Assembly: GCF_041355105.1 (NCBI RefSeq)
Contig: NZ_JBFUPK010000001.1
Coordinates: 248,001-312,000 of the forward strand
Length of the DNA: 64,000 bases
From: Terriglobus sp. RCC_193
GTDB taxonomy: Bacteria > Acidobacteriota > Terriglobia > Terriglobales > Acidobacteriaceae
Direction of reading: 5' to 3'
Shown here: positions 1 to 64,000 of the stretch, in pieces
Layout of the letters: each line of letters begins with the position of its first letter
Position numbering within the stretch: position 1 is the stretch's first letter
Program-made: the position numbers and the translations under genes
Notes under the pieces: generated by a model
Databases searched by the model: none
What the model was told of the DNA's origin: nothing
The model's input: only the letters and a program-made list of their open reading frames with translations

Positions 1-1109
1 CGAATCCTGAAGTGTGGAACAAGACGGTCTTCTTCATCAACTACGACGAGAATGATGGCCTGTTCGATCACGTTGTCCCGCCAATGCCTCCGTCAACGCT
101 GCATGCGAACGGCGGTGGGATGATATCGAACGCTCTTCAGTCGCATCTTGAGGATGAGTTCCTGAATCTTGATCTTTATCCGCATGAGATGCACCCGTTG
201 ATCCCGGGTGCTGATCCTGGTGGGCGTCAACCCATCGGGCTTGGGCCACGTGTTCCCATGCTGGTGGTTTCGCCCTGGAGCAAGGGCGGCTGGACGTGTT
301 CGGAGACCTTCGATCACACATCAGTTCTGCGTTTTCTGGAAAAGCGTTTTGGTGTGGAGGAGACAAACATCTCTGCGTGGCGACGTTCCATCTGCGGTGA
401 TCTCACTTCAGCATTTGATTTCGCGCAGACAAGTGATCGTCACATTGTCTCTTATCCCCCACCGCAGCCCATTGCGTCATCGCATAAGCCATACAGTATC
501 CCCGCAGTACAGAAGATGCCGGAACAGGAACCCGGCACAAGGCCTGCGCGCGCGATTGGCTATGTGTTGGAGACACAGGTCCGTCACGAAGATAAAAAGC
601 TATGGCTGGACCTCCGCAATGCAGGAAGCATTGGTGCGGCGTTCTATGTCTACGATCAGAAGAACCCGACGACTCATCCGCGTCGATACAGTGTGGTGGC
701 AGGGGATACATTGTCTGACTTCTGGGAATTGCCCAGCGATCGCATGTTCGATCTGCAGGTGTACGGTCCCAATGGTTTCTTTGCGCGTCACGCAGGAATC
801 TCGCAAATCGAACAACTGCAGGTAGAGGTTCGGCAGGATACTTCCAAACAGACACTGCGAGTGAACCTGAAGAATCCTTCAGATAAGAGTGTCTCCGTAG
901 TTTGGGAAGAAAAGTGCACGAAGGTCGCAGGGCAAGACGTGTCAGTGGCGCCGCTAGGCAGTGCGTTGTTTGAAGTGCCGCTTGTCGCCAGTGCGGGGTG
1001 GTACGAGCTTTCGATCATGGAAGCCGGTTCGCCTGCCGTGTTGCAGATGCAGCTTGCCGGCCATGTGGAGAGCGGTCTCCCCAGCCAGACGCAATCCAGG
1101 TTGGGGTGA
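1..1109 (+). CDS. Phosphocholine-specific phospholipase C, C-terminal part
   Basis: Partial gene cut by the left edge; the frame is open from base 3 (N-P-E-V-W-N-K). The family hydrolyses phosphatidylcholine or sphingomyelin outside the cytoplasm. The visible part begins with the end of the alpha/beta phosphoesterase domain: the motif FFINYDENDGLFDHVVPP is typical of bacterial non-haemolytic and acid-phosphatase-like phospholipase C enzymes, followed by the GLGPRVPMLVVSPWSKGG and FDHTSVLRFLEKRFG motifs. Two beta-rich repeats follow, around residues 190-260 and 270-345 of the visible part, matching the two C-terminal DUF756 domains of this family. The signal peptide and N-terminal catalytic half lie outside the window. 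The internal GTG at position 12 is not the true start. Family assignment is firm; substrate is inferred. Confidence 0.9.
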   Translation, partial: NPEVWNKTVFFINYDENDGLFDHVVPPMPPSTLHANGGGMISNALQSHLEDEFLNLDLYPHEMHPLIPGADPGGRQPIGLGPRVPMLVVSPWSKGGWTCSETFDHTSVLRFLEKRFGVEETNISAWRRSICGDLTSAFDFAQTSDRHIVSYPPPQPIASSHKPYSIPAVQKMPEQEPGTRPARAIGYVLETQVRHEDKKLWLDLRNAGSIGAAFYVYDQKNPTTHPRRYSVVAGDTLSDFWELPSDRMFDLQVYGPNGFFARHAGISQIEQLQVEVRQDTSKQTLRVNLKNPSDKSVSVVWEEKCTKVAGQDVSVAPLGSALFEVPLVASAGWYELSIMEAGSPAVLQMQLAGHVESGLPSQTQSRLG

Positions 1110-1169
1110 TTCTGAAAAGAAGATTGCGACTCTGACGCTTCGTTATGGAAGTGCAGAATCAAAATGCAT

Positions 1170-1215
1170 AACGGCGACTACTCTATCCAAAAGATGAGCG
1201 GTCGCCGTTCAGTCT
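1170..1215 (+). terminator. Probable intrinsic terminator after phospholipase C
   Basis: AACGGCGAC at 1170-1178 pairs perfectly with GTCGCCGTT at 1201-1209 and is followed by CAGTCTTTT. The 22-base loop is long, so strength is uncertain. The rest of 1110-1371 shows no gene. Confidence 0.6.
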
Positions 1216-1371
1216 TTTACGGCATAAAGTGTCGTCTGCTAGCCTCATAGTGTGAAGGTTCGTTATCTTATTGATTCAATACCTATTCTCGGTTACGCAC
1301 GAAACATACGCAGGTGTGGGTTATTGTCGAGACGGAACAGTATTGCGTTGCAGAACCGCATCCAACCTCAG

Positions 1372-3465
1372 ATGAAGTACGTTTCATCTATCGGCTGGAA
1401 GTTTGCGGTCGTTCTGACCCTGAGTTCTTTGCCTGTAGCAGGCCAGACATCCCCTTCGACTGCGACACCGGATGCGCCCAGGGCTGCGTCTGTAACAAAC
1501 TCGGCCTCACCTGCGAATGTCGCAGCGCAATCAGCCGTTCCTTCAAAATCGGCTGCTCCGGCACAAACGCTGCCGCAGCAGATAGCCGCGATGCCGCGAC
1601 TTGTGAACCCCGGGATTGATACTACGGCGCAAGGAAAGGCCATGCTGGAGCACCTGAACGACGTGCTTCGGTTCTATCGCGCATCCACCACGCAGATTCA
1701 GAAAGTGGGCGAACCGAGCGATGCGTTATATGGCGAACAGGCAAGCCAGCATGCCGCACAGATTGGGCAGACAGCATTTCAATCGGCACGAAATCTGGCG
1801 GCGTTGTTCAATCGTCTGCAACCCGGCAGCACAGCATCGGGCGGAGCGCAGTCAACACAACCGACAGATGATACGGACAATGACAACACCCAACCGCAGG
1901 AACCCACCACGGCGCAACGCTTAACCGCTGCTCGTGCACGAGTGCAGGCTCGCATTGCTGATCTTGCCGCCCAGGACGCGGTTCTGGACAAACAGATCAG
2001 TACAGCGAAAGGCAAGAATCTTGCAGCTCTGCAGCAACGCGACGAGCAGTTAGAAGGCCAGCTGGAATTGCAGAAGGCCATGCTGGATGCGATGACCAGG
2101 TTGTCTTCAATGGCCGATGCGCAGACAGCAACGGGACTTGCTGGTGATGTCGAGCGGCTGCTGCGTGCGGCGCCGGAACTGGCTTCTTCCTCAAAATCAG
2201 TCACAGCGCCGCCTGTGCTGGAAAGCCTGTCCACCGTGCGGGAGTCAGGTGTTTCCACGCAGGCGATTGCATTGTTTCAACTACTGGGTGCGCGGCGAGA
2301 CATCGAAAGCCGCATTCATGAACTGGATGTATTGAAAAAACAGGCGAACGATCTGCGCGCACCGATCCGTTCTCTGTTGCGATCAACGATTCAGCAGGGA
2401 GATGCAGCCATGCAATCGCCTGCGAATCTTTCAGATGCAGAGGCATTGCGGGCAACACGAAAGCATTATGATGCGCTGAGTTCCACCTTTCGTGTGTTGA
2501 GTACCGCAACGCTGCCTTCTTCACAGGAAGTGCTGCTACTGGAATCTGCACGCGCAAATCTGGTGAGTTGGCGCACAGTAGTGAATGCGGAGTACGTCAC
2601 ACTCTTGCGGTCATTGCTGTTACGCGTGGTATCGATTGCGCTGTCGCTGCTGGTGCTCTTCCTTGTGAGCGGAGTATGGCAGCGGTTGACGGCGAAGTAT
2701 GTACGCGACATCCGGCGTCGCAGACAGATTCTGATTATCCGGCGGACTGTACTCGGATTTCTCACGGGTGTGGTACTGATCTTCGGCTTTGTGACACAGT
2801 TCAGTTCGTTGGCGACATTCGCGGGATTCATCACCGCGGGCATTGCTGTTGGACTGCAGACGATTCTGCTTTCCGTTGCTGCATATTTCTTCATCGTGGG
2901 CCGCTATGGCGTGCGTGTTGGAGACCGTATTACCGTGGCAGGCGTAACGGGCGACGTGATTGAGGTAGGCCTGGTGCGTTTTTACATGTCAGAGCTGACA
3001 GGCACAGGGACCGAACTGCATCCCACCGGGCGCGTCGCGGTGTTTGCGAACTCCGTGTTGTTCCAAAGCGGTACGCCGCTGTACAAGCAGATGCCCGGAA
3101 CAGAATATGCCTGGCATGAGTTGACGGTAAAACTGAAGGCGGATGCCGACTACCGTGCGGCGACGGACGCCATCCTGAACGCCGTCACCACCACGTACAA
3201 CACCTATCGCGCTTCGATTGAAGCCCAGCATCAGAATGTAGAGCAGTGGATGGATGCCCCGGTCGAGAAGCCCGGCATTGAGCCGCGGCTGCAGCTTACG
3301 GACGCAGGCCTACAGTACGCTGTGTTGTTTCCGGTTGAGATTAAAAACGCGTCCTCCACCGATGAAGCAATGATCCATACCCTGTTGCACGACATGGAGA
3401 ACAATGAAGCGCTAAAGAACGGCATTGCCGCGCCACCCCAGGTGAAGGCCGTTGTGAAGGGCTAG
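1372..3465 (+). CDS. MscS-family mechanosensitive ion channel with periplasmic coiled-coil domain
   Basis: Encodes about 697 aa. The ATG at 1372 is preferred over the upstream GTG at 1252 because it puts a signal peptide at the N-terminus (MKYVSSIGWKFAVVLTL..PVAG-QT). An Ala/Ser/Gln-rich linker and a long periplasmic helical region follow (roughly residues 70-400), with heptad-like stretches. Next come hydrophobic segments near LLRSLLLRVVSIALSLLVLF and LGFLTGVVLIFGFVTQF. The MscS pore-lining helix follows (GFITAGIAVGLQTILLSVAA) and then the beta domain (RYGVRVGDRITVAGVTGDVI, 'VFANSVLF'). The channel would release solutes on hypo-osmotic shock from the inner membrane; the periplasmic part resembles the large MscK/MscM-like relatives in layout. 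It stands alone between hairpins at 1170 and 3541. Family is clear; physiological role is inferred. Confidence 0.87.
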   Translation: MKYVSSIGWKFAVVLTLSSLPVAGQTSPSTATPDAPRAASVTNSASPANVAAQSAVPSKSAAPAQTLPQQIAAMPRLVNPGIDTTAQGKAMLEHLNDVLRFYRASTTQIQKVGEPSDALYGEQASQHAAQIGQTAFQSARNLAALFNRLQPGSTASGGAQSTQPTDDTDNDNTQPQEPTTAQRLTAARARVQARIADLAAQDAVLDKQISTAKGKNLAALQQRDEQLEGQLELQKAMLDAMTRLSSMADAQTATGLAGDVERLLRAAPELASSSKSVTAPPVLESLSTVRESGVSTQAIALFQLLGARRDIESRIHELDVLKKQANDLRAPIRSLLRSTIQQGDAAMQSPANLSDAEALRATRKHYDALSSTFRVLSTATLPSSQEVLLLESARANLVSWRTVVNAEYVTLLRSLLLRVVSIALSLLVLFLVSGVWQRLTAKYVRDIRRRRQILIIRRTVLGFLTGVVLIFGFVTQFSSLATFAGFITAGIAVGLQTILLSVAAYFFIVGRYGVRVGDRITVAGVTGDVIEVGLVRFYMSELTGTGTELHPTGRVAVFANSVLFQSGTPLYKQMPGTEYAWHELTVKLKADADYRAATDAILNAVTTTYNTYRASIEAQHQNVEQWMDAPVEKPGIEPRLQLTDAGLQYAVLFPVEIKNASSTDEAMIHTLLHDMENNEALKNGIAAPPQVKAVVKG

Positions 3466-3540
3466 CAACTCCAACTATTAAAAAGACCACTTCTGCCGCC
3501 ATGACAATCTGAACGAATCGTTCGTGCGTGTTGACGACAT

Positions 3541-3575
3541 AATGCCCTGTCATCACTTGATGATGGCAGGGCATT
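3541..3575. terminator. Hairpin between convergent mscS-like and GH30 genes
   Basis: AATGCCCTGTCATCA (3541-3555) pairs with TGATGGCAGGGCATT (3561-3575) with one G-T wobble and a 5-base loop. No clear T run follows on either strand. The position between two convergent genes suggests a shared bidirectional transcription stop. Confidence 0.55.
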
Positions 3576-3649
3576 GTGTCGTAGAAATTACGATTGCGAC
3601 TGTCGCTTCGCGTTTGATGTAACGAGCCGTGGCTATGAGTAGTTAATCG

Positions 3650-5062
3650 TTAACGTGCTGCTTTCCACGTGTAAGTAACCAATGACGTCGCGGGCAGGGA
3701 GAGATGCACCGTGCGTGCATGCCACTCCACATCCATTGTCTTTGCTTCGGCGGTATCGTTGAATGTGATCAGGACAATGGTTCCATCCGTGTCTTCAAAT
3801 GCCACCTGATCCACGCCTTCCGTTGTCGTGGAGGATGCAATGTGTACCGCACCGGGATGCACGAACTTGCTGGCGTGTGCCAACGCGTAGAAGTCACCAT
3901 TCCACGTAATGGCGGAGGGCTTCTGCGTTGCATCAATCGTCAACAGGCCACGGCATATTCCACAGCCACCGGCATGCGGATTTCCCTTGGGATCAAGCGC
4001 AATGCCCCATAGCGTAACGGCCTTTGCCCAATGCTGTGTCGACGAAATAACAAGGTGTGCGGTGACAGCCAGCGGTGCTTCTTTTTGCCATGTGCCACCG
4101 GAGCACTCCGTCATCCAGATGCCCATCTGCGGGTCCTTGGCATGCATGTCGTCTTGCACATCCGCCTTGCCGCCGTAGCAATGCATCGCAGAGCCAGCCA
4201 TGTAAGGACGCGCAGTCGGATCAGCGATGACGCTGAGCGGATATTCCGGATGGTCCCAGTTATGGTCATACGCCATCACCTGCGTTTTCAAACCGGCTGC
4301 ATGTAGAGCGGGGCCAAGGTCTTTGCCGATGAAGCGCGCTGCCTGATCTGCCAGCAGCAATGTGCCGGGATAGTTCTTTGTCTCGTTCAAAGGTTCATTT
4401 TGAATCGTCAGATACTGCGGTGTAATCCCTTCCTTCGCAAAGGCCTGGAGTGATCGCACAAGATACTTTGCATATGCAGGTTCGGCATCCTCGCGCAACA
4501 TGCCGCCGTTCATGGTGGGCTTTGTCTTCATCCATGCGGGCATGCTCCACGGCGAAGCAATCAGAGTCATGCGTGGATTCAATTTCAGCGCCTCACGCAC
4601 CGTGGGAAAAACATCGGCACGGTCCTTCTCAACGGAGAAGTGTTGCATCTCCGGATCGCTCTGCCCTTGCGGCATGTCGTCATAGCTGTAATGCATGCGC
4701 GAGAGATCGGTGCTGGCAATAGGAAGACGCATTGCGCTCAGGCCAATACCGCGCTTCGGATCGAACAGACGCGTCATCACATCGTTGCGTTGCTGCGGCG
4801 TCAGATTGTGTTGCAGGAGATACGCAGATCCTTCGACAAACGCCGCGCCGAAACCATCCATGGTCTGGAAACGCTTTGTCTCGTCGACAGTAATCGTTAC
4901 ATCAGGCTTTGCTGCGCCGCGCGAAAATTTCGCAGACGGAAGTGGCGCAAGCGTCTTACTAAGATCGACCGATGTCTGAACACCATGGACCGTCTGCGCC
5001 ACAGCAGCGACGGAAAGAAGCAGGGACGACGAACACATCACCAAGAGTCGGTAGGGAATCAC
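3650..5062 (-). CDS. Secreted glycoside hydrolase family 30 (glucosylceramidase / beta-1,6-glucanase type)
   Basis: Encodes about 470 aa. The GTG at 5062 is chosen because AAAGGA lies 7 bases upstream and it gives a compact signal peptide (MIPYRLLVMCSSSLLLSVAA then VAQ-TV). The mature protein shows GH30 features: FQTMDGFGAAFVEGSAYLL near the start of the barrel, MRLPIASTDLSRMHYSYDD, and SPWSMPAWMKTK. The acid/base Glu is in LTIQNEPLNE (about E223) and the nucleophile Glu in GIWMTECSGGTW (about E319). A C-terminal beta-domain follows. The family retains configuration and cleaves beta-linked glucans or glycosylceramides; the exact linkage cannot be read from sequence. It lies 90 bp after a TonB-dependent receptor on the same strand, but a hairpin at 5104-5136 separates them. 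Export points to periplasmic or outer-membrane degradation. Confidence 0.9.
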   Translation of the reverse strand: MIPYRLLVMCSSSLLLSVAAVAQTVHGVQTSVDLSKTLAPLPSAKFSRGAAKPDVTITVDETKRFQTMDGFGAAFVEGSAYLLQHNLTPQQRNDVMTRLFDPKRGIGLSAMRLPIASTDLSRMHYSYDDMPQGQSDPEMQHFSVEKDRADVFPTVREALKLNPRMTLIASPWSMPAWMKTKPTMNGGMLREDAEPAYAKYLVRSLQAFAKEGITPQYLTIQNEPLNETKNYPGTLLLADQAARFIGKDLGPALHAAGLKTQVMAYDHNWDHPEYPLSVIADPTARPYMAGSAMHCYGGKADVQDDMHAKDPQMGIWMTECSGGTWQKEAPLAVTAHLVISSTQHWAKAVTLWGIALDPKGNPHAGGCGICRGLLTIDATQKPSAITWNGDFYALAHASKFVHPGAVHIASSTTTEGVDQVAFEDTDGTIVLITFNDTAEAKTMDVEWHARTVHLSLPATSLVTYTWKAAR

Positions 5063-5103
5063 GCAGACATCCTTTAACGGGGTAGGGAAATAGTAGTGCA
5101 AGA

Positions 5104-5136
5104 AAGTATGGGCTGGCCGATGTTATGGCCAGCCCA
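5104..5136 (-). terminator. Intrinsic terminator of the TonB-dependent receptor gene
   Basis: TGGGCTGGCC (5109-5118) and GGCCAGCCCA (5127-5136) form a perfect 10-bp stem with an 8-base loop. Read on the minus strand, the hairpin is followed by ATACTTTCTT. It lies 18 bp past the receptor stop codon and about 40 bp before the GH30 start. Confidence 0.75.
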
Positions 5137-5154
5137 CATGGAGAAAGCTGCTGG

Positions 5155-8100
5155 TTAGAAGTAGATCTTCGCCGCCAGCTGGATCACACGCGGTCCACCG
5201 GGTCCGCTGGGATTGCGGACTGCGGTAGGTGTGCCCCACGAGTTGCTCTTCGTGATGGACAGTGGCGTGTACGTGTTGTTGCTGCTGTTGTAAGAAGGCA
5301 ACGTTACGTTTGCACTGTAATCGCGGGTACTGATGTTGGTGTGATTCAGGATGTTAAAGAACTCGCCACGCAGCTGGATATAACGGCCTTTGTCGCTCTT
5401 GCCCAGTGGGAAGTTCTTGAAGATCGAGTTATCCCACGTGACCAGTGCATCGTTGCGGATGCTGCCGGGTGCGCCCTGCGTCGGCTGACCAATAGTCGGC
5501 AGAATCAGGTTGCCACGCTCATCCACACCCACGTATGCAGGCGGTGTTTTGCTGTATTGGCGAGCGCCGGTGAGCACGTTCGCGGGCGACCACAGTGCAT
5601 TGCGCACAGGGTTGCCGCTCTGGAAGTTCGCAAGACCGCTGATCTGGTAGCCATCGGTGACGTATTCAAGCCAGCGTGGTCCACCAAAGTGCTGCGTGAA
5701 CTTCGGCAGGTCATACACATAGTTGATGGCGCCAATGCTGCGGCGATCGAAGCCCGCCGGGCCATAGCTATACAGTTTGGGGTTGAACTTATCCACGAAC
5801 GTTTCGTCTGCCGTGGAGGTTGTCATTGCCTTTGACCATGTGTAAGTACCGCCAAAGGTCAGCCCGCGCGAGAAGCGGCGCTGTACCGATACCTGCAGTG
5901 AGTTATATCCAGCCGTACCGTCGAACTTATAGTATTCAAGCTGGTCATAGCCCTTGTACGGTGCAAGGTAGTTCGTGTTGTATGCCTTGTCGCCTGCAAA
6001 GGAGTAACCCGCCGCAGCATATTCCGGAGGCAGGTTCGGCTCTACGTCGGGCACCACGCCGCCAGCGTACAGGCTGGGGTTCTGTGCGGCCTTCGTAAAT
6101 GCGGTGCCGTACGGAAGCTGGTTCAGATCGCGTGCGGTCACCTGGTGGCGCGACTGCGTTCCCACGTATGCCACATCCAGCGTGGTGCCGGAAGCCACTT
6201 CACGCTGAATACCCAGCGAGAAGCTATACGTCGTCGGCACCTGACCCGTGATATCCGCGCCATAGATGCCGCCCAGCACGCCGGGGTTCGACTGCGCCGC
6301 GGTGGCAATGTTGGTGATGTTTGCGTTGTTGATCGTCGGTGTCGTTACCAGTGAAGGATTGCCGAAAACCGTGTTGAAGACCAGGTTGCCCTGCGAGCGG
6401 TCATGCGAGATGCCGAAGCCGCCACGCAGAACGCCCTTGCGGTCGTTGAACAGGTCATAGCTGAAGCCAACGCGCGGCTCATACTGAATGCCACGACCGT
6501 TCCAGCCGCCCTTGGGCAGTGTGCCGTTTGCGGAATAGGTCATACCGTTCAGGCGATTGCCGCCACTGCCCACAATAGCGCCACTCGTCGGATCGATGGT
6601 CACAGCATTCGCCGCATTGTAGGCGGACGGAGTGAACAGGGCGATCTGGTTTTTCGCATCGAACTGCGGTGGAATCCACGCGAAGCGTATGCCGTAGTCC
6701 AGCGTCAGGCGCGGGCTGATCACCCACGTGTCCTGCGCATAGAACTCCAACTGGTTGTAGCGGAAGTAACCCGTAGGACGTGAGGACGACTGGTTGAAGC
6801 TGGTGAACGCACCGGACAGAGCGCTGGCAAATGGCGAACCCTGGTTGCTGTTGCTGGTCGATCCGCTCAGGCAGCCTGTCGGCGTGGTGGAGCAGGCATT
6901 GAAGCTGAACTGGCCGTTGGAATTGCCCCACGCAATCTGATCCTTGCGCGAACGCTGGTAGAACACACCAAACTTCATGGTGTGGTTCTTCAATGTCCAG
7001 GTCAGGTTGTCATTGGCATTGATGGTCGTGTTCGCCTGGTGCCACGGTGTAGCGCCAAGGTAGCTGCTGGGATAGTTCTGTCCATTGCCGGTATAGGAGA
7101 AATCCGGGATAGAAGTATCCGACGTGACCGGGAACAGCAGCGGCAGGTTGATGTTGTTTGCGCCAACGCTGATGTTGCCGTTTACACCCGCCGTTTCGGA
7201 GCGATAGACCGAAGGACCGATACTGACTTCGTTCACGATGGTCGGCGAGAGAGTGCTGGTCAGGTCGACGGCAAGGTTCCAGCCTGGCTGACGGTTGCTG
7301 CAACCGCCCGCGAACTGCAGGTTGCTGGAACAGTTCAGACTGCCAAAGCTGTTGAAGGGCCCGGTGCTGCTGTCCTGGTTATTAATGTAACGCGCAAACA
7401 GGCGCTCGTTCGGCGTGATCTGCCAGTCCACACGGCCAACATACTCGGTACGTGGGTGCGAGTAGCTGAGAGGATCCTGGCGGTTGTAGGTAGATTGACC
7501 AGTCACGTTTGGCAGCGGGTACAGGTTCAGGATGCGCTGGATCTGCGCAAAGTTCGCCGCCTGTGCCGCTGTAAGCTGTGAGGGCGTCACAGCATTGCCC
7601 GCGAAGGGCAGACCCGTATTCGGGTTGTAGACGGTGATCAGGTTGTTGTTAGAGTCACGGCTCTGGCTGAAGTCACCATTGCGCTCCAGCGAGGTGGGCA
7701 CGCGGTACTGATTCACGCTGCCGGGAACAAGCTGGCGATACCATTCGGTCGAGAAGAAGTAGTACAGCTTGTCCTTCTTGATCGGTCCGCCAATCTGCGC
7801 GCCCACGGTGTTGTAGCGGTAAAGCTGTTGCGGCGTGTTGTTGTGGTTCTCAATCCACGAACGCGCGTCCATGCCTTCGTTGCGATGGAAGATGTGCACG
7901 TTGCCGTGGATGTCATTGGTGCCGCCGCGGCTGGTCACCACGATGGAACCGCCGCCTGCCTTGCCGAACTCGGCCTGGTAGTTGCTGGTCAACACCTTCA
8001 CTTCGGCAATAGCGTCCGTGTTCAGGGTCACCTGCGTGCCGCCGTTGTTGCCGGTATCCACGTTGCTGGCGCCGTCCAGGGTGAACTCGTGCTGGTTGGC

Positions 8101-8682
8101 GCGGGTACCGTTCACGGAGTAGCTGTCCAGACCGCCCGTGCCAGATACACCAAAGCTGCCCGTGCCGGATACGCCGGGGATCACGCGGACAATGTCGAGG
8201 ACGTTACGGCCGTTCAGGGCAATGTCGTTCAACTGCTTGCCGGTGATCAGGTCACTGCGCTCGCCGGAGTTGGCCTGGATCTGCATCTGGCCGGTCTCGG
8301 CGGTGACGTTCACCGTCGTGCTCTCCGCGCCCACCTGGAGCTGGAATGCTCCGGCGTTCAGACGGTCGGCGGAACTCAGGATCACGCCATCCTTCTTCAA
8401 TTGCTGGAAGCCGGTGCGCGTCACGGTGATGGTGTAGGTTCCGGCTGGCAGGTTGGGAATGGAGAAGGTGCCGTTGCCGGTGGAGGTAACCGTACGGGTA
8501 ACGCCCAGAGCGGGTGCTTCTGCCTTTACGGAGGCGTCCGGGATCAGGGCTCCGGTTGTATCCTGAACAGAGCCCAGAATGGTGCCCGACGTGACTTGTG
8601 CGCCTGCTGTTGAGACCGCTCCAAGCGCCAGAACACATGCCACCGGAATGGGGCAGAGCCGGCTAAGCGGTCCTTGAATCAT
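5155..8682 (-). CDS. TonB-dependent receptor, Oar-like, with carboxypeptidase-regulatory-like N-terminus
   Basis: About 1175 aa from the ATG at 8682; a GTG at 8769 would add 29 residues before the signal peptide and is less likely. The signal peptide is followed by a carboxypeptidase-regulatory-like (CNA-B type) beta-sandwich: GTILGSVQDTTGALIPDASV ... GTFSIPNLPAGTYTITVTRTG, residues ~30-115. The plug domain follows (LNDIALNGRNVLDIVRVIPG; NGTRANQHEFTLDGASN; GKAGGGSIVVTSRGGTNDIHG), then a long 22-strand-type barrel rich in N, Y, G and T. The C-terminus ends in aromatic Phe (AAKIYF), as expected for outer-membrane insertion. In Acidobacteria these receptors take up large substrates such as glycans or peptides; the ligand is unknown. 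It is divergent from the regulator at 8891, 208 bp away, and is followed by the GH30 gene, which suggests glucan uptake (inference). Confidence 0.93.
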   Translation of the reverse strand: MIQGPLSRLCPIPVACVLALGAVSTAGAQVTSGTILGSVQDTTGALIPDASVKAEAPALGVTRTVTSTGNGTFSIPNLPAGTYTITVTRTGFQQLKKDGVILSSADRLNAGAFQLQVGAESTTVNVTAETGQMQIQANSGERSDLITGKQLNDIALNGRNVLDIVRVIPGVSGTGSFGVSGTGGLDSYSVNGTRANQHEFTLDGASNVDTGNNGGTQVTLNTDAIAEVKVLTSNYQAEFGKAGGGSIVVTSRGGTNDIHGNVHIFHRNEGMDARSWIENHNNTPQQLYRYNTVGAQIGGPIKKDKLYYFFSTEWYRQLVPGSVNQYRVPTSLERNGDFSQSRDSNNNLITVYNPNTGLPFAGNAVTPSQLTAAQAANFAQIQRILNLYPLPNVTGQSTYNRQDPLSYSHPRTEYVGRVDWQITPNERLFARYINNQDSSTGPFNSFGSLNCSSNLQFAGGCSNRQPGWNLAVDLTSTLSPTIVNEVSIGPSVYRSETAGVNGNISVGANNINLPLLFPVTSDTSIPDFSYTGNGQNYPSSYLGATPWHQANTTINANDNLTWTLKNHTMKFGVFYQRSRKDQIAWGNSNGQFSFNACSTTPTGCLSGSTSNSNQGSPFASALSGAFTSFNQSSSRPTGYFRYNQLEFYAQDTWVISPRLTLDYGIRFAWIPPQFDAKNQIALFTPSAYNAANAVTIDPTSGAIVGSGGNRLNGMTYSANGTLPKGGWNGRGIQYEPRVGFSYDLFNDRKGVLRGGFGISHDRSQGNLVFNTVFGNPSLVTTPTINNANITNIATAAQSNPGVLGGIYGADITGQVPTTYSFSLGIQREVASGTTLDVAYVGTQSRHQVTARDLNQLPYGTAFTKAAQNPSLYAGGVVPDVEPNLPPEYAAAGYSFAGDKAYNTNYLAPYKGYDQLEYYKFDGTAGYNSLQVSVQRRFSRGLTFGGTYTWSKAMTTSTADETFVDKFNPKLYSYGPAGFDRRSIGAINYVYDLPKFTQHFGGPRWLEYVTDGYQISGLANFQSGNPVRNALWSPANVLTGARQYSKTPPAYVGVDERGNLILPTIGQPTQGAPGSIRNDALVTWDNSIFKNFPLGKSDKGRYIQLRGEFFNILNHTNISTRDYSANVTLPSYNSSNNTYTPLSITKSNSWGTPTAVRNPSGPGGPRVIQLAAKIYF

Positions 8683-8890
8683 AGGATTACTGGCCAATAA
8701 AAATTTGGATCGAAAAGATGTCACGGTTCTGCTACCTGCTTTCAACTGCTTTATCCGAACGCTCAACACCGTATGGACGCGCGCTAACGGTTGTCCTGAG
8801 AGTGCGCCGAGAGTTCACTGAGGTTTTTCTGATGGTTAACAAGTCATTCATCTTCAATCATTTGATGAGCCAGATGGCGGGCGCGTCGCG

Positions 8891-11068
8891 TTGAGCACAG
8901 AAGCCAGAGCGCCATTTCAGGCAGGTGATTGGATCGTTGAACCGGAGTTGAATTGCCTGCGGAAGGACGGTCAGGAGAAGCATCTTGAGCCCAAGGTGAT
9001 GAAGGTGCTGCTGGCACTGGCGGAGCACCCGAACCACGTCGTCACCAAAGAAGACCTTATCGCCGCCGTCTGGCCCGGTATCTTCGTCAGCGACGATGTC
9101 CTGACCCGCTGCATTTCCGTCCTGCGCCGCGTGACGCAGGATGACGCGTCGTTGCCACACTTCATTCAGACGGTCCCAAAGGTGGGTTACCGCCTGCTGG
9201 CGCCCATCCATGAACTGCCAGCCGAATCCGTCAAGGAGCAGGCTGAGGGGTTCCCGATGCCTGCTCCCGTCAACGTCGAAGACCCCACCGCAACGCCGCC
9301 CGAGCCAATTCTCCACAAACGAGGTCGACATGCCTTGTTGCAACCGGCTGTTCTTGCGGGACTGGCACTCGGTGTACTGGCACTCATGTCTTTAGCAATG
9401 TGGCGTTTTCTGTGGGCAGGAACACCACGAGAGACCGTGCTGAAAACGCTGCCGTTCACCAGTCGAGACGGCGAACAGCTCCAGCCAGCCTTTTCGCCAG
9501 ACGGCAAGACAGTCGCCTACGTTGCCACTCCAGAAGATGGTGGCCCACAACATATCTATATCAAGTCCATTACCGCTGAAACTTCTGCGCCCGTAACCTC
9601 CGGCCCGGGCGACGACTTCAGCCCCACCTGGTCCCCCGACGGAAACCGCATCGCCTATCTCTCAAATTCCAGCGAAGGTCTCGGCATCTACCTGGTAGAC
9701 ATTCAGACCCGCGCTTCACGAAAGGTTTTCGTTCCTCAATCCGCCTCGCAGTGGGAGCAGGGAGCCCTGACATGGTCACCAGACGGCGAGTCACTCGCCT
9801 TCCCGGATCACGCCGGAAGCAACCCGTCGTCGTCCATCGTCCTGCTCAACCTGAAGACGCTTCAGTCGCAGGTACTGACCACGCCCCCGGACGGCTGGGA
9901 AGGCGACCTCACCCCAGCGTTTTCGCCAGACGGCCGCCGCATCGCCTTCTCCCGCGCCAGTGAAACTGCCGTCCGCGATCTCTACTGGATTGCTGTCACA
10001 GGAGGCCCAGTCCACCAGATCACCCACGATAGCGCAGGCATCGACAGCCTGGCATGGTTCCCTGACGGTAAGTCTGTGGTCTTTTCCTCTAACCGCGGAG
10101 GCAAGAGCGCCCTGTGGCGAGTCTTCCTGCGTGGAGGCAAGCCAGCACGCATGCCCATTGGGACGGAAGACGCCGCCCAGCCCACTGTCTCCCGTGCCGG
10201 AAACATCCTGCGCGTGGCTTACACACAGGGGTCCGCCATCTGGAGCATCATCTCTGTAACGCGTGGCGCGGAAGCCATCTCGCGCGAAGTCCTTTCCTCA
10301 ACGCAGGAAGACTCCGCGCCATCATTCGCACGTGACGGCCTCCGCTTCGCCTTCCAATCCCAGCGATCCGGCTTTCAGGAGATATGGATGGCGGCAGTCG
10401 ACGGAACCGGTGCCCACCCACTGACCCACGGCAATGGCCCGCTGACGGGCAGCCCATCATGGGGACATCTTCACGACGAAGTCCTCTTCGACTCCCGAAC
10501 CGGCGGTCACTCCCACATCTTCGCAATTCTTGCCAGCGGTGGTTCGCCTCGCCAGCTTACGAGCGGCGACTTCAACGACATCACACCGCGCTGGTCCAAC
10601 GACGACACCACCGTCTACTTCCGCTCCAATCGCGGCGGACGCTGGCAGCTTTGGCGCGTTGATCGTAACGGTGGATCGCCACAACCCGTCACCACGGGCG
10701 ACGGCATCGTCCCACAGGAATCGCCAGACGGAAAGTTCCTGTACTTCGCGCGCGGTGGAGAAGCGGGCATCTGGCGTGTTCCCATCCAGGGTGGCCCGGA
10801 GACGCAGGTGGTGCCGCAACCCGCAGCCGGATACTGGGGCTATTGGGAGGTCACACCGCGTGGCATTGTCTTCCTGGACACAACGCAAACGTCTTTACGC
10901 ATGTACGACCCTGCAACCGGAAACACAACGAACTTCGCAAAACTGAAGCGGCTGCCACCGCGTTTCGCAGGTCTTTCCGTGGGCCCCAATGGCCAGCAGA
11001 TTCTCCTCACTGACGAATCACACGCAAGCCGCCACCTTACACTCTCTGAGATCACAGCGGGGCGGTAA
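8891..11068 (+). CDS. Membrane-anchored winged-helix regulator with PD40/TolB-like beta-propeller sensor
   Basis: 725 aa with a TTG start; the in-phase upstream region has no ATG, and the DNA-binding domain begins within 10 residues. Residues ~10-95 form an OmpR/PhoB-type winged helix (LEPKVMKVLLALAEHPNHVV; WPGIFVSDDVLTRCISVLRR; PKVGYRL). A proline-rich linker leads to one transmembrane helix (~155-178, LAGLALGVLALMSLAMW). The periplasmic part has repeated PD40/WD40-like blades: FSPDGKTVAYVA, WSPDGNRIAYLS, WSPDGESLAFPD, FSPDGRRIAFSR and later copies. This CadC-like one-component layout lets an extracytoplasmic sensor act directly on DNA. The gene is divergent from the TonB receptor ending at 8682 and probably regulates it (inference). 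The input signal is unknown. Confidence 0.88.
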   Translation: MSTEARAPFQAGDWIVEPELNCLRKDGQEKHLEPKVMKVLLALAEHPNHVVTKEDLIAAVWPGIFVSDDVLTRCISVLRRVTQDDASLPHFIQTVPKVGYRLLAPIHELPAESVKEQAEGFPMPAPVNVEDPTATPPEPILHKRGRHALLQPAVLAGLALGVLALMSLAMWRFLWAGTPRETVLKTLPFTSRDGEQLQPAFSPDGKTVAYVATPEDGGPQHIYIKSITAETSAPVTSGPGDDFSPTWSPDGNRIAYLSNSSEGLGIYLVDIQTRASRKVFVPQSASQWEQGALTWSPDGESLAFPDHAGSNPSSSIVLLNLKTLQSQVLTTPPDGWEGDLTPAFSPDGRRIAFSRASETAVRDLYWIAVTGGPVHQITHDSAGIDSLAWFPDGKSVVFSSNRGGKSALWRVFLRGGKPARMPIGTEDAAQPTVSRAGNILRVAYTQGSAIWSIISVTRGAEAISREVLSSTQEDSAPSFARDGLRFAFQSQRSGFQEIWMAAVDGTGAHPLTHGNGPLTGSPSWGHLHDEVLFDSRTGGHSHIFAILASGGSPRQLTSGDFNDITPRWSNDDTTVYFRSNRGGRWQLWRVDRNGGSPQPVTTGDGIVPQESPDGKFLYFARGGEAGIWRVPIQGGPETQVVPQPAAGYWGYWEVTPRGIVFLDTTQTSLRMYDPATGNTTNFAKLKRLPPRFAGLSVGPNGQQILLTDESHASRHLTLSEITAGR

Positions 11069-11149
11069 TCTCACCTTTTTCATCTCGTGGGATACTCCGC
11101 ATACCGCGGCGCTTGTGTGTTGAATTTTCACTCCAGTAGAATCCCCGCT

Positions 11150-12466
11150 ATGGCTGTTGAAACCCCACCGGACGTGCAGCAGGAACTTGATCCGGCGGTA
11201 GAGGAAGCAGTTCATCGCGTCCTGAACAGTCCACAGTTCATGCGCGCGGAAACGCAGCGCAAACTGCTGCACTATCTCTGGCTCAATCGCCATCTTCCGC
11301 TCAGCGAATACGCCATCGCCACAGAGGCGCTTGGACGTAGCAGCCACTTCGATCCGAATACAGACGCCAGCATTCGCGTTCAAATCTCGCGCCTGCGACG
11401 AAAGCTCAAGGACTACTACAGCGAAACAGGCGAGCATGAACTATTAGTCATCCCCACTGGCTCGCACCAGTTGGTCTTGCAGATGCCGGTCCCGCCGGAA
11501 GAGCAGGTGGAACTTCCTCCCGCCGAACCGGAGCCTCCGCCAACCGGCATGGCCTGGGTCCGTGCGCATCGGATCTACGTGCTCACCGCGTCCTGCATTG
11601 TGCTAACGATATTGTTCGTTGCCACCGCCGGATTGGCCATCTGGCAAAGCCGCCAGTTGAAGGCTGCCGCTCTGCATCCACCAGATAAGCCCAACAGCTT
11701 TTGGAAGGCCTTCCTGGAAGGTGACGCACCTGTCCGGATCGTTTTACCCACGCCCATCTTTTTCAGCTTCAAGGAGCGTCCATCACTGCGGATACGTTCG
11801 GTCCAGGTCAACTCGTTTGACGAGGTCAAGGACGACCCCAGGCTGCAAGAGCTTACAAAGATGTGGGGTCCTATGGGCCTTGAGCAGTCCTACACCGTCA
11901 CCTGGGACACGCTCGCAGGCATTCAGATTTCGCGTTACCTCGATCGCATCGGCCAGGCGAAGCGGCTATCCTTCGAAGTCACCCGGGACTCTTCTTTGCT
12001 CTCGCTTGAGCAGGCAAATGTCATCGTCCTGGGAACCGACAACACGCTGCGGCCCATGAAGGAGTACACGGACACGATGAACTTCGTCATGACCCCCGGC
12101 GAAGAGCGTGTCATCAACACGCATCCTGAGAAGGGCGAAGAAGCGGCATACCGTCGTGTCTTCCGGAACAACCCCGTCGGTGGAACGTCCGTACGCCATG
12201 TGGAACCATCTATCATTGCGCTCCTTCCCGGCCGCGCTCCGGGTCTCAAAGTGCTGCTGTTGGAGTCGCGAGACACCAGCGGCATGGTCTCGCTCCTGTC
12301 CTCCAATGCCGGATCGAACGCAGTCGAGGACATGTGGCGCAAACACGGCTCGCCGAAGTTCTTTGAGATGGTCACCATGACCGAAATGGAGGGCAATACG
12401 CCCATCCGGAGCTGGCCGGTCACCCTTCATGCCTACACCAAGGCACCTCCGTCCAAGGCGATGTAA
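11150..12466 (+). CDS. Membrane-anchored winged-helix-like protein of acidobacterial type
   Basis: 438 aa from the ATG at 11150; an in-frame start at 11087 would add 21 unlikely residues. The N-terminal ~110 residues look like an atypical winged helix: LNSPQFMRAETQRKLLHYLW, ALGRSSHFDPNTDASIRVQI and SRLRRKLKDYY. The last motif resembles the recognition helix of OmpR-like regulators. A Pro/Glu-rich linker and one transmembrane helix follow (IYVLTASCIVLTILFVATAG). The C-terminal ~250 residues are extracytoplasmic and not recognised; they may bind a ligand. It lies 81 bp after the PD40 regulator and 66 bp before the FAD oxidoreductase, all on the plus strand. A one-component transcription regulator is the best reading. 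Domain call moderate, function inferred. Confidence 0.65.
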   Translation: MAVETPPDVQQELDPAVEEAVHRVLNSPQFMRAETQRKLLHYLWLNRHLPLSEYAIATEALGRSSHFDPNTDASIRVQISRLRRKLKDYYSETGEHELLVIPTGSHQLVLQMPVPPEEQVELPPAEPEPPPTGMAWVRAHRIYVLTASCIVLTILFVATAGLAIWQSRQLKAAALHPPDKPNSFWKAFLEGDAPVRIVLPTPIFFSFKERPSLRIRSVQVNSFDEVKDDPRLQELTKMWGPMGLEQSYTVTWDTLAGIQISRYLDRIGQAKRLSFEVTRDSSLLSLEQANVIVLGTDNTLRPMKEYTDTMNFVMTPGEERVINTHPEKGEEAAYRRVFRNNPVGGTSVRHVEPSIIALLPGRAPGLKVLLLESRDTSGMVSLLSSNAGSNAVEDMWRKHGSPKFFEMVTMTEMEGNTPIRSWPVTLHAYTKAPPSKAM

Positions 12467-12532
12467 GCTGCTGATTTTAAACCGATACATTCCGTAACAT
12501 ACCCCCCGAAACGTCACGATTGCACCATCTGA

Positions 12533-14191
12533 ATGGCAATATGGTCAGCCATGATTGCATCTGCACGATTTCTGGTTCCCACGTTTCTCCTGTCCCTCGC
12601 AGCATCCGCCTTTGCGGCGGTACCTGCCGCAAAGCCTGTCTCCGCTGATCTGGTGGTCTACGGCGGAACAGCGTCCGGCGTTATGACCGCCTACTCCGCC
12701 GCACGGCAGGGGCTCCACGTCATCCTGCTCGAGCCCACCCACCATCTGGGCGGCATGGTTACCGGCGGTCTCTCCGCGACGGACTACGCCTATTTCCCCA
12801 TCATCGGCGGCTACACCCGCGAGTTCTACAAGGAAGCAGCCAGCACCTACGGCAAGGGCGATCTTGACCATCCCACCGATTTCCTCTCGGAGCCAAAGGT
12901 TGGCGAGGCCATCTTTAATCGCTGGCTCAAGGAAGCAAAGGTCGACGTCCGTCTCGGCGAGCGCCTCAGGGAACACGGCGGCGTCGAGATGAATGGCAAG
13001 CAGGTCGCCGCCCTGGTCACTGAGGACGGCCAGCGCTGGGAAGGCAAGGTCTTCGCCGACTGTAGCTATGAAGGCGACGCCATGGCCGAAGCTCACGTCA
13101 GTTACGTCGTGGGCCGCGAAGGCGAAGAGGTCTACAACGAAAACCTCGCCGGCGTTCGCCCGGAGACACCGAAGCACCAGTTCCTGTGGAAGATCAGCGC
13201 GTTCGACGACGCCCACAAGCTCCTGCCGTACGTCGACCCCGGGCCGCTGGCCAAGGGCGGCAGCGGAGACAAGAAGGTGCAGGCCTACAACTTCCGCCTC
13301 ATCCTCACCAACGACCCCACGAACCGCATGCCCTGGACCAAACCTGCTGGATACGACGCGAAGCAGTTCGCTCTGCTGACGCGCTATGTCCAAAGCTATA
13401 AGGAACATACAGGCAAAGACCCGGTGCTTGCCACCGTCACCAACCCCGTCTGCTTCGATCACGCCAAGTGCGACTTCAACAACAACGGCCCCTTCTCTAC
13501 CGACTTCATCGGTAAAAGCTGGGCTTATCCTGATGGCACCTACGCCGAGCGCGAGGCCATCTGGAAGGCGCACGTCAAGTACACGCAGGACTTCTTCTAC
13601 TTCCTCGCGACCGACCCTTCCGTCCCGCAATCGCTGCGCGACGACACCAACAAGTGGGGCCGCGCCAAGGACGAGTTCACAGACACTGACGGCTGGCCGC
13701 GTCAGCTTTACATCCGCGAAGGCCGCCGCATGACCGGCGTCTACGTCATGCACCAGGCCGATCTCCAGACAGACCGCACCAAGCCTGACTCCATCGCGAT
13801 GGGCAGCTACAACTCGGACTCGCATAACATCCAGCGCGTCAGCATGCCTGACGGTTCGGTGTTCAACGAGGGCGATGTCCAGGTAGCGGTGCAGCCTTAC
13901 GAGATCAGCTTCCGCGCCATCCTGCCCAAGCCGGAACAGGTAACCAATCTGCTCGTCCCCGTGTGCCTGTCAGCCTCCCACGTAGCGTACTCGTCGGTCC
14001 GTATGGAGCCCCAGTACATGATGATCGGGCAGGCTGCCGGAGTCACCGCAGCACTCGCCATTCAGGGCAACATCCCGGTCCAGCAGGTCGCGGTGGATAA
14101 GCTCCAGAACATCCTCCGCAAAGACGGAACAATCCTCCATCTTGACCAGCAGGCCCACCGCGCCCGGTCCCGCATGCATCCCCAGCCGTAA
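12533..14191 (+). CDS. Exported FAD-dependent oxidoreductase (FAD_oxidored family)
   Basis: 552 aa, or 546 if it starts at the ATG at 12551, which gives a cleaner signal peptide (MIASARFLVPTFLLSLAASA-FAAVPA). The dinucleotide-binding fold follows at once: DLVVYGGTASGVMTAYSAA ... VILLEPTHHLGGMVTGGLS. The glycine motif is GGTASG rather than GxGxxG, as is usual in this family. Later motifs are VFADCSYEGDAMAEAHVSY and, at the C-terminus, PVCLSASHVAYSSVRMEPQYMMIGQAAG, the second FAD contact of the family. Homologues are often annotated as xanthan-lyase-like or FAD-dependent proteins near polysaccharide loci; substrate is unknown. Export of a FAD enzyme suggests Tat- or Sec-dependent assembly outside the cytoplasm, but no clear twin-arginine is visible. 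Next gene is a TonB receptor. Confidence 0.85.
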   Translation: MAIWSAMIASARFLVPTFLLSLAASAFAAVPAAKPVSADLVVYGGTASGVMTAYSAARQGLHVILLEPTHHLGGMVTGGLSATDYAYFPIIGGYTREFYKEAASTYGKGDLDHPTDFLSEPKVGEAIFNRWLKEAKVDVRLGERLREHGGVEMNGKQVAALVTEDGQRWEGKVFADCSYEGDAMAEAHVSYVVGREGEEVYNENLAGVRPETPKHQFLWKISAFDDAHKLLPYVDPGPLAKGGSGDKKVQAYNFRLILTNDPTNRMPWTKPAGYDAKQFALLTRYVQSYKEHTGKDPVLATVTNPVCFDHAKCDFNNNGPFSTDFIGKSWAYPDGTYAEREAIWKAHVKYTQDFFYFLATDPSVPQSLRDDTNKWGRAKDEFTDTDGWPRQLYIREGRRMTGVYVMHQADLQTDRTKPDSIAMGSYNSDSHNIQRVSMPDGSVFNEGDVQVAVQPYEISFRAILPKPEQVTNLLVPVCLSASHVAYSSVRMEPQYMMIGQAAGVTAALAIQGNIPVQQVAVDKLQNILRKDGTILHLDQQAHRARSRMHPQP

Positions 14192-14215
14192 AGAAAAATG
14201 TTTTAAGTGGTTGAT

Positions 14216-14264
14216 AACAAACGTCCGTAACAGTTACGTAACAGGCTGGAACTGGACGTTTGTT
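14216..14264. repeat. Nested inverted repeat upstream of TonB receptor
   Basis: AACAAACGTCC (14216-14226) pairs perfectly with GGACGTTTGTT (14254-14264). Inside it is the smaller palindrome CGTAACAGTTACG. It lies about 90 bp before the receptor start and could be an operator, a leader structure or the 3' end of the previous transcript. Confidence 0.5.
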
Positions 14265-14303
14265 GTCCCATTCAACAACACTCGCTGGCCTAACACCAAA
14301 CGA

Positions 14304-14334
14304 CGGAGATTCGTACGCGAACTTCGGTTTTTTT
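14304..14334 (+). terminator. Intrinsic terminator or attenuator just before TonB receptor start
   Basis: CGGAGATTCG (14304-14313) and CGAACTTCGG (14318-14327) fold around a TACG loop with one wobble and two mismatches, followed by seven T residues (14328-14334). It ends 21 bp before the ATG at 14356. It may end the FAD oxidoreductase transcript or attenuate the receptor mRNA. Confidence 0.6.
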
Positions 14335-14355
14335 AACTCACCTTACGAGGCCTGA

Positions 14356-17300
14356 ATGAAACATCTATCCAAACTCTCCCTGGTCGCCTGCCTTGCGGCA
14401 GGTTCCGTCACCGCAATGGCGCAGGTGCAAAACGGCACCATCACCGGCACCGTTACCGACACCACAGGCGCATTGATACCGGATGCTGCCGTCACCATCT
14501 CTTCCAAGGCCACCGGTCTGGTCCTTCACATCCAGACGAACAAGGCCGGGCTGTACACCGCTCCGCAACTCATCCTCGGCACGTACACCATCACGGTGGA
14601 GCGCCCCGGCTTTCAGAAGACGGTTTCCACCATCAACCTGACCGTAGGACAAACGGCCCAGGTGGACCTGGCTCTGAAGGTCGGTAATGAAAATGAGACC
14701 GTCGACGTTTCGGCGGAGAGCGCGGCTGCTCTGGATAGCCAGACCTCCAATCTTGACTTCACCGTCCAGGCCAAGCAGGTGGACAACCTGCCGCTGAACG
14801 GCCGCAACCCGTACGGTCTCGCCGTTCTTGCGCCGGGCATTGCCCCCGGCTCGAACTTCGGTGTCGGCGTGACCGTGACCCGTGGAGCGGTCGTCGCTGC
14901 TGCCACCAACAACTTCCAGTCAAACGGCGGCATCGGCGGATCGAATGAAATCCTGCTCGACGGTGTTTCGCTTGTGGTCTGCTGCCAGGGCCAGCCGGCG
15001 GTTACGCCGTCCGTGGAGTTCGTCAACCAGTTTAAGGTTGTCACCTCCAGCGCACCCGCGCAGTACGGACGCACCAGCGGCGCCGTGCTGAACATTGTTT
15101 CGAAGAGCGGCACGAACTCACTTCATGGCGATGTCTACGAGTTCCTCCGCAACGACAAGCTGGATGCGGCGAACTATTTCACCAAACGCAGCGGTGTGTA
15201 TCCCTACCCGGGCCACAAAGACTTCCGTGCCCCACACCGTGCGAACCAGTATGGAGTGCTCCTCACCGGACCGGTGTACATTCCGAAGATCTATAACGGC
15301 AAGGACCGCACGTTCTTCACGTTTAATTACGAGGGAATTCGCAATCTGGCTCCCGGCGTTGGCAACACCACGGTCCCGACGGCTCTCATGCGTCAGGGTA
15401 TCTTCACGGAAGGTTCCACACCGATATACGATCCGAATTCCTCGAATTCAAGCACGCAGAATCGTACCCCGATTGCAGCCGCCAGCTGCAATGGCACCAG
15501 CTACGCTGCCGGATACTGCATCCCTCAATCTGCCTGGAACCCCGTAGCGGCGAAGTATCTTCAGTTCATGCCGGCTCCGAATATTGCAGGCGCTGCATTG
15601 GGCTCAAACAACTACACCTACATTGCCAACACAACCAGCCGAGACGACCAATACAACTTCCGCATTGATCAGAACATTGGCTCCTCGCACCGGCTCTTCA
15701 TGCGTGGTACACGCTCAAAGAACCTCTATACCAACAATGACAACTTCAACAGCCCCACCGGCCCCGGCGGCTGGACCCAGACGTTGGGTGCGTACCTGTT
15801 CGCAGTAGGCGACGTCTACACGGTTTCATCCAACAAAGTGGTGCAGATGTCGTACGGCTTTGCACGCCAGACGAACCTGCAGTTGGGCAACAACTTCTAC
15901 AAATACAACGCCGGCGATTATGGCTATTCAAGCAATCTGCTCAGCCAGCAGCAGGTCCCCGGTCTTCCTGTCGCCAGCTTCACGGGCCTTGCGCAGATCG
16001 GCTACCAGAGCAGCTATAACAACTGGGCGCACTATACCCACTCACTGAACGGAACCCTTCTCTGGACGCACGGCAAGCACACCATCACCACCGGCTACCA
16101 GGGCAGACTGAACATGGAAATGCAGTCGGGACTCGGTAATCCGAATGGAGGCTTCTCCTTCGGAACAGCCTTCACCGGTGCTGTTAGGCCGGGTGGTTCC
16201 GTTGCAGGGACTCAGCAGGCATTGGCCTCATGGGCAACTTTCCTGCTCGGCTATCCGACGGGTGGCAGCCTGCAGCGACAGTTGACACAGGCGTTTAACC
16301 AGTTCGCGCACGGCCTCTTTCTTCAGGACGATTGGCGCGTCACGCCGAACCTGACAATCAATGCGGGTATCCGTTATGACCTGGAGACCGGCTTTAAGGA
16401 TCGCCGTAACGCCTGGGCTGACTTTGACCCCACCGCCGCAAACCCGATCGGTGTAGCGGGCGGTGCTCAGTTCCTTGGCACTGGCAATAACCCCTCGCGC
16501 ACCTGGGCTACGTCTTACAAGGAGTTCGGTCCGCGCCTTGGTATGTCTTACGCGGCAACGCCGACCACCGTCTTCCGCGGTGGCTATGGTCTGCTGTTCC
16601 TGCCGACGTCCGAGCGTGGATATAGCAACCCCAACATCGGATTCACCCAGTCGACCAGCATTCCAACCACATCCACGGGATATACACCTGCTGTGAAGGT
16701 GGACAACCCGTTCACCAGTGGCGTGTTGCTGCCAGCGGGCGCCAGTGCCGGGTCCCAGGTCAGCAACGGTACAACGATTTCGGGTGTTCAATACCGCAAT
16801 CCTGTGTCGTACCAGCAGCAGTGGAACTTCGGTATGGAGCAGGGCCTGGGCAGAACGTTTACGTTGCAGTTGAACTACGTTGGTGGCCACGGTGTTCACC
16901 TGCCGATGAACGTTCGCTACAACGATCTGCAGCCGCAGTATTTCCTGCCGGTGGGAACAACAGATTTCACGCCGCTGACCAACCAAGTTGCAAACCCGTT
17001 TTACAACAACCAATATGTCATCGCTCCGGGTGTTTTGAAGAACGCCACGGTGCAGCAGGTGCAGTTGAATGCACGGTTCCCCCAGTACACTTCGGGCGCC
17101 ATCAACGGACTGCAAAACAACAGCGCCAATGTCTCTTACCAGAACGTTGGCTCGACCACGTACAACGCCATGCAGGCAACGCTTGGTATCCATCGTCCAA
17201 ACGGTGTGACCGGTTCGGTGTCATACGTCTGGTCTAAGCTGCTGGGCAATGTCAGCGATCTCACCAATGGCTTCCTGAACAACAACGGCAATCCGGGCTA

Positions 17301-17925
17301 CCAGAACTTCTACTTCCCGCAATATGAGCACAGCACGCTTGCGACCGACCTGCGTCATCGCGTTGTTGGCACGGCAAACTACGCTCTGCCGGTAGGCCGT
17401 GGTAAGCGTTTCGGTGGCAACGTTCCCCGCTGGGCGGACCTGGTTGTTGGAGGCTGGGAGGTGAATACCGTCATTCAGGTTTCCTCTGGTCTTCCACTCA
17501 GCCTGGGTGTCAGCGGAGCGGGTAACTGGACGGGATCGAGGCCGATGTATAACGCTGGCGTCAACCCTCTCAATGGAGGCGGTACAAAGAGCCACATCTA
17601 CGTCAACGGTGGTACGGCAATTCCTTACCTGAACCCTGCGGCATTCTCGCTGCCGGCCACCTTCCAGCTTGGCAATGTGCCTCGTTCGTGGGCAGCGATC
17701 CGTGGACCGCTGAACTTCTCGAACGATGCTTCCATCGTCAAGCGGTTTGTGATCCACGATCAGATTGGTCTGGAACTGCGTGCGGAAGCCTTCAATGTTC
17801 TGAACAAGGTTCAGTTTGCACTTCCGAATGTGAGTGTGAATTCAGGTGCGACCTCATTCGGTTTCATCACGGGCCAGGCAAACCTGCCGCGTAACGTGCA
17901 GGTGGCCGCAAAGCTTCGCTTCTAA
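14356..17925 (+). CDS. TonB-dependent receptor, Oar-like, second copy
   Basis: 1189 aa, ATG start with GAGG 6 bases upstream. Signal peptide (MKHLSKLSLVACLAAGSVTAMA-QV), then a carboxypeptidase-regulatory-like domain (GTITGTVTDTTGALIPDAAV ... LILGTYTITVERPGFQKTV), residues ~25-110. The plug follows (VDNLPLNGRNPYGLAVLAPG; IGGSNEILLDGVSL; QYGRTSGAVLNIVSKSGTN). The barrel is long and rich in Asn, Tyr and Gly and ends in Phe (VQVAAKLRF). Compared with the receptor at 5155-8682 the plug and barrel have diverged, so the ligands probably differ. It is the last gene of a plus-strand run (regulator, winged-helix protein, FAD oxidoreductase, receptor) and is followed by a strong terminator at 17966. 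Outer-membrane location is firm; cargo is unknown. Confidence 0.93.
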   Translation: MKHLSKLSLVACLAAGSVTAMAQVQNGTITGTVTDTTGALIPDAAVTISSKATGLVLHIQTNKAGLYTAPQLILGTYTITVERPGFQKTVSTINLTVGQTAQVDLALKVGNENETVDVSAESAAALDSQTSNLDFTVQAKQVDNLPLNGRNPYGLAVLAPGIAPGSNFGVGVTVTRGAVVAAATNNFQSNGGIGGSNEILLDGVSLVVCCQGQPAVTPSVEFVNQFKVVTSSAPAQYGRTSGAVLNIVSKSGTNSLHGDVYEFLRNDKLDAANYFTKRSGVYPYPGHKDFRAPHRANQYGVLLTGPVYIPKIYNGKDRTFFTFNYEGIRNLAPGVGNTTVPTALMRQGIFTEGSTPIYDPNSSNSSTQNRTPIAAASCNGTSYAAGYCIPQSAWNPVAAKYLQFMPAPNIAGAALGSNNYTYIANTTSRDDQYNFRIDQNIGSSHRLFMRGTRSKNLYTNNDNFNSPTGPGGWTQTLGAYLFAVGDVYTVSSNKVVQMSYGFARQTNLQLGNNFYKYNAGDYGYSSNLLSQQQVPGLPVASFTGLAQIGYQSSYNNWAHYTHSLNGTLLWTHGKHTITTGYQGRLNMEMQSGLGNPNGGFSFGTAFTGAVRPGGSVAGTQQALASWATFLLGYPTGGSLQRQLTQAFNQFAHGLFLQDDWRVTPNLTINAGIRYDLETGFKDRRNAWADFDPTAANPIGVAGGAQFLGTGNNPSRTWATSYKEFGPRLGMSYAATPTTVFRGGYGLLFLPTSERGYSNPNIGFTQSTSIPTTSTGYTPAVKVDNPFTSGVLLPAGASAGSQVSNGTTISGVQYRNPVSYQQQWNFGMEQGLGRTFTLQLNYVGGHGVHLPMNVRYNDLQPQYFLPVGTTDFTPLTNQVANPFYNNQYVIAPGVLKNATVQQVQLNARFPQYTSGAINGLQNNSANVSYQNVGSTTYNAMQATLGIHRPNGVTGSVSYVWSKLLGNVSDLTNGFLNNNGNPGYQNFYFPQYEHSTLATDLRHRVVGTANYALPVGRGKRFGGNVPRWADLVVGGWEVNTVIQVSSGLPLSLGVSGAGNWTGSRPMYNAGVNPLNGGGTKSHIYVNGGTAIPYLNPAAFSLPATFQLGNVPRSWAAIRGPLNFSNDASIVKRFVIHDQIGLELRAEAFNVLNKVQFALPNVSVNSGATSFGFITGQANLPRNVQVAAKLRF

Positions 17926-17965
17926 CACATAAGCGATGGAAGTACCGATAGTGCCCTTCATCCAG

Positions 17966-17997
17966 GGCCGCAGCCACTATGCTGCGGCCTTCTTTTT
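17966..17997 (+). terminator. Strong intrinsic terminator after TonB receptor
   Basis: GGCCGCAGC (17966-17974) and GCTGCGGCC (17981-17989) form a 9-bp GC-rich stem with a 6-base loop, followed by TTCTTTTTTT. Confidence 0.88.
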
Positions 17998-18097
17998 TTG
18001 AGAGGTACAGCTCTCTTCGAAACTCAGAAGTCATTCCCTTCAGGAAGCATGAACGGCAGACGCCGGATAAAGTTTGCGCCGTTACAATGTGGGGACT

Positions 18098-19531
18098 ATG
18101 CCTGCACGGCCTTCCCGTTCGATTATTCCTCTGGCGCTGATTGCAGCGCTCATCGTAGTTGGATTGAATACGTGGTTTGCTGTGTCGTCGCTTCACTCGC
18201 TGATGGAAAGCGAAGCGTGGCTCGCACACACATGGGAAGTCATTGGCCAGGAAGAGCGCGTGATGCAGCTTCTGGACGATGCGGAAAGCTCCGTGCGCGG
18301 TTATGTCATGGCCCCGGAACGGGAATCCATGCTCACCCCTTATCACGCGGCAGAGAGCGAACTCCCGCGGCAGCTGGAAGTCTTTCGTGATCTGACCGTA
18401 GACAACCTGGAACAGCAGAAAAACCTCGAATCTCTGCGCGGTGTCGTGGGACGTCGCATGAGCTTGCTGCAGGACATGCTGAATGCACGCAAAACCTCCG
18501 GGCTGGATGCTGCTGTGGCATTGGTCAATTCCGGCGTGGGTGAAGTGGAGATGCGTCGCGCGCGCCTGTTGCTGAACGCAATGGAAAACGAGGAACGCAA
18601 GTTGATGGCAAATCGCGCCATTGAAGTGCACCAGAATGGTGTACGCACGATATTTGCGGTTAGCCTGGCCTGCGTTCTGGACCTCCTGATGATCCTTTTG
18701 GTTACGTGGTATTTCGGGCAGGAGAGGGATCAGCGTTTAGCTGCGGAACAGGCAAGGGAAGAAGCGCTGCGTTCTGAGGCGGAAGCAGAGCGGTCTGCTG
18801 AGGAGGTCCGCATCCTCAATGCAGAGTTGGAGCAACGTGTACAGGACCGCACCGCAGAGCTGGAAAGTACAAATCGTGAACTGGAAGCATTTTCCTACTC
18901 TGTGTCGCACGATCTGCGAGCCCCGCTGAGAACCATCGATGGATTCTCATTGGCTCTGATGGAAGATTATTCTGAGGTTGTGGATGAGACCGGAAGGGAC
19001 TACATCCGTCGTGTGCGTACCGGCGTCCAGCGCATGGGCCAGTTGATCGACGCGCTCTTGCAGCTTTCACGCATCACACGTGCAGAGTTGGTTCGGGAAA
19101 CGGTTTCACCCACCGACATTGCAGAGCATGTCATCAGCGTGCTGAAGGAAGAACATCCGGGCCGGGACATTGCTTTTACTGTCACGCCGGGACCAACGGC
19201 GCAGGCCGATCCAAAGCTGGTGCAGGTGGCTCTGGAAAATCTTCTGGGGAACGCTGTGAAGTTTACTTCGCGCAGGGAACACGCTGACATTTCCTTCGGA
19301 TGGGATGAGGATAAGAAGGCGTGGCGAGTCCGTGACAATGGTGCCGGTTTCGATATGCACTATGCCGACAAGCTGTTCAATGCCTTCAACCGGTTGCACG
19401 GCGACAAGGATTTCAAGGGCTCCGGTATCGGCCTGGCAACGGTAGCAAGAGTTGTTCGCCGCCATCACGGACGCATCTGGGCCGACAGCACCGTGGATGA
19501 TGGCGCAACTTTCTGGTTTACGTTAGGATGA
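18098..19531 (+). CDS. CHASE3-domain sensor histidine kinase
   Basis: 477 aa. The ATG at 18098 has GGGGA 3 bases upstream and is preferred over a TTG at 18074. Layout: TM1 (~8-26, SIIPLALIAALIVVGL), extracytoplasmic CHASE3-like helical domain (~30-180, with VMQLLDDAESSVRGYVMAPE), TM2 (~190-210), a charged coiled coil (~210-255), HisKA with the phospho-acceptor His in SYSVSHDLRAPLRTIDGFS, and HATPase_c with N box NLLGNAVKFT, G1 DNGAGFD and G2 GSGIGLATV. It should autophosphorylate in response to an envelope signal and pass phosphate to a receiver, most likely the next gene, whose start overlaps its stop (ATGA at 19528). Fully consistent kinase; signal unknown. Confidence 0.9.
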   Translation: MPARPSRSIIPLALIAALIVVGLNTWFAVSSLHSLMESEAWLAHTWEVIGQEERVMQLLDDAESSVRGYVMAPERESMLTPYHAAESELPRQLEVFRDLTVDNLEQQKNLESLRGVVGRRMSLLQDMLNARKTSGLDAAVALVNSGVGEVEMRRARLLLNAMENEERKLMANRAIEVHQNGVRTIFAVSLACVLDLLMILLVTWYFGQERDQRLAAEQAREEALRSEAEAERSAEEVRILNAELEQRVQDRTAELESTNRELEAFSYSVSHDLRAPLRTIDGFSLALMEDYSEVVDETGRDYIRRVRTGVQRMGQLIDALLQLSRITRAELVRETVSPTDIAEHVISVLKEEHPGRDIAFTVTPGPTAQADPKLVQVALENLLGNAVKFTSRREHADISFGWDEDKKAWRVRDNGAGFDMHYADKLFNAFNRLHGDKDFKGSGIGLATVARVVRRHHGRIWADSTVDDGATFWFTLG

Positions 19532-19962
19532 CACCCATGCCAGACACGAGCCGTACCATTCTCCTTGTAGAAGATGATCCTGATCACGAGCTGCTGACCA
19601 TTCGCGCTCTGAAAAAGAGCAACATCGTGAATGAGGTTCGTGTTGCGCGTGATGGTGAAGAAGCGCTGGATGCGCTCTTCGGTCCGGCTGCTGTGCGTCC
19701 TCAGCTCGTGTTGCTGGACCTGAAGCTGCCAAAGGTGGAGGGGCTTGAGGTGTTGCGTCGTATCCGCGAGGATGACAGTACGCGCATGTTGCCTGTCGTC
19801 GTTCTAACCTCTTCGGATGAAGAACGCGATGTGGTGCGCAGCTACAAGCTGGGAGTGAACAGCTACATTCGCAAGCCGGTGAATTTCACAGACTTTGCCG
19901 AGGCCACCCGTCAGCTTGGCATGTACTGGCTGGTGCTGAACGAATGCCCACCTCTGAGCTAG
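19528..19962 (+). CDS. Single-domain response regulator (Rcp1-like)
   Basis: 144 aa, overlapping the kinase stop by 4 bases; an ATG at 19537 is an alternative. It is a lone receiver domain with no output domain. The acidic pocket is in ILLVEDDPDHELL, the phospho-acceptor Asp is in LVLLDLKLPKVEGLEVLRRI (about D64), and the switch Thr/Ser and Lys are in VVVLTSSDEERD and YIRKPVNFTDF. Single-domain regulators of this type act as phosphate shuttles or bind partner proteins. Its last 19 bases overlap the next gene, a receiver-PAS-kinase protein, so the three proteins are likely made in fixed ratio and act in one phosphorelay (inference). Confidence 0.92.
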   Translation: MTPMPDTSRTILLVEDDPDHELLTIRALKKSNIVNEVRVARDGEEALDALFGPAAVRPQLVLLDLKLPKVEGLEVLRRIREDDSTRMLPVVVLTSSDEERDVVRSYKLGVNSYIRKPVNFTDFAEATRQLGMYWLVLNECPPLS

Positions 19963-21524
19963 AACCGCGGCGTATCTCGCTGCTGCTGGTCGAAGACAAC
20001 CAGGACGATGCAGCACTGCTGGAACGTTTTCTGAGGCGCAATGGATTTGCGCCATCGGTGACGCGTGTGGAGACGGCGGCAGAGATGATGGCAGCAATCG
20101 CTGCGCAACCGCCCGATATTGTCATTGCGGATTACAACCTCCCCAACTTCAGCGGCCCGGAAGCGCTGAGCCTGGTTCGCCACAGCGGGGTTGACCTGCC
20201 GTTTGTCATGATGTCCGGTGCCATCTCCGAAGAAACCGCGGTGGAATCCATGCGGCGCGGCGCACAGGATTACGTTACGAAGCAGAATCTGGCGCGGCTG
20301 GTGCCCGTACTCGAACGTGAACTGCGCGAAGCGGCGGCGCGTCGCTCCCGTGTGGCCGCGGAACGCGCTCTGGAACTCTCGGAGATGCGTTTCCACAGGC
20401 TGGTGGACGCCATGCCGCTGGGGCTGCTGATTGGTCAGAGTTCCGGTCGTATCACCTATGCGAATGCTGCTGCGGTCCGTTTGCTGGAGTACGGCGAGTT
20501 GGAACTTCTGGCGGGCAAAATTGCCCTGATGGATATCTTTCCCGGGTTGCAGAAATCATTTGCTCACCTGGATGGCGACACGGTGGAAGAGCCATTCGAG
20601 TCCGTCTGCATGACGGCTTCCGGCGAACAGATTGAAACACTTGTGGGACTGACCTTTCTGGATCGTGAGGGAGGCGGTGGCGCGGAAGAGAATCGGGAAA
20701 TAGCTGTGTTTATCGCGGACCTTCGCGATCAGAAAAAAAGTGAAGAGGTTCTGCGCAGGACAGAGAAGCTGGCAGTGGCAGGGCGGCTGGCAGCATCCAT
20801 CGCCCACGAGATCAATAACCCTCTCGCAGCCATGACGAATTGTCTTTATCTGGTGCAGCAATCGCAGATGGACGAGATGGGGCGCTCTTACCTGGAGATG
20901 GCACAGAAGGAGCTGGATCGCGTCGCGCAGATCACCGTGCAGACACTTCGTTTTCATCGTCAATCCAGCCGCCCTGTGCATACTGAACCAGAAGAGTTGA
21001 TTGAAACCGTGTTGGCATTGTTTGAATCGCGCATCCGCCGCCAGGACATTGCCATTACCAGGCGCTTCCGCAGCCGGCAGCCTCTGTTTGCGTATGAGGG
21101 CGAGGTGCGGCAGGTGATTGTCAATCTGCTGGGCAACGCGATCGATGCCATGCCCACCGGCGGACAACTCTTGCTGCGGACGGCCGAGGCAACGGATGCC
21201 ATGACCGGGGCAAAGGGTCTCGTCATCACGGTTTCGGATACCGGAAGCGGCATGGATCACGAGACGATCCAGCGGCTTTTCGAGCCCTTCTTCTCCACCA
21301 AGGGGGTCACCGGAACGGGTCTGGGGCTATGGGTCTCCAAGGAAATTGTGGATCGCCATCACGGCAGGATCCAGGTACGTAGCCACAAAGCGCGCCAGGG
21401 AGAGCCTGGCGGCACCACATTCCGTATTTTTCTGCCGTTTGGGGGCGATCCGGCATCGGCTTCAGGCAGGGAAATCACTGATCCGTCGGAACGTACCAAT
21501 GTAAGAACAGGTATTGTTGCCTGA
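19944..21524 (+). CDS. Receiver-PAS-histidine kinase hybrid
   Basis: 526 aa, starting inside the previous gene (19-base overlap). Domains: N-terminal receiver (~10-130) with LLLVEDNQDDAALL and phospho-acceptor in VIADYNLPNFSG (about D63); a short coiled coil (~130-150); PAS domain (~150-270, FHRLVDAMPLGLLIGQS, ITYANAAAVRLL); HisKA with AASIAHEINNPLAAMTNCLY; and HATPase_c with NLLGNAIDAMP, DTGSGMD and GTGLGLWVSKEI. There is no transmembrane segment, so it is cytoplasmic. An N-terminal receiver joined to a kinase suggests that the upstream relay controls this kinase's activity. No DNA-binding output is encoded in the operon, so the final target lies elsewhere. Confidence 0.9.
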   Translation: MPTSELEPRRISLLLVEDNQDDAALLERFLRRNGFAPSVTRVETAAEMMAAIAAQPPDIVIADYNLPNFSGPEALSLVRHSGVDLPFVMMSGAISEETAVESMRRGAQDYVTKQNLARLVPVLERELREAAARRSRVAAERALELSEMRFHRLVDAMPLGLLIGQSSGRITYANAAAVRLLEYGELELLAGKIALMDIFPGLQKSFAHLDGDTVEEPFESVCMTASGEQIETLVGLTFLDREGGGGAEENREIAVFIADLRDQKKSEEVLRRTEKLAVAGRLAASIAHEINNPLAAMTNCLYLVQQSQMDEMGRSYLEMAQKELDRVAQITVQTLRFHRQSSRPVHTEPEELIETVLALFESRIRRQDIAITRRFRSRQPLFAYEGEVRQVIVNLLGNAIDAMPTGGQLLLRTAEATDAMTGAKGLVITVSDTGSGMDHETIQRLFEPFFSTKGVTGTGLGLWVSKEIVDRHHGRIQVRSHKARQGEPGGTTFRIFLPFGGDPASASGREITDPSERTNVRTGIVA

Positions 21525-21588
21525 TGAGAGTATCCGCGGAGGCGTCGCAAGCTACGCTTCTGGAACGTTTGCCGTCTAACGCCAAGGG

Positions 21589-24339
21589 ATGTCGCAACGC
21601 TTGAGAGGAAGATTTCGTCTGGGGAGTCGCATTGCGCTGCATCTTGCAGTGGTCGCGGTGTCATGTGTTGCGGCACTGGGGCAGGCCTCCAACCGCTTTG
21701 ATCTGACCGGTCCGAGTATCAACGTGCATGTGCAGCGCGGAGACCAGTCGCTGCCGATTGCGATGGTGCCGAATCTGCAGGCGGGCGATAAGCTCACCAT
21801 CCATGCTGACCTGCCCCGGACCCAGTCTGTCCACATGGTTCTCATTGTGGCGTTTCTGCGTGGCAGCACGAACCCGCCACCAGATAACTGGTTCACCGCG
21901 CTCAAGACCTGGGATAAGAAATTTTCTGAAGGCGTCACCGTAGCAGTGCCGCAGGAGGCGCAGCAGGCGCTCATCTTCCTTGCACCGGAAACGGGTGGCG
22001 ATTTTTCTACCTTGAAGTCGGCTGTCACAGGCCGTCCAGGAACCTTTGTCCGCGCCTCGCAGGATCTCAACGAAGCGTCCTTTGAACAGGCACGCATTGA
22101 GCGTTATCTGCAGGCGTTGCAGCGTATCCCGGATGGATCATCCGATCAGTTGCTGGACCACTCCAAGAAACTGGCCGCCACGCTGAACCTGAAGCCGAAC
22201 GACGACTGCTTCAAGAAGGCCGCTGATCAACAGATGGCCTGCCTGCGGCAAACGGGTGGCCAGCTACTGCTGGACGACGGCCACGGTCAGACGCTGGCCG
22301 CTGCATTGGTATCCGGTGATTCCGCGAACCTGATTGGTGCTGTTGCCGGAACGCCGATGGCGAATGCAGGTGGCGCAGGGATGTATTCCGCCTACGTAGG
22401 CACGGTCATTGACCTGGTGCGCCTGATGAGCGGCATCCATACCGCGCACTTTCAATACATTCCGGCCATTGCGTTTCCCGATGACGAATCGCTCAATCTG
22501 CGGTTGAACACGGCGCCGTCATTCCATAGTCCCAAGTCGGTCATTGTGGTTGCCCTGCCGGCGATCCAGTCCTCGGTGGCTCCTCCGCTGCGTCTTCAGG
22601 ACCCGTCGCATGTGTCCTGCCTGCTGCAGCCGAAAATGGTGTTGCCGCTGGAAGGCGCTCCCCTGGTGTATGCCACCAGCTTCGCGCATGATCTGCACCT
22701 GCACCTGAACAATGGCGCTACGTTGAATGGAAAGACGGACCTGCCGTTGATGGCGGATGCCTTCGAAGGTGGTTTGGTGCTGACGGAGGTTCGCGGTCGC
22801 AAGCCTCTGCCGGTAGCGGCCCCGGAAGTACGCGACGCTGATCCGTCACGCGAAAAGCCTGCACCCCCGCCAGATCCGGAGAGCGGCGCCACCACACCTG
22901 TAATCGCTGACAAAGACGGCCCCTTGCAGATCACAGGTACATTGCAGGGAATGTGGGGCTTCGATTCGTTCTCGGGCGTCACCGTGCCGCTGCAGCGACT
23001 GCCGGGTGGTAACTGGACTGCGGCAGAGCAGTCGGAACTGTTTACAGGTCGTGAGAACCAGCTTCGTCTCCACGCCGATGGAATAGCCTGCACTTCATCC
23101 GTCGCGCTCGATCAGGGAGGGCAGGATCGTCCCCTGAAATGGCAGCAGGTGCCCGATCGACGGAATGTGCTGCAGGTAAGCCTCCCGCTTGAGAAGGCAG
23201 CGCCCGGCAGCGTTCATCTGTTGGTGAAACAGTTTGGTACCACCAGCATCGAGAACGTCGCGGTAACGGCTTATTCCGACAAGACCCGGCTGGAGGCAAT
23301 CCGCATCCATGCAGGCGATACCGCTGCCATGCTCTCCGGCACAGGGCTGGGCGGCATAGTCTCGGTCAAAATTTCAGGCGTGGATTACAAGCCCGCCGCA
23401 GACGGTCCTTCGCCCGATGGTAAGTCGCTGCAACTGGTACGCACGCAGGACAAACAAAACGCCGATCCACATGCCAAATCCCCCTTCAACGCTGGCGACA
23501 GTGGGACAGCGGAAGCGAAGCTGGCGGATGGCCGCACCGTACCGGTGTCGTACAGCGTCGATACAGCGCGTCCTGCGGTGGACCTGTTGCGTAAGACATT
23601 AAAAGCCGACGCTGGCTCGGGGATGCCATTGATCCTCAGCAGCGAGAATGCCATTCCGCTGAATGCCAAACTGACGCTGGCGCTGCGATCACGCTTCCCC
23701 GAGCGCTTTCCCCGCAGCGAAAAGATTGAAGTCGCATTATCCGATGGCTCGCTGAAAGCCACCCTGTCCTTGGCGGACGGCTCCGTCGTGCTGCAGGACA
23801 GCCACACGGCATTGGCCTTCCTGACGCCCGCAAAGACCTTTGGCTCGTCCGCCTTCGGTCCCATCCAGGTACGTGCCGTTGCCAGCGACGGAACGGCAGG
23901 CGACTGGATTCCGTTGGGAACGCTGGTGCGTACTCCGGTGATTACTGGGTTCACCTGCACGCGCAGCGCGGCGAAAGAGGACGCGAACGAATCCGGCTGT
24001 CAGATTGCGGGTAAAGACCTGTATCTTCTGGGTTCCGTATCTGCTGACAGCAGCTTTGAAAATGAGATCGAAGTGCCGCTGGGATTTGCAGGCGATTCCA
24101 TCTCGGTGCCGCGTCCCACGGACAACCACACGCTATACCTGAAGCTGCGCGACGACCCGGAGGTGGTCAGCACGGTGACGACAACCTCGCCGCCATCCAC
24201 CGGAACGCGGAGGGGAGGCGCTCCTTCCAATGCCGGAGCTGCACCTGCCACCACTGCGCCTCCGCCCAGCAGCACAACTCCCGCAACACCACAGGCCACC
24301 GTCGCTCCTGTTCCTGCCGGGAATACGCCACCGCAGTAA
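21589..24339 (+). CDS. Large exported protein of unknown function
   Basis: 916 aa with a signal peptide (GSRIALHLAVVAVSCVAALG-QA) and no transmembrane helix after it. I recognise no catalytic family. The body is a series of beta-rich segments: residues ~30-300 contain two paired cysteines (DDCFKKAADQQMACLRQTGG), ~430-600 look like immunoglobulin-like or IPT-like modules (LQITGTLQGMWGFDSFSGV, LLVKQFGTTSIENVAVTAYS, LSGTGLGGIVSVKISGVDY). The C-terminal ~60 residues are a Pro/Thr/Ala-rich low-complexity tail, as in surface or cell-wall-spanning proteins. It follows the signalling operon by 64 bp on the same strand and ends 2 bp from a convergent gene. Likely a periplasmic or surface structural protein; function not assigned. 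Confidence 0.6.
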   Translation: MSQRLRGRFRLGSRIALHLAVVAVSCVAALGQASNRFDLTGPSINVHVQRGDQSLPIAMVPNLQAGDKLTIHADLPRTQSVHMVLIVAFLRGSTNPPPDNWFTALKTWDKKFSEGVTVAVPQEAQQALIFLAPETGGDFSTLKSAVTGRPGTFVRASQDLNEASFEQARIERYLQALQRIPDGSSDQLLDHSKKLAATLNLKPNDDCFKKAADQQMACLRQTGGQLLLDDGHGQTLAAALVSGDSANLIGAVAGTPMANAGGAGMYSAYVGTVIDLVRLMSGIHTAHFQYIPAIAFPDDESLNLRLNTAPSFHSPKSVIVVALPAIQSSVAPPLRLQDPSHVSCLLQPKMVLPLEGAPLVYATSFAHDLHLHLNNGATLNGKTDLPLMADAFEGGLVLTEVRGRKPLPVAAPEVRDADPSREKPAPPPDPESGATTPVIADKDGPLQITGTLQGMWGFDSFSGVTVPLQRLPGGNWTAAEQSELFTGRENQLRLHADGIACTSSVALDQGGQDRPLKWQQVPDRRNVLQVSLPLEKAAPGSVHLLVKQFGTTSIENVAVTAYSDKTRLEAIRIHAGDTAAMLSGTGLGGIVSVKISGVDYKPAADGPSPDGKSLQLVRTQDKQNADPHAKSPFNAGDSGTAEAKLADGRTVPVSYSVDTARPAVDLLRKTLKADAGSGMPLILSSENAIPLNAKLTLALRSRFPERFPRSEKIEVALSDGSLKATLSLADGSVVLQDSHTALAFLTPAKTFGSSAFGPIQVRAVASDGTAGDWIPLGTLVRTPVITGFTCTRSAAKEDANESGCQIAGKDLYLLGSVSADSSFENEIEVPLGFAGDSISVPRPTDNHTLYLKLRDDPEVVSTVTTTSPPSTGTRRGGAPSNAGAAPATTAPPPSSTTPATPQATVAPVPAGNTPPQ

Positions 24340-24341
24340 GG

Positions 24342-24863
24342 CTACTGCGCCGCCTTCACCGTCAGCGATTGCAGGTTGCGCGCCCAGCGTGCGGGCTTTT
24401 TGTCTTCCGAAAGAACGAGCTTGAACGCGCCATCCTGCGCAAGCGCCACACCATCCAGCGCATCCGCGACAATGCTCTGCCCATTACGGCAATCCGGATT
24501 GGTGTCACAGAGCGTGATCGCTACCTGAAAACCATCGGTAGCTCCGGCAATAATCAGCGTCATATTGCCCGACACCTTCGGCCCTTCACCCTTCGCAGGC
24601 GCAACCAGGGCCAGCAGTTCTTTCACCGGAACGCCGGAGTAGCTTTCGTCTTTGTTGGTGTGTACGTTATGCACGTTCACCGTCACGTGCGGCAGAGCCT
24701 TGAAATCTGCGGCTGAAAACGTCTTTGCCGTACCGGTAAGCCCTGTCACCGTCAGCGAAGTCGACGGCACCGCAGCAGGCTTGTTCATCGCCATACCGCC
24801 TTGCGCGGAGACAGAAATGAAAGCAGTCAGTAACGCGCAGGAAAGCAGGACAGACTTCATCAT
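24342..24863 (-). CDS. Exported molybdopterin-binding-fold (SUOX-like) protein without Moco ligand
   Basis: 173 aa with signal peptide (MMKSVLLSCALLTAFISVSA-QG). The mature part resembles the oxidoreductase molybdopterin-binding fold of sulfite-oxidase-like proteins: SLTVTGLTGTAKTFSAADFK, LPHVTVNVHNVHTNKDESYS, GVPVKELLALV, then FQVAITLCDTNPDCRN and VLSEDKKPARWARNLQSLTV. The Cys that ligates molybdenum in true enzymes is not in the expected place; the two cysteines sit in a short C-x6-C loop, more likely a disulfide. It is therefore probably a non-enzymatic or differently liganded member. Its start overlaps the stop of the upstream gene (ATGA), so the two form an operon. Fold call moderate. 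Confidence 0.6.
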   Translation of the reverse strand: MMKSVLLSCALLTAFISVSAQGGMAMNKPAAVPSTSLTVTGLTGTAKTFSAADFKALPHVTVNVHNVHTNKDESYSGVPVKELLALVAPAKGEGPKVSGNMTLIIAGATDGFQVAITLCDTNPDCRNGQSIVADALDGVALAQDGAFKLVLSEDKKPARWARNLQSLTVKAAQ

Positions 24864-25480
24864 TTCGTCACTCCAAACAGAACGCCGTTCTGGTTATTGC
24901 GGATGCAGCGGGTGTAGTTGTACAGGAAGGTATCGCGCTGGCGAGCGTAGTCTTCCACCGTTTTGTAGTGACTCTGTTTCGGATTCAGCAGATAGATCGT
25001 GGACACCACGTGAGTTGGATCGTCCATCAGCATATAAATACCAAGCGTATTGCCGGAGACCTCTTTGCGATCCAGCCCCGTCACGCTGAAGGCGCTCAGG
25101 CGAGCCGGGCGTGTGGTGTTCTTCGCCACTCCCTTGTCCGATGCCACAATATCGTCAAAATCTTCCAGCAGATAGCGCTTATTGACGGCATAGTTGTCCG
25201 GCGCCAGCAGCTCTACCTTCACGCTGGCAAAAGGTTCGGCTCCGGGGTAGGAAAAGGTGATGCGGCGACCGCCCAGCAGCGGGATGCTTTTTTCGCCCTG
25301 CTTCGTCTTTGCGGGGCGATCCCGTACGTCCGGCGGCATAGGCTGAACGTCGGTCACGGTCAGGCCATCGGGAAAGGCGCAGGATTCGTACGCCCGCAGC
25401 TCCGGAGATTCCTTCTGGGCAACGGCGGCTAACGGGGAAAACGCGATCAGGACGGCAAGAGCGGTGCGCAGAGAAGCCAT
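24860..25480 (-). CDS. Exported protein of unknown function, operon with SUOX-like protein
   Basis: 206 aa with a signal peptide (MASLRTALAVLIAFSPLAAV-AQ). No family is recognised. The sequence looks like one compact alpha/beta domain with a charged C-terminus and two cysteines (YESCAFPDG and YTRCIRNNQNG) that could pair. It is the first gene of a two-gene minus-strand operon; the stop overlaps the start of the SUOX-like gene. The divergent nuoI starts 40 bp away. The pair may form an extracytoplasmic complex (inference). Confidence 0.6.
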   Translation of the reverse strand: MASLRTALAVLIAFSPLAAVAQKESPELRAYESCAFPDGLTVTDVQPMPPDVRDRPAKTKQGEKSIPLLGGRRITFSYPGAEPFASVKVELLAPDNYAVNKRYLLEDFDDIVASDKGVAKNTTRPARLSAFSVTGLDRKEVSGNTLGIYMLMDDPTHVVSTIYLLNPKQSHYKTVEDYARQRDTFLYNYTRCIRNNQNGVLFGVTK

Positions 25481-25520
25481 AGAGAGAACACTAACGGAGC
25501 AGGCATCGTATACTCAAGCC

Positions 25521-26024
25521 ATGTCAGTCGTGAAGAACATTGCCGGCATTGCCAAGGGCATGAGCATCACCTTCAAGGAGATGCTGCAGCCGTCAGAGGT
25601 TGAAAACTACCCCGACGGCGCGGGACCCATGCGCGGCGCCATCTTCCAGGAGCGTTTCCGCGGCAAGCACCAGTTGCAGCGCGATGAAAATGGCCTGGAA
25701 AAGTGTGTAGCCTGTTTCCTGTGCGCGGCGGCCTGCCCGTCGAACTGCATTTACATCGAGGCAGCCGAGAACACCGAAGAGACACGCATTTCCTCGGCCG
25801 AGCGCTATGCCAAGGTCTACAACATTGACTACAACCGCTGCATCTTCTGCGGCTATTGCGTGGAAGCGTGCCCCACGGACGCCATCACGCATGGTCACGG
25901 CTTTGAGCTGGCCAGCCTGAATGCGACGAACCTGGTCATGCGCAAGGAAGACCTGCTGATGCCGATACTGCCGTCGACGCTGAAGCCCGGTAGCAGCGAA
26001 GATCGCGTAGAACTGCTCTCGTAA
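25521..26024 (+). CDS. nuoI: NADH-quinone oxidoreductase subunit I
   Basis: 167 aa from the ATG at 25521; an upstream in-frame start at 25464 would overlap the divergent gene and lacks support. NuoI is the peripheral-arm subunit of complex I that carries two [4Fe-4S] clusters (N6a and N6b). Both motifs are intact: CVACFLCAAACPSNC with C62, C65, C68 and C72, and CIFCGYCVEACPTDA with C107, C110, C113 and C117. N-terminal MSVVKNIAGIAKGMSITFKE is typical for the family. No other nuo gene is nearby, which is unusual because nuoI normally sits between nuoH and nuoJ. A hairpin at 26048 ends the transcript, so it is a single-gene unit. Confidence 0.92.
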   Translation: MSVVKNIAGIAKGMSITFKEMLQPSEVENYPDGAGPMRGAIFQERFRGKHQLQRDENGLEKCVACFLCAAACPSNCIYIEAAENTEETRISSAERYAKVYNIDYNRCIFCGYCVEACPTDAITHGHGFELASLNATNLVMRKEDLLMPILPSTLKPGSSEDRVELLS

Positions 26025-26047
26025 CCTCATAGAAAGTTTGTGTTTCC

Positions 26048-26080
26048 AAGGGCGCGATGCGGATTCTGCATCGCGCCTTT
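26048..26080 (+). terminator. Hairpin terminator after nuoI
   Basis: AAGGGCGCGATGC (26048-26060) pairs with GCATCGCGCCTTT (26068-26080) with one wobble and a 7-base loop. A long T run is missing; the stem ends in TTT. Confidence 0.7.
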
Positions 26081-26090
26081 CGCATGTATG

Positions 26091-26340
26091 GGTGTCCCAG
26101 GTTCGCGAAGCTAACCTGGGTATTCCTGCAAAAGCACGAACCGACATACAAGTGTTTCCCACAACGCCCATACCATCAAGGTCCGTCATTCTGAGCGAAG
26201 CGAAGAATCCCGACGAAGTTTAGCCCTGCCACAACGCCAAACCTCTTTCAGCCAAAGAACCCAAACCAGCTTCGCGAAAGCGAAGCTCCATACGAACGAA
26301 GTTCGTCATCCTGAGCGAAACGCAGTGAAGCCGAAGCATG
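26091..26340. repeat. Composite intergenic repeat, copy A (upstream of dcp)
   Basis: Between nuoI and dcp there is no credible gene. It carries, in order: a hairpin module, CCCAGGTT..AACCTGGG at 26096-26120; the module GTCATTCTGAGCGAAGCGAA... at 26185-26218; AGCTTCGCGAAAGCGAAGCT at 26268-26287; and a diverged second GTCATCCTGAGCGAAACG module at 26305-26340. The first three recur in the same order and orientation after dcp (28658-28918). Translations through it give the spurious 'VILSEAKNP' peptide seen in many acidobacterial intergenic repeats. The remaining bases to 26479 show nothing else. Confidence 0.75.
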
Positions 26341-26479
26341 CCCTCGAGCAAAGCGAAGGGGACCTGCATTTCTTTCTGCCCACTACAATGCCCCCGGAAA
26401 GCCACGCTTGTATCCGAACATCATTCTCCATAAGCCTCCACTTGCCCAAATCATCACAAATCCCGTCAAATAAAGAGTG

Positions 26480-28540
26480 ATGAGCATTCCGTTCGATAGC
26501 AACAATCCTCTTTCCAGCATAAGCACTCTGCCTTATCAGGCACCGCCGTTTGACCTGATCCGCGACGAACATTACATGCCTGCATTCGAAGCTGGCATGG
26601 CAGAAGCACGTGCAGAAGTCGACGCAATCATCGCGAACGCGGAAGCACCCTCGTTTCAGAACACGATCGTTGCCCTGGAGAAAACCGGAGAGCTGTTGAA
26701 CCGCGTGGCGCATGCGTTCTACGCAGTCTCCGGCGCACACACCAATCCGACATTGCAACAGTTGCAGCAGGATGTAGCGCCGAAACTCGCAGCGCACAGC
26801 GACAGCATCAACCTGGACGAGCGTCTGTTTGCACGTGTGAAAGCTGTCTACGATCAGCGCGCGTCGTTGTCGCTGGATGCGGAATCGCTCCGGTTACTGG
26901 AGCTTACCTACGACGGATTTGTGAAGTCCGGCGCGCTGTTGAGCGACCCGGACAAGAACACGCTGAAGGCTCTGAATCAGGAACAGTCCACGTTGCAGGC
27001 AAAGTTCATTAACTGCGTACTGGCCGCCATGAAGGAAGGCGGCTTGCAGGTGGCAACGCGAGAAGAACTCGATGGCCTGAGTGATGTAGAGATCGCAGAA
27101 GCTGCAAAAGCTGCAAAAAACCGCGAATTGGAAGGCTTTTATCTCACATTGCAGAACACCACGCAGCAGCCTGCACTTGCTTCGTTAAAGAATCGCGAAA
27201 CACGCCAGGCACTGTGGCAGGCCTCACTGTCACGCGCGGAAAAGGGCAATGCAAGCGATACACGCGAGATGATCACGCGGCTGGCGCAACTCCGCGCCCA
27301 GCGCGCGCGCATGCTTAGTTATGAAAACTATGCAGCGTGGAAACTGAACGATCAGATGGCATGCACACCGCAGGCTGCCATTGCATTCCTCGATAATCTC
27401 GTCCCTGCCGCGCTCGTTGGCGCAAAGGCAGAAGCAGCGGCAATGCAGGAGCTGATCGGTAGCGAGTTTACGTTAGAGGCGTGGGACTGGGCCTTCTACG
27501 CAGAACAAGTGCGCAAGGCGAAGTACGACATCAACGAAGACGAGGTCAAGCAATACTTCGATCTGAACCGTGTCTTCGAAGACGGTGTTCTGTATGCCGC
27601 AACGCAACTCTATGGCATCACGTTTGCCAAACGCAAGGACCTGCCCGTCTACCATTCTGACGTTGTGACGTATGAGGTCTTCAATGAAGACGGCTCTCAC
27701 CTGGCGCTTCTTTATTGCGATTTCTACCGCCGCGACTCCAAGCGCGGCGGCGCGTGGATGAGTTCACTCCTCACGCAATCAAAGCTGTTGGGGTACGCAC
27801 CCATCATCACCAACGTGTGCAACTACACCAAACCCGTGGATGGTCAGCCGACGCTCATCGACAGCGATGAAGTGAACACACTCTTCCATGAGTTCGGCCA
27901 CGCACTCCACGGCATGTTGAGCGATGTCATGTACCCGTCGCTCAGCGGAACATCCGTGCCGCGCGACTTTGTAGAATTCCCCTCGCAGTTCAATGAGCAC
28001 TGGGCTTCGTATCCTGCGGTATTCGCAAATTACGCGAAGCACTGGCAAACGGGCGAGGCAATGCCGGAACAACTACAGGCAAAGCTGAAGGCCACGAAGA
28101 ATTTCAACGGCGGCCACGCGCTAACGGAAGTGCTTGCAGCGGCTGAAGTGGATCTGAAGTGGCATACCTTGTCTTCCCTCGAAGCATTGCAGCAGGCTGA
28201 CGACTTTGAGATGAAGGCGCTGGCAGAGAAGGGGATCGATTTTGCGCTGGTCCCTCCGCGCTACCGTTCCACGTACTTTGCACACATCTTCGGCGGCGGT
28301 TACGCCGCGGGTTACTACGCCTACCTATGGGCCGAGATGCTCGACAGTGACGCCTATCACTGGTTCGAACAGAACGGAGGCCTCAGCCGTGCAAACGGCG
28401 ACCGCCTTCGCAGCATGATCCTCTCACGCGGCAACACCGCTGATCCCGCAGAACTGTATCGCGAATGGGCAGGACGCGACCCGAAGATAGGTCCCATGCT
28501 GCAACAGCGCGGCATCCCGGACTCAGCCGTAACAGGATAG
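26480..28540 (+). CDS. dcp: M3-family oligopeptidase (peptidyl-dipeptidase Dcp type)
   Basis: About 686 aa; the ATG at 26480 directly follows an in-frame GTG at 26477, and AAAGAG lies just upstream. The zinc motif HEFGH (about residues 470-474, in TLFHEFGHALHGML) and the downstream Glu region (FVEFPSQFNEHW) identify an M3 thimet/Dcp-type metallopeptidase. The N-terminal half is helical (FQNTIVALEKTGELLNRVAHA), as in Dcp, and the C-terminus has the substrate-binding RYRSTYFAHIFGGGYAAGYY. No signal peptide, so it is cytoplasmic and probably trims short peptides made by Lon, Clp and uptake systems. It stands alone, flanked on both sides by composite repeats. Dcp versus oligopeptidase A cannot be fully separated by eye; Dcp is favoured. 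Confidence 0.9.
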   Translation: MSIPFDSNNPLSSISTLPYQAPPFDLIRDEHYMPAFEAGMAEARAEVDAIIANAEAPSFQNTIVALEKTGELLNRVAHAFYAVSGAHTNPTLQQLQQDVAPKLAAHSDSINLDERLFARVKAVYDQRASLSLDAESLRLLELTYDGFVKSGALLSDPDKNTLKALNQEQSTLQAKFINCVLAAMKEGGLQVATREELDGLSDVEIAEAAKAAKNRELEGFYLTLQNTTQQPALASLKNRETRQALWQASLSRAEKGNASDTREMITRLAQLRAQRARMLSYENYAAWKLNDQMACTPQAAIAFLDNLVPAALVGAKAEAAAMQELIGSEFTLEAWDWAFYAEQVRKAKYDINEDEVKQYFDLNRVFEDGVLYAATQLYGITFAKRKDLPVYHSDVVTYEVFNEDGSHLALLYCDFYRRDSKRGGAWMSSLLTQSKLLGYAPIITNVCNYTKPVDGQPTLIDSDEVNTLFHEFGHALHGMLSDVMYPSLSGTSVPRDFVEFPSQFNEHWASYPAVFANYAKHWQTGEAMPEQLQAKLKATKNFNGGHALTEVLAAAEVDLKWHTLSSLEALQQADDFEMKALAEKGIDFALVPPRYRSTYFAHIFGGGYAAGYYAYLWAEMLDSDAYHWFEQNGGLSRANGDRLRSMILSRGNTADPAELYREWAGRDPKIGPMLQQRGIPDSAVTG

Positions 28541-28551
28541 CAATCACGCGA

Positions 28552-28607
28552 GATCATCAGTCGGATAGTAGCCATGCCAGATCATCTGCCGGATAGTAGC
28601 CATGCCA
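28552..28607. repeat. Two tandem 28-bp units after dcp
   Basis: GATCATCAGTCGGATAGTAG... (28552-28579) is followed at once by GATCATCTGCCGGATAGTAG... (28580-28607); 26 of 28 positions agree. A degenerate third copy (TAGCCGGATGGCAACCA) follows at about 28619. Confidence 0.8.
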
Positions 28608-28657
28608 CATTATCGATGTAGCCGGATGGCAACCACACGCCTCATCGTCAGCCAACC

Positions 28658-28965
28658 GGGTGCCCCAGGTTCGCGCAGCTAACCTGGGCCGAGCAGCAAA
28701 GCTGCTCCATTCGTGCGAAAGCGCGACCAGCGAGGCCTCAACGGTCAAAGACCATCACCCAGCGAAGCTCAACGGTTGAAAGATCCCGAGCAAAGCTCCT
28801 GCGGTCGAAAGACCGTCATTCTGAGCAAAGCGAAGAATCCAGACGAACTCCCCTCTCGCCAAGGCCCTCACAATCTTCCAGCCAAAACCCCAAACCAGCT
28901 TCGCAAGGCGAAGCTCCAACGCGCAAAGCGCGTCTTCTTTGAAGGGGCACGGCTTCAGCCGTGCC
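28658..28965. repeat. Composite intergenic repeat, copy B (downstream of dcp)
   Basis: Same modules as copy A in the same order: CCCAGGTTCGCGCAGCTAAC.. hairpin at 28664-28688, GTCATTCTGAGCAAAGCGAA... at 28815-28848, and AGCTTCGCAAGGCGAAGCT at 28897-28915. The distance from the second to the third module is 82 bp here and 83 bp in copy A. A further hairpin, GGCACGGCTTCAGCCGTGCC at 28946-28965, is an 8-bp perfect stem. The whole 28541-29317 gap holds repeats and a terminator; I see no gene in it. Confidence 0.75.
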
Positions 28966-29171
28966 ATAAGAAACCCAAACCAAGAAAAAACCGCGCGGCC
29001 AAAAAGACAAACAGGAGCATGAAGCAAATCCCGCGCGTCTACAGAAGATCATGGCTGGCACCAAGCCGAAGGCATCAGAACCTGTCAAGCCCCTAAACCA
29101 CCCAACTCCAACAAACCAAAAGCAATAGAGGTGGCATGTTATTTCCCCCAAACCACTAAAATAGAAGGAGA

Positions 29172-29200
29172 AGAGAAAAGGGCCACGCAAAGCGCGGCCC
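29172..29200 (-). terminator. Intrinsic terminator of the metH operon
   Basis: On the minus strand GGGCCGCGC, loop TTT, GCGTGGCCC (29180-29200) is followed by TTTTCTCTT. It is 118 bp past the metH stop codon. Confidence 0.75.
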
Positions 29201-29302
29201 TAACCCATTTAGAAAGACGGTTTTGCCCATAACCCCAACAGAAAGACGATTTTACAGCCACCAAAACCCTAACCCCAATCAAAAGGCGATTTTAGAAAAA
29301 GA
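29201..29302. repeat. Three imperfect tandem units with TAACCC core
   Basis: Units begin at 29201, 29230 and 29270. Each has TAACCC(C)A.. followed by an AGAAAGACGRTTTT-like block (third copy CAAAAGGCGATTTT). Unit length varies from 29 to 40 bp. The array fills the space between the metH stop codon and its terminator. Confidence 0.65.
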
Positions 29303-29317
29303 GGGGGAGGGAGGGGG

Positions 29318-32026
29318 TTACCCCTCCGGATCATACCCAAGGTTGGGGCCAAGCCAGCGTTCCACTTCCGCAACGGTCCAGTTCTTTCGCTGTGCGTAGT
29401 CTTCTGCCTGATCACGATCGATCTTGCCCAGCGAGAAGAAACGCGATTCCGGATGCGCGAAATAGATGCCGCTGATGCTTGAGCCGGGCCACATGGCAAA
29501 GGATTCGGTAATCTCAATACCGGTGTTTTCCTGCACCTTCAGCAGCTTCCAGATGGTGCCTTTCTCCGTGTGATCGGGGCACGCAGGATAACCGGGCGCA
29601 GGACGAATGCCGCGATACTTCTCGCGGACCATGTCCTCCACCGACAGCCCCTCGCAACGGCCATAGCCCCACTCATCACGCACCTGCTTATGCAGCGCCT
29701 CCGCAAAAGCTTCTGCAAGGCGATCAGCAATCGCTTCCGCCATGATGGCGCTGTAGTCATCGTGCTCTTCGCGGAACTTCATCACAAGTTCCTTCAGGCC
29801 AATACCGCTTGTGACAGCGAAGGCGCCGATGGTATCGGGCAAACCTGTCTCCTTCGGAGCGATGAAGTCCACAAGCGAGCGGCAAGGCTCATTGCCTTCA
29901 CGATGCGCCTGCTGGCGCAGGAAGTAGAAGTGTGTGAGGACTTCGCTGCGTGATGCATCGGTGTACAGCTCCACATCGTCACCGACAGCATTGGCAGGGA
30001 AGAGACCGTACACGCCGCGTGCCGTAAGTAGCTTCTCCGCGATGATGCGGTCAAGCATCTTGTTGCCATTGGCGAACAGTTCACGTGCTTCCGTGCCCTG
30101 CTTCTCATCGTCGAGGATGCGCGGATAGAGTCCCTTCAGGCCCCAGGCGTGGAAGAAGGGTGACCAGTCAATGTATTCCCGCAGCGTCTCCAGCGGGAAG
30201 TTATCGAGGACGCGCACGCCGGTGAACTCCGGTGTAGCGATATCTTCACTCTTCCACGCGATGGGCGTGCGACGCTCGCGTGCCTTTGCCAGCGACACCA
30301 TAGGCTGCTTAGGCGCCGCGTGTGCCTTGCGGACCGCTTCATACTCTGCATGATGCTGCTCAATGAACTGTGTGCGGTTCTCTTCGCTGAGCAGGCTTGT
30401 AGTGACCGGGACGGCGCGGCTGGCATCGGTGACGTGAACCACCGGCTGACTGTAATGCGGCGCAATCTTGATTGCCGTATGGGCACGGCTGGTGGTTGCG
30501 CCACCGATGAGCAGTGGCAGCGTGAAGTTCTGCCGCTCCATCTCGCGCGCGACATGCACCATCTCATCAAGGGATGGCGTAATGAGGCCGCTGAGGCCGA
30601 TGATGTCCGCACGCACTTCCTTGGCGCGTTCCAGAATCTTCTCCGCGGGCACCATCACGCCCATGTCGATCACTTCGAAGTTGTTGCACGCAAGTACGAC
30701 ACCAACGATGTTCTTGCCTATGTCATGCACGTCGCCCTTGACGGTGGCGAGCACGATCTTACCCTGAGCTTTGATCTCAATGCCTGCTGCGGCAAGTGTT
30801 GCCTTCTCCTGCTCCATGAAAGGAGTGAGCCATGCAACGGCCTTCTTCATCACACGCGCGGATTTAACCACCTGGGGAAGGAACATTTTGCCTGCACCGA
30901 AGAGGTCGCCGACGATGCTCATGCCAGCCATCAATGGGCCTTCGATGACAAGCAAAGGACGGCCTAACTTTTGCCGTGCTTCTTCCGTATCCTGTTCGAT
31001 GTATGCATCGATACCTTTGACCAGGGCGTGTGCAATGCGTTCTTCCACAGTGCCACTGCGCCACTCCTCCACCTTCTTTTCCGCGGCCTCGGTGTTTGCC
31101 GATCCAGAAGCCTTCAGCTTCTCACCAAAGTCGACGAGACGTTCCGTGGCATCCGGGCGGCGGTTCAGCAGAACATCTTCAACGAGTTCCTTCAGCTCCG
31201 GCTCGATCTCTTCATAGACCTCGAGCATGCCTGCGTTGACAATGCCCATGTCCATGCCTGCGGCGATGGCGTGGAAGAGGAACGCGGAGTGCATCGCTTC
31301 GCGTACCTTGTTGTTGCCGCGAAAGCTGAAGGAGATGTTGGAGACGCCGCCGCTAACCTTGGCATGGGGCAGGTTCTGCTTGATCCAGCGTGTGGCGTTG
31401 ATAAAGTCCACGGCGTAGTTGTTGTGCTCCTCCATGCCGGTGGCTACCGTGAGGATATTGGGATCGAAGATGATGTCTTCCGGCGGGAAGTGGACAACGT
31501 CCACAAGCAAGCGATAAGCGCGCTCACAGATGCGGATCTTGTCTTCGTAAGTGGCCGCCTGCCCCTGTTCATCAAAGGCCATGACGACGACCGCAGCGCC
31601 AAACTTACGCACCGTGCGTGCATTCTGCAGGAACTTCTCTTCGCCTTCCTTCAGCGAGATGGAGTTGACAATGCCTTTGCCCTGCAGGCACTTCAAGCCA
31701 GCTTCAATGACCTCCCACTTGGAGGAGTCCACCATGAAGGGGACCTTGGCGACTTCAGGCTCGCTGGCGAGGAGTTGCAGGAAGCGCGACATGGCGGCAA
31801 CGCCGTCGATCATGCCCTCGTCCATGCAGATGTCGATGACGTTGGCGCCGTTCTCGACCTGCTGACGCGCGATGGCGACGCCTTCCTCGTATTTGCCTTC
31901 CTTGATCAGCTTTGCAAACTTCGGCGAACCGGCAACGTTGGTGCGTTCGCCCAACATGATGAAGACACCAGGCTGCTGCGTGAAGGGTTGCGATCCTGAA
32001 AGGCGCAGGGGGCGTTGCGGAATCAT
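29318..32026 (-). CDS. metH: Methionine synthase, folate/cobalamin/activation subunit (split MetH)
   Basis: 902 aa, ATG start with GGAG 6 bases upstream, overlapping the stop of the upstream subunit gene (ATGA). It corresponds to E. coli MetH without its first domain. Order: pterin-binding barrel (~20-290; [39 protein letters not shown]); B12 cap helices (~310-410); B12-binding Rossmann domain with the DxHxxG motif DVHDIGKN (lower axial His434), [10 protein letters not shown] and [14 protein letters not shown]; and the C-terminal AdoMet-dependent reactivation domain (~560-902) with [15 protein letters not shown]. It transfers the methyl group of 5-methyl-tetrahydrofolate to homocysteine through cobalamin, using the homocysteine subunit supplied by the neighbour. 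All key residues are present, so it is not a pseudogene fragment. Confidence 0.93.
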
Positions 32027-33129
32027 CGTGCTCCAGCCAGTTCTAATGCGTATTCACGCGGGTGTTTGCCGTCGAGGGCTTTTGCAATGGCGGCGATGTG
32101 TTCCGGTGTGTTGCCGCAGCATCCGCCTGCAATGTTGATGAGACCGTTCTTTGCGAAGTCGCTGAGGAAGCGCGCCATGTCTTCCGGTTCCAGATCGAAG
32201 CCTGTGGGTGACAGGGGATTGGGCAGGCCCGCGTTGGGATAAGCGCTGATGGCGGTGTGGGCCTTGGCTGCGAGTTCGCTAAGGAATGGAAACATCAAAT
32301 CCGGGCCAATGGAGCAGTTCAGGCCCACAGACAGTGGGTTTACATGGCTCACCGCATTCCAGAATGCTTCCACAGTCTGTGCGGAGATCATGGTTTCACC
32401 ACCACGACCAACAGCTGCGGAGATCATCACGGGCAGTTCGACCCTGTCTTCGTCAAAGACTTCGCGGATGGCAACGAGCGCGGCCTTCGCGTTCAGTGAA
32501 TCGAAGATGGTTTCTACGAGCAGCGTGTCCACTTTACCCGCAATCAGTGCGCGTGTTTGCAGTTTGTACGCCTCGCGAACCTGATCGAAAGTGACCACGC
32601 GGAAGCCGGGATCGTCGGCGTCCGGAGAGTTTGAGAGCGAAACGGTCAGCGGACCGATGGCACCTGCAACAAAACGCTGGCGACCGTCGTCGCTGGCCAC
32701 GTTATCGGCCCATTCGCGGCACTGCAGCGCAGAGACTTCGTTAATCTCCCACGCGAGATCGTTGAGGAACTTATTCTCAAGGATCTGCTGATAGAACGCG
32801 GGGTCTTTGCGGCCGCCATGTTCGCGCGGATCTTCTACGAAAAACTCACTCTGCGCAATGCCTGTGGCAGAAAATGTGTTCGTTTCCACGATGTCTGCAC
32901 CCGCGATGAGGAAGCGGCGATGAATATCGCAGATCATCTTCGGTTGCGTGAGTGAGAACAGATCGCCATTGTTTAGCAGGTCTTTGGGGGCGTCTTTGAA
33001 GCGTTCACCGCGCATGTCGGCTTCCGTCATCCCGTAGGTACGGATGGTGGTGCCCATGGCGCCGTCAATAATGGCGATGCGCTCCTGAAGGACTTTACGC
33101 AGAGGATGTTGATCGCTATTCGAAGACAT
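32023..33129 (-). CDS. metH: Methionine synthase, homocysteine-binding subunit (split MetH)
   Basis: 368 aa. It is the homocysteine methyltransferase barrel that forms the N-terminal domain of single-chain MetH. The catalytic zinc ligands are present: C272 in [10 protein letters not shown] and C337/C338 in [10 protein letters not shown]. Other family motifs are [36 protein letters not shown] and [18 protein letters not shown]. The zinc activates homocysteine thiolate for attack on methylcobalamin in the partner subunit. The stop overlaps the partner's start by 4 bases with its own ribosome-binding site, so the two are coupled and probably made in equal amounts. This is a genuine gene split at the domain boundary, not a frameshift, since each part has complete ends. 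Confidence 0.92.
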
Positions 33130-33253
33130 ATCAAAGATTTGATGATACTGGAGTGCAATGCGACGCGTCCGGCATCCCTTTGCTTCGCATCCTTCTGTAC
33201 ACTGAAACTGCTCGTTTCATTGTGGAAGAGCTTGTAGTCGACGTCATCCAAAT

Positions 33254-33640
33254 ATGTCTCTGATTCCTTCTGAAGTACCGACAAAAACCATTCTGCATAT
33301 CTGCTCGCGCGAGACGTTACGCCCGTTGCGAGACCAGATCCTTCGTCTTTCGGGATTTGAGGTAGATTCCACGCTCTCCACTACCGAAGGCCTTTCGATG
33401 TTCTGGACCAGGTTGTACGACCTAGTGCTGATTGATGTCGAGGGTGAGCAGAAGATTAGGGCTGCTGAGGAGCTATGCTCTGAAATCAAAACAGGACAGC
33501 CTGAGCAGATTGTGGCTTTTGTTTGCAACTGGCGTGTTGCGGTGATGACGGATTGCCCGGATGAAATCCTCCGCACAGAGTTTGATCCGCATCGCTTTGT
33601 ATCTGGTGTGCGCACCATCCTGTCTCACGTGGAGAACTAA
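33254..33640 (+). CDS. Degenerate receiver-like protein
   Basis: 128 aa. The pattern ILHICSRETLRPLRDQILRL ... DLVLIDVEGEQKIRAAEELC resembles a receiver domain, with a possible phospho-acceptor Asp in LVLIDVEG. The first acidic pair is replaced (HICSRE instead of xxDD), and no clear switch Thr or invariant Lys is seen. It may therefore not be phosphorylated. It is divergent from split metH and convergent with the GGDEF gene; the two stops share the bases CTAA at 33637-33640. Fold call moderate, activity doubtful. Confidence 0.6.
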   Translation: MSLIPSEVPTKTILHICSRETLRPLRDQILRLSGFEVDSTLSTTEGLSMFWTRLYDLVLIDVEGEQKIRAAEELCSEIKTGQPEQIVAFVCNWRVAVMTDCPDEILRTEFDPHRFVSGVRTILSHVEN

Positions 33641-35079
33641 CTCGCAGGTTCCAATGCGCGTGAACGGTTGGCAAAGAGCGCCTCATCCGCGTCTTCCAGA
33701 AGGTGAGGAAGAGTGACACCGTGTTCGGCAATGGCGACGCCGATGGAGACGGAAGCGCGATAGCCGAAGTCAAACGGGATTGCGTGGATGGCGTCCCGCA
33801 GGCGTTCCGTCATCTCCTGGAGGCTATCGGCAGAGCATCGCGGTAGAAGTAATGCAAACTCGTCGCCACGAAGCCGCGAACACACAGCGCGCGGATGTTT
33901 TGCAGAGAACTGGCGTAAGCGTGCTGCAACGGAGCGCAGAACCATGTCGCCCACGCCATAGTTGAAATCTTCATTCACACGACCGAAGCCGTTGATATCC
34001 ACGAGGAGCAGGGCTACGGGGAAATTCCGCGGCAAGGGGGCAAGGGTATCGAAGGTTTCGGCAAGCCACTTGCGATTGCCAATGCCAGTCTTGGGATCTT
34101 CGTTGGCCTTGCGTTCCAGTTCCAGCGTGGTCTGGCGAAGTGATTCCTGCTCACGCAGGTGTTCGCGATAGAGCAGATGCGTGCGCGTGATGAAGAGCAG
34201 AAGCACCAGTAGCATAGCGCCGTGTTGCAGCATGGATGTGGGCGCCGGTGTGACCACTGCAATTCCGCCTGCACCGAATGACAGAAGAGAAAAAAGCAGG
34301 TTGTGTGAGAACGCTCCGGGGCGTCGTCCACTGGTGTGAACACCACGCTGTTTCAGAATCCGGTTTGCATCCCAGCAGAAGTAAAGAGGACCTGCGGCAA
34401 GTGCCAAGGACAGCAGTATCAGTGCGAGGCGAGAGTTTGCTTCGATGGTTGCGATGGAACGTGCTGCAAGGGCCACCAGAAGGTAGCGTGTGACTAGTCC
34501 GGAAAACTGCACATTGCTGCGCGATGCACTGGAGAGATAGCTTGCGCCTGCAGCAAGACATAGGAAGAACAGTAAGAGGACTGGTGCACGAAGCCCATGA
34601 TTCTCCGTAACCAGCTTCTGTCCCGCAGGCAAAGTCATAAGTGTGAGCAACAGGATGGTACTTACATCCACGGTGCGCAGTGCGAGATTGCGGCGTGTTT
34701 GCAGTGAGATCAGGGATAGAAGAAGGAAAAAAACGGCAACGGCATAAAAGCCAGCTTTAAGCCAGCCGATGGCAGGGACGGGGGCGAATGTGGCGATGCC
34801 CGGAAGGTCCAGAACAGTTGCCGCTCCACGGAAAAGGAAGTGCAGGGAGAGGTAGTGCCAGCGCGCCCCGGATAATCCCCAGTGACTACGCACCATCACG
34901 ATGCATGTGATGGCTGCCATGCACGACGCGAGGCTCGGCAGCAGAGGCATGAGCCAGTCGATCCCCGTGATCAATTGTGCGAAGAGAGGAAGAAATGCCG
35001 CAAAGAAGAGGCTGATGGCCAGTCCGGCGGACGAGAGCGGGCGCACTGGACGAGCCTGTGTTGGAACCATTGACCTCAT
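33637..35079 (-). CDS. Membrane GGDEF protein, probable diguanylate cyclase
   Basis: 480 aa; starts at 35079 or at the ATG at 35070 are both possible. The N-terminal ~290 residues hold about eight hydrophobic segments (for example LAISLFFAAFLPLFAQLITG, FYAVAVFFLLLSLISL), a multi-pass sensor region. After a short coiled coil comes a GGDEF domain: DPKTGIGNRKWLAETFD, FGRVNEDFNYGVGDMVLRSV, signature RGDEF in CSRLRGDEFALLLPR, and YRASVSIGVAIAEHG. The RGDEF variant is compatible with activity, making cyclic di-GMP from two GTP. No EAL or HD-GYP domain. The signal sensed by the membrane part is unknown. Adjacent to a receiver-like protein on the opposite strand. Confidence 0.85.
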   Translation of the reverse strand: MRSMVPTQARPVRPLSSAGLAISLFFAAFLPLFAQLITGIDWLMPLLPSLASCMAAITCIVMVRSHWGLSGARWHYLSLHFLFRGAATVLDLPGIATFAPVPAIGWLKAGFYAVAVFFLLLSLISLQTRRNLALRTVDVSTILLLTLMTLPAGQKLVTENHGLRAPVLLLFFLCLAAGASYLSSASRSNVQFSGLVTRYLLVALAARSIATIEANSRLALILLSLALAAGPLYFCWDANRILKQRGVHTSGRRPGAFSHNLLFSLLSFGAGGIAVVTPAPTSMLQHGAMLLVLLLFITRTHLLYREHLREQESLRQTTLELERKANEDPKTGIGNRKWLAETFDTLAPLPRNFPVALLLVDINGFGRVNEDFNYGVGDMVLRSVAARLRQFSAKHPRAVCSRLRGDEFALLLPRCSADSLQEMTERLRDAIHAIPFDFGYRASVSIGVAIAEHGVTLPHLLEDADEALFANRSRALEPAS

Positions 35080-35222
35080 CCTTACGAATCTCAGGGGAAC
35101 TCCTTCAGTCTAAACCTTTTCGCGCAATCGCCAGACGGGGACTCATGTCTTTGGTTGCACGGTGCCTGAAGCATTGGTATAAAGAAGCAACATCCTTTTC
35201 TGCAGTGGTTTCACGCAGATTC

Positions 35223-35329
35223 GGATTTCATGAAGAGTGGCTGAGGGATGAGCCCTGCGACGCCACGACAACCGGACGAGTCTGTACCGGTGTCAACTCT
35301 CTCCTGGGGAACCGGGGAACATGAGATTC
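35223..35329 (+). promoter_or_regulatory. SAM-I (S-box) riboswitch
   Basis: The conserved SAM-I core is present in order: AAGAGTGG, GAGGGA, GCCC, CC and GACAACC (35233-35272), then a P3 helix (CCGG..CCGG), then GGTGTCAACTCTCTCC. The outer helix P1 forms between GGATTTCATG (35223-35232) and CATGAGATTC (35320-35329), 10 pairs with two wobbles. It lies about 150 bp before the ThrC-like gene on the same strand. By family behaviour, SAM binding should lower expression downstream. I did not identify the expression platform with confidence. The preceding 35080-35222 shows nothing clear besides presumed divergent promoters. Confidence 0.87.
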
Positions 35330-35481
35330 GGGATACGGCTTCTCCGCAGCTTGTTCGGACCAGCAGTATGACCGTCTAATCAGACTTCCTTCCGCGCGGC
35401 GCCATCTATCGCCATGGAACGCGCCACATCCAAGAGAGCGTCGCAGTGCAGTGTCTTTCTTCCACACCGGAAGAGGGTTCT

Positions 35482-36774
35482 ATGTCGTCTGCGTGTACAC
35501 CGTATGAGCTTTACTCGAAGGAATCGGGTAAGAGCTATGGCAACCAGCCGCTGAGCATCTGCGACGAATCGTTTACGCCTCTGGAAGTGCGTTACGACCT
35601 GGAAGCTGCGAAGCCTCTGTTCACGAAGAAGATTGTCGAAGCCGGTCCGGACAACATGTGGCGCTATCGTTCGCTGCTGCCCATTCCTGAGGGATTTGAG
35701 CCAGACCTGCCGGTAGGATTTACGCCGCTGGTGCGTGCGAAGAACCTGGGGAAGCGCCTTGGTTCACAGAACCTGTATGTGAAGAACGATGCTGTCTGCT
35801 TCCCTACACTGAGCTTCAAGGATCGCGTGGTGGCAGTGGCGCTGGCCAATGCGCGTGCGTTTGGCTTTGATGTGGTGGGCTGCTCGTCGACCGGTAACCT
35901 GGCGAACTCGGTGGCGGCACAGTCGGCCCGGCTGGGCATGAAGGCTTGCATTCTGGTTCCCGCCGACCTTGAACCCGCGAAGATTCTGAATACCTTGATT
36001 TACGGTGCACGTCTGGTGCGCATTGATGGCAACTATGACCATGTAAATCGTTTGTGCAGCCTGATTGCTGATCAGTACAACTGGGGCTTCGTGAACGTGA
36101 ATCTGCGCCCTTACTACGCAGAGGGTTCCAAGTCTGTGGGCTTTGAAATTGCGGAACAACTGGGATGGAAGCTGCCGGACAACGTTGTTGTTCCGATGGC
36201 CGGTGGTTCGCTGATCCGCAAGATCAAGAAGGCGTTCGATGAGCTTGTCTATCTCGGTCTTGTCGAAGCAAAGCATGTGCGTTTCTTCGGTGCGCAGGCC
36301 ACGGGCTGCTCGCCTATTGCGCAGGCCGTGAAGAACAACACGGAGACCATCACACCGCAGAAGCCCTCGACCATTGCGCGTTCGCTGGCGATCGGTAATC
36401 CGGCGGATGGTCCGTTTGCCTCTCGCATGATTCGCGAGACTGGCGGATGGGCTGAGGATGTGTCCGACATCGAAGTGGTCAGCGGCATCCAGGAACTGGC
36501 GGAGACGGAAGGCATCTTCACCGAGACCGCAGGTGGCGTCACGACGGCTGTAACCGCCAAGCTGATTGCGCAGGGACGCATTGCAGAAGATGAACTGACC
36601 GTTGTGTGCATCACGGGTAACGGCCTGAAGACAACCGATTGCATTGCGGATCGCTTTACGCTGGGCCGCGCGGTGCGTCCGCGCCTGGCGGACTTTGAAG
36701 AGTACATCAATGAGCTGGACGGACTTGCTGCATCTGCTGCAGAGCCGGAACTGGCACTTGCAGGAGGAAACTAA
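35482..36774 (+). CDS. thrC: Threonine-synthase-like PLP enzyme under SAM riboswitch control
   Basis: 430 aa. The ATG at 35482 has GAGGG 4 bases upstream; the GTG at 35446 is less likely. It is a fold-type II PLP enzyme of the threonine synthase group: cofactor Lys in PTLSFKDRVV (about K113), phosphate-binding loop SSTGNLANS, and GNGLKTTDC near the C-terminus. N-terminal CDESFTPLEVRYDLEAAK is typical of long ThrC proteins. Threonine synthase converts O-phosphohomoserine to threonine. Here, however, the gene is preceded by a SAM-I riboswitch and followed by a sulfur-carrier gene. This suggests that sulfide carried on the partner replaces water, giving homocysteine, or cysteine from another acceptor (inference). 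Family firm, reaction uncertain. Confidence 0.85.
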   Translation: MSSACTPYELYSKESGKSYGNQPLSICDESFTPLEVRYDLEAAKPLFTKKIVEAGPDNMWRYRSLLPIPEGFEPDLPVGFTPLVRAKNLGKRLGSQNLYVKNDAVCFPTLSFKDRVVAVALANARAFGFDVVGCSSTGNLANSVAAQSARLGMKACILVPADLEPAKILNTLIYGARLVRIDGNYDHVNRLCSLIADQYNWGFVNVNLRPYYAEGSKSVGFEIAEQLGWKLPDNVVVPMAGGSLIRKIKKAFDELVYLGLVEAKHVRFFGAQATGCSPIAQAVKNNTETITPQKPSTIARSLAIGNPADGPFASRMIRETGGWAEDVSDIEVVSGIQELAETEGIFTETAGGVTTAVTAKLIAQGRIAEDELTVVCITGNGLKTTDCIADRFTLGRAVRPRLADFEEYINELDGLAASAAEPELALAGGN

Positions 36775-36775
36775 G

Positions 36776-37057
36776 TTGGCAATTCGAGTAATGCTTCCCG
36801 CCGCCTTTGCGCGGCACACGGCAGGAACCAAGCAGGTGCAATCTGAGGCAGGCACGCTACCCGCGCTGGTGGACGATCTGGGAGTGAAGTTTCCGGAACT
36901 GGGCGTGCATATCAAGGATGAAGACGGCACGCTGCGTAAGTTCATCAATGTGTATGTCAACGATGAGGACATCCGCTTCCTGGGCGGAGATACGTATCAG
37001 TTTCAGGACCGCGATGAGGTCATGTTTATTCCTTCCATCGCCGGTGGCTGCATGTAG
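36776..37057 (+). CDS. MoaD/ThiS-like sulfur carrier with GGCM tail
   Basis: 93 aa. Start is TTG at 36776, one base after the ThrC-like stop, with a perfect AGGAGG at 36762-36767; the protein begins MAIRVMLPAAF. It has the beta-grasp fold pattern of MoaD and ThiS: LPALVDDLGVKFPELGVHI, FINVYVNDEDIRFLGGD and VMFIPSIAGG. Such proteins carry sulfur as a C-terminal Gly-Gly thiocarboxylate. Here two residues follow the Gly-Gly (ending IAGGCM), so a protease of the JAMM type would have to remove Cys-Met, as described for QbsE-like carriers. No JAMM protease or MoeB-like activator is nearby. No molybdopterin genes occur in the window, so a role with the ThrC-like enzyme is favoured. A strong terminator follows. 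Confidence 0.87.
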   Translation: MAIRVMLPAAFARHTAGTKQVQSEAGTLPALVDDLGVKFPELGVHIKDEDGTLRKFINVYVNDEDIRFLGGDTYQFQDRDEVMFIPSIAGGCM

Positions 37058-37077
37058 TTTTCCTTTCAAGGGTAAAG

Positions 37078-37110
37078 AAACGGGAGCCATGACGGCTCCC
37101 GTTTTCTTTT
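37078..37110 (+). terminator. Intrinsic terminator after sulfur-carrier gene
   Basis: AAACGGGAGCC (37078-37088), loop ATGAC, GGCTCCCGTTT (37094-37104), then TCTTTT. Strong, and it closes the SAM-riboswitch operon. Confidence 0.88.
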
Positions 37111-37130
37111 GGCAACCTGGATTCGTTCGC

Positions 37131-37280
37131 CTAGACGCCGTGCATCAGCAGCACGATGAGAACAATGATGGCCAGCAGGCCCAGACCGCCGCTGGGGTAG
37201 TAGCCCCATCCACGGCTGTAAGGAAGGATGGGCGCGGTGCCGAAGGCCAGCAGCAGGAGGATGATGAGAAGAATCAGCAT
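37131..37280 (-). CDS. Tiny hydrophobic protein, DUF3309 family
   Basis: 49 aa, ATG at 37280 with AGGAGA 8 bases upstream. Sequence features: MLILLIILLLLAFGTAPILP, a YSRGWGYYPSGG turn, then LGLLAIIVLIVLLMHGV. These are two short membrane helices joined by a Gly/Tyr turn, which is the DUF3309 pattern found in many proteobacteria and acidobacteria. Function is unknown. A longer in-frame extension to 37415 has no ribosome-binding site and is rejected. It is divergent from another tiny membrane protein at 37469. Confidence 0.82.
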   Translation of the reverse strand: MLILLIILLLLAFGTAPILPYSRGWGYYPSGGLGLLAIIVLIVLLMHGV

Positions 37281-37468
37281 GGGGAAGTCTCCTTTCAAAA
37301 ATCGCGTGCGCCGGTTGTGCGACAGGAGACTAGATGCGTGGGGCTTCCGAATGCGTTTCCTCAGCGCGCGCGATTTGATTTTATGAAAGCGCATACAACC
37401 ACTGCCCCCGCACATGCTTCTATTTGCAGGGTGTTTTCATCCGCTGAGGCGGAGCAGGAGGAAGGGTT

Positions 37469-37612
37469 ATGTTTCTGGCAATTGCGGGTGTTCTGTTCCT
37501 GATCTGGCTGCTTGGCGAAATTTTTACTCATGGTGCCAGTCTGGCGATCCATATCCTGGCCATTGTGTGGGTGATTTCGTTGATCGGCGGTCTGTTTAGC
37601 GGCAAGAAGTAA
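37469..37612 (+). CDS. Tiny membrane protein, Lmo0937/DUF5670 family
   Basis: 47 aa, ATG at 37469 with AGGAGGAAGG just upstream. Two hydrophobic stretches: MFLAIAGVLFLIWLLGEIF, then THGASLAIHILAIVWVISLI, ending GLFSGKK. This matches the short lmo0937-type membrane proteins, often induced by envelope or general stress. Function is unknown. It is divergent from the DUF3309 gene; the 188 bp between them probably holds both promoters. A hairpin at 37631 ends it. Confidence 0.8.
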   Translation: MFLAIAGVLFLIWLLGEIFTHGASLAIHILAIVWVISLIGGLFSGKK

Positions 37613-37630
37613 TGTGAGGGGCGGAAACAG

Positions 37631-37660
37631 AAAGGGCCGACGTTATTATGTCGGCCCTTT
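37631..37660. terminator. Bidirectional hairpin between lmo0937-like gene and lon
   Basis: AAAGGGCCGAC (37631-37641) and GTCGGCCCTTT (37650-37660) form an 11-bp perfect stem with an 8-base loop. It is placed between two convergent genes. Confidence 0.8.
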
Positions 37661-37677
37661 GTGATGCTTGTCTTTTA

Positions 37678-40104
37678 TTATTGCCGTGCTTCTGTAGCAG
37701 GGCGAAGCGTGCTGGGAGGAGGCATCTTCGGATTGAGTGCTTCCGGTTTCTCGTCTTCCAGCCTGGGTAGCGGGCCCTCAAGCGCGAGCTTCAGCACGTC
37801 ATCCATTTCCGCCACGAAGTGCAGCTTCATCTCGTCCTTGATGAGTTGAGGCAGTTCGGCGTAATCCTTCTCGTTGTCCTTTGGCATGACGGCTTCGCGG
37901 ATGCCAGCGCGATGCGCTGCCAGGAGCTTCTCTTTCAATCCACCGATCGGCAAAACCTTACCGCGCAACGTAACTTCACCAGTCATGGCGATATCGCGAC
38001 GCACAGGGATCATGGTCAGCGCAGAGGTGAGCGCCGTGGCCAGCGTAATGCCTGCAGACGGGCCATCCTTGGGAATGGCGCCTTCCGGGACATGTACGTG
38101 GATGTCAATGTTGCGATAGAAGTCCTTGGGCAGGCCCAGATGCTGCGCACGGCTGCGGACGTAGCTGAGAGCAGCCTGCGCGGACTCCTGCATCACATCG
38201 CCAAGCTGGCCCGTGGTGGTGAGCTTACCCTTGCCATCCAGTACCTGCACTTCAGTCTGCAGGATGCTGCCGCCGACTTCGGTCCATGCAAGGCCGGTGA
38301 CAAGGCCCACTTCGCTCTTTTCCTGCATGAAGGAGTCGCGGAACTTCTGCGAGCCCAGATAGTCGGCAATGTTTTCTGCCGTGATGGATTCTTTCTTGTG
38401 CTTCGTGCCTTCCTTCACCACGCGGCGAACGGCCTTGCGGCAGACATTGCCGATCTCGCGCTCCAGGTTACGAACGCCGGCTTCGCGTGTGTAGCTGCGG
38501 ATAAGCTCCTTCAGGCCCTCTTCGGTGAACTCGATGTTGTCCGCTGTCAGGCCGGTGGCTTCCATCTGTTTCTTGACGAGGTACTGCTTGGCGATTTCCA
38601 GCTTTTCAACTTCGGTATAGCCATGCAGACGCAGGATTTCCATGCGGTCCTGTAGCGGACCGGGAATGGTGTGCAACACGTTTGCCGTGGCCACGAAGAG
38701 CACCTGCGACAGGTCATATTCCACGTCCAGGTAATGGTCCTGGAAGGTTGCGTTCTGTTCGGGGTCAAGAACTTCCAGCAATGCGGCCGATGGATCGCCG
38801 CGGAAGTCGTTGGCCATCTTATCGACCTCGTCGAGCATGATGACCGGATTCTTTGTTCCGGCCTTCTTCATCGACTGGATGATCTGGCCCGGCAGGGAAC
38901 CAATGTACGTGCGGCGATGTCCGCGGATCTCCGCTTCATCGCGCACGCCACCCAAAGACATGCGGACGAACTTGCGTCCGGTGGCCTTGGCGATGCTCAT
39001 GCCGAGTGAGGTTTTGCCAACGCCCGGAGGTCCGACGAAGCAGAGGATAGAACCCTTAGGATTCTTCACTAACTGTCGCACCGCAAGAAATTCAAGGATG
39101 CGGTCCTTGATCTTCGGCAGGCCGTAATGGTCTTCGTTCAGGATGGTTTCCGCGTGTTCAATGTTGCGGATGTCCTTGGACTTCTTCTTCCACGGCACGG
39201 CCAGTAACCAGTCGAGATAGTTGCGGCTGACGGTGGATTCTGCCGACATAGGCGGCATGGCCTCAAGCTTCTTCAGCTCCTGGATGGCCTTGTCAAAGGC
39301 TTCCTTCGGCATGCCTGCGGCTTCAATCTTCTTCTTCAGCTCGTCCCACTCAGACTTTTCGCCGCGGCCCAGTTCCTTCTGGATGGCCTTGATCTTCTCG
39401 TTGAGGTAGTACTCTTTCTGCGCGCGTTCCATCTGCCGCTTCACACGCGATTGCACGGTGCGGTCCACGTTCAGTTTTTCAATGGCAATGTCGAGAACAT
39501 CGGCGATCTTGGCGAGGCGCTGCGCAGGATCGAAGAGATCGAGCAGTTCCTGTTTCTCTTCAATGGAGAGCTGCAGGTTGGCGGCGATGACGTCTGCCAG
39601 TTTGGTGGGGTCATCTGTGCGGACGCTGGCCACCATCGTCTCGTAGTTGAGGCTCTGCTGCAGTTTCAGGTGCTGCTCAAAGCGCTGCTGCACAAGCTGC
39701 ATCAACTGCTCAATCTGCGGCGTGATGACGAGCTCCGTCTTGCCGGTGCGCACGGTCGCGACGAAGAAACCATCCTCGTCGTTCAGTTCCACGGTGCGGG
39801 CGCGTTCCACGCCTTCCACCAGGACCTTGATATTGCCATCCGGCATCTTCACGGACTGCACAATGTTGCCGATGGTGCCGGTCTCATAGATGTCGTCGGA
39901 GGTGGGTTCGTCGATGCTGGCGTCGTGCTGCGTGGCGAGGAAGATTTTGCGGTCGCCTGTGAGAGCTTCATCCAGTGCGCGTACGCTGGATTCGCGGCCT
40001 ACGACAAAGGGGGTCATCATGTGAGGAAAGATGACCATGTCGCGGATGGGCATCATGGGGAGTTTACGTACTTCGCCGTGGGGCTGATCAGTCTGTTTCG
40101 GCAT
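37678..40104 (-). CDS. lon: ATP-dependent protease La (LonA)
   Basis: 808 aa, full length, ATG at 40104 with GGGAGA 4 bases upstream. Domains: N-terminal substrate-binding LON domain (~10-200, [20 protein letters not shown]), coiled coil (~220-290), AAA+ domain with Walker A GPPGVGKT (358-365) and Walker [10 protein letters not shown], and C-terminal protease domain with the Ser-Lys dyad S683 ([11 protein letters not shown]) and K726 ([11 protein letters not shown]). It degrades misfolded and regulatory proteins in the cytoplasm. It is the last of four quality-control genes on this strand (tig, clpP, clpX, lon), separated from clpX by a bidirectional terminator, so it has its own promoter. 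Confidence 0.97.
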
Positions 40105-40213
40105 GGGTCTCCCTCATTAGACGTCGCAACACCGCGCAGGATGCGACGTGTGTGGACACTTCCGGTGATTGTACTGCCTTTGTGGTGTGTAAATTTGGCG
40201 GGAAATCAGATGC

Positions 40214-40257
40214 AAAACAGAACGCGGCGACCATTGTGGTCGCCGCGTTCTGTTTTT
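40214..40257. terminator. Bidirectional intrinsic terminator between clpX and lon
   Basis: CAGAACGCGGCGACC (40218-40232) pairs perfectly with GGTCGCCGCGTTCTG (40238-40252) around a 5-base loop, flanked by AAAA and TTTTT. On the minus strand it ends the clpX transcript. Confidence 0.88.
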
Positions 40258-40262
40258 AGAAA

Positions 40263-41543
40263 TCAGCCCGCTTTTTCAAGAGGGAGGGGGAGAGTAACGG
40301 TACGGTTCTTCACCATTTCCGCTGTAATCTCCAGTTCCTTCACCTTCTTGTTCGTTGGGATTGTGTACATCAGGTCCAGCATCAGTTCTTCCAGAATCAT
40401 GCGCAGACCGCGTGCACCCACCTTGCGGTTCAGGGCTTCATGCGCGATGGCCTGTGCCGCTTCCGGAGTCCAGGTGACCTTGACACCTTCAAACTCGAAC
40501 AGCTTCGCATACTGCTTCAGAATGGCGTTGCGCGGACGCGTCAGGATGTCGATCAAAGCAGCTTCATCCAGCTCGTCTAAAATGCCAAGTACGGGCAGAC
40601 GACCAACGAACTCAGGGATCAGGCCGTACTTCAGCAGATCCTGCGGTTCTGCCTGGCGCAGCATCTCCGTATCACGCTGCGGACGAATCGGAGTGACGTC
40701 CGCTTCCTTGCCTTCGACGGTGGTCTTAAAGCCAAGCGCCTTCTTACCAATACGACGGGCGATCACCTTTTCCAATCCGACGAATGCGCCACCGCAGATG
40801 AACAGGATGTTCGTCGTATCCACGATGGTGAATTCCTGATGCGGATGCTTGCGGCCACCCTGAGGAGGAACGTTGGCAACGGTGCCTTCCAGCATCTTCA
40901 GCAGCGCCTGCTGTACGCCTTCGCCGCTGACGTCACGGGTAATGGAGGGGTTCTCGTCCTTGCGGCCGATCTTGTCGATTTCGTCGATGTAGATAATGCC
41001 CTGTTGCGCGCGGGTCACATCGCCGTCGGCGGCCTGCAGCAACTTCAGGATGATGTTTTCCACATCTTCACCCACGTAACCGGCTTCGGTCAGAGTGGTG
41101 GCATCGACGATCGCGAAGGGAACATCCAGCATCTTGGCCAGCGTCTGTGCCAGCAGGGTCTTGCCGCTGCCGGTGGGGCCCACGAGCAGGATGTTCGACT
41201 TGGCAAGTTCCACATCGTTACCGCGTGTGCGGTTCATCTGGATGCGCTTGTAGTGGTTGTAGACCGCTACGGCGAGCTTCTTCTTGGTGAGATCCTGGCC
41301 GATGACGTACTCATCGAGGAACGCCTTCACCTCATGCGGCTTGGGCAGATGGGCCGGGGCCGATCCTGGCGTGGTCTCTGCGCGGTCGTCTTCCAGGATT
41401 GAGTTACAAACAGCGACGCACTCGTCGCAGATGTACGCGCGTGGGTAATCCGATGGGGAAGAGATCAGCTTCGCTACTGCATCCTGCGACTTATGGCAGA
41501 ACGAGCACCGTAGCGAGTCGTCAGTGCCCTTGGAAGTCTTCAT
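40263..41543 (-). CDS. clpX: ATP-dependent Clp protease ATPase subunit ClpX
   Basis: 426 aa, full length. Zinc-binding domain with C13, C16, C39 and C42 (CSFCHKSQ ... YICDEC). AAA+ core has Walker [13 protein letters not shown] and Walker [14 protein letters not shown], sensor and arginine-finger region [15 protein letters not shown], and the ClpP-contacting IGF-type loop region. The C-terminus has [16 protein letters not shown]. It unfolds tagged proteins and feeds them to ClpP, encoded 1.4 kb upstream on the same strand. Two plus-strand genes separate clpX from clpP, so the usual clpP-clpX co-transcription is broken here. Confidence 0.97.
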
Positions 41544-41794
41544 CGAGTCGAGAGCTCCTTGCCAGGGGAAAAGAAACCTGACAGAGATTCAGTTTACACC
41601 CCGTCCACAGACCGGCTGAGGGCGCAGGTACCTATCCTGACGCCATTTCGAACGAGAAATCCACACATTTCCTGTGGCTTAGTCGCAAAAAGCTTCAGTG
41701 AATCCTCGGCATGGGAGGCAACGTCCAATAAAAGTGACCGGAACCAAACTGCGTCATTTCACGTATGTGTCTGCATGCCTAAGAGGTCGAAGAA

Positions 41795-42256
41795 TTGAAG
41801 CGGATTAAAGGAATGCTTGCTGTTCTGATGTTGACTGCCGTTACCAGCGCCTATGCTTTGCCGCGCGTTGGTGAAGATGCGGTGGTGAAACAGCTGGTTG
41901 AGAACTTCCTGAAAGCAGAACAGGGCTACGATGCGGCGTCGCTGGCGCGCATGATCAGCGATAGTTACGTGGAAGTTTCGCCTGCGGGCGAAGTGGATGA
42001 ACATGACCGCTTCCTGAGTTTCTACGCGCCGGACAAGAAGACGGACTGGCCATCTATGGCTACCAGTGACATACGTGTACGGATGTTTGGTGATACCGCC
42101 ATTGAGATCGTGAAGTTCACCTACCAGATGCCACAGCCTGATGGCGGCACCCGTTCCATGGAGATGCGCGGCTCGTTTATTGCGCAGAGAGAGAACGGTA
42201 CGTGGAAGCTGTTGGGCGCACATTACACGGGTATCCGTCATCCGCAGTCGAAGTAA
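41795..42256 (+). CDS. Exported SnoaL/NTF2-like (DUF4440-type) protein
   Basis: 153 aa. TTG start at 41795, supported by GAGG 8 bases upstream. Signal peptide MKRIKGMLAVLMLTAVTSAY-ALP, then an NTF2-like cone fold of ~120 residues: VKQLVENFLKAEQGYDAASLARMISDSYVEVSPAGEV in outline, FGDTAIEIVKFTYQ, and a final strand with ENGTWKLLGAHYTGI. This family includes small ligand-binding or isomerase-like proteins; catalytic residues are not evident. It sits between clpX and clpP on the opposite strand, next to paiB. Function not assigned. Confidence 0.7.
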   Translation: MKRIKGMLAVLMLTAVTSAYALPRVGEDAVVKQLVENFLKAEQGYDAASLARMISDSYVEVSPAGEVDEHDRFLSFYAPDKKTDWPSMATSDIRVRMFGDTAIEIVKFTYQMPQPDGGTRSMEMRGSFIAQRENGTWKLLGAHYTGIRHPQSK

Positions 42257-42283
42257 CGGAACGGTGTTCCGTATAGTGAATTG

Positions 42284-42904
42284 ATGTACCTGCCGCCACA
42301 TTTTGAAATGCAGGACCTGCCTGTCATCCATGAAGCAATGGAGGCAGTGGGCCTTGCGAATCTGATCACATGGAGCGGGACAGAGCTGCTTGCAACACCG
42401 CTACCTTTGATTCTTGTGCGCGATGAGGGCGAGTTCGGAACGCTCTATGGGCATGTGGCAAAGGCGAATCCGCAAGGGAACGCCGCTGTGACTGGAGAAG
42501 CGCTTGCACTGTTTGCAGGTGCGGACGCTTACATCACACCCAGTTGGTACGCCACCAAGCAGGAAACGGGCAAGGTGGTGCCCACATGGAACTACGAGAC
42601 CATTCACGCTTACGGTGTGCCAGAGTTCTTTCAGGACGAGGCGCGCCTGTTGGATCTGGTCACGCGGTTGACGCAACATCATGAAGGCAGGATCGGTGGC
42701 GTGTGGCAGGTAAGCGATGCGCCTGAGGGTTTCATCCGAAGTCAGTTGCGCGGCATCGTGGGTTTCCGCATGCCCATTGCGCGGCTGCAAGGGAAGCGAA
42801 AAATGAGCCAGAATCGTCCGCTCGCGGATCGCGAGGGCGTTGCCGCAGGGTTGCGGCAACAGGGCAGGGATGATGTTGCCACCCTTATCCCTGTGAACAA
42901 ATAA
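42284..42904 (+). CDS. paiB: PaiB-type FMN-binding protein / transcriptional regulator
   Basis: 206 aa from the ATG at 42284. Strong match to the PaiB family: MYLPPHFEMQDLPVIHEAME, LPLILVRDEGEFGTLYGHVA, KANPQ, ALALFAGADAYITPSWYATK and VVPTWNYETIHAYG. The fold is a split-barrel flavin-binding domain. In Bacillus PaiB was described as a negative regulator of sporulation and protease genes, but the family may be an FMN-dependent enzyme. C-terminal KRKMSQNRPLADREGVAAGL is typical. It follows the NTF2-like gene by 27 bp, so they are probably co-transcribed. Family firm, role uncertain. Confidence 0.88.
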   Translation: MYLPPHFEMQDLPVIHEAMEAVGLANLITWSGTELLATPLPLILVRDEGEFGTLYGHVAKANPQGNAAVTGEALALFAGADAYITPSWYATKQETGKVVPTWNYETIHAYGVPEFFQDEARLLDLVTRLTQHHEGRIGGVWQVSDAPEGFIRSQLRGIVGFRMPIARLQGKRKMSQNRPLADREGVAAGLRQQGRDDVATLIPVNK

Positions 42905-42906
42905 GA

Positions 42907-42936
42907 AGGCCCGGCGGTTGCCGGGCCTCTTCGTTT
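42907..42936. terminator. Hairpin between paiB and clpP (convergent)
   Basis: AGGCCCGGC (42907-42915), loop GGTT, GCCGGGCCT (42920-42928), then CTTCGTTT. Serves the plus-strand paiB and may also stop clpP. Confidence 0.8.
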
Positions 42937-42949
42937 CTGCGGTTGGAAA

Positions 42950-43546
42950 TTACGAACGTGGACGCGTGATGATGTCGTCGATCAGGCCGTAGTCCTTTGC
43001 CTGGTCTGCGCCCATGGTGAAGTCGCGGTCGGTATCGCGTTCGATCTGATCGAAGGACTGACCGGTGTGTTCCGCCATGATCTTGTTCATGCGTTCGCGC
43101 AGACGCAGGATCTCGCGGGCGTGAATGTCGATCTCGGTGGCCTGACCCTGAATGCCGTGGCCCATGATCAGTGGCTGGTGGATAAGGATGCGCGAGTTCG
43201 GCAAGGCAAATCGCTTGCCCTGTTTGCCCGCCATTAGAAGGAAGGCGCCCATGCTGGCGGCCTGGCCGATGCACAGCGTGGAAACGTCGTTCTTGATGTA
43301 CTGCATGGTGTCGTAGATGGCCATGCCGGCGCTGACCGATCCACCCGGAGAGTTGATGTAAAGCTGGATGTCCTTCTCCGGGTCTTCACCGGACAGGAAG
43401 AGCAACTGCGCAATGATCAGGTTTGCAACGTTGTCATCGATCGGAGTTCCCAGAAAGATGATGTTGTCACGCAGCAGACGGCTGTAAATGTCATAGGAGC
43501 GTTCGCCCCGGCTCGTCTGCTCGAGCACCATTGGAATCAGACCCAT
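42950..43546 (-). CDS. clpP: ATP-dependent Clp protease proteolytic subunit
   Basis: 198 aa, ATG at 43546 with AGGAG 6 bases upstream. Catalytic triad: S98 in [12 protein letters not shown]123 in ILIHQP, and Asp of ERDTDRDF (about D171). [20 protein letters not shown] is the family signature. It forms the tetradecameric degradation chamber that works with ClpX. It follows tig by 163 bp with an intervening terminator-like hairpin, as in the common tig-clpP-clpX order. Confidence 0.97.
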
Positions 43547-43646
43547 GTATCTCCTCGTTTCCGTTGTTGCTCTTGATGCTTCGCGAGTCGCATCGACTCA
43601 CGCTTCGCCGCATTTCCGGTACGTCTGAAATGCGTGTCCATAGAAT

Positions 43647-43699
43647 AACGGCTTTAGCTGCTGAGGGAATCTTCCCGCAGTTGCTAAAGCCGTTTTCTT
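43647..43699 (-). terminator. Hairpin between tig and clpP
   Basis: AACGGCTTTAGC (43647-43658) pairs with GCTAAAGCCGTT (43683-43694), with inner pairing CTGAGGGAA/TTCCCGCAG. Transcripts from tig would meet it before clpP. Confidence 0.65.
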
Positions 43700-43709
43700 T
43701 TGATTCAGG

Positions 43710-45101
43710 TTAGGCGATCTTTTCGTACAGGGCAGTAGCAGTGGCTTCGCGGCGCATCTGCTCGCGCATGCGCTGCAGCGAACCATCCTGCGTCATCTGC
43801 TGACGAAGAACATCCTGCGGCTGACGCGTCTGGAAACTGAGGATCATCAGTTCGCGTTCCACGTCGTCATCCTTCACCTGCACATTGGTCGCTTCTGCGA
43901 TCTTGTCCAGGATGAGGGATGCCTTCACTTCCTTGATGGCTTCGTCGCGCTGTGCGGCGCGCAGGCTGTTGAAGTCGAGCTGCTGCATCTGCTCGCGCGT
44001 CATGCCCTGCTGGGCAAGTGCGCGCAGGCCGCGGTCCAGACGAACGTCGATCTGCTGCTGTATGAACGCTTCGGGAACAGGGAAGGTGAACTTCTCGACC
44101 AGGGCGTCGACCAGCTTGCCCTTATCTTCGTTCTCCGCGTTCTGCTTCTTGCCTGCCGTTGCGTTCTCGCGCAGGCCGGTCAGGAAGGCATCCCAGGTCT
44201 CGTAGTCGCCAAGCTGCTTTGCGAACTCGTCGTTCTTTTCGGGATAGACCTTGCGCTTGATGGACTTCAGCGTCACGCTGTAATCAATCGTCAGTCCGGC
44301 CAGGCGAACGTCGCCGAAGTCGCTGGGGTAGTTCACTTCCAGTTCAAACTCCGCGCCGACCTTCTTGCCGCGCAGGGCATCGCTGAATGCGGGCAGGGTG
44401 TTCTTACCGCCGATTTCCACCAGAACGTCTTCGCCGTCGATCTCGTCAGCTTCCTGCACGGTGGTGTCTTCTTCCGGCTTGCGGCGAACGCCCTTGAAGC
44501 TGATCTCAGCCCAATCACCGTCGACCAGTTCACGATCCTCTTCCACCGGCTCAATGGTGGCGTGTGCATCCAGAACGCGATCCAGTTCGATGTCGAATTC
44601 CTGCTCGGTCAGTTCCGGGTTTGCCTTCTCGACGGTCACGGTCTCATAGCCCGTGATGGCGAAGCCGGGCAGCACTTCAAACTGTGCACGGAAGCGCAGC
44701 GGCTGACCCTCGTTCAGGTTCAGTTCCACGATCTGCGGCTGGGAAACAGGGCTCAGGCCCTTGGACTCGATCTCGGTGCGGAAGCGGTCCTGCACCAGGA
44801 GGTCCATGACTTCCTGACGGACTTCGCGGGCAAAGCGGTTACGGATGGTTGCCTCTGGCACCTTGCCCGGACGGAAACCGGGGATGCGGGCAAGCTTCTG
44901 GTAACGCTTTACCACCTTGCTGAAGGCCTTATCCACATCATCGGCCGGAACTTCGACGCTGATTTCTTTGGTCAGTTCGGGGTTCAGCGCGGGGCCGTGA
45001 ACGTGGTTGTGACCAGCGTGATCGTGGTCGTGCGTGTGCTGTTCTGCCGTCTCCACGGGGGTGGTCTCGGCCACTGCTTCTACTGTCTCGTTCGGAGTCA
45101 A
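43710..45101 (-). CDS. tig: Trigger factor with His-rich N-terminal extension
   Basis: About 463 aa using a TTG at 45101 (AAGG 8 bases upstream); no ATG is available in frame, and a longer frame to 45491 runs into the upstream gene. The ribosome-associated chaperone and prolyl isomerase is recognised from LTKEISVEVPADDVDKAFSK, the ribosome-docking signature GFRPGKVP, an FKBP-type middle domain (~180-280, DGDWAEISFKGV, LPAFSDALRGKKVGAEF) and a helical C-terminal chaperone domain. Before the ribosome-binding domain is an unusual ~37-residue extension with the His/Asp cluster HTHDHDHAGHNHVHG, a likely metal-binding segment. First gene of the tig-clpP order. Start codon is uncertain; identity is not. 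Confidence 0.93.
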   Translation of the reverse strand: MTPNETVEAVAETTPVETAEQHTHDHDHAGHNHVHGPALNPELTKEISVEVPADDVDKAFSKVVKRYQKLARIPGFRPGKVPEATIRNRFAREVRQEVMDLLVQDRFRTEIESKGLSPVSQPQIVELNLNEGQPLRFRAQFEVLPGFAITGYETVTVEKANPELTEQEFDIELDRVLDAHATIEPVEEDRELVDGDWAEISFKGVRRKPEEDTTVQEADEIDGEDVLVEIGGKNTLPAFSDALRGKKVGAEFELEVNYPSDFGDVRLAGLTIDYSVTLKSIKRKVYPEKNDEFAKQLGDYETWDAFLTGLRENATAGKKQNAENEDKGKLVDALVEKFTFPVPEAFIQQQIDVRLDRGLRALAQQGMTREQMQQLDFNSLRAAQRDEAIKEVKASLILDKIAEATNVQVKDDDVERELMILSFQTRQPQDVLRQQMTQDGSLQRMREQMRREATATALYEKIA

Positions 45102-45217
45102 AATCGGTGCCTTCTGGATGGGTCTCTGCGGCCTGCTGCGGCGGGTGTGGCCGCGTGCGGGTTTGCCGTCAACCACAATGGTACGGACAGCGGCGAAGAG
45201 GGTCAAACGCAGCGCGT

Positions 45218-46312
45218 TTAATTGGCCGCCGGGGAGTAGGAATTGTTTGGCGCCACCTGGATTCTCAGGTGCCATTGGAGGGTCTCTCCCGGTGCTACGA
45301 CTGTCCTGGCTCCGTCCGGCCCCTCGGTGCTGAAGGTGATCGAAACCGCGCTTGCACCTTGAGGCTGATCGACTCGGAAGCTCCGGATACTGGGCGTCAG
45401 AGCAATCAGACGTAAGGTGTATGCGTCTGCCAGATTGTGCAGGCGCAGTTCCGGGCCGCTGCTCAGATAGGAGTACTTCAGGCCACTCCATGTCTGGTGG
45501 AATTCCCCGTTGTTCAGCGAGATATCGCCCGTCTTCTCCGTGTTATCAGTTGTTTGCGGTGGGGTAATGCGCAGGCTGGCTGGGCCCTTTGCAGGGATAG
45601 CAAACTGCGGCGTCCATGAAAGCACGATTGCTTTTGCTTCCGAGGAGACGTTTTTTGCAGTGATCGTAAGGTCGAAGCCGCGGTCTGAGATGTTTGTCGA
45701 GACCTTCGTCTGGATGCCGGACGGAGGTGACGCGAGACCGGCAGGACCGGGTACAGGTGTAGCCGAGAAATCGGCAGTCGCGCCGGCACCGCCGGGAGTC
45801 ATGTCATTGCGGGAATCCTGGGCGGCCTGCATTGCCAGAATTTCCTGGCCCCCGGAAGTACCTGTCACCGGGAAAACTTTTAGAGAGATAGGGGAGTATT
45901 GCAGCGAGTCCTTGGGGGCGCCCGTGGGCTGCAGAAGTGGAGCTAAAGACGTAATCGCGGTTCCCCGGAGAAGGTCCTGCGGGTCTCGACCCGGAAGATC
46001 AAGCGACAGTTGCAGAACGCCCATCCCAACACCCGGCATTAGCGTCAGGCCCACGAACTGAGGTGTGACCTCGGAAGTGGATGCGATGCGATGGACTTCC
46101 ATGACGTCCTGACCACCGGGACGTGGCAATACCGTGGTGTCCGGTGGAATTTCAGAGGTACTGAGTTTGTGCAGCTTGCCATGCAGATGCGCTGCCCAGA
46201 CAGCCCCGATTACGCCGAGTACCACTGCAAGGATTAGAGCCGTAAGCAGCCCGGAACTGGCCAGGCTAAATCGCCGTCTGCGCTCTCGTTCTCCATTGTA
46301 GGAACTGCTCAC
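45218..46312 (-). CDS. Single-pass membrane protein of unknown function
   Basis: 364 aa. A charged cytoplasmic N-terminus (NGERERRRRF) is followed by one transmembrane helix (~20-45, LLTALILAVVLGVIGAVWAA) and a ~310-residue extracytoplasmic part rich in Ser, Thr, Pro and Gly. Within it, VGLTLMPGVGMGVLQLSLDLPG and SPISLKVFPVTG suggest beta-sandwich repeats, and the last ~120 residues (FHQTWSGLKYSYL, AVSITFSTEGPDG) also look beta-rich. No family recognised. It is 116 bp upstream of tig on the same strand and may share its transcript. Confidence 0.6.
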   Translation of the reverse strand: MSSSYNGERERRRRFSLASSGLLTALILAVVLGVIGAVWAAHLHGKLHKLSTSEIPPDTTVLPRPGGQDVMEVHRIASTSEVTPQFVGLTLMPGVGMGVLQLSLDLPGRDPQDLLRGTAITSLAPLLQPTGAPKDSLQYSPISLKVFPVTGTSGGQEILAMQAAQDSRNDMTPGGAGATADFSATPVPGPAGLASPPSGIQTKVSTNISDRGFDLTITAKNVSSEAKAIVLSWTPQFAIPAKGPASLRITPPQTTDNTEKTGDISLNNGEFHQTWSGLKYSYLSSGPELRLHNLADAYTLRLIALTPSIRSFRVDQPQGASAVSITFSTEGPDGARTVVAPGETLQWHLRIQVAPNNSYSPAAN

Positions 46313-46352
46313 AGGATTCCTTTGCTCAGGGGAATGCCCCGCGTTTTCTCAG

Positions 46353-47135
46353 ATGCTAAAACGCAGGTATGTCACCAATCACGCTACCATCATGTGGTCT
46401 GCCATGCCATCCAAGATCCTGAACCCCGTACGTTCCAGCCGCTCCGCTGCTGCCGATTTCACCGTTTTGAATGAACAGATTGTGTCCTGCACGCGCTGCT
46501 CTCGTCTGCGGGAATATTGCACCGCGCTTGGAGAGACGAAGCGGCGCGCCTACATGGATTGGGATTACTGGGCGCGCCCCGTACCGGGTTTTGGTGATGC
46601 GAATGCACGCGTGCTGATTGTGGGGCTTGCGCCGGGAGCGCATGGCGCCAACCGCACCGGTCGTCCCTTCACCGGCGATGGTGCGGGTTATTTCATGTAT
46701 CCAGTGCTATATGAGACGGGATTTGCCACGCAGCCGGATGCGACGTCACGCAACGACGGGTTGAAATTGCGTGGTTGCCGAATCTGCTCCATCTGCCGTT
46801 GCGCGCCACCGGGAGACAAGCCGACGCCGCAGGAGATTCGCAACTGCGCGCCATTTCTGGCGACGGAGATTCAGACGCTGCGTAAGTTGCGCGTGGTGGT
46901 GGCGCTGGGGCGCATTGCGTTTGATGGATATCTGAACTTTCTGATCGCGCAGGGAGTGATCACGTCGCGTCGCGAATATGGTTTTGCGCATGGCGCGGAG
47001 CACCGATTGCCGAATGGCATCCTGTTGATTGCGAGCTACCACCCCTCGCTGCGCAACACGAACACCGGCAGGCTGGACAAGGCGATGTTCACCCGGATTT
47101 TTGTGCGTGCACGCGAACTCGCCGGGCTTTCATGA
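46353..47135 (+). CDS. Uracil-DNA glycosylase, family 5 (UdgB type)
   Basis: Up to 260 aa; starts at 46353, 46392 or 46404 are all possible and the ribosome-binding site does not decide. Family motifs: VLIVGLAPGAHGANRTGRPFTGDGAG (written here only in outline: GLAPGAHGANRTG and PFTGD), and ASYHPSLRNTNTGRL, the His-containing second motif. Four cysteines for an iron-sulfur cluster are present (CTRCSRL and CRICSICRC). Family 5 enzymes lack the usual catalytic Asp/Asn in motif A, as here, and remove uracil, hypoxanthine and other deaminated bases. It stands alone between two divergently placed operons. Confidence 0.85.
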   Translation: MLKRRYVTNHATIMWSAMPSKILNPVRSSRSAAADFTVLNEQIVSCTRCSRLREYCTALGETKRRAYMDWDYWARPVPGFGDANARVLIVGLAPGAHGANRTGRPFTGDGAGYFMYPVLYETGFATQPDATSRNDGLKLRGCRICSICRCAPPGDKPTPQEIRNCAPFLATEIQTLRKLRVVVALGRIAFDGYLNFLIAQGVITSRREYGFAHGAEHRLPNGILLIASYHPSLRNTNTGRLDKAMFTRIFVRARELAGLS

Positions 47136-47260
47136 TCTGTTGCCAGAACAACCTGTGCCACCGGTTGTTCATCACACGATAAGGAACGCGGTTCAAGAAT
47201 TTGCTGCAATCCGAAGTGCGCAGAGCAGCAGACAAAAAGGGAAGAGAGGCACTTTCGATT

Positions 47261-47629
47261 ATGAGCAATAGCAATAAGAGTTTTTGGGCAGCCTTTATCA
47301 CCGGTCTTACCGTAGGCGCAGTAGTGGCTTTGATATACGCGCCGCACGATGGGAAGACAACGCGTAAAAAGATTGGACGCGCTTACGACGATGCAGAAGA
47401 TGCACTGGAAGACGCCGCGGACTATGTGAAGGACAGGGCAGAGCGGTTGTCAAAAGAAGCGTCGCATGCCTACAAGAAAGGCGTGAAGCAGCTGGATCAG
47501 GTGTATTCCAAGGCATCGGACACTCTGAATGATGTCTACTCGGAGGCGAAAGACCGGCTGGCATCTGCTGCAGATACTGCGATTGATGGCGTGGAATCTG
47601 CGTCGAAGAAGGTTCGCGCACTGGTATAG
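47261..47629 (+). CDS. YtxH-domain protein
   Basis: 122 aa from the ATG at 47261. One N-terminal membrane helix (FWAAFITGLTVGAVVALIYA) with the YtxH signature LIYAPHDGKTTRKKIG, then a long amphipathic helix made of repeats (DAEDALEDAADYVKDRAERL, DTLNDVYSEAKDRLASAADT), resembling apolipoprotein- or LEA-like helices. YtxH proteins are general-stress or envelope proteins of unknown mechanism. A good terminator follows at 47652. Confidence 0.82.
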   Translation: MSNSNKSFWAAFITGLTVGAVVALIYAPHDGKTTRKKIGRAYDDAEDALEDAADYVKDRAERLSKEASHAYKKGVKQLDQVYSKASDTLNDVYSEAKDRLASAADTAIDGVESASKKVRALV

Positions 47630-47651
47630 GTTCTGTTATTTCGACGTAAGT

Positions 47652-47691
47652 GCAATCGAGCCTGTCGCTTCGGCGGGGCTCGATTGCTTTT
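47652..47691 (+). terminator. Intrinsic terminator after ytxH
   Basis: GCAATCGAGCC (47652-47662) and GGCTCGATTGC (47677-47687) form a perfect 11-bp stem followed by TTTT. It isolates the cys operon from upstream transcription. Confidence 0.85.
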
Positions 47692-47718
47692 GAATCGATT
47701 CGGGCTCTCTGTTAGTCT
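47690..47718 (+). promoter_or_regulatory. Candidate promoter for the cys operon and its leader peptide
   Basis: TTGAAT (47690-47695), 17-base spacer, TAGTCT (47713-47718). A start 7-12 bases downstream would fall at or next to the ATG at 47730, implying a leaderless or almost leaderless mRNA. Weak consensus match; inferred. Confidence 0.4.
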
Positions 47719-47729
47719 CATAGATACGC

Positions 47730-47801
47730 ATGCGCGCTTGTTGTCAATGCCGCAACTGTTGTCCGGCCCACCCCGTGGCTGTGTGTTGTCGCGTGCGATA
47801 G
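47730..47801 (+). CDS. Cysteine-rich leader peptide upstream of cysD
   Basis: 23 codons from ATG at 47730 to TAG at 47799-47801. Seven residues are Cys, at positions 4, 5, 7, 10, 11, 19 and 20, in three CC pairs (starts MRACCQC..NCCPAH and ends AVCCRVR). Six of the seven use TGT. No Shine-Dalgarno site is visible, and a candidate promoter places the mRNA start near the ATG. It ends 87 bp before cysD. Similar poly-cysteine short frames upstream of sulfur genes are known as cysteine-responsive attenuators in mycobacteria. Here, low Cys-tRNA would stall ribosomes on the frame and change folding or Rho access downstream (inference). Too short for ordinary gene callers. Confidence 0.6.
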   Translation: MRACCQCRNCCPAHPVAVCCRVR

Positions 47802-47888
47802 ATCTGCCCCTCGCCAGAACGCTTCATCCCCCACAAATACTGATTCGTACAGCGCATCCGCGCACATTTCTTGTCACACAGGGATTCA

Positions 47889-48836
47889 ATGGGAACAGCT
47901 TCACTGATATCGCCGCAGGTTTCCGCGTCACCGCAATCGCCGCGGCTTAGTCATCTGCGCCTGCTGGAAGCGGAGAGCATTCACATTCTGCGTGAAGTGG
48001 CCGCGGAGTTTGAAAAGCCCGTCATGCTGTACTCCATCGGCAAGGATTCGTCGGTGATGCTGCGGCTGGCGCAGAAGGCGTTTTACCCGGGGCCCATTCC
48101 GTTTCCACTGCTGCACATCGACACCGGTTACAAGTTCCACGAGATGCTGGAGTTTCGCGACAATATGGCGAAGAGCATTGGTGCGGAGTTGCTCGTTTGG
48201 CGCAATGAGCCTGCACTGGCTGCTGGCACGAATCCCATTGCACTGGATACCAAGCGCTGCTGCGGTTTGCTGAAGACGCAGGCGTTGCTCGATGGCTTGA
48301 GCCACTATGGCTTCACGGCTGCCTTTGGCGGTGCTCGTCGCGATGAAGAGAAGTCGCGTGCGAAGGAACGCATTTATTCCTTCCGCGACAAGGCTGGCCA
48401 GTGGGACCCGAAGAATCAACGGCCCGAGCTTTGGAATCTGTACAACTCGCGCATCCATCCGGGCGAAAGCATTCGCGTGTTCCCGCTCAGCAACTGGACG
48501 GAGATGGATGTGTGGCAGTACATCCACGAAGAAAACATTCCAGTGGTGGACCTGTACTTTGCAAAGGAACGCCCCATGTACGTGCGTGGCGATGCGCTGC
48601 TGCCCATTGAGCAGGACTTTGTTGCACGCCTGGGTGAGAAGCCGCAGATGGTGAAGTGCCGTCTTCGTTCGCTGGGATGCAGCCCGTGCACCGGCGCCAT
48701 CCGCAGCGAGGCTGACACCATCCCCAAGATCATTGAAGAGATTCTCGGCTTTAAGTCGTCGGAGCGTGCGAACCGCGTGATTGACCACGATCAGGAAGGT
48801 TCCATGGAGATCAAGAAGCGCGAGGGGTATTTCTAA
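47889..48836 (+). CDS. cysD: Sulfate adenylyltransferase subunit 2
   Basis: 315 aa from the ATG at 47889, with AGGGA 4 bases upstream; an in-frame TTG at 47871 is possible. Catalyses, with CysN, formation of adenosine 5'-phosphosulfate (APS) from ATP and sulfate. PP-loop motif [17 protein letters not shown], then [40 protein letters not shown] and the C-terminal [18 protein letters not shown]-like segment ([16 protein letters not shown]). First structural gene of a tight operon cysD-cysN-cysH; cysN follows with no intergenic base. Confidence 0.95.
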
Positions 48837-50426
48837 ATGAGCGCGCAGAATAACCTCGTGGAATTGGCTGCCAACGGTGCGCCTGCGGGTGAGCCGGAGG
48901 TCTGGAATGAAAACGTGGCTGTGTATACGCCATTGAAAGGCCATACGCCAGAGCCCGAGCCGGTGGCGGTATCGCCGTCGTTTGCGGAGAACTTCAACGT
49001 TGACGACTACCTTGCGGAAGAACGCGGCAAGGATTTGCTGCGCTTCTCCACCGCAGGCTCTGTGGATGATGGAAAGTCCACGCTGATCGGTCGTCTGCTG
49101 TATGACACGCAATCGGTTTATGACGACCAGGTGCGGTCCATTGAAGGAAAGGGAACCACAGCTCCCGGCGTACTTGATCTTGCGCTGTTGACTGATGGTT
49201 TGCGTGCGGAACGAGAACAGGGCATTACGATTGATGTCGCGTATCGTTACTTCTCCACGCCACGCCGCAAGTTCATCATTGCGGATACCCCAGGCCACGA
49301 GCAGTACACGCGCAACATGGCCACAGGCGCCAGCACGGCCGACGTTGCGGTCGTTCTGGTGGATGCGCGCAAGGGTGTGCTGATTCAGTCGCGTCGCCAT
49401 GCGTACATTACTGCTCTGCTTGGCGTGCGGCATGTGATCGTTGCGGTGAACAAGATGGATCTTGTCGATTACAGCGAGGCTGTCTTCACGCAGATCACGC
49501 AGGACTTCCGCGACTTTTTCCGTGGCCTGGATATCGACGGCCACGACGATACCGTGTTGCACTTTGTCCCGGTCAGCGCACTGGAAGGCGACAACGTGGT
49601 TCACGCCAGCGCAAAGACGCCCTGGTACAGCGGCGAGCCGTTGCTTGAACTGCTGGAATCCATCCCGTCATCGCAGGTGATTACGGAAGCGCCCTTCCGC
49701 ATGCATGTGCAGCGTGTGGTGCGTCCGAACCTTGATTTCCGCGGCTTTGCAGGGCAGATTGCTTCTGGCACGATTCGAGTTGGCGATGAACTGGTTGCTC
49801 TGCCCTCGGGCAAGAGAAGCCGCGTCAGCCGCATCGTTACCTTTGATGGCGATCTTCCGGAAGCGTTCGCGCCGCTGTCCATCACGGTTGTTCTGGAAGA
49901 TGAAATCGACATCAGCCGTGGCGATCTGCTGGCTGCTGCTGCGTCGCTCCCGCATGTCGCATCGCGGTTGAATGCAGCATTGGTGTGGATGAACGAAACG
50001 CCGCTGGACACCACGCGCCGTTACCTGCTGAAGCAGGGAAGCCACAGTGTTCCGGCACGAGTTTCAGCAGTGTTGAGCGCGGTAAATCTCACCGATGCCT
50101 CAGCATCACAGACGGAGAGTGCATCGCTTCATCTGAATGGCATTGGCGCGGTTGTGGTGGAGACGCTGCAGCCCATCGCATTCGATAGCTACGCTGCCGA
50201 TCGCCACACGGGCAGCTTTGTACTGATTGACCCGCAGAGCAATGCGACAGTGGCTGCGGGCATGATTCGTGGCGCTGCAGGGTCTTCGTCAGCACATGGT
50301 GCGCATCATGTGACAGACGTTGTCCTGAAGCCGGCACATGCGTTGCGCCTGGAAGGCACACGCGAAGCACTTGACCTTGCACTGGATGCGCTGCGCCATG
50401 CAGGCGTGCTGAAGGAGGATGCGTAA
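48837..50426 (+). CDS. cysN: Sulfate adenylyltransferase subunit 1 (GTPase)
   Basis: 529 aa. It is an EF-Tu-like GTPase that drives CysD. Motifs: G1 GSVDDGKST (74-82), G3 DTPGHEQY, G4 NKMD. Two beta-barrel domains follow (FRMHVQRVVRPNLDFRGFAG; VVLEDEIDISRGDLL). A ~60-residue N-terminal extension precedes the GTPase domain and has no obvious motif. There is no C-terminal APS kinase (CysC) domain, so the product is APS rather than PAPS. This agrees with the iron-sulfur APS reductase encoded next. Start abuts the cysD stop; stop overlaps the cysH start (TAATG). Confidence 0.95.
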   Translation: MSAQNNLVELAANGAPAGEPEVWNENVAVYTPLKGHTPEPEPVAVSPSFAENFNVDDYLAEERGKDLLRFSTAGSVDDGKSTLIGRLLYDTQSVYDDQVRSIEGKGTTAPGVLDLALLTDGLRAEREQGITIDVAYRYFSTPRRKFIIADTPGHEQYTRNMATGASTADVAVVLVDARKGVLIQSRRHAYITALLGVRHVIVAVNKMDLVDYSEAVFTQITQDFRDFFRGLDIDGHDDTVLHFVPVSALEGDNVVHASAKTPWYSGEPLLELLESIPSSQVITEAPFRMHVQRVVRPNLDFRGFAGQIASGTIRVGDELVALPSGKRSRVSRIVTFDGDLPEAFAPLSITVVLEDEIDISRGDLLAAAASLPHVASRLNAALVWMNETPLDTTRRYLLKQGSHSVPARVSAVLSAVNLTDASASQTESASLHLNGIGAVVVETLQPIAFDSYAADRHTGSFVLIDPQSNATVAAGMIRGAAGSSSAHGAHHVTDVVLKPAHALRLEGTREALDLALDALRHAGVLKEDA

Positions 50427-51259
50427 TGGAACCGACCACTGCTCCCGGCATCGTCTCGCGTGAACATGAGAAAGAGATACTTCGCGCAGAGCGCGAAACA
50501 GAACGGCATGGTGGTGCGCCTGTAGCGACTGGCGATGGCAATCTGCCGGAACTCCGTCCAGAGTTGCTGGCACAGCTTGCGCATGTGCGTGAACTGCTGC
50601 GCATACAGCTTGAAGGCATTGGCGAAGGCGAAGCGTGCCTGACGTGCTCGTTTCAGGCGGAAGATGTATTGCTGCTGCATCTCGCCCTGGAGCTTCGTCC
50701 GAACATTCCAGTGTTGTTTCTGGAAACGGGCTATCACTTTCCCGAGATCTATGAATATCGCGACCGCATGACGCGCGAGTGGAACCTGAACCTGACAAAC
50801 CTGCTGCCGAAGAAAACGGTTGCAGAACAGGAGTCGGAGTTCGGTTTGCTCTATCAGACAGAGCCGAATCGCTGCTGCGGCCTGCGCAAAGTGGAACCGC
50901 TGTTTGACGCAGTTGCGAACTACAAGGTGTGGCTCACCGGCCTGCGCCGCGAACAGGCGCGCAGCCGTACCGCATTGAAAGAGATCGATGATTTTGCCGT
51001 GAAGCCGGACACCATTGTGCGCAAACTCAGCCCTTTTGCGGACTGGACCACGCGCGATGTGTGGCAGCTCAGCGCGCACTTCAACATTCCTCTGCTACCC
51101 CTGTATGACCTGGGGTATACGTCGATTGGATGTCAGCCATGTACCACCCTCCCCACGGACCCGAACGATCCTCGATCAGGCCGCTGGGGAGGAAAGAAGG
51201 TGGAATGCGGCATCCACATCCAGGCCACGGACACGGCCAATCCGGATGCCGCGCACTAA
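50426..51259 (+). CDS. cysH: Adenylyl-sulfate (APS) reductase, iron-sulfur CysH type
   Basis: 277 aa. Reduces APS to sulfite using thioredoxin. PAPS-reductase fold with CLTCSFQAEDVLLLHLAL and FLETGYHFPEIYEYR. The four cysteines of the [4Fe-4S] cluster that mark APS (not PAPS) reductases are present: C150-C151 (NRCCGLRKVEPL) and C236/C239 (GCQPCTTLP). The catalytic Cys is C261 in VECGIHIQ. No CysC is present in the operon, consistent with direct APS use. Start overlaps cysN by one base. Sulfite reductase is not in the window. Confidence 0.95.
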   Translation: MEPTTAPGIVSREHEKEILRAERETERHGGAPVATGDGNLPELRPELLAQLAHVRELLRIQLEGIGEGEACLTCSFQAEDVLLLHLALELRPNIPVLFLETGYHFPEIYEYRDRMTREWNLNLTNLLPKKTVAEQESEFGLLYQTEPNRCCGLRKVEPLFDAVANYKVWLTGLRREQARSRTALKEIDDFAVKPDTIVRKLSPFADWTTRDVWQLSAHFNIPLLPLYDLGYTSIGCQPCTTLPTDPNDPRSGRWGGKKVECGIHIQATDTANPDAAH

Positions 51260-51286
51260 GACTCGTTGCTCGCGTTTCTGTCGTCC

Positions 51287-51352
51287 CTCTCGTTGCTCTG
51301 CTTGAGGTGTGCAGGAAAGTACGAGAGAAACGACAGCAACGATCAACGAGAG
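51287..51352 (+). repeat. Inverted repeat between cysH and TauE/SafE gene
   Basis: CTCTCGTTG (51287-51295) pairs with CAACGAGAG (51344-51352). A further CTCGTTGCTC copy at 51262-51271 could compete for the same arm. Possible mRNA structure controlling the transporter gene; no T run. Confidence 0.4.
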
Positions 51353-51364
51353 CAGCGGACTTAC

Positions 51365-52126
51365 ATGCATTACGTTATTGGATTTGTCATTGCGATGTTT
51401 ATCGCTTTGACCGGCGTGGGAGCAGGCACCATCACCACGCCTTTGCTCATCCTGTTCCTTGGAGTACCAACAGCGGTGGCTGTTACCACCGGCCTTGTTT
51501 TTTCCGCTGTCGTGAAACTGTTTCTGGTGCCTACGCAGATCATTCGTAAGCAGGTGAACTGGCGCGTGCTGGGATGGATGTTGCTGGGTGGTTTGCCCGG
51601 CGTTCTGCTGGGCTCGCTGTTTCTTGCGCACCTGGTCAGCAAAGGCTCACAGCACATCATGAATGGGCTGCTGGGCGCGGTGCTGGTGTTGACGGCGATC
51701 TACCAGATCATCTTTTCCTTTCGGCCCATTGCACAACGGGACAAGCCACGCGATTGCCGCTTCTGCATGCCGTTGCTGATGTTCCCTGTGGGAGCGGAAG
51801 TGGGCTTTTCATCCGCAGGGGCCGGCGCGCTGGGGACAGCGGCGTTGTTGTCGCTGACGAGTCTTGCGCCTGTTCAGGTGGTGGGCACGGATATCCTGTT
51901 TGGCTTTGTTCTGTCGCTGGTGGGCAGTGGCGCGCACATGTTTAACGGAGCGCATGATGCCTCGCTGCTGAAGGAGCTTGTCATCGGTGGCATCTTCGGT
52001 GTGATCGTGGGAACGTGGTCCGCAAAGTTTATCCCCAAGCGTCCGCTGCGGTTTGCGCTATGGGTGTGGCTGCTGATTATCGGCGCGCAGTTCATCTACA
52101 ACAACGCGATCCATCCGATTCGCTAG
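51365..52126 (+). CDS. TauE/SafE-family sulfite or sulfate transporter
   Basis: 253 aa from the ATG at 51365; a longer in-frame start at 51266 would add 33 non-hydrophobic residues and is less likely. Seven to eight membrane helices, with the family repeat motifs FIALTGVGAGTITTPLLILF and VGFSSAGAGALGTAALLSLT. CRFCMP lies in a loop. TauE/SafE proteins move sulfite, sulfonates or sulfur compounds across the inner membrane. Location 105 bp after cysH suggests sulfate entry or sulfite exit for the assimilation pathway (inference). A terminator follows at 52149. Confidence 0.85.
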   Translation: MHYVIGFVIAMFIALTGVGAGTITTPLLILFLGVPTAVAVTTGLVFSAVVKLFLVPTQIIRKQVNWRVLGWMLLGGLPGVLLGSLFLAHLVSKGSQHIMNGLLGAVLVLTAIYQIIFSFRPIAQRDKPRDCRFCMPLLMFPVGAEVGFSSAGAGALGTAALLSLTSLAPVQVVGTDILFGFVLSLVGSGAHMFNGAHDASLLKELVIGGIFGVIVGTWSAKFIPKRPLRFALWVWLLIIGAQFIYNNAIHPIR

Positions 52127-52148
52127 ATTGCTTCGACGAATAACTTTT

Positions 52149-52176
52149 AAGGGCATGGCGTAAGCCATGCCTTTAT
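52149..52176. terminator. Terminator at the end of the cys operon
   Basis: GGGCATGGC (52151-52159), loop GTAA, GCCATGCCT (52164-52172), then TTATT. Lies between two convergent genes and may work both ways. Confidence 0.72.
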
Positions 52177-52197
52177 TCACGATCAAACTGCCTACAG

Positions 52198-52770
52198 CTA
52201 GCTGTTGTTGCATCCGTGCTGATAAACAATCGGCTTGCGCCACTCTTCCATGGTGGCGAAAAGGATGCAGGTGCGGCCTGTTTCCGTATCAACACGCCAG
52301 GTCAGGTTCCCCTGACGGTATACCTGATACTTGCCACTGCCGGTGAATGCCATGCCGTTGGTGGGGTTTGCAGAAATGCTGTCCGTTGCGGGTGCAGTGG
52401 CCATAGAAGTAACGCCGCCAGCCATCGGTGGCTGCACATTCGTTGTGGGCTGCACGATGTTGCGTTTGGTGGTGTCTGTGGGCGTCGTGACGATGCTGGA
52501 CGACGCAGACTTTGATTCATCTGTCAGTGCAGTTGTGTCGTCAAACCGGATGCTGCCATCACCTATCTGGCTCGCATGCCTGCGATAGGCATACCACGCC
52601 GCTGCAGCGATCAAAACGACAATGATGACGCCTACAAGCTTCTTACCCATATCGCTTCCAAGGTACCACCGTCGGGGTGGCGGTGCGTCATGGAAGTCGT
52701 CTGCGGCGGCCATCTCTTCCGAGTTGCCGCTTTCTAAAACAGGCTCTTCCGTGTAGGGCTGCATCGCCAT
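52198..52770 (-). CDS. Single-pass membrane protein of unknown function
   Basis: 190 aa. Acidic N-terminus, then one transmembrane helix (~45-65, LVGVIIVVLIAAAAWYAY), then a low-complexity Ser/Thr/Pro linker (~80-130). The C-terminal ~55 residues form a compact domain (FTGSGKYQVYRQGNLTWRVD, TGRTCILFATMEEW) with two cysteines (TCILF and HGCNN). No family recognised. It is divergent from the GT2 gene and convergent with the cys operon. Probably an envelope protein. Confidence 0.6.
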   Translation of the reverse strand: MAMQPYTEEPVLESGNSEEMAAADDFHDAPPPRRWYLGSDMGKKLVGVIIVVLIAAAAWYAYRRHASQIGDGSIRFDDTTALTDESKSASSSIVTTPTDTTKRNIVQPTTNVQPPMAGGVTSMATAPATDSISANPTNGMAFTGSGKYQVYRQGNLTWRVDTETGRTCILFATMEEWRKPIVYQHGCNNS

Positions 52771-52868
52771 CTCTCATCATCTTGTGGGTGAATAAGTTAC
52801 AAGTCGATGGGGAATTGCGGGGAGGAATCCGGGAAGGTTCCCTTTATGTACGGGCGTAGAATCGGGAT

Positions 52869-53846
52869 GTGTTCAAGTATTCCATCGTCGTCCCATTTCA
52901 CAATGAAGAAGAAAATGTAACTGCGCTCTATGACCAACTGAAAGAGGTTATGGAGCATGTGGGCGACAACTTCGAAGTCATCTTTGTGGATGATGGATCC
53001 CGCGATCGCACGTATCGCCTGCTGGAAGAGATTGCGGCGGTAGACAGCCGCGTGCTGGTCATCAAGCTGCGCCGTAACTTTGGCCAGACGTCTGCGCTGG
53101 CAGCAGGTTTCGACAATGCGAAGGGCGATTTCGTGATTGCCATGGACGGTGACCTGCAACACGATCCGCGCGAGATCCCAAACTTCCTGGCCAAACTGGA
53201 AGAGGGATACGACGTGGTGAGCGGGTGGCGTGCGCAGCGTGCGGACAATTTTGTGATGCGTCGCATCCCTTCACGCGCAGCAAACTGGCTGATGGCCAAA
53301 CTGAGCGGCGTGAACATCCACGACTTTGGAACGACATTTAAGGCATATCGCCGCGAAGTGATCCAGAGCATCCCGCTGTATGGGCAGATGCACCGTTTCA
53401 TTCCGGCGCTGGCATCGTGGTGGGGTGCGTCCATCTGCGAGATTCCTATTTCAAATCCGCCTCGTATTGCAGGGAAGAGCCACTACGGCATTACACGCAC
53501 CTTTCGCGTGTTTTTTGACCTGCTGACGATTCGCTTCTTATTGAAGTACATGACGCGGCCACTGCATTTTTTCGGCAGCTTTGGAACGATCAGCGCACTG
53601 ACAGGGATGGCGATTTCGTTCGCTTTGTTGCTGATGAAGCTTATCCGTGGCGGCCATGTTCTTCATCAGCATGGGCCGTGGTTCATTGTGGCTTCTGTGT
53701 TGATTCTGGCGGGTGTGCAGTTGATCGGGATTGGCTTGTTAGGTGAGCTTCAGGTGCGCCACTTCTACTCCGCGCAACACCGTGCTCCGTATGCCGTGGA
53801 GCGGATGGTTCGGATGCGCTCGTCGGAAGAGACAATGCTCTCGTAA
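52869..53846 (+). CDS. Family 2 glycosyltransferase, polyprenyl-phosphate type
   Basis: 325 aa, GTG start. GT-A domain (~1-230) with SIVVPFHNEEENV, VIFVDDGSRDRTY, RRNFGQTSALAAGFDNA and the DxD-containing MDGDLQHDP. Two C-terminal membrane helices (~235-300, FGTISALTGMAISFALLLM and VASVLILAGVQLIGIGLLG) give the DPM1/GtrB/ArnC-like layout, which transfers a sugar from a nucleotide to undecaprenyl phosphate on the cytoplasmic face. Sugar and pathway are unknown. Stands alone, followed by a strong terminator. Confidence 0.9.
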   Translation: MFKYSIVVPFHNEEENVTALYDQLKEVMEHVGDNFEVIFVDDGSRDRTYRLLEEIAAVDSRVLVIKLRRNFGQTSALAAGFDNAKGDFVIAMDGDLQHDPREIPNFLAKLEEGYDVVSGWRAQRADNFVMRRIPSRAANWLMAKLSGVNIHDFGTTFKAYRREVIQSIPLYGQMHRFIPALASWWGASICEIPISNPPRIAGKSHYGITRTFRVFFDLLTIRFLLKYMTRPLHFFGSFGTISALTGMAISFALLLMKLIRGGHVLHQHGPWFIVASVLILAGVQLIGIGLLGELQVRHFYSAQHRAPYAVERMVRMRSSEETMLS

Positions 53847-53860
53847 ACAAAATTCAAGAC

Positions 53861-53903
53861 AAAGGAAAACGTCCGCGAATGATTCGCGGACGTTTTCCTT
53901 TTT
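53861..53903. terminator. Strong bidirectional terminator
   Basis: AAGGAAAACGTCCGCGAAT (53862-53880) pairs perfectly with the mirror copy at 53882-53900, then TTT. It separates two convergent genes. Confidence 0.9.
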
Positions 53904-53918
53904 AGGCTGAGAACGATT

Positions 53919-56498
53919 TTAGAAGTTGAAAGAGATTTGTCCGGTAACGGTCCTTGGCGAAACATAGTGCGTCCCGCTGAAGGTGGACAGGAAGTTGTAC
54001 AGCGCAGTCTTGTTGGTGAGGTTGGTGGCCGTAATTGAGAGGTTTGTCTTGAGACGGTCCTTATGCATGACGTTGTCCCAGCCAAGCTGACCATCGAACA
54101 GGGTGCGCGGAGCAATGCGCGGCGGGTTCTTGTCGTCGTTCTCTGTTCCTGCGGCGGGAATCTTTACCAGTGGCGAGTACAGTTGGCCCGTAGGGCAGCT
54201 GGTGATGGGATTTGCCAGGGTCGCACGAACATTGCCGCAGGTGAGTTGAATCTGCTGCTGCTGGTCCGGTGTGAAACCCAGTGCGGTTTCGGGATCTGTC
54301 ACAGCACCAGCTACCAGGCCGCTTTCGTAGCGCCAGGTCAGGCCGAAGTAAGGTCCGTGTTTGTACTGGTATTGCAGGTTGGTGGACTGCTGGAAAGCCT
54401 GATCGTGATCGATGCGGAATACCGCGCTGGAGTTGATCGTGGGGTCGTTGGAGAGCACGCCGCCAACCTCAGGACCAAAGAAGCGGGAACGCGTATGTCC
54501 CAGCACTGAATACGCGGTTACGCCGTGGTAGGTCGGCATGGTGACTTTAATGCCGAAGCCGTCGATCTTTGACTTCTGCCACTGGATGGGGAAGGCCAGC
54601 GGCGAATTCAATACCACGTCAAAGTCAAAATCGCGGTCTGTGTACTTCCAGAAATACTCGCCGTTCACCACGAGGTAACGCCCAAAAGATTGTTCGAATC
54701 CAGCGTTGTATTGGTTACGTGAGGCGGGCTTCAGTGCGACATCCTGAAGCTGGTTGCCCGTCGTGCTCTGCAGACCACCAACGCCGGTGGTGCTGCTGAC
54801 GATCAGGTTCTCGTTGTACGGCGTAAGGAAGAACTGGCCCCAGCCGAGACGAAGGACAGTGCCGGTGGGATGCAGGTGATACGCGACGTTGACACGCGGC
54901 TCTACCTTGGAGCGGCGGCTGATGCCGTTATAGTTATCCGCGCGCAGCCCCAACTGCACGTTCCAGTCGTGCCAGAGGATGTTGTCGGAAACATATACCG
55001 CTTCCTGCTTGATGTCGGTATGACCGTGGAAGCGATAGATGGAGCCGCCGCGAGTCAGATCGTACGGTGCAAGGCCCGATGCATAGCTGTCATTCGCGGT
55101 GTAGTCATTACCCACACCGCATTGCGAAGGACTTGTGATGGAAGGATCCGTAACAGGATTGCCGTTGTCATCGAGGCATGGTGCATTGAATGTGGCATCG
55201 GTAACGCCAAGTCCAAAGCCTTCCGTGAGGAAGGTGTGATACCAGGTCGCACCGGCCTTCAGCGTGTGAATGCCCTTGCTCAGGGTGTAATCCGTGCGCA
55301 GGCCGGCGTTCTGCAGACGGCGCGACTGCGACAGTGTTACCGGTGTGTCGTCGAAGACGTCATTGCTGGGGTAGTAGTGGAAGTTGTCCTGCCGCAGGTA
55401 GGGGGAAACGGTGATCAGGCTGTTGGGGCTGATGGTGTGCGTCCAGCTTGGCGCAATGTTGAAGGAGATGATCTTCGCGCGCTGGTCCTGCGTGGGCTGG
55501 TCGTACTGATTCGGCTGCTGAAACCATGAACGAGAGAACGACAGATTTAATTGCAGCGCATCCACATCTGTGGGGTGATAATCGCTGCGGTTGAAGATGT
55601 TGATGCTGTTACCCACGTCATGCACTGGACGGTACTCCGGGCTGTCCAGATAACGACCGCTGCGGTAGCCGTCGATTGAAAGGAAGTCACCAAGAGATTT
55701 GCTGCCGAAGCCAACCGCTAAGGATGGCGTAACAGAACCGAAGGTGCCATAGCTAAGGCCAACGGTACCTGTGGGTTTAGTTAGGCCCAGGCCGGAACGT
55801 GTGGTGGTTTCCACGACGAGGCTGGTCTTATCACCATATTCCGCGGGCGCAATGCCGTTGATCACATTGACGGACTGGATGATGTTCGGCGAAGGCTGAT
55901 TGCCAAAGACGCGGCTTTGCTGATCGCTGATGGACTGGCCATCAATCGCGAAAGTGGTATCGGCGTGTTCACCGAGTGGATGGAAGAGTCCGTTTGAGTC
56001 GGATGCAATGCCCGGTGTGCTCAACGTGACGAGGCTGGACAGTGGCGATGATGTGCTGACCAGCGGCAGTTTCGTAAACAGGTCGCGGTCAATCGTGGTG
56101 GACTGTTGCGCTGAGGTGTTCAGTACATCATCTGACTCAACGGTGATTTCCTGGGAGGCAGCGCCTACCTTGAGGTGCAGATCCAGCTGCGTGGTATTGC
56201 CCGTGCGCACCTGAACGTCGTCTGTGGAATTGGAAAATCCCGGTGCAGAGACTTCCATGTGGTAACGGTTGAAGGGCAGATTCGTGAACGTGTAACGGCC
56301 TGTGGCATCGCTGGTGTCGGTGCGGCGGAGACCGCTGACCGGATTCGCGATGAGGACAGTAGCGCCCGGAATGGCCGCGCCGCTGGCATCTGTGACGATG
56401 CCGGTAACTGTACCAGCCGTGGATTGAGCAACAGCAGGAACACCGGAGACGATAGCGACCGGAAGGGAGAGCATGAGGGCAAATGGACCCATGCGCAT
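53919..56498 (-). CDS. TonB-dependent receptor, third copy, smaller type
   Basis: 859 aa. Signal peptide (MRMGPFALMLSLPVAIVSG..AVA-QS), carboxypeptidase-regulatory-like domain (GTVTGIVTDASGAAIPGATV ... GRYTFTNLPFNRYHMEV; ~25-110), plug (~120-240, DRDLFTKLPLVSTSSPLSSL, FAIDGQSISDQQSRVFGNQ, EYGDKTSLVVETTTRSGLG) and a barrel ending in Phe (GQISFNF). It is 300 residues shorter than the other two receptors in this window and has a more conventional plug, so it is probably not an Oar-type relative. The gene 91 bp upstream on the same strand encodes a small Cys-containing membrane protein; they likely form an operon. Metal or siderophore uptake is possible (inference). Confidence 0.9.
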   Translation of the reverse strand: MRMGPFALMLSLPVAIVSGVPAVAQSTAGTVTGIVTDASGAAIPGATVLIANPVSGLRRTDTSDATGRYTFTNLPFNRYHMEVSAPGFSNSTDDVQVRTGNTTQLDLHLKVGAASQEITVESDDVLNTSAQQSTTIDRDLFTKLPLVSTSSPLSSLVTLSTPGIASDSNGLFHPLGEHADTTFAIDGQSISDQQSRVFGNQPSPNIIQSVNVINGIAPAEYGDKTSLVVETTTRSGLGLTKPTGTVGLSYGTFGSVTPSLAVGFGSKSLGDFLSIDGYRSGRYLDSPEYRPVHDVGNSINIFNRSDYHPTDVDALQLNLSFSRSWFQQPNQYDQPTQDQRAKIISFNIAPSWTHTISPNSLITVSPYLRQDNFHYYPSNDVFDDTPVTLSQSRRLQNAGLRTDYTLSKGIHTLKAGATWYHTFLTEGFGLGVTDATFNAPCLDDNGNPVTDPSITSPSQCGVGNDYTANDSYASGLAPYDLTRGGSIYRFHGHTDIKQEAVYVSDNILWHDWNVQLGLRADNYNGISRRSKVEPRVNVAYHLHPTGTVLRLGWGQFFLTPYNENLIVSSTTGVGGLQSTTGNQLQDVALKPASRNQYNAGFEQSFGRYLVVNGEYFWKYTDRDFDFDVVLNSPLAFPIQWQKSKIDGFGIKVTMPTYHGVTAYSVLGHTRSRFFGPEVGGVLSNDPTINSSAVFRIDHDQAFQQSTNLQYQYKHGPYFGLTWRYESGLVAGAVTDPETALGFTPDQQQQIQLTCGNVRATLANPITSCPTGQLYSPLVKIPAAGTENDDKNPPRIAPRTLFDGQLGWDNVMHKDRLKTNLSITATNLTNKTALYNFLSTFSGTHYVSPRTVTGQISFNF

Positions 56499-56589
56499 GG
56501 AAAACTCCTCAAAATGTTGAAAGAAAATCAGCGTGAATGCTGCGTCAAGGCAGCAAAAGCGGCAGCGGTAAGCCGCCGGGCAACGCGAA

Positions 56590-56922
56590 TCAACGGGCTG
56601 GAGGAGGCCGCGAGAAAAGGCAAGGATGCCATCCGGTAACTATTCCGGAAAGCTGCAGCAGCACCGGTGGGCGCGGATGCGATTGTCGCGGCGCGGCGAG
56701 TATCAGAACCGCCATGACCACAATCGTGGTGATGGCTACGCAGAGGGCGCAGGTGTCTGGAGTGTCCGTGCCCAGCGACTGCAGAACGGGATGGCCGGAC
56801 GCTCCGATGGCACCTGCCAGCGGAGCCTTCAAGGCTTCCGAGTGGCCGAAGGCCGTATGGGCAGCGGAAAAGAGCAGAAGAAACAGGCACAGCACAGCAC
56901 ATGCGCGTTGAAAACGCGTCAT
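56590..56922 (-). CDS. Small Cys-containing membrane protein, possibly DUF2946-like
   Basis: About 110 aa from the ATG at 56922; an ATG pair at 56949-56952 is also possible. N-terminal helix (FQRACAVLCLFLLLFSAAHT), an extracytoplasmic loop with HSEALKAP, then the pair DTCALCVA directly before a second helix (ITTIVVMAVLILAA) and a Pro-rich tail. This resembles DUF2946-type proteins, which often accompany copper-related TonB receptors. Placed just before the receptor at 53919 on the same strand. Family call is tentative. Confidence 0.5.
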   Translation of the reverse strand: MTRFQRACAVLCLFLLLFSAAHTAFGHSEALKAPLAGAIGASGHPVLQSLGTDTPDTCALCVAITTIVVMAVLILAAPRQSHPRPPVLLQLSGIVTGWHPCLFSRPPPAR

Positions 56923-57037
56923 GCCGTTTGCGGTTTGTAACCCTGTCATCATCTTTGCGTGTTCTGATTGTAGATTACACAATCCGTTACGGCACCGATT
57001 CGCGCAACGCAACTTTCCGTCCAGTACACTCGACTCC

Positions 57038-58459
57038 ATGCTTGAGTCGGCTCTGTTCCGCCTGATGACCGTCGCCATCCTGATCCTGGCGAACGCGTTC
57101 TTCGTTGCGGCGGAGTTTGCCATTGTGTCCGTACGCGAAACGCGGCTGGAACACATGGTGCGCAGCGGTCGTATTGGCGCTGCTACGGCGCTGCGGCTGA
57201 AGCGGGAGATTGATGACTTTCTGGCGGCAAATCAGCTTGGCGTGACGCTCTGTTCGCTGGCGCTTGGCTATCTGGGCGAGAGCGCCGTGGCACAGGTGCT
57301 GGAACAGCTTTTTGGGCAGGCCACCTTTCTGCAGAGGTGGAAGGTGTTTGCGCTGCACGAGGCAGCCATCAGCCATGTTGTGGCGATTGTGCTTGCCTTT
57401 TCCATCATCACCTATCTGGAAGTGCTGCTCGGGGAACAGGTGCCGAAGTCGATTGCGCTGCAACGCAGTGAGCGGCTTGCGCTGGCCGTTGCCGGGCCGA
57501 TGGATGTTTTCATCCGCATGACGCTGCCTGCCGTGCGACTTCTGAAAGGATCGACAGCGCTGGTGCTGCGCGTATTCCGTATGCCGTTGCGCAGCGAAGG
57601 CGGCGAAGTCCATTCGCCAGAAGAGTTGAAGATGGTGGCCACGGCAACGCGGCGCAATGGCCTTCTGCCGGAGTTTCAGGAGCAGATGATTCATCACGCC
57701 ATCGACCTGAACCATGTGACGGTGCGCGAAATTATGACGCCACGTGGACGCATCGTCGCATTGCCTGCAGATATGCCGGTGGAGCTGGCATCGGCCCACA
57801 TTATTGAAGAACAGCACTCGCGCGTGCCGGTATACGACCCCGTGCTGGGGACGGAGCACATCATCGGTGTGGTGTACTCCAAGGACATTTCACGGCTCAT
57901 GCATTACCGTCGCGACAATCGTCTGCCTGCCGCCTTGCAAGCGCCTTCCGTACCACTGCGCAATGTGGTGCGCGATGTGATGGTGGTACCTGAGACAAAG
58001 CTCGCTGTCGAAGTCTTGCAGGAGTTCCAGCAACGTCGGCGACAGATTGCCATTGTGGTGGATGAGTTCGGTTCTACTGTGGGTCTGGTTACAGCCGAAG
58101 ATGTTCTGGAGCAGGTGGTGGGCGAACTGCAGGATGAGTTCGATGTCGCAGCGCGCAATCTTCCCACACCGGATCACCACGGCATCGTGGATCTGGACGG
58201 CACCGTGACACTGCGCGATCTGGCCACGCAACTGCATTGGCATTTTCCACGCGAGGCAGGTATCGAGACGCTAGCAGGCTTTATGTTGGCGCAACTTGGC
58301 CATCTACCCAAAACGGGTGAGGACGTGGTCTATGGTGGACGCATGTTTCGCGTAATGGAGATGAATGGCCGCCGCATCAGCCGCATCCGTGTGCAGACGA
58401 TGCCTGACGCGCCAAAGGAAGAGACTGAATCTGTGCAGGAAGAACGCAACGAGGCATGA
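57038..58459 (+). CDS. CNNM/CorC-type membrane protein (hemolysin-C family)
   Basis: 473 aa from the ATG at 57038; upstream in-frame codons to 56921 overlap the divergent gene. N-terminal CNNM (DUF21) domain with three to four helices (MTVAILILANAFFVAAEFAI; LGVTLCSLALGYLGESAVAQ; AIVLAFSIITYLEVLLGEQV), then two CBS domains (~210-330; VREIMTPRGRIVALPADMPV, RDVMVVPETKLAVEVLQEF), then a CorC_HlyC domain (~350-440, DLDGTVTLRDLATQLHWHF). The family is linked to magnesium or cobalt efflux. Its stop overlaps the start of a DppB-type permease (ATGA), an unusual pairing. Confidence 0.92.
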   Translation: MLESALFRLMTVAILILANAFFVAAEFAIVSVRETRLEHMVRSGRIGAATALRLKREIDDFLAANQLGVTLCSLALGYLGESAVAQVLEQLFGQATFLQRWKVFALHEAAISHVVAIVLAFSIITYLEVLLGEQVPKSIALQRSERLALAVAGPMDVFIRMTLPAVRLLKGSTALVLRVFRMPLRSEGGEVHSPEELKMVATATRRNGLLPEFQEQMIHHAIDLNHVTVREIMTPRGRIVALPADMPVELASAHIIEEQHSRVPVYDPVLGTEHIIGVVYSKDISRLMHYRRDNRLPAALQAPSVPLRNVVRDVMVVPETKLAVEVLQEFQQRRRQIAIVVDEFGSTVGLVTAEDVLEQVVGELQDEFDVAARNLPTPDHHGIVDLDGTVTLRDLATQLHWHFPREAGIETLAGFMLAQLGHLPKTGEDVVYGGRMFRVMEMNGRRISRIRVQTMPDAPKEETESVQEERNEA

Positions 58460-59406
58460 AATCTCTGTGGCCCATTGCAAAACGCGTGCTGCTCACCCTG
58501 CCGGTGCTGTGGATCATTGTGTCGTTAGTTTTCCTACTGATCCATCTGGTACCGGGCGACCCCGTGGCACAGATGATGGGGGAGGGCGCAAGCTCTACCG
58601 ATCTATCGGCTTTTCGCCACCAACTGGGACTCGACCTGCCGCTGCACACGCAGTATCTGCTGTATTGGAAGGGCGTTCTGCATGGTGATCTGGGGCGTTC
58701 GATTCGGCTGAAGGATTCGGTGACCACGTTGGTGCTGGCGCGTTATCCATATACGCTGCTCATGTCGCTGACGTCACTGCTGCTGGCCATTCTGCTTGCG
58801 GTTCCGGCGGGTGTTGGATCGGCATTGCATCGTGGCAAGGCCACCGATCGGATTCTTGGTGGCGTTTCTCTGGTTGGGTTGTCATTCCCAAACTTCGCAC
58901 TGGGACCAATTCTGATCCTGGTGTTTTCCATCGCGCTGGGATGGCTTCCGGTTTCCGGTGCGGGCACGGGGCCGCTGCTGGGGCCAAGTACGCTACTGCA
59001 TCTGATTCTGCCTTCGATTACGTTGGGCTTATCTTTGGCCGCCATTCTCACGCGTATGGTGCGCACTTCCATGCTGGAAGAACTGGGGCAGGATTACATC
59101 CGCACCGCACGCGCGAAAGGACTGCCGGAACAAACGGTCGTTTACAAACATGCGTTGCGTAATGCTCTTGTACCGGTGTTGACGGTGGTGGGATTGCAGT
59201 TTGGATCGCTGCTGGCGGGTGCCATTGTGACGGAGACGATCTTCTCCTGGCCCGGCATCGGACGTCTGACGCTTTCTGCTATATCGAACCGTGACTATGC
59301 GTTGGTGCAGGGATGCACGTTGACCATCGGCCTGACATATCTTGCGGCAAACCTACTCACCGATCTGCTCTATACGCTGGCTAATCCACGGTTGCGACGC
59401 TCATAG
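58456..59406 (+). CDS. DppB-type ABC transporter permease, isolated
   Basis: 316 aa, ATG overlapping the CorC-like stop. N-terminal helix and PGDPVAQMMGEG motif (RVLLTLPVLWIIVSLVFLLI, HLVPGDPV) are typical of the first permease of peptide/nickel transporters. The coupling helix EAA-type loop is present (DYIRTARAKGLPEQTVVYKH), followed by VVGLQFGSLLAGAIVTETIF and FSWPGIGRLT. Six membrane helices. The usual partners (DppC permease, ATPases, binding protein) are absent from the window: the next gene is an exported protein of unknown function. It either works with components encoded elsewhere or has a different role. Confidence 0.9.
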   Translation: MKSLWPIAKRVLLTLPVLWIIVSLVFLLIHLVPGDPVAQMMGEGASSTDLSAFRHQLGLDLPLHTQYLLYWKGVLHGDLGRSIRLKDSVTTLVLARYPYTLLMSLTSLLLAILLAVPAGVGSALHRGKATDRILGGVSLVGLSFPNFALGPILILVFSIALGWLPVSGAGTGPLLGPSTLLHLILPSITLGLSLAAILTRMVRTSMLEELGQDYIRTARAKGLPEQTVVYKHALRNALVPVLTVVGLQFGSLLAGAIVTETIFSWPGIGRLTLSAISNRDYALVQGCTLTIGLTYLAANLLTDLLYTLANPRLRRS

Positions 59407-59431
59407 GCAGAAGCGATAGACTCAACGACGT

Positions 59432-60082
59432 ATGCGCTCTTTTATTGCAGCCGCGACCGTGTTGTTGGTTCTCTCGTCTTCTCTTGCCGCGCAGCAGGCA
59501 AAACCGAAGAGTTCGCAGGATCTGAAGGGGTTCACCGTGCCGAATGAACCTGCCAATCTGCAGCCCGCGGCATCGGTCTTTCACGATTCGAAGTATCACG
59601 TTTCCTATCGTGTTCCGGCGGGGTGGGATACGGAACGCAAGGACGGCATCCTGTCTGACCTGGAGAAGGATGTTCGTAGTGCGAGCGGCAGCATGCAGGT
59701 GCGTGGTGTCTCTGCCATGAACTACAACCCCTATCCGCCAACAACCTTTTCCGGTGCACTGTTTTATTATTCCGTCCTGCCGAACGCCAATGCACAAAGC
59801 TGTAGCGCCCTGGCAACCACAGGAAAGCTAAAGCCCAAGCCGGATGTGACGATTGCAGGCATAGCATTCAAGCATGGGCAGGACCAGCATGGCGGCATGT
59901 GTACCGAGTCGCGCGATGAAGTTTTCACCACGTTAAAGGGCAACACATGTCTGCGCTTTGACCTGGTGGTAAACACTTTCTGTGCTGAGTCCAGCGGGGC
60001 GGTGGAGATGAACCCACAGCAGCTTGGCGATGTGAATACGCGGCTGGCAAACATCCTGGGATCGCTTCACATCGATTGGTAA
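59432..60082 (+). CDS. Exported protein of unknown function
   Basis: 216 aa with signal peptide MRSFIAAATVLLVLSSSLAA-QQ. The mature part is a single domain: FHDSKYHVSYRVPAGWDTER, FSGALFYYSVLPNANAQSCS, then GMCTESRDEV and LRFDLVVNTFCAESSG. Four cysteines could form disulfides. The start YRVPAGWD resembles PsbP/DUF1795-like lipoprotein domains, but I do not assign a family. It follows the permease by 25 bp and may share its transcript. Confidence 0.65.
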   Translation: MRSFIAAATVLLVLSSSLAAQQAKPKSSQDLKGFTVPNEPANLQPAASVFHDSKYHVSYRVPAGWDTERKDGILSDLEKDVRSASGSMQVRGVSAMNYNPYPPTTFSGALFYYSVLPNANAQSCSALATTGKLKPKPDVTIAGIAFKHGQDQHGGMCTESRDEVFTTLKGNTCLRFDLVVNTFCAESSGAVEMNPQQLGDVNTRLANILGSLHIDW

Positions 60083-60087
60083 GAGGA

Positions 60088-60576
60088 TTAACTATCCAGC
60101 GTGACAAACTCGACACGCGCATCGTTGCCGTCCAGATGAAGAATCGCCAATGAGACAGGCAGGCGAAAGCGTCGTGGACCGATGCTGCCGGGATTCAGAT
60201 ACAGCACACCATTACGTTCGTCCGCTGCGGGTTTGTGCGTGTGGCCGCTTACCACTATGCGCACTCCGGCCGCTTCAGGCTTGATATCCAGGTCGTGGAT
60301 GGAATGCACCATGTAAATGGATATGCCGCTGATTTCGACCAGGTCTGTGGCAGACAGCGCAGCGCATGGGCCGGTCGTGTCCACGTTTCCCCGGATCGCC
60401 GTAACGGGTGCAATAAGCGCAAGGCGGTGAAGGATATGGATATCGCCCACGTCACCCGCGTGCAGAATGCAGTCCACGCCTTCCAGCAGGAGAGGGACTT
60501 CCGGACGCAGGAGTCCGTGCGTATCAGAAATCACACCCACGCGAACCTTATCGTTCATGATTTCAGTGTCACGCAT
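60088..60576 (-). CDS. YfcE-type phosphodiesterase (calcineurin-like)
   Basis: 162 aa from the ATG at 60576, with GAAGG 6 bases upstream; an ATG at 60558 is also possible. Metallophosphoesterase motifs are in order: VISDTHGLLRPEV (D-x-H), ILHAGDVGD (G-D), IRGNVDTT (G-N-x-D variant of GNCD), VSGHTHKP (GH-x-H) and YLNPGSIGPRR. These ligate two metal ions. The YfcE/MJ0936 group cleaves simple phosphodiesters; the natural substrate is unknown. Single gene, convergent with the exported protein before it. Confidence 0.9.
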   Translation of the reverse strand: MRDTEIMNDKVRVGVISDTHGLLRPEVPLLLEGVDCILHAGDVGDIHILHRLALIAPVTAIRGNVDTTGPCAALSATDLVEISGISIYMVHSIHDLDIKPEAAGVRIVVSGHTHKPAADERNGVLYLNPGSIGPRRFRLPVSLAILHLDGNDARVEFVTLDS

Positions 60577-60654
60577 GGGTGGCCTTCGTGGTTATGACGA
60601 GTTAGGTTCGGCCCCTCGCCCTGCGGCTGCGGCAGACCCATAATCAATGATGCG

Positions 60655-61596
60655 ATGCAGCCGTCCACGACAAGCAGCCGCAACTCCCAGCTCCTGCGCG
60701 AATACATGACCATGCTGCGCGTGGAAAAGGGCCTGCGTCCGCTGACCTGCGAGGCGTATCTGCGTGATCTGGAACAGTTTTCCGAGCATCTGGAAGTGAC
60801 CGATGGCCTGCTTGCCTCGGCGAGGCGAGAAGACGTGGCGGCGTGGATGGAGCATCTGCGCACACATGACCGCACGGATCGCTCCATTGCACGCAAGTTG
60901 AGCTGTTTGCGCGGTTTCTATAAATGGATGCTGCTGGACAAGCGCATGAGCCACGACCCCACGGTGAACATCGAAGCGCCCAGCACGTGGAAAGTTCTGC
61001 CGAAATCGCTGGCGGAAGAGGATGTGTTCCGGATGCTGGAGATGACGGGTGTGGCAGCCCACCATCCGCAGGCTGATGCCCTTGCATTGCGCGATCATGC
61101 GCTGATGGAGTTGTTGTACGCGGGCGGTCTTCGCGCTGGTGAAATTGTTACGTTGCACGTAGAAGATCTGCATCTGGAGCAACAACGTGCGCAGGTGCGC
61201 GGTAAGGGCGATAAGGAACGCATCGTACCGCTTGGTGCGACTGCGTGCAGAGCATTAGAAGAGTATTTGCAACGTGGAAGGTCGCAGCTTGCAGCTAAGG
61301 GACTGCAGCGGACATTGTTTCTCTCAGTCCGTGGGAAACCGCTGACGACGCAGGTGGTGTGGTCGATAGTGAAATCCACCAACTCGCAGGCCAGCCCACA
61401 TAAACTGCGGCATAGCTGTGCCACGCACATGGTGGAGCACGGTGCCGATCTGCGCAGTGTGCAGACGTTGCTGGGGCACGCCGACATCAGCACCACGCAG
61501 GTCTACACACACCTTGCGCTTGGCCGCTTGAAAGAGGTGCATCGTCTGCACCATCCGCGCGCGCGCCGCCATGCTGTGGAGGCGCGTGTGTCATGA
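60655..61596 (+). CDS. xerD: Tyrosine recombinase XerD type
   Basis: 313 aa. N-terminal core-binding domain (~12-110, [20 protein letters not shown]) and catalytic domain with R160 (GGLRAGEIV), K185 (GKGDKER), H249-x-x-R252 ([11 protein letters not shown]), H275 ([11 protein letters not shown]) and nucleophile Y284 (QVYTHL). All six residues are intact. With XerC it resolves chromosome dimers at dif. Its stop overlaps the start of a second recombinase gene (ATGA). Which of the two is XerC or XerD by function is judged only from order and sequence feel; both could serve. Confidence 0.88.
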
Positions 61597-62582
61597 GCCT
61601 GTCTAAGCTTAGTAGTCGCTATGTCACGGTTTTGGAAAGCGAACGCGGCGCCAGTGAGCACACCGTCCGCGCTTACACACGCGAGGTGCAGGGCTTTGCT
61701 GCATGGCTGGAGGAAACGCTCGGTGAAGATGGCGACATCCGCTCGGTAGAGCACACACATGTTCGCGCATACCTGGCAGTCTTGTATGACCGGGGACTGA
61801 CAAAAGCATCAGCAGCACGCGCGCTTGCGGCTGTTCGGTCGTGGTTTCGCTGGATGGCCAAAGAGAGCATCGTGGAACAGAATCCGGCAACGCTTGTTGC
61901 CACGCCGAAGCTTCCGAAGCATCTGCCGCGAGTGCCATCGGCGGAAGAGGTCAATCGAGTTCTCGATGCCATTGAGAATGTGAGTGCAGCGCCACGAGCA
62001 GTGAAAAAGGTTGGTAAGAAATCCGCAAAACCGGCTGACAAGGAATACACCGGCTGGCCGGAGCGTGATCGCGTGATCTGGGAACTGCTCTATGGCTGCG
62101 GGATTCGTAATTCAGAGTTGGTCGGCATCAATCTACGCGACATTTATTGGACCAATGATGCGATTCTGGTTCGCGGCAAAGGCCGCAAGGAGCGCTATGT
62201 TCCTTTAGGCGATGCTGCCGCGAAAGCCATGCGTGCGTATCTGCCACATCGTGAAGTGAAGCTGCGGAATGGAAAAGCAGCTCTCATTGCCGATGGTCCG
62301 CTGCTTATCAACCAGTCCGCACGTGGCTCAGCGCGTTTGACGACCCGTTCGGTGGGACGAATTGTGAAGTCCATCGCCATCCAGCGCGGCCTGCCTGCGG
62401 ATGTTCATCCGCACACGCTGCGCCACGCTTTCGGTACGCACATGCTGGAGGAGGGAGCCGATCTGCGCGCCATTCAGGAACTCCTTGGCCATGAACGGCT
62501 TTCCACCACACAGCGATATACGCAGCTCACCGTGGGCCAGGTGCAGCAGGTGTATGACAAGACGCATCCGAGGGCGAATTAG
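61593..62582 (+). CDS. xerC: Tyrosine recombinase XerC type
   Basis: 329 aa. Catalytic residues: R172 ([10 protein letters not shown]), K196 (GKGRKER), H274-x-x-R277 ([11 protein letters not shown]), H300 ([11 protein letters not shown]) and Y309 (QRYTQL). A Lys-rich insertion (~138-152, [13 protein letters not shown]) lies between the core-binding and catalytic domains and makes it longer than most XerC proteins. Overlaps the xerD stop by 4 bases, so the pair is coupled. No integrase-borne features (att sites, cargo genes) are nearby, which supports a housekeeping role rather than a phage or integron origin. Confidence 0.88.
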
Positions 62583-62638
62583 CACTCCGCGACCGGGCGG
62601 ATGCGCCAAGTCCAGCGTTCGTCTAAACTAGGAAGCAC

Positions 62639-62935
62639 ATGCGTTCCCGCGCCGTTCATCTCGCGTTTCTGTTGCTGCTGCTTTCGAGCCTGGCGGTGTC
62701 TGACGCGCGTGCCAGCAGCGTGGAACCGACGCGGACCCCTGGCGGCGTCTTTGTGCGCAATCTGCTGCTGCAGGCGGCGAATGAAGAATCCGAACCTGTA
62801 ACGCCCGGTCCGGAGAGCGAAGCAGCCCAAAGCTTTACGGCTGCTGCGCCATGTGAACATGCCGTTGTGCGCCCGGTAAACGATGCCGCTGTGCAAACAG
62901 CGCACGTACACGCTGTAACGGGAAGCAGCCTGTAA
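62639..62935 (+). CDS. Small exported protein upstream of secA, SecM-like position
   Basis: 98 aa. Clear signal peptide (MRSRAVHLAFLLLLLSSLAV, cleavage near DARA-SS), then a short low-complexity acidic middle (EESEPVTPGPESEAAQ) and a C-terminal stretch CEHAVVRPVNDAAVQTAH. No enzyme family is recognised. It is 93 bp upstream of secA on the same strand, the position of secM in enteric bacteria. No known arrest motif (such as the SecM RAGP or RAPP-like ends) is seen, so an arrest role is only a suggestion. A hairpin GCGGTTGCA..TGCACCGC lies between the genes at about 62966-62985. Confidence 0.55.
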   Translation: MRSRAVHLAFLLLLLSSLAVSDARASSVEPTRTPGGVFVRNLLLQAANEESEPVTPGPESEAAQSFTAAAPCEHAVVRPVNDAAVQTAHVHAVTGSSL

Positions 62936-63028
62936 CGCGCTGCTGATAAGAGTGCCGTTTGTTATGCGGTTGCAGCTTGCACCGCCCTCTTGATCGCGTT
63001 ATTTTCCGTACCAGCAAGGACGACCCCT

Positions 63029-64000
63029 GTGTTTAACAAGACTCTCGCCAAACTGTTTGGCACCTCCAATGAACGCGCTGTGAAGCGTATGCAGCCCATT
63101 CTGGATCAGATCAACAGCTTCGAACCCGCTCTGCAGGCGTTGACGGACGAACAGCTCCGTGCCAAGACGGTGGAATTTCGCGAGCGTATTGCTACGCGTA
63201 CGGCGGACATTGCCGATCGCGATGAACGCATCGCCGCGGAGAAGGTGGTTCTGGACGAGCTCCTGCCGGAAGCCTTTGCTGTGGTTCGCGAGGCGGGCCG
63301 CCGCGTGGTGGGCATGCGTCACTTCGACGTGCAGATGATTGGTGGCACCGTGCTGCATCAGGGCAAGATTGCCGAAATGCGCACCGGTGAAGGTAAAACG
63401 CTGGTCGCCACGCTGCCTTGCTATCTAAATGCACTCGCCGGTCGCGGTGTTCACGTGGTTACCGTGAATGACTATCTGGCCAAGCGCGACGCCGAATGGA
63501 TGGGTAAGATCTACGGCTTCCTCGGCATGACGGTTGGCGTGATCGTTCATGATCTGGATGATCGCGAACGTCGCGCTGCGTATGCCTCGGACATCACCTA
63601 CGGTACGAACAACGAGTTCGGTTTCGACTACCTCCGCGACAACATGAAGTTTGAGTTGAGCGAGTTGGTACAGCGCGGTCATTACATGGCCATCGTCGAC
63701 GAAGTGGACTCGATCCTGATTGACGAAGCGCGTACGCCGCTGATCATCAGCGGCCCCACGGACCAGACCACGGACAAGTACGAACGCGTGAATGTGATCA
63801 TCCCGGAGCTTGAACTGGGTGAGTTTACGGAGACGCTGGAGCAGAAAACTTACACCGGCGACTTCACTGTGGACGAGAAGGCGCGCTCCATTACCGTGAC
63901 GGACGAGGGCTGGGAGAAGATCGAAGGCCTGCTCGGCATTGGCAACATCGCTGATCCTGAGAACTGGGATCTGAAGCATCACGTGGAGACCGCAATCAAG
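63029..64000 (+). CDS. secA: Preprotein translocase ATPase SecA, N-terminal part
   Basis: Partial, 324 codons before the right edge. GTG start at 63029 with AAGGA 8 bases upstream; begins [20 protein letters not shown]. Visible: nucleotide-binding domain 1 with [20 protein letters not shown], Walker [42 protein letters not shown] and Walker B/DEAD-type [20 protein letters not shown], followed by the start of the preprotein cross-linking domain. It drives Sec-dependent export, which most of the exported proteins in this window would use. Confidence 0.97.

Follow-up and report, generated by a model that had tools for sequence, protein, structure and literature searches.

A 64-kb stretch of the genome of Terriglobus sp. 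RCC_193 (hereafter the window, by which we mean the whole stretch of DNA analyzed) contains a compact unit made up of a riboswitch and two genes, all on the plus strand. The unit opens with a SAM-I (S-box) riboswitch aptamer (35225 to 35327), the end of which is separated by 154 bp from the start of a gene (ATG at 35482, stop at 36774) coding for a ThrC-like fold-type-II PLP enzyme of 430 aa. Profiles, motifs, and a tree place this enzyme in a clade that we term the MetM clade, after the homocysteine synthase discussed below. The second gene (36776 to 37057), which begins with TTG, codes for a MetO-like β-grasp sulfur carrier of 93 aa, as indicated by its matches to the profile PF02597 and to solved chains. 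A single base lies between the TAA of the ThrC-like gene and this TTG, and the AGGAGG that forms the ribosome-binding site of the carrier gene (36762 to 36767) is contained within the end of the ThrC-like gene. On the minus strand of the window is a split cobalamin-dependent methionine synthase (MetH), comprising an N-terminal piece of 368 aa recovered by a profile match (32023 to 33129) and the remainder of 902 aa (29318 to 32026), which overlaps the first piece by 4 bases. The split MetH is likely to be a user of homocysteine that stands as a neighbor outside the riboswitch-enzyme-carrier unit.

An earlier note on this DNA had pointed to an S-box before the ThrC-like gene, and the Rfam covariance model RF00162 bears this out with a match of 72.1 bits (gathering threshold, 44.4; E value, 6.4e-15) that spans model positions 1 to 108 of 108. 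This is the sole RNA family at the gathering threshold within the 64-kb window and the sole SAM-I match in the whole genome, in a search that scored 150 of 378 first-look candidates. Downstream of the aptamer, folding predicts a hairpin, CTTTCTTCC-ACACC-GGAAGAGGG (35455 to 35477, plus strand), the 3′ arm of which is likely the ribosome-binding site of the ThrC-like gene. A stem-score test on the leaders of relatives gave a mean best score of 4.44 in 74 ThrC-like leaders, versus 2.81 (standard deviation, 0.24; highest, 3.39) in 200 shuffles that preserve base composition only, and not dinucleotides or relatedness; the corresponding mean for 80 carrier leaders was 2.89. The stems of the relatives vary by paired changes (for example, CTTTCC/GGAAAG, TCTTCC/GGAAGA, and CTCCA/TGGAG), and the several ThrC-like leaders that lack the hairpin come mostly from outside the window's family. 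The fold energy of the leader as a whole is unremarkable (z of −0.62). The recurrence of a hairpin at the ribosome-binding site suggests that translational control fits the window's family, and we accordingly treat the hairpin at 35455 to 35477 as a candidate translational expression platform. In two other loci (L094 and L103), the leader instead has a hairpin with a run of T residues after it, which resembles an intrinsic terminator.

The ThrC-like protein matches the PALP profile PF00291 at 224.7 bits, and its best curated model is TIGR00260 (thrC), which it matches at 276.4 bits, above the cutoff. The cysteine synthase A model PRK10717 scores only 30.5 bits against a cutoff of 387, and the partner of the carrier is thus not of the cysteine synthase type. 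With canonical ThrC it shares the fold, the SFKDR lysine motif, and the STGN loop; however, the canonical enzymes are distinguished by STGNT and VN-SVNPYRLEGQK, whereas the window type has STGNLA and VNVNLRPYYAEGSK. The former of these is common to 76 of 79 carrier-linked ThrC-like loci, and a VNVNLRPYYAEGSK-type loop is found in 71 of the 79. Presumably, the STGN and VN-type loops are those that hold the substrate phosphate in the threonine synthase of Thermus.

These differences are mirrored in a 63-row maximum-likelihood tree, for which alignment A1 supplied 22 rows, the phylum sample described below 30 (out of its 49 matches), and other ThrC-like proteins 11; those loci of the phylum sample that belong to the window's family were left out, as were three further genomes (G113, G137, and G153). 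The 51 MetM-type rows, including that of the actinobacterium Nonomuraea gerenzanensis (L110), fall on one branch with a support of 100/100 and a length of 1.44, which stands apart both from canonical ThrC and from the group with a third ThrC-like protein of the Terriglobus genome. The canonical ThrC of the same genome groups outside the MetM clade, and the window enzyme is not with this thrB-linked form; the two types fall in separate clades. Long branches were flagged for G032, Haloarcula, the third ThrC-like protein, Aliarcobacter, and Nonomuraea. Within the MetM clade, a subclade of 33 rows unites the window, Nonomuraea, and most of the carrier-adjacent loci. Its sister subclade comprises 18 acidobacterial rows, in only one of which (G148) is a carrier immediately adjacent; in the adjacent stretches of the other 17, no carrier lies immediately beside the enzyme, that of G078 being 2.6 kb off. 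Six members of this sister subclade (G148, G172, G124, G023, G045, and G078) have SAM-I directly 5′ of the enzyme.

The earlier note had also described a MoaD/ThiS-like gene with an AGGAGG one base after the ThrC-like gene, and the carrier indeed matches the ThiS profile PF02597 at 46.7 bits. The AGGAGG occurs 13 times in the window, fewer than in shuffles, and is therefore informative by its position only. The carrier ends in Gly-Gly followed by Cys-Met, so that an adjacent carrier with a Gly-Gly end is present; the GGCM terminus singled out by the earlier note holds for this protein but is not a conserved trait, since the tail after Gly-Gly ranges from 0 to 17 residues across 80 carriers and begins with Cys in 31 of them. 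The nearest solved chains are 3dwg_C, the best match, which is listed as a cfp10A antigen, and 4n6e_B, a ThiS/MoaD family protein; we take 3dwg_C to be CysO and both chains to be CysO-type carriers. Among the best 80 of 409 relatives, the closest named species by carrier is Terriglobus roseus, with 91% identity over matched residues.

The remainder of the genome (4.2 Mb in 9 contigs, 99.98% complete) supplies the context in which the pair has to be understood. Seven PALP proteins score above the cutoff, including, besides the window enzyme, a canonical threonine synthase directly beside the homoserine kinase gene thrB, the third ThrC-like protein, and a CysM-type cysteine synthase; the rest, to judge from their sequences, appear to be one TrpB and two threonine dehydratase-like proteins. 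The separate canonical ThrC beside thrB indicates that the supply of threonine is covered, and it disposes of the possibility, raised by the earlier note, that the window gene is the only ThrC of the genome. A search for MetX with TIGR01392 gave no match in the genome and was positive in 9 of 14 control genomes; likewise, a search for MetA with PF04204 gave none and was positive in 8 of the 14. ThiS-family carriers number four, including that of the window. A second one is fused ahead of MoeB and rhodanese, the fusion being preceded by a neighboring JAMM protease gene, so that both the protease and the MoeB-like activator for which the earlier note had recommended a search are present. The two others are open frames of 78 aa and 246 aa, which from their sequences we take for ThiS and MoaD. 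There are two strong PF01053 enzymes, one of which scores as a cystathionine β-lyase. The other is ambiguous between γ-synthase and γ-lyase by profile score; its top seven PDB matches are named cystathionine γ-lyase or γ-lyase-like, and a γ-synthase comes eighth. With two such enzymes kept, the genome may have a transsulfuration route.

To survey related loci, we scanned a genome collection with the carrier as the query; of 409 confirmed relatives, the best 80 were retained. In 79 of these, the carrier comes after a ThrC-like match, with a gap of at most 15 bases in 60 of the 79; the one remaining locus (L098) is cut off where its contig ends. A covariance model trained on 11 riboswitches places SAM-I upstream in 67 of the 80 loci, a count that includes 9 of the 11 training sequences by construction and two loci (L036 and L062) cut by a contig end; Rfam confirmed SAM-I in 9 of 12 and 9 of 13 submitted loci. 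Its presence 5′ of the same gene pair in so many loci, together with the 72.1-bit full-length match, rules out the riboswitch as a chance motif. No SAM-I was found in the other 13, seven of which (L040, L051, L060, L085, L087, L097, and L098) start too near to the unit or inside it to be judged, with six (L091, L095, L096, L101, L105, and L108) lacking it despite enough upstream room. The gene thrB, whose homoserine kinase product makes O-phosphohomoserine, lies directly 3′ of the carrier in L098, L100, L107, and L109; in the last three the whole row is led by SAM-I, L098 being the cut locus. A thrB-thrC row adjoins the pair in two more (L093 and L099). In Nonomuraea gerenzanensis, a SAM-I of 68.7 bits accompanies an enzyme that is 51.7% identical to that of the window and a carrier that ends at Gly-Gly. 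An Aliarcobacter plasmid carrier was rejected as a relative; it sits in a cysteine cluster, and its ThrC is outside the MetM clade. Among individual loci, L108 is a single row of cysM, JAMM, the enzyme-carrier pair, and a MoeB-like gene; in L096, the vicinity of the pair includes JAMM and a MoeB-like match; and the ThrC-like frame of L038 is interrupted (185 aa).

As the above loci were picked by their carrier, carrier adjacency is partly built into them, and a sample of the phylum gives a fairer count. When 197 Acidobacteriota genomes were searched with a MetM profile at an E-value cutoff of 1e-100, 49 passed. One of these (G032, 337 bits) was rejected, as it has no carrier in its stretch and its nearest company in the tree is a Haloarcula protein with a threonine synthase annotation, leaving a MetM-type gene in 48 of the 197 genomes, or about a quarter. 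SAM-I occurs within 500 bp upstream of the MetM match on the same strand in 26 of the 48 and at 2.3 to 2.4 kb upstream in four (G018, G113, G137, and G153); it was not found at the stricter filter in 18. In the four, a MoeB-like match lies between SAM-I and the enzyme, suggesting that the presumed activator is part of the same SAM-controlled row. A carrier gene is near MetM in 26 of the 48 (25 fetched stretches and the window itself), and none was found in the fetched stretch of the other 22, some of which are short because of contig ends. The stretches of seven MetM loci contain thrB, and those of four contain canonical thrC.

The distribution of MetX contrasts with that of MetM when only strong matches are counted (E value of 1e-60, set after the score gap was visible): 2 of the 48 MetM genomes have one, versus 50 of the 149 others (Fisher P of 1.9e-5, uncorrected for relatedness). 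A loose cutoff of 1e-20 leaves a weak difference (16 of 48 versus 70 of 149 by hand count), and the TIGR01392 matches that this admits in MetM genomes are mostly partial; nine of the 16 belong to the window's family, including a nearly full-length one of 139.5 bits in G091. MetA alone gives no contrast (2 of 48 versus 13 of 149; P of 0.53), MetX or MetA occurs alongside MetM in four of the 48 genomes, and 86 of the 197 have none of MetM, strong MetX, and MetA. Of the 22 genomes sampled from the window's family, 16 have MetM, in every case with one SAM-I no more than 500 bp upstream of it; the other six yielded no SAM-I match, and four of them have a strong MetX. MetX adjoins a PF01053-like gene in both of the MetX genomes that were inspected (G007 and G065).

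On the basis of these observations, we consider it very probable that the ThrC-like enzyme and the carrier work together as a homocysteine synthase and its own donor of sulfur, the substrates being O-phosphohomoserine and the carrier thiocarboxylate. The earlier note had proposed homocysteine synthesis by the pair, and the prevalence of SAM-I in the related loci, the occurrence of thrB after the carrier in four of them, and the lack of MetX and MetA matches in the genome indicate that it was probably right. In the scheme that we envisage, a JAMM protease would remove the Cys-Met tail of the carrier, after which a MoeB-type E1 would activate its Gly-Gly end and a rhodanese or another sulfur source would convert the activated carrier to the thiocarboxylate. 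The ThrC-like enzyme would take O-phosphohomoserine and eliminate the phosphate as threonine synthase does, with the sulfur of the carrier thiocarboxylate being added at the γ carbon, in place of water at the β carbon. Hydrolysis would then free homocysteine, which could be methylated to methionine by the neighboring MetH. When SAM is plentiful, the SAM-I aptamer would shut the operon, in the window's family probably by way of the ribosome-binding site left in the hairpin.

Alternatively, the enzyme could be a true second threonine synthase, with the carrier serving another pathway and SAM-I merely tuning the threonine/methionine branch. This would account for TIGR00260 being its best curated model, and it is in line with the Microcystis homolog, which has a MetO-like neighbor and was reported to be mainly a threonine synthase and deaminase (PMC12172450), as well as with clade members that adjoin thrB in stretches lacking a carrier (G111, G049, and G027), of which G111 also has a strong MetX. 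However, a canonical ThrC is already encoded beside thrB in the Terriglobus genome, which has no match to MetX or MetA, and both canonical thrC and the MetM-type gene are kept side by side in L093, L099, G013, G159, G167, and G183. Furthermore, a SAM OFF switch on threonine synthesis is hardly sensible, and the MetM clade is fully supported on a long branch. We accordingly regard a second threonine synthase as unlikely.

Smaller still is the chance that a plant-like cystathionine γ-synthase and a cystathionine β-lyase turn O-phosphohomoserine into homocysteine, with the pair making another sulfur compound, such as cysteine. The two strong PF01053 enzymes, one β-lyase-like and one ambiguous, could fill these roles, the carrier's nearest solved relatives are taken to be of the CysO type, and cysM and JAMM are found in the neighborhood of the pair in L108 and G009. 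Against this, the ambiguous enzyme finds its best seven PDB matches among γ-lyase types, the one SAM-I detected in the genome belongs to the pair, thrB is linked to the pair, and a separate CysM-type gene and a separate carrier-MoeB fusion beside JAMM exist. It is also most improbable that the enzyme makes homocysteine from O-phosphohomoserine and free sulfide with the carrier not being the physiological donor, for although some members of the clade show no carrier gene in the stretch that was fetched, nearly all of the loci obtained by the carrier query have the carrier after the enzyme, mostly within 15 bases, and a carrier-dependent precedent has reportedly been published.

While we favor the carrier-dependent synthase for the window, a different reading may be tentatively considered for the sister subclade, which could, though this is rather doubtful, represent a second kind of O-phosphohomoserine-dependent homocysteine synthase, using free sulfide or a carrier borrowed from cysteine or cofactor synthesis. 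If so, the MetM family would span carrier-dependent and carrier-free enzymes, with some members under SAM-I (G023, G045, G124, G172, and G078) and others in a threonine operon beside thrB and true thrC (G013, G159, G167, and G183).

For the window, then, a gene bound for the threonine synthase label most likely helps to make methionine instead. As TIGR00260 claims the MetM-type gene, automatic annotation would probably credit genomes of this kind with two or three threonine synthases but leave the initial step toward homocysteine empty, and it might mistake them for methionine auxotrophs. Given its presence in 48 of the 197 sampled genomes, the MetM type would represent one of the main routes to methionine in Acidobacteriota, a phylum of soil bacteria, and the family could be reannotated from sequence alone by means of its riboswitch, its link to thrB, and its replacement by MetX.

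Several known systems offer parallels to this arrangement. The HcyS/MetY system of Wolinella succinogenes synthesizes homocysteine from a protein thiocarboxylate with the help of JAMM and E1-type proteins, as we propose for the window, but the acceptor there is a PF01053 sulfhydrylase, whereas the window partner is a PALP (PF00291) enzyme, and an assignment to HcyS/MetY was rejected on this ground. The CysO/CysM/Mec system of Mycobacterium, the presumed source of the carrier's best solved match (3dwg_C), likewise reportedly combines a fold-type-II PLP partner with JAMM processing; however, that partner is a cysteine synthase, whereas the window partner is of the ThrC type (its best model being thrC) and SAM control points to methionine, for which reason this assignment was also rejected.

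The closest precedent is the MetM/MetO pair of Streptomyces, in which MetO, the adjacent carrier, is reportedly thiocarboxylated and donates the sulfur, as we propose for the carrier of the window, and the route reportedly extends to other bacteria and archaea. Nonomuraea shares this metM-metO layout, and its enzyme lies in the window's clade. According to PMC12172450, Hasebe et al. (2024, AEM e01247-24) identified MetM as a novel Streptomyces homocysteine synthase that converts O-phosphohomoserine and has homologs in cyanobacteria, and metM of Streptomyces albulus has an upstream SAM riboswitch, as does the window gene. The same source draws a comparison between S. albulus metO and a Microcystis carrier whose gene adjoins thrC, and it describes the Microcystis ThrC, which is 51.6% identical to S. 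albulus MetM, as not fully MetM in the cell (PMC12172450), so that clade membership at such a distance does not prove function. The Nonomuraea enzyme, at 51.7%, is no closer to that of the window than this; the link to MetM is drawn from layout, clade, and context, with the long-branched Nonomuraea as a proxy.

The earlier note's suggestion that the route had not previously been covered does not stand, as MetM of S. albulus with its SAM riboswitch was published in 2024, and PMC5764234, in its list of the gaps that exist in homocysteine synthesis, treats the protein thiocarboxylate pathway as one known by 2018. With the mechanism already in print, the locus is most aptly classed as an acidobacterial MetM/MetO, a form of which a search of titles and the starts of abstracts, with most subscription journals outside its coverage, retrieved no report. 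The window differs from the Streptomyces system in belonging to another phylum, in its carrier tail (GG-CM, whereas the Nonomuraea carrier ends at GG), and in its candidate hairpin at the ribosome-binding site, and some of its relatives have thrB in the same gene row. Thus, the window extends a known pathway as its acidobacterial member rather than revealing a new route, and what is added here is SAM-I over a metM-metO-thrB row, the recurrent hairpin at the ribosome-binding site, the exchange of MetM for MetX within one family, and a sister subclade most of whose members lack an adjacent carrier.

Elsewhere in the Terriglobus genome, a single open reading frame (contig C1, 1917404-1918924; 9405-10925 of the fetched locus L022) joins a sulfur carrier domain to MoeB and rhodanese domains, and a JAMM protease is encoded just upstream of it (8941-9369 of L022). 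In the fusion protein, the SIAGG-AP motif of the sulfur carrier domain lies internally, and JAMM cleavage might free this domain from its own activating enzyme, MoeB. A separate ubiquitin-like conjugation set, comprising ThiF (E1), UQ_con (E2-like) and JAB protease genes, is found in the same genome (C1, 548264-554578; 5265-11579 of locus L023), where its neighbours are VasE and DotU, genes of a type VI secretion system.

The N terminus of the ThrC-like enzyme displays a zinc-ribbon-like CxxC...CxxC pattern in 69 of the 76 relatives with an assigned start; the pattern is unmatched in the Terriglobus group, namely, in the window (35482-35600), as judged by eye, and in seven further loci (L030-L032, L034-L036 and L081). 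Genes of the MetM clade, the proposed homocysteine synthases that include the window's enzyme, also occur without an adjacent carrier in four genomes (G013, G159, G167 and G183), in each of which thrB and a canonical thrC lie in the same gene row as the MetM-clade member (loci L156, L161, L168 and L165, respectively). Genome searches of two near-complete members of the window's family, the Acidobacteriaceae (G099 and G186), retrieved no matches to the MetM profile, MetX or SAM-I, and neither genome is among the 15 MetA matches.

Within the window, MetH is split (29318-33129) into an N-terminal piece of 368 aa and a remainder of 902 aa, the genes for which overlap by 4 bases; both pieces were matched near the pair of ThrC-like enzyme and carrier in 17 of the 80 related loci, as counted within flanks of limited length.

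In two of the fetched loci, the SAM-I element is followed by a terminator-like hairpin and a T run (L094, 4549-4750; L103, 4527-4720), which replace the hairpin predicted over the ribosome-binding site in leaders of other relatives.
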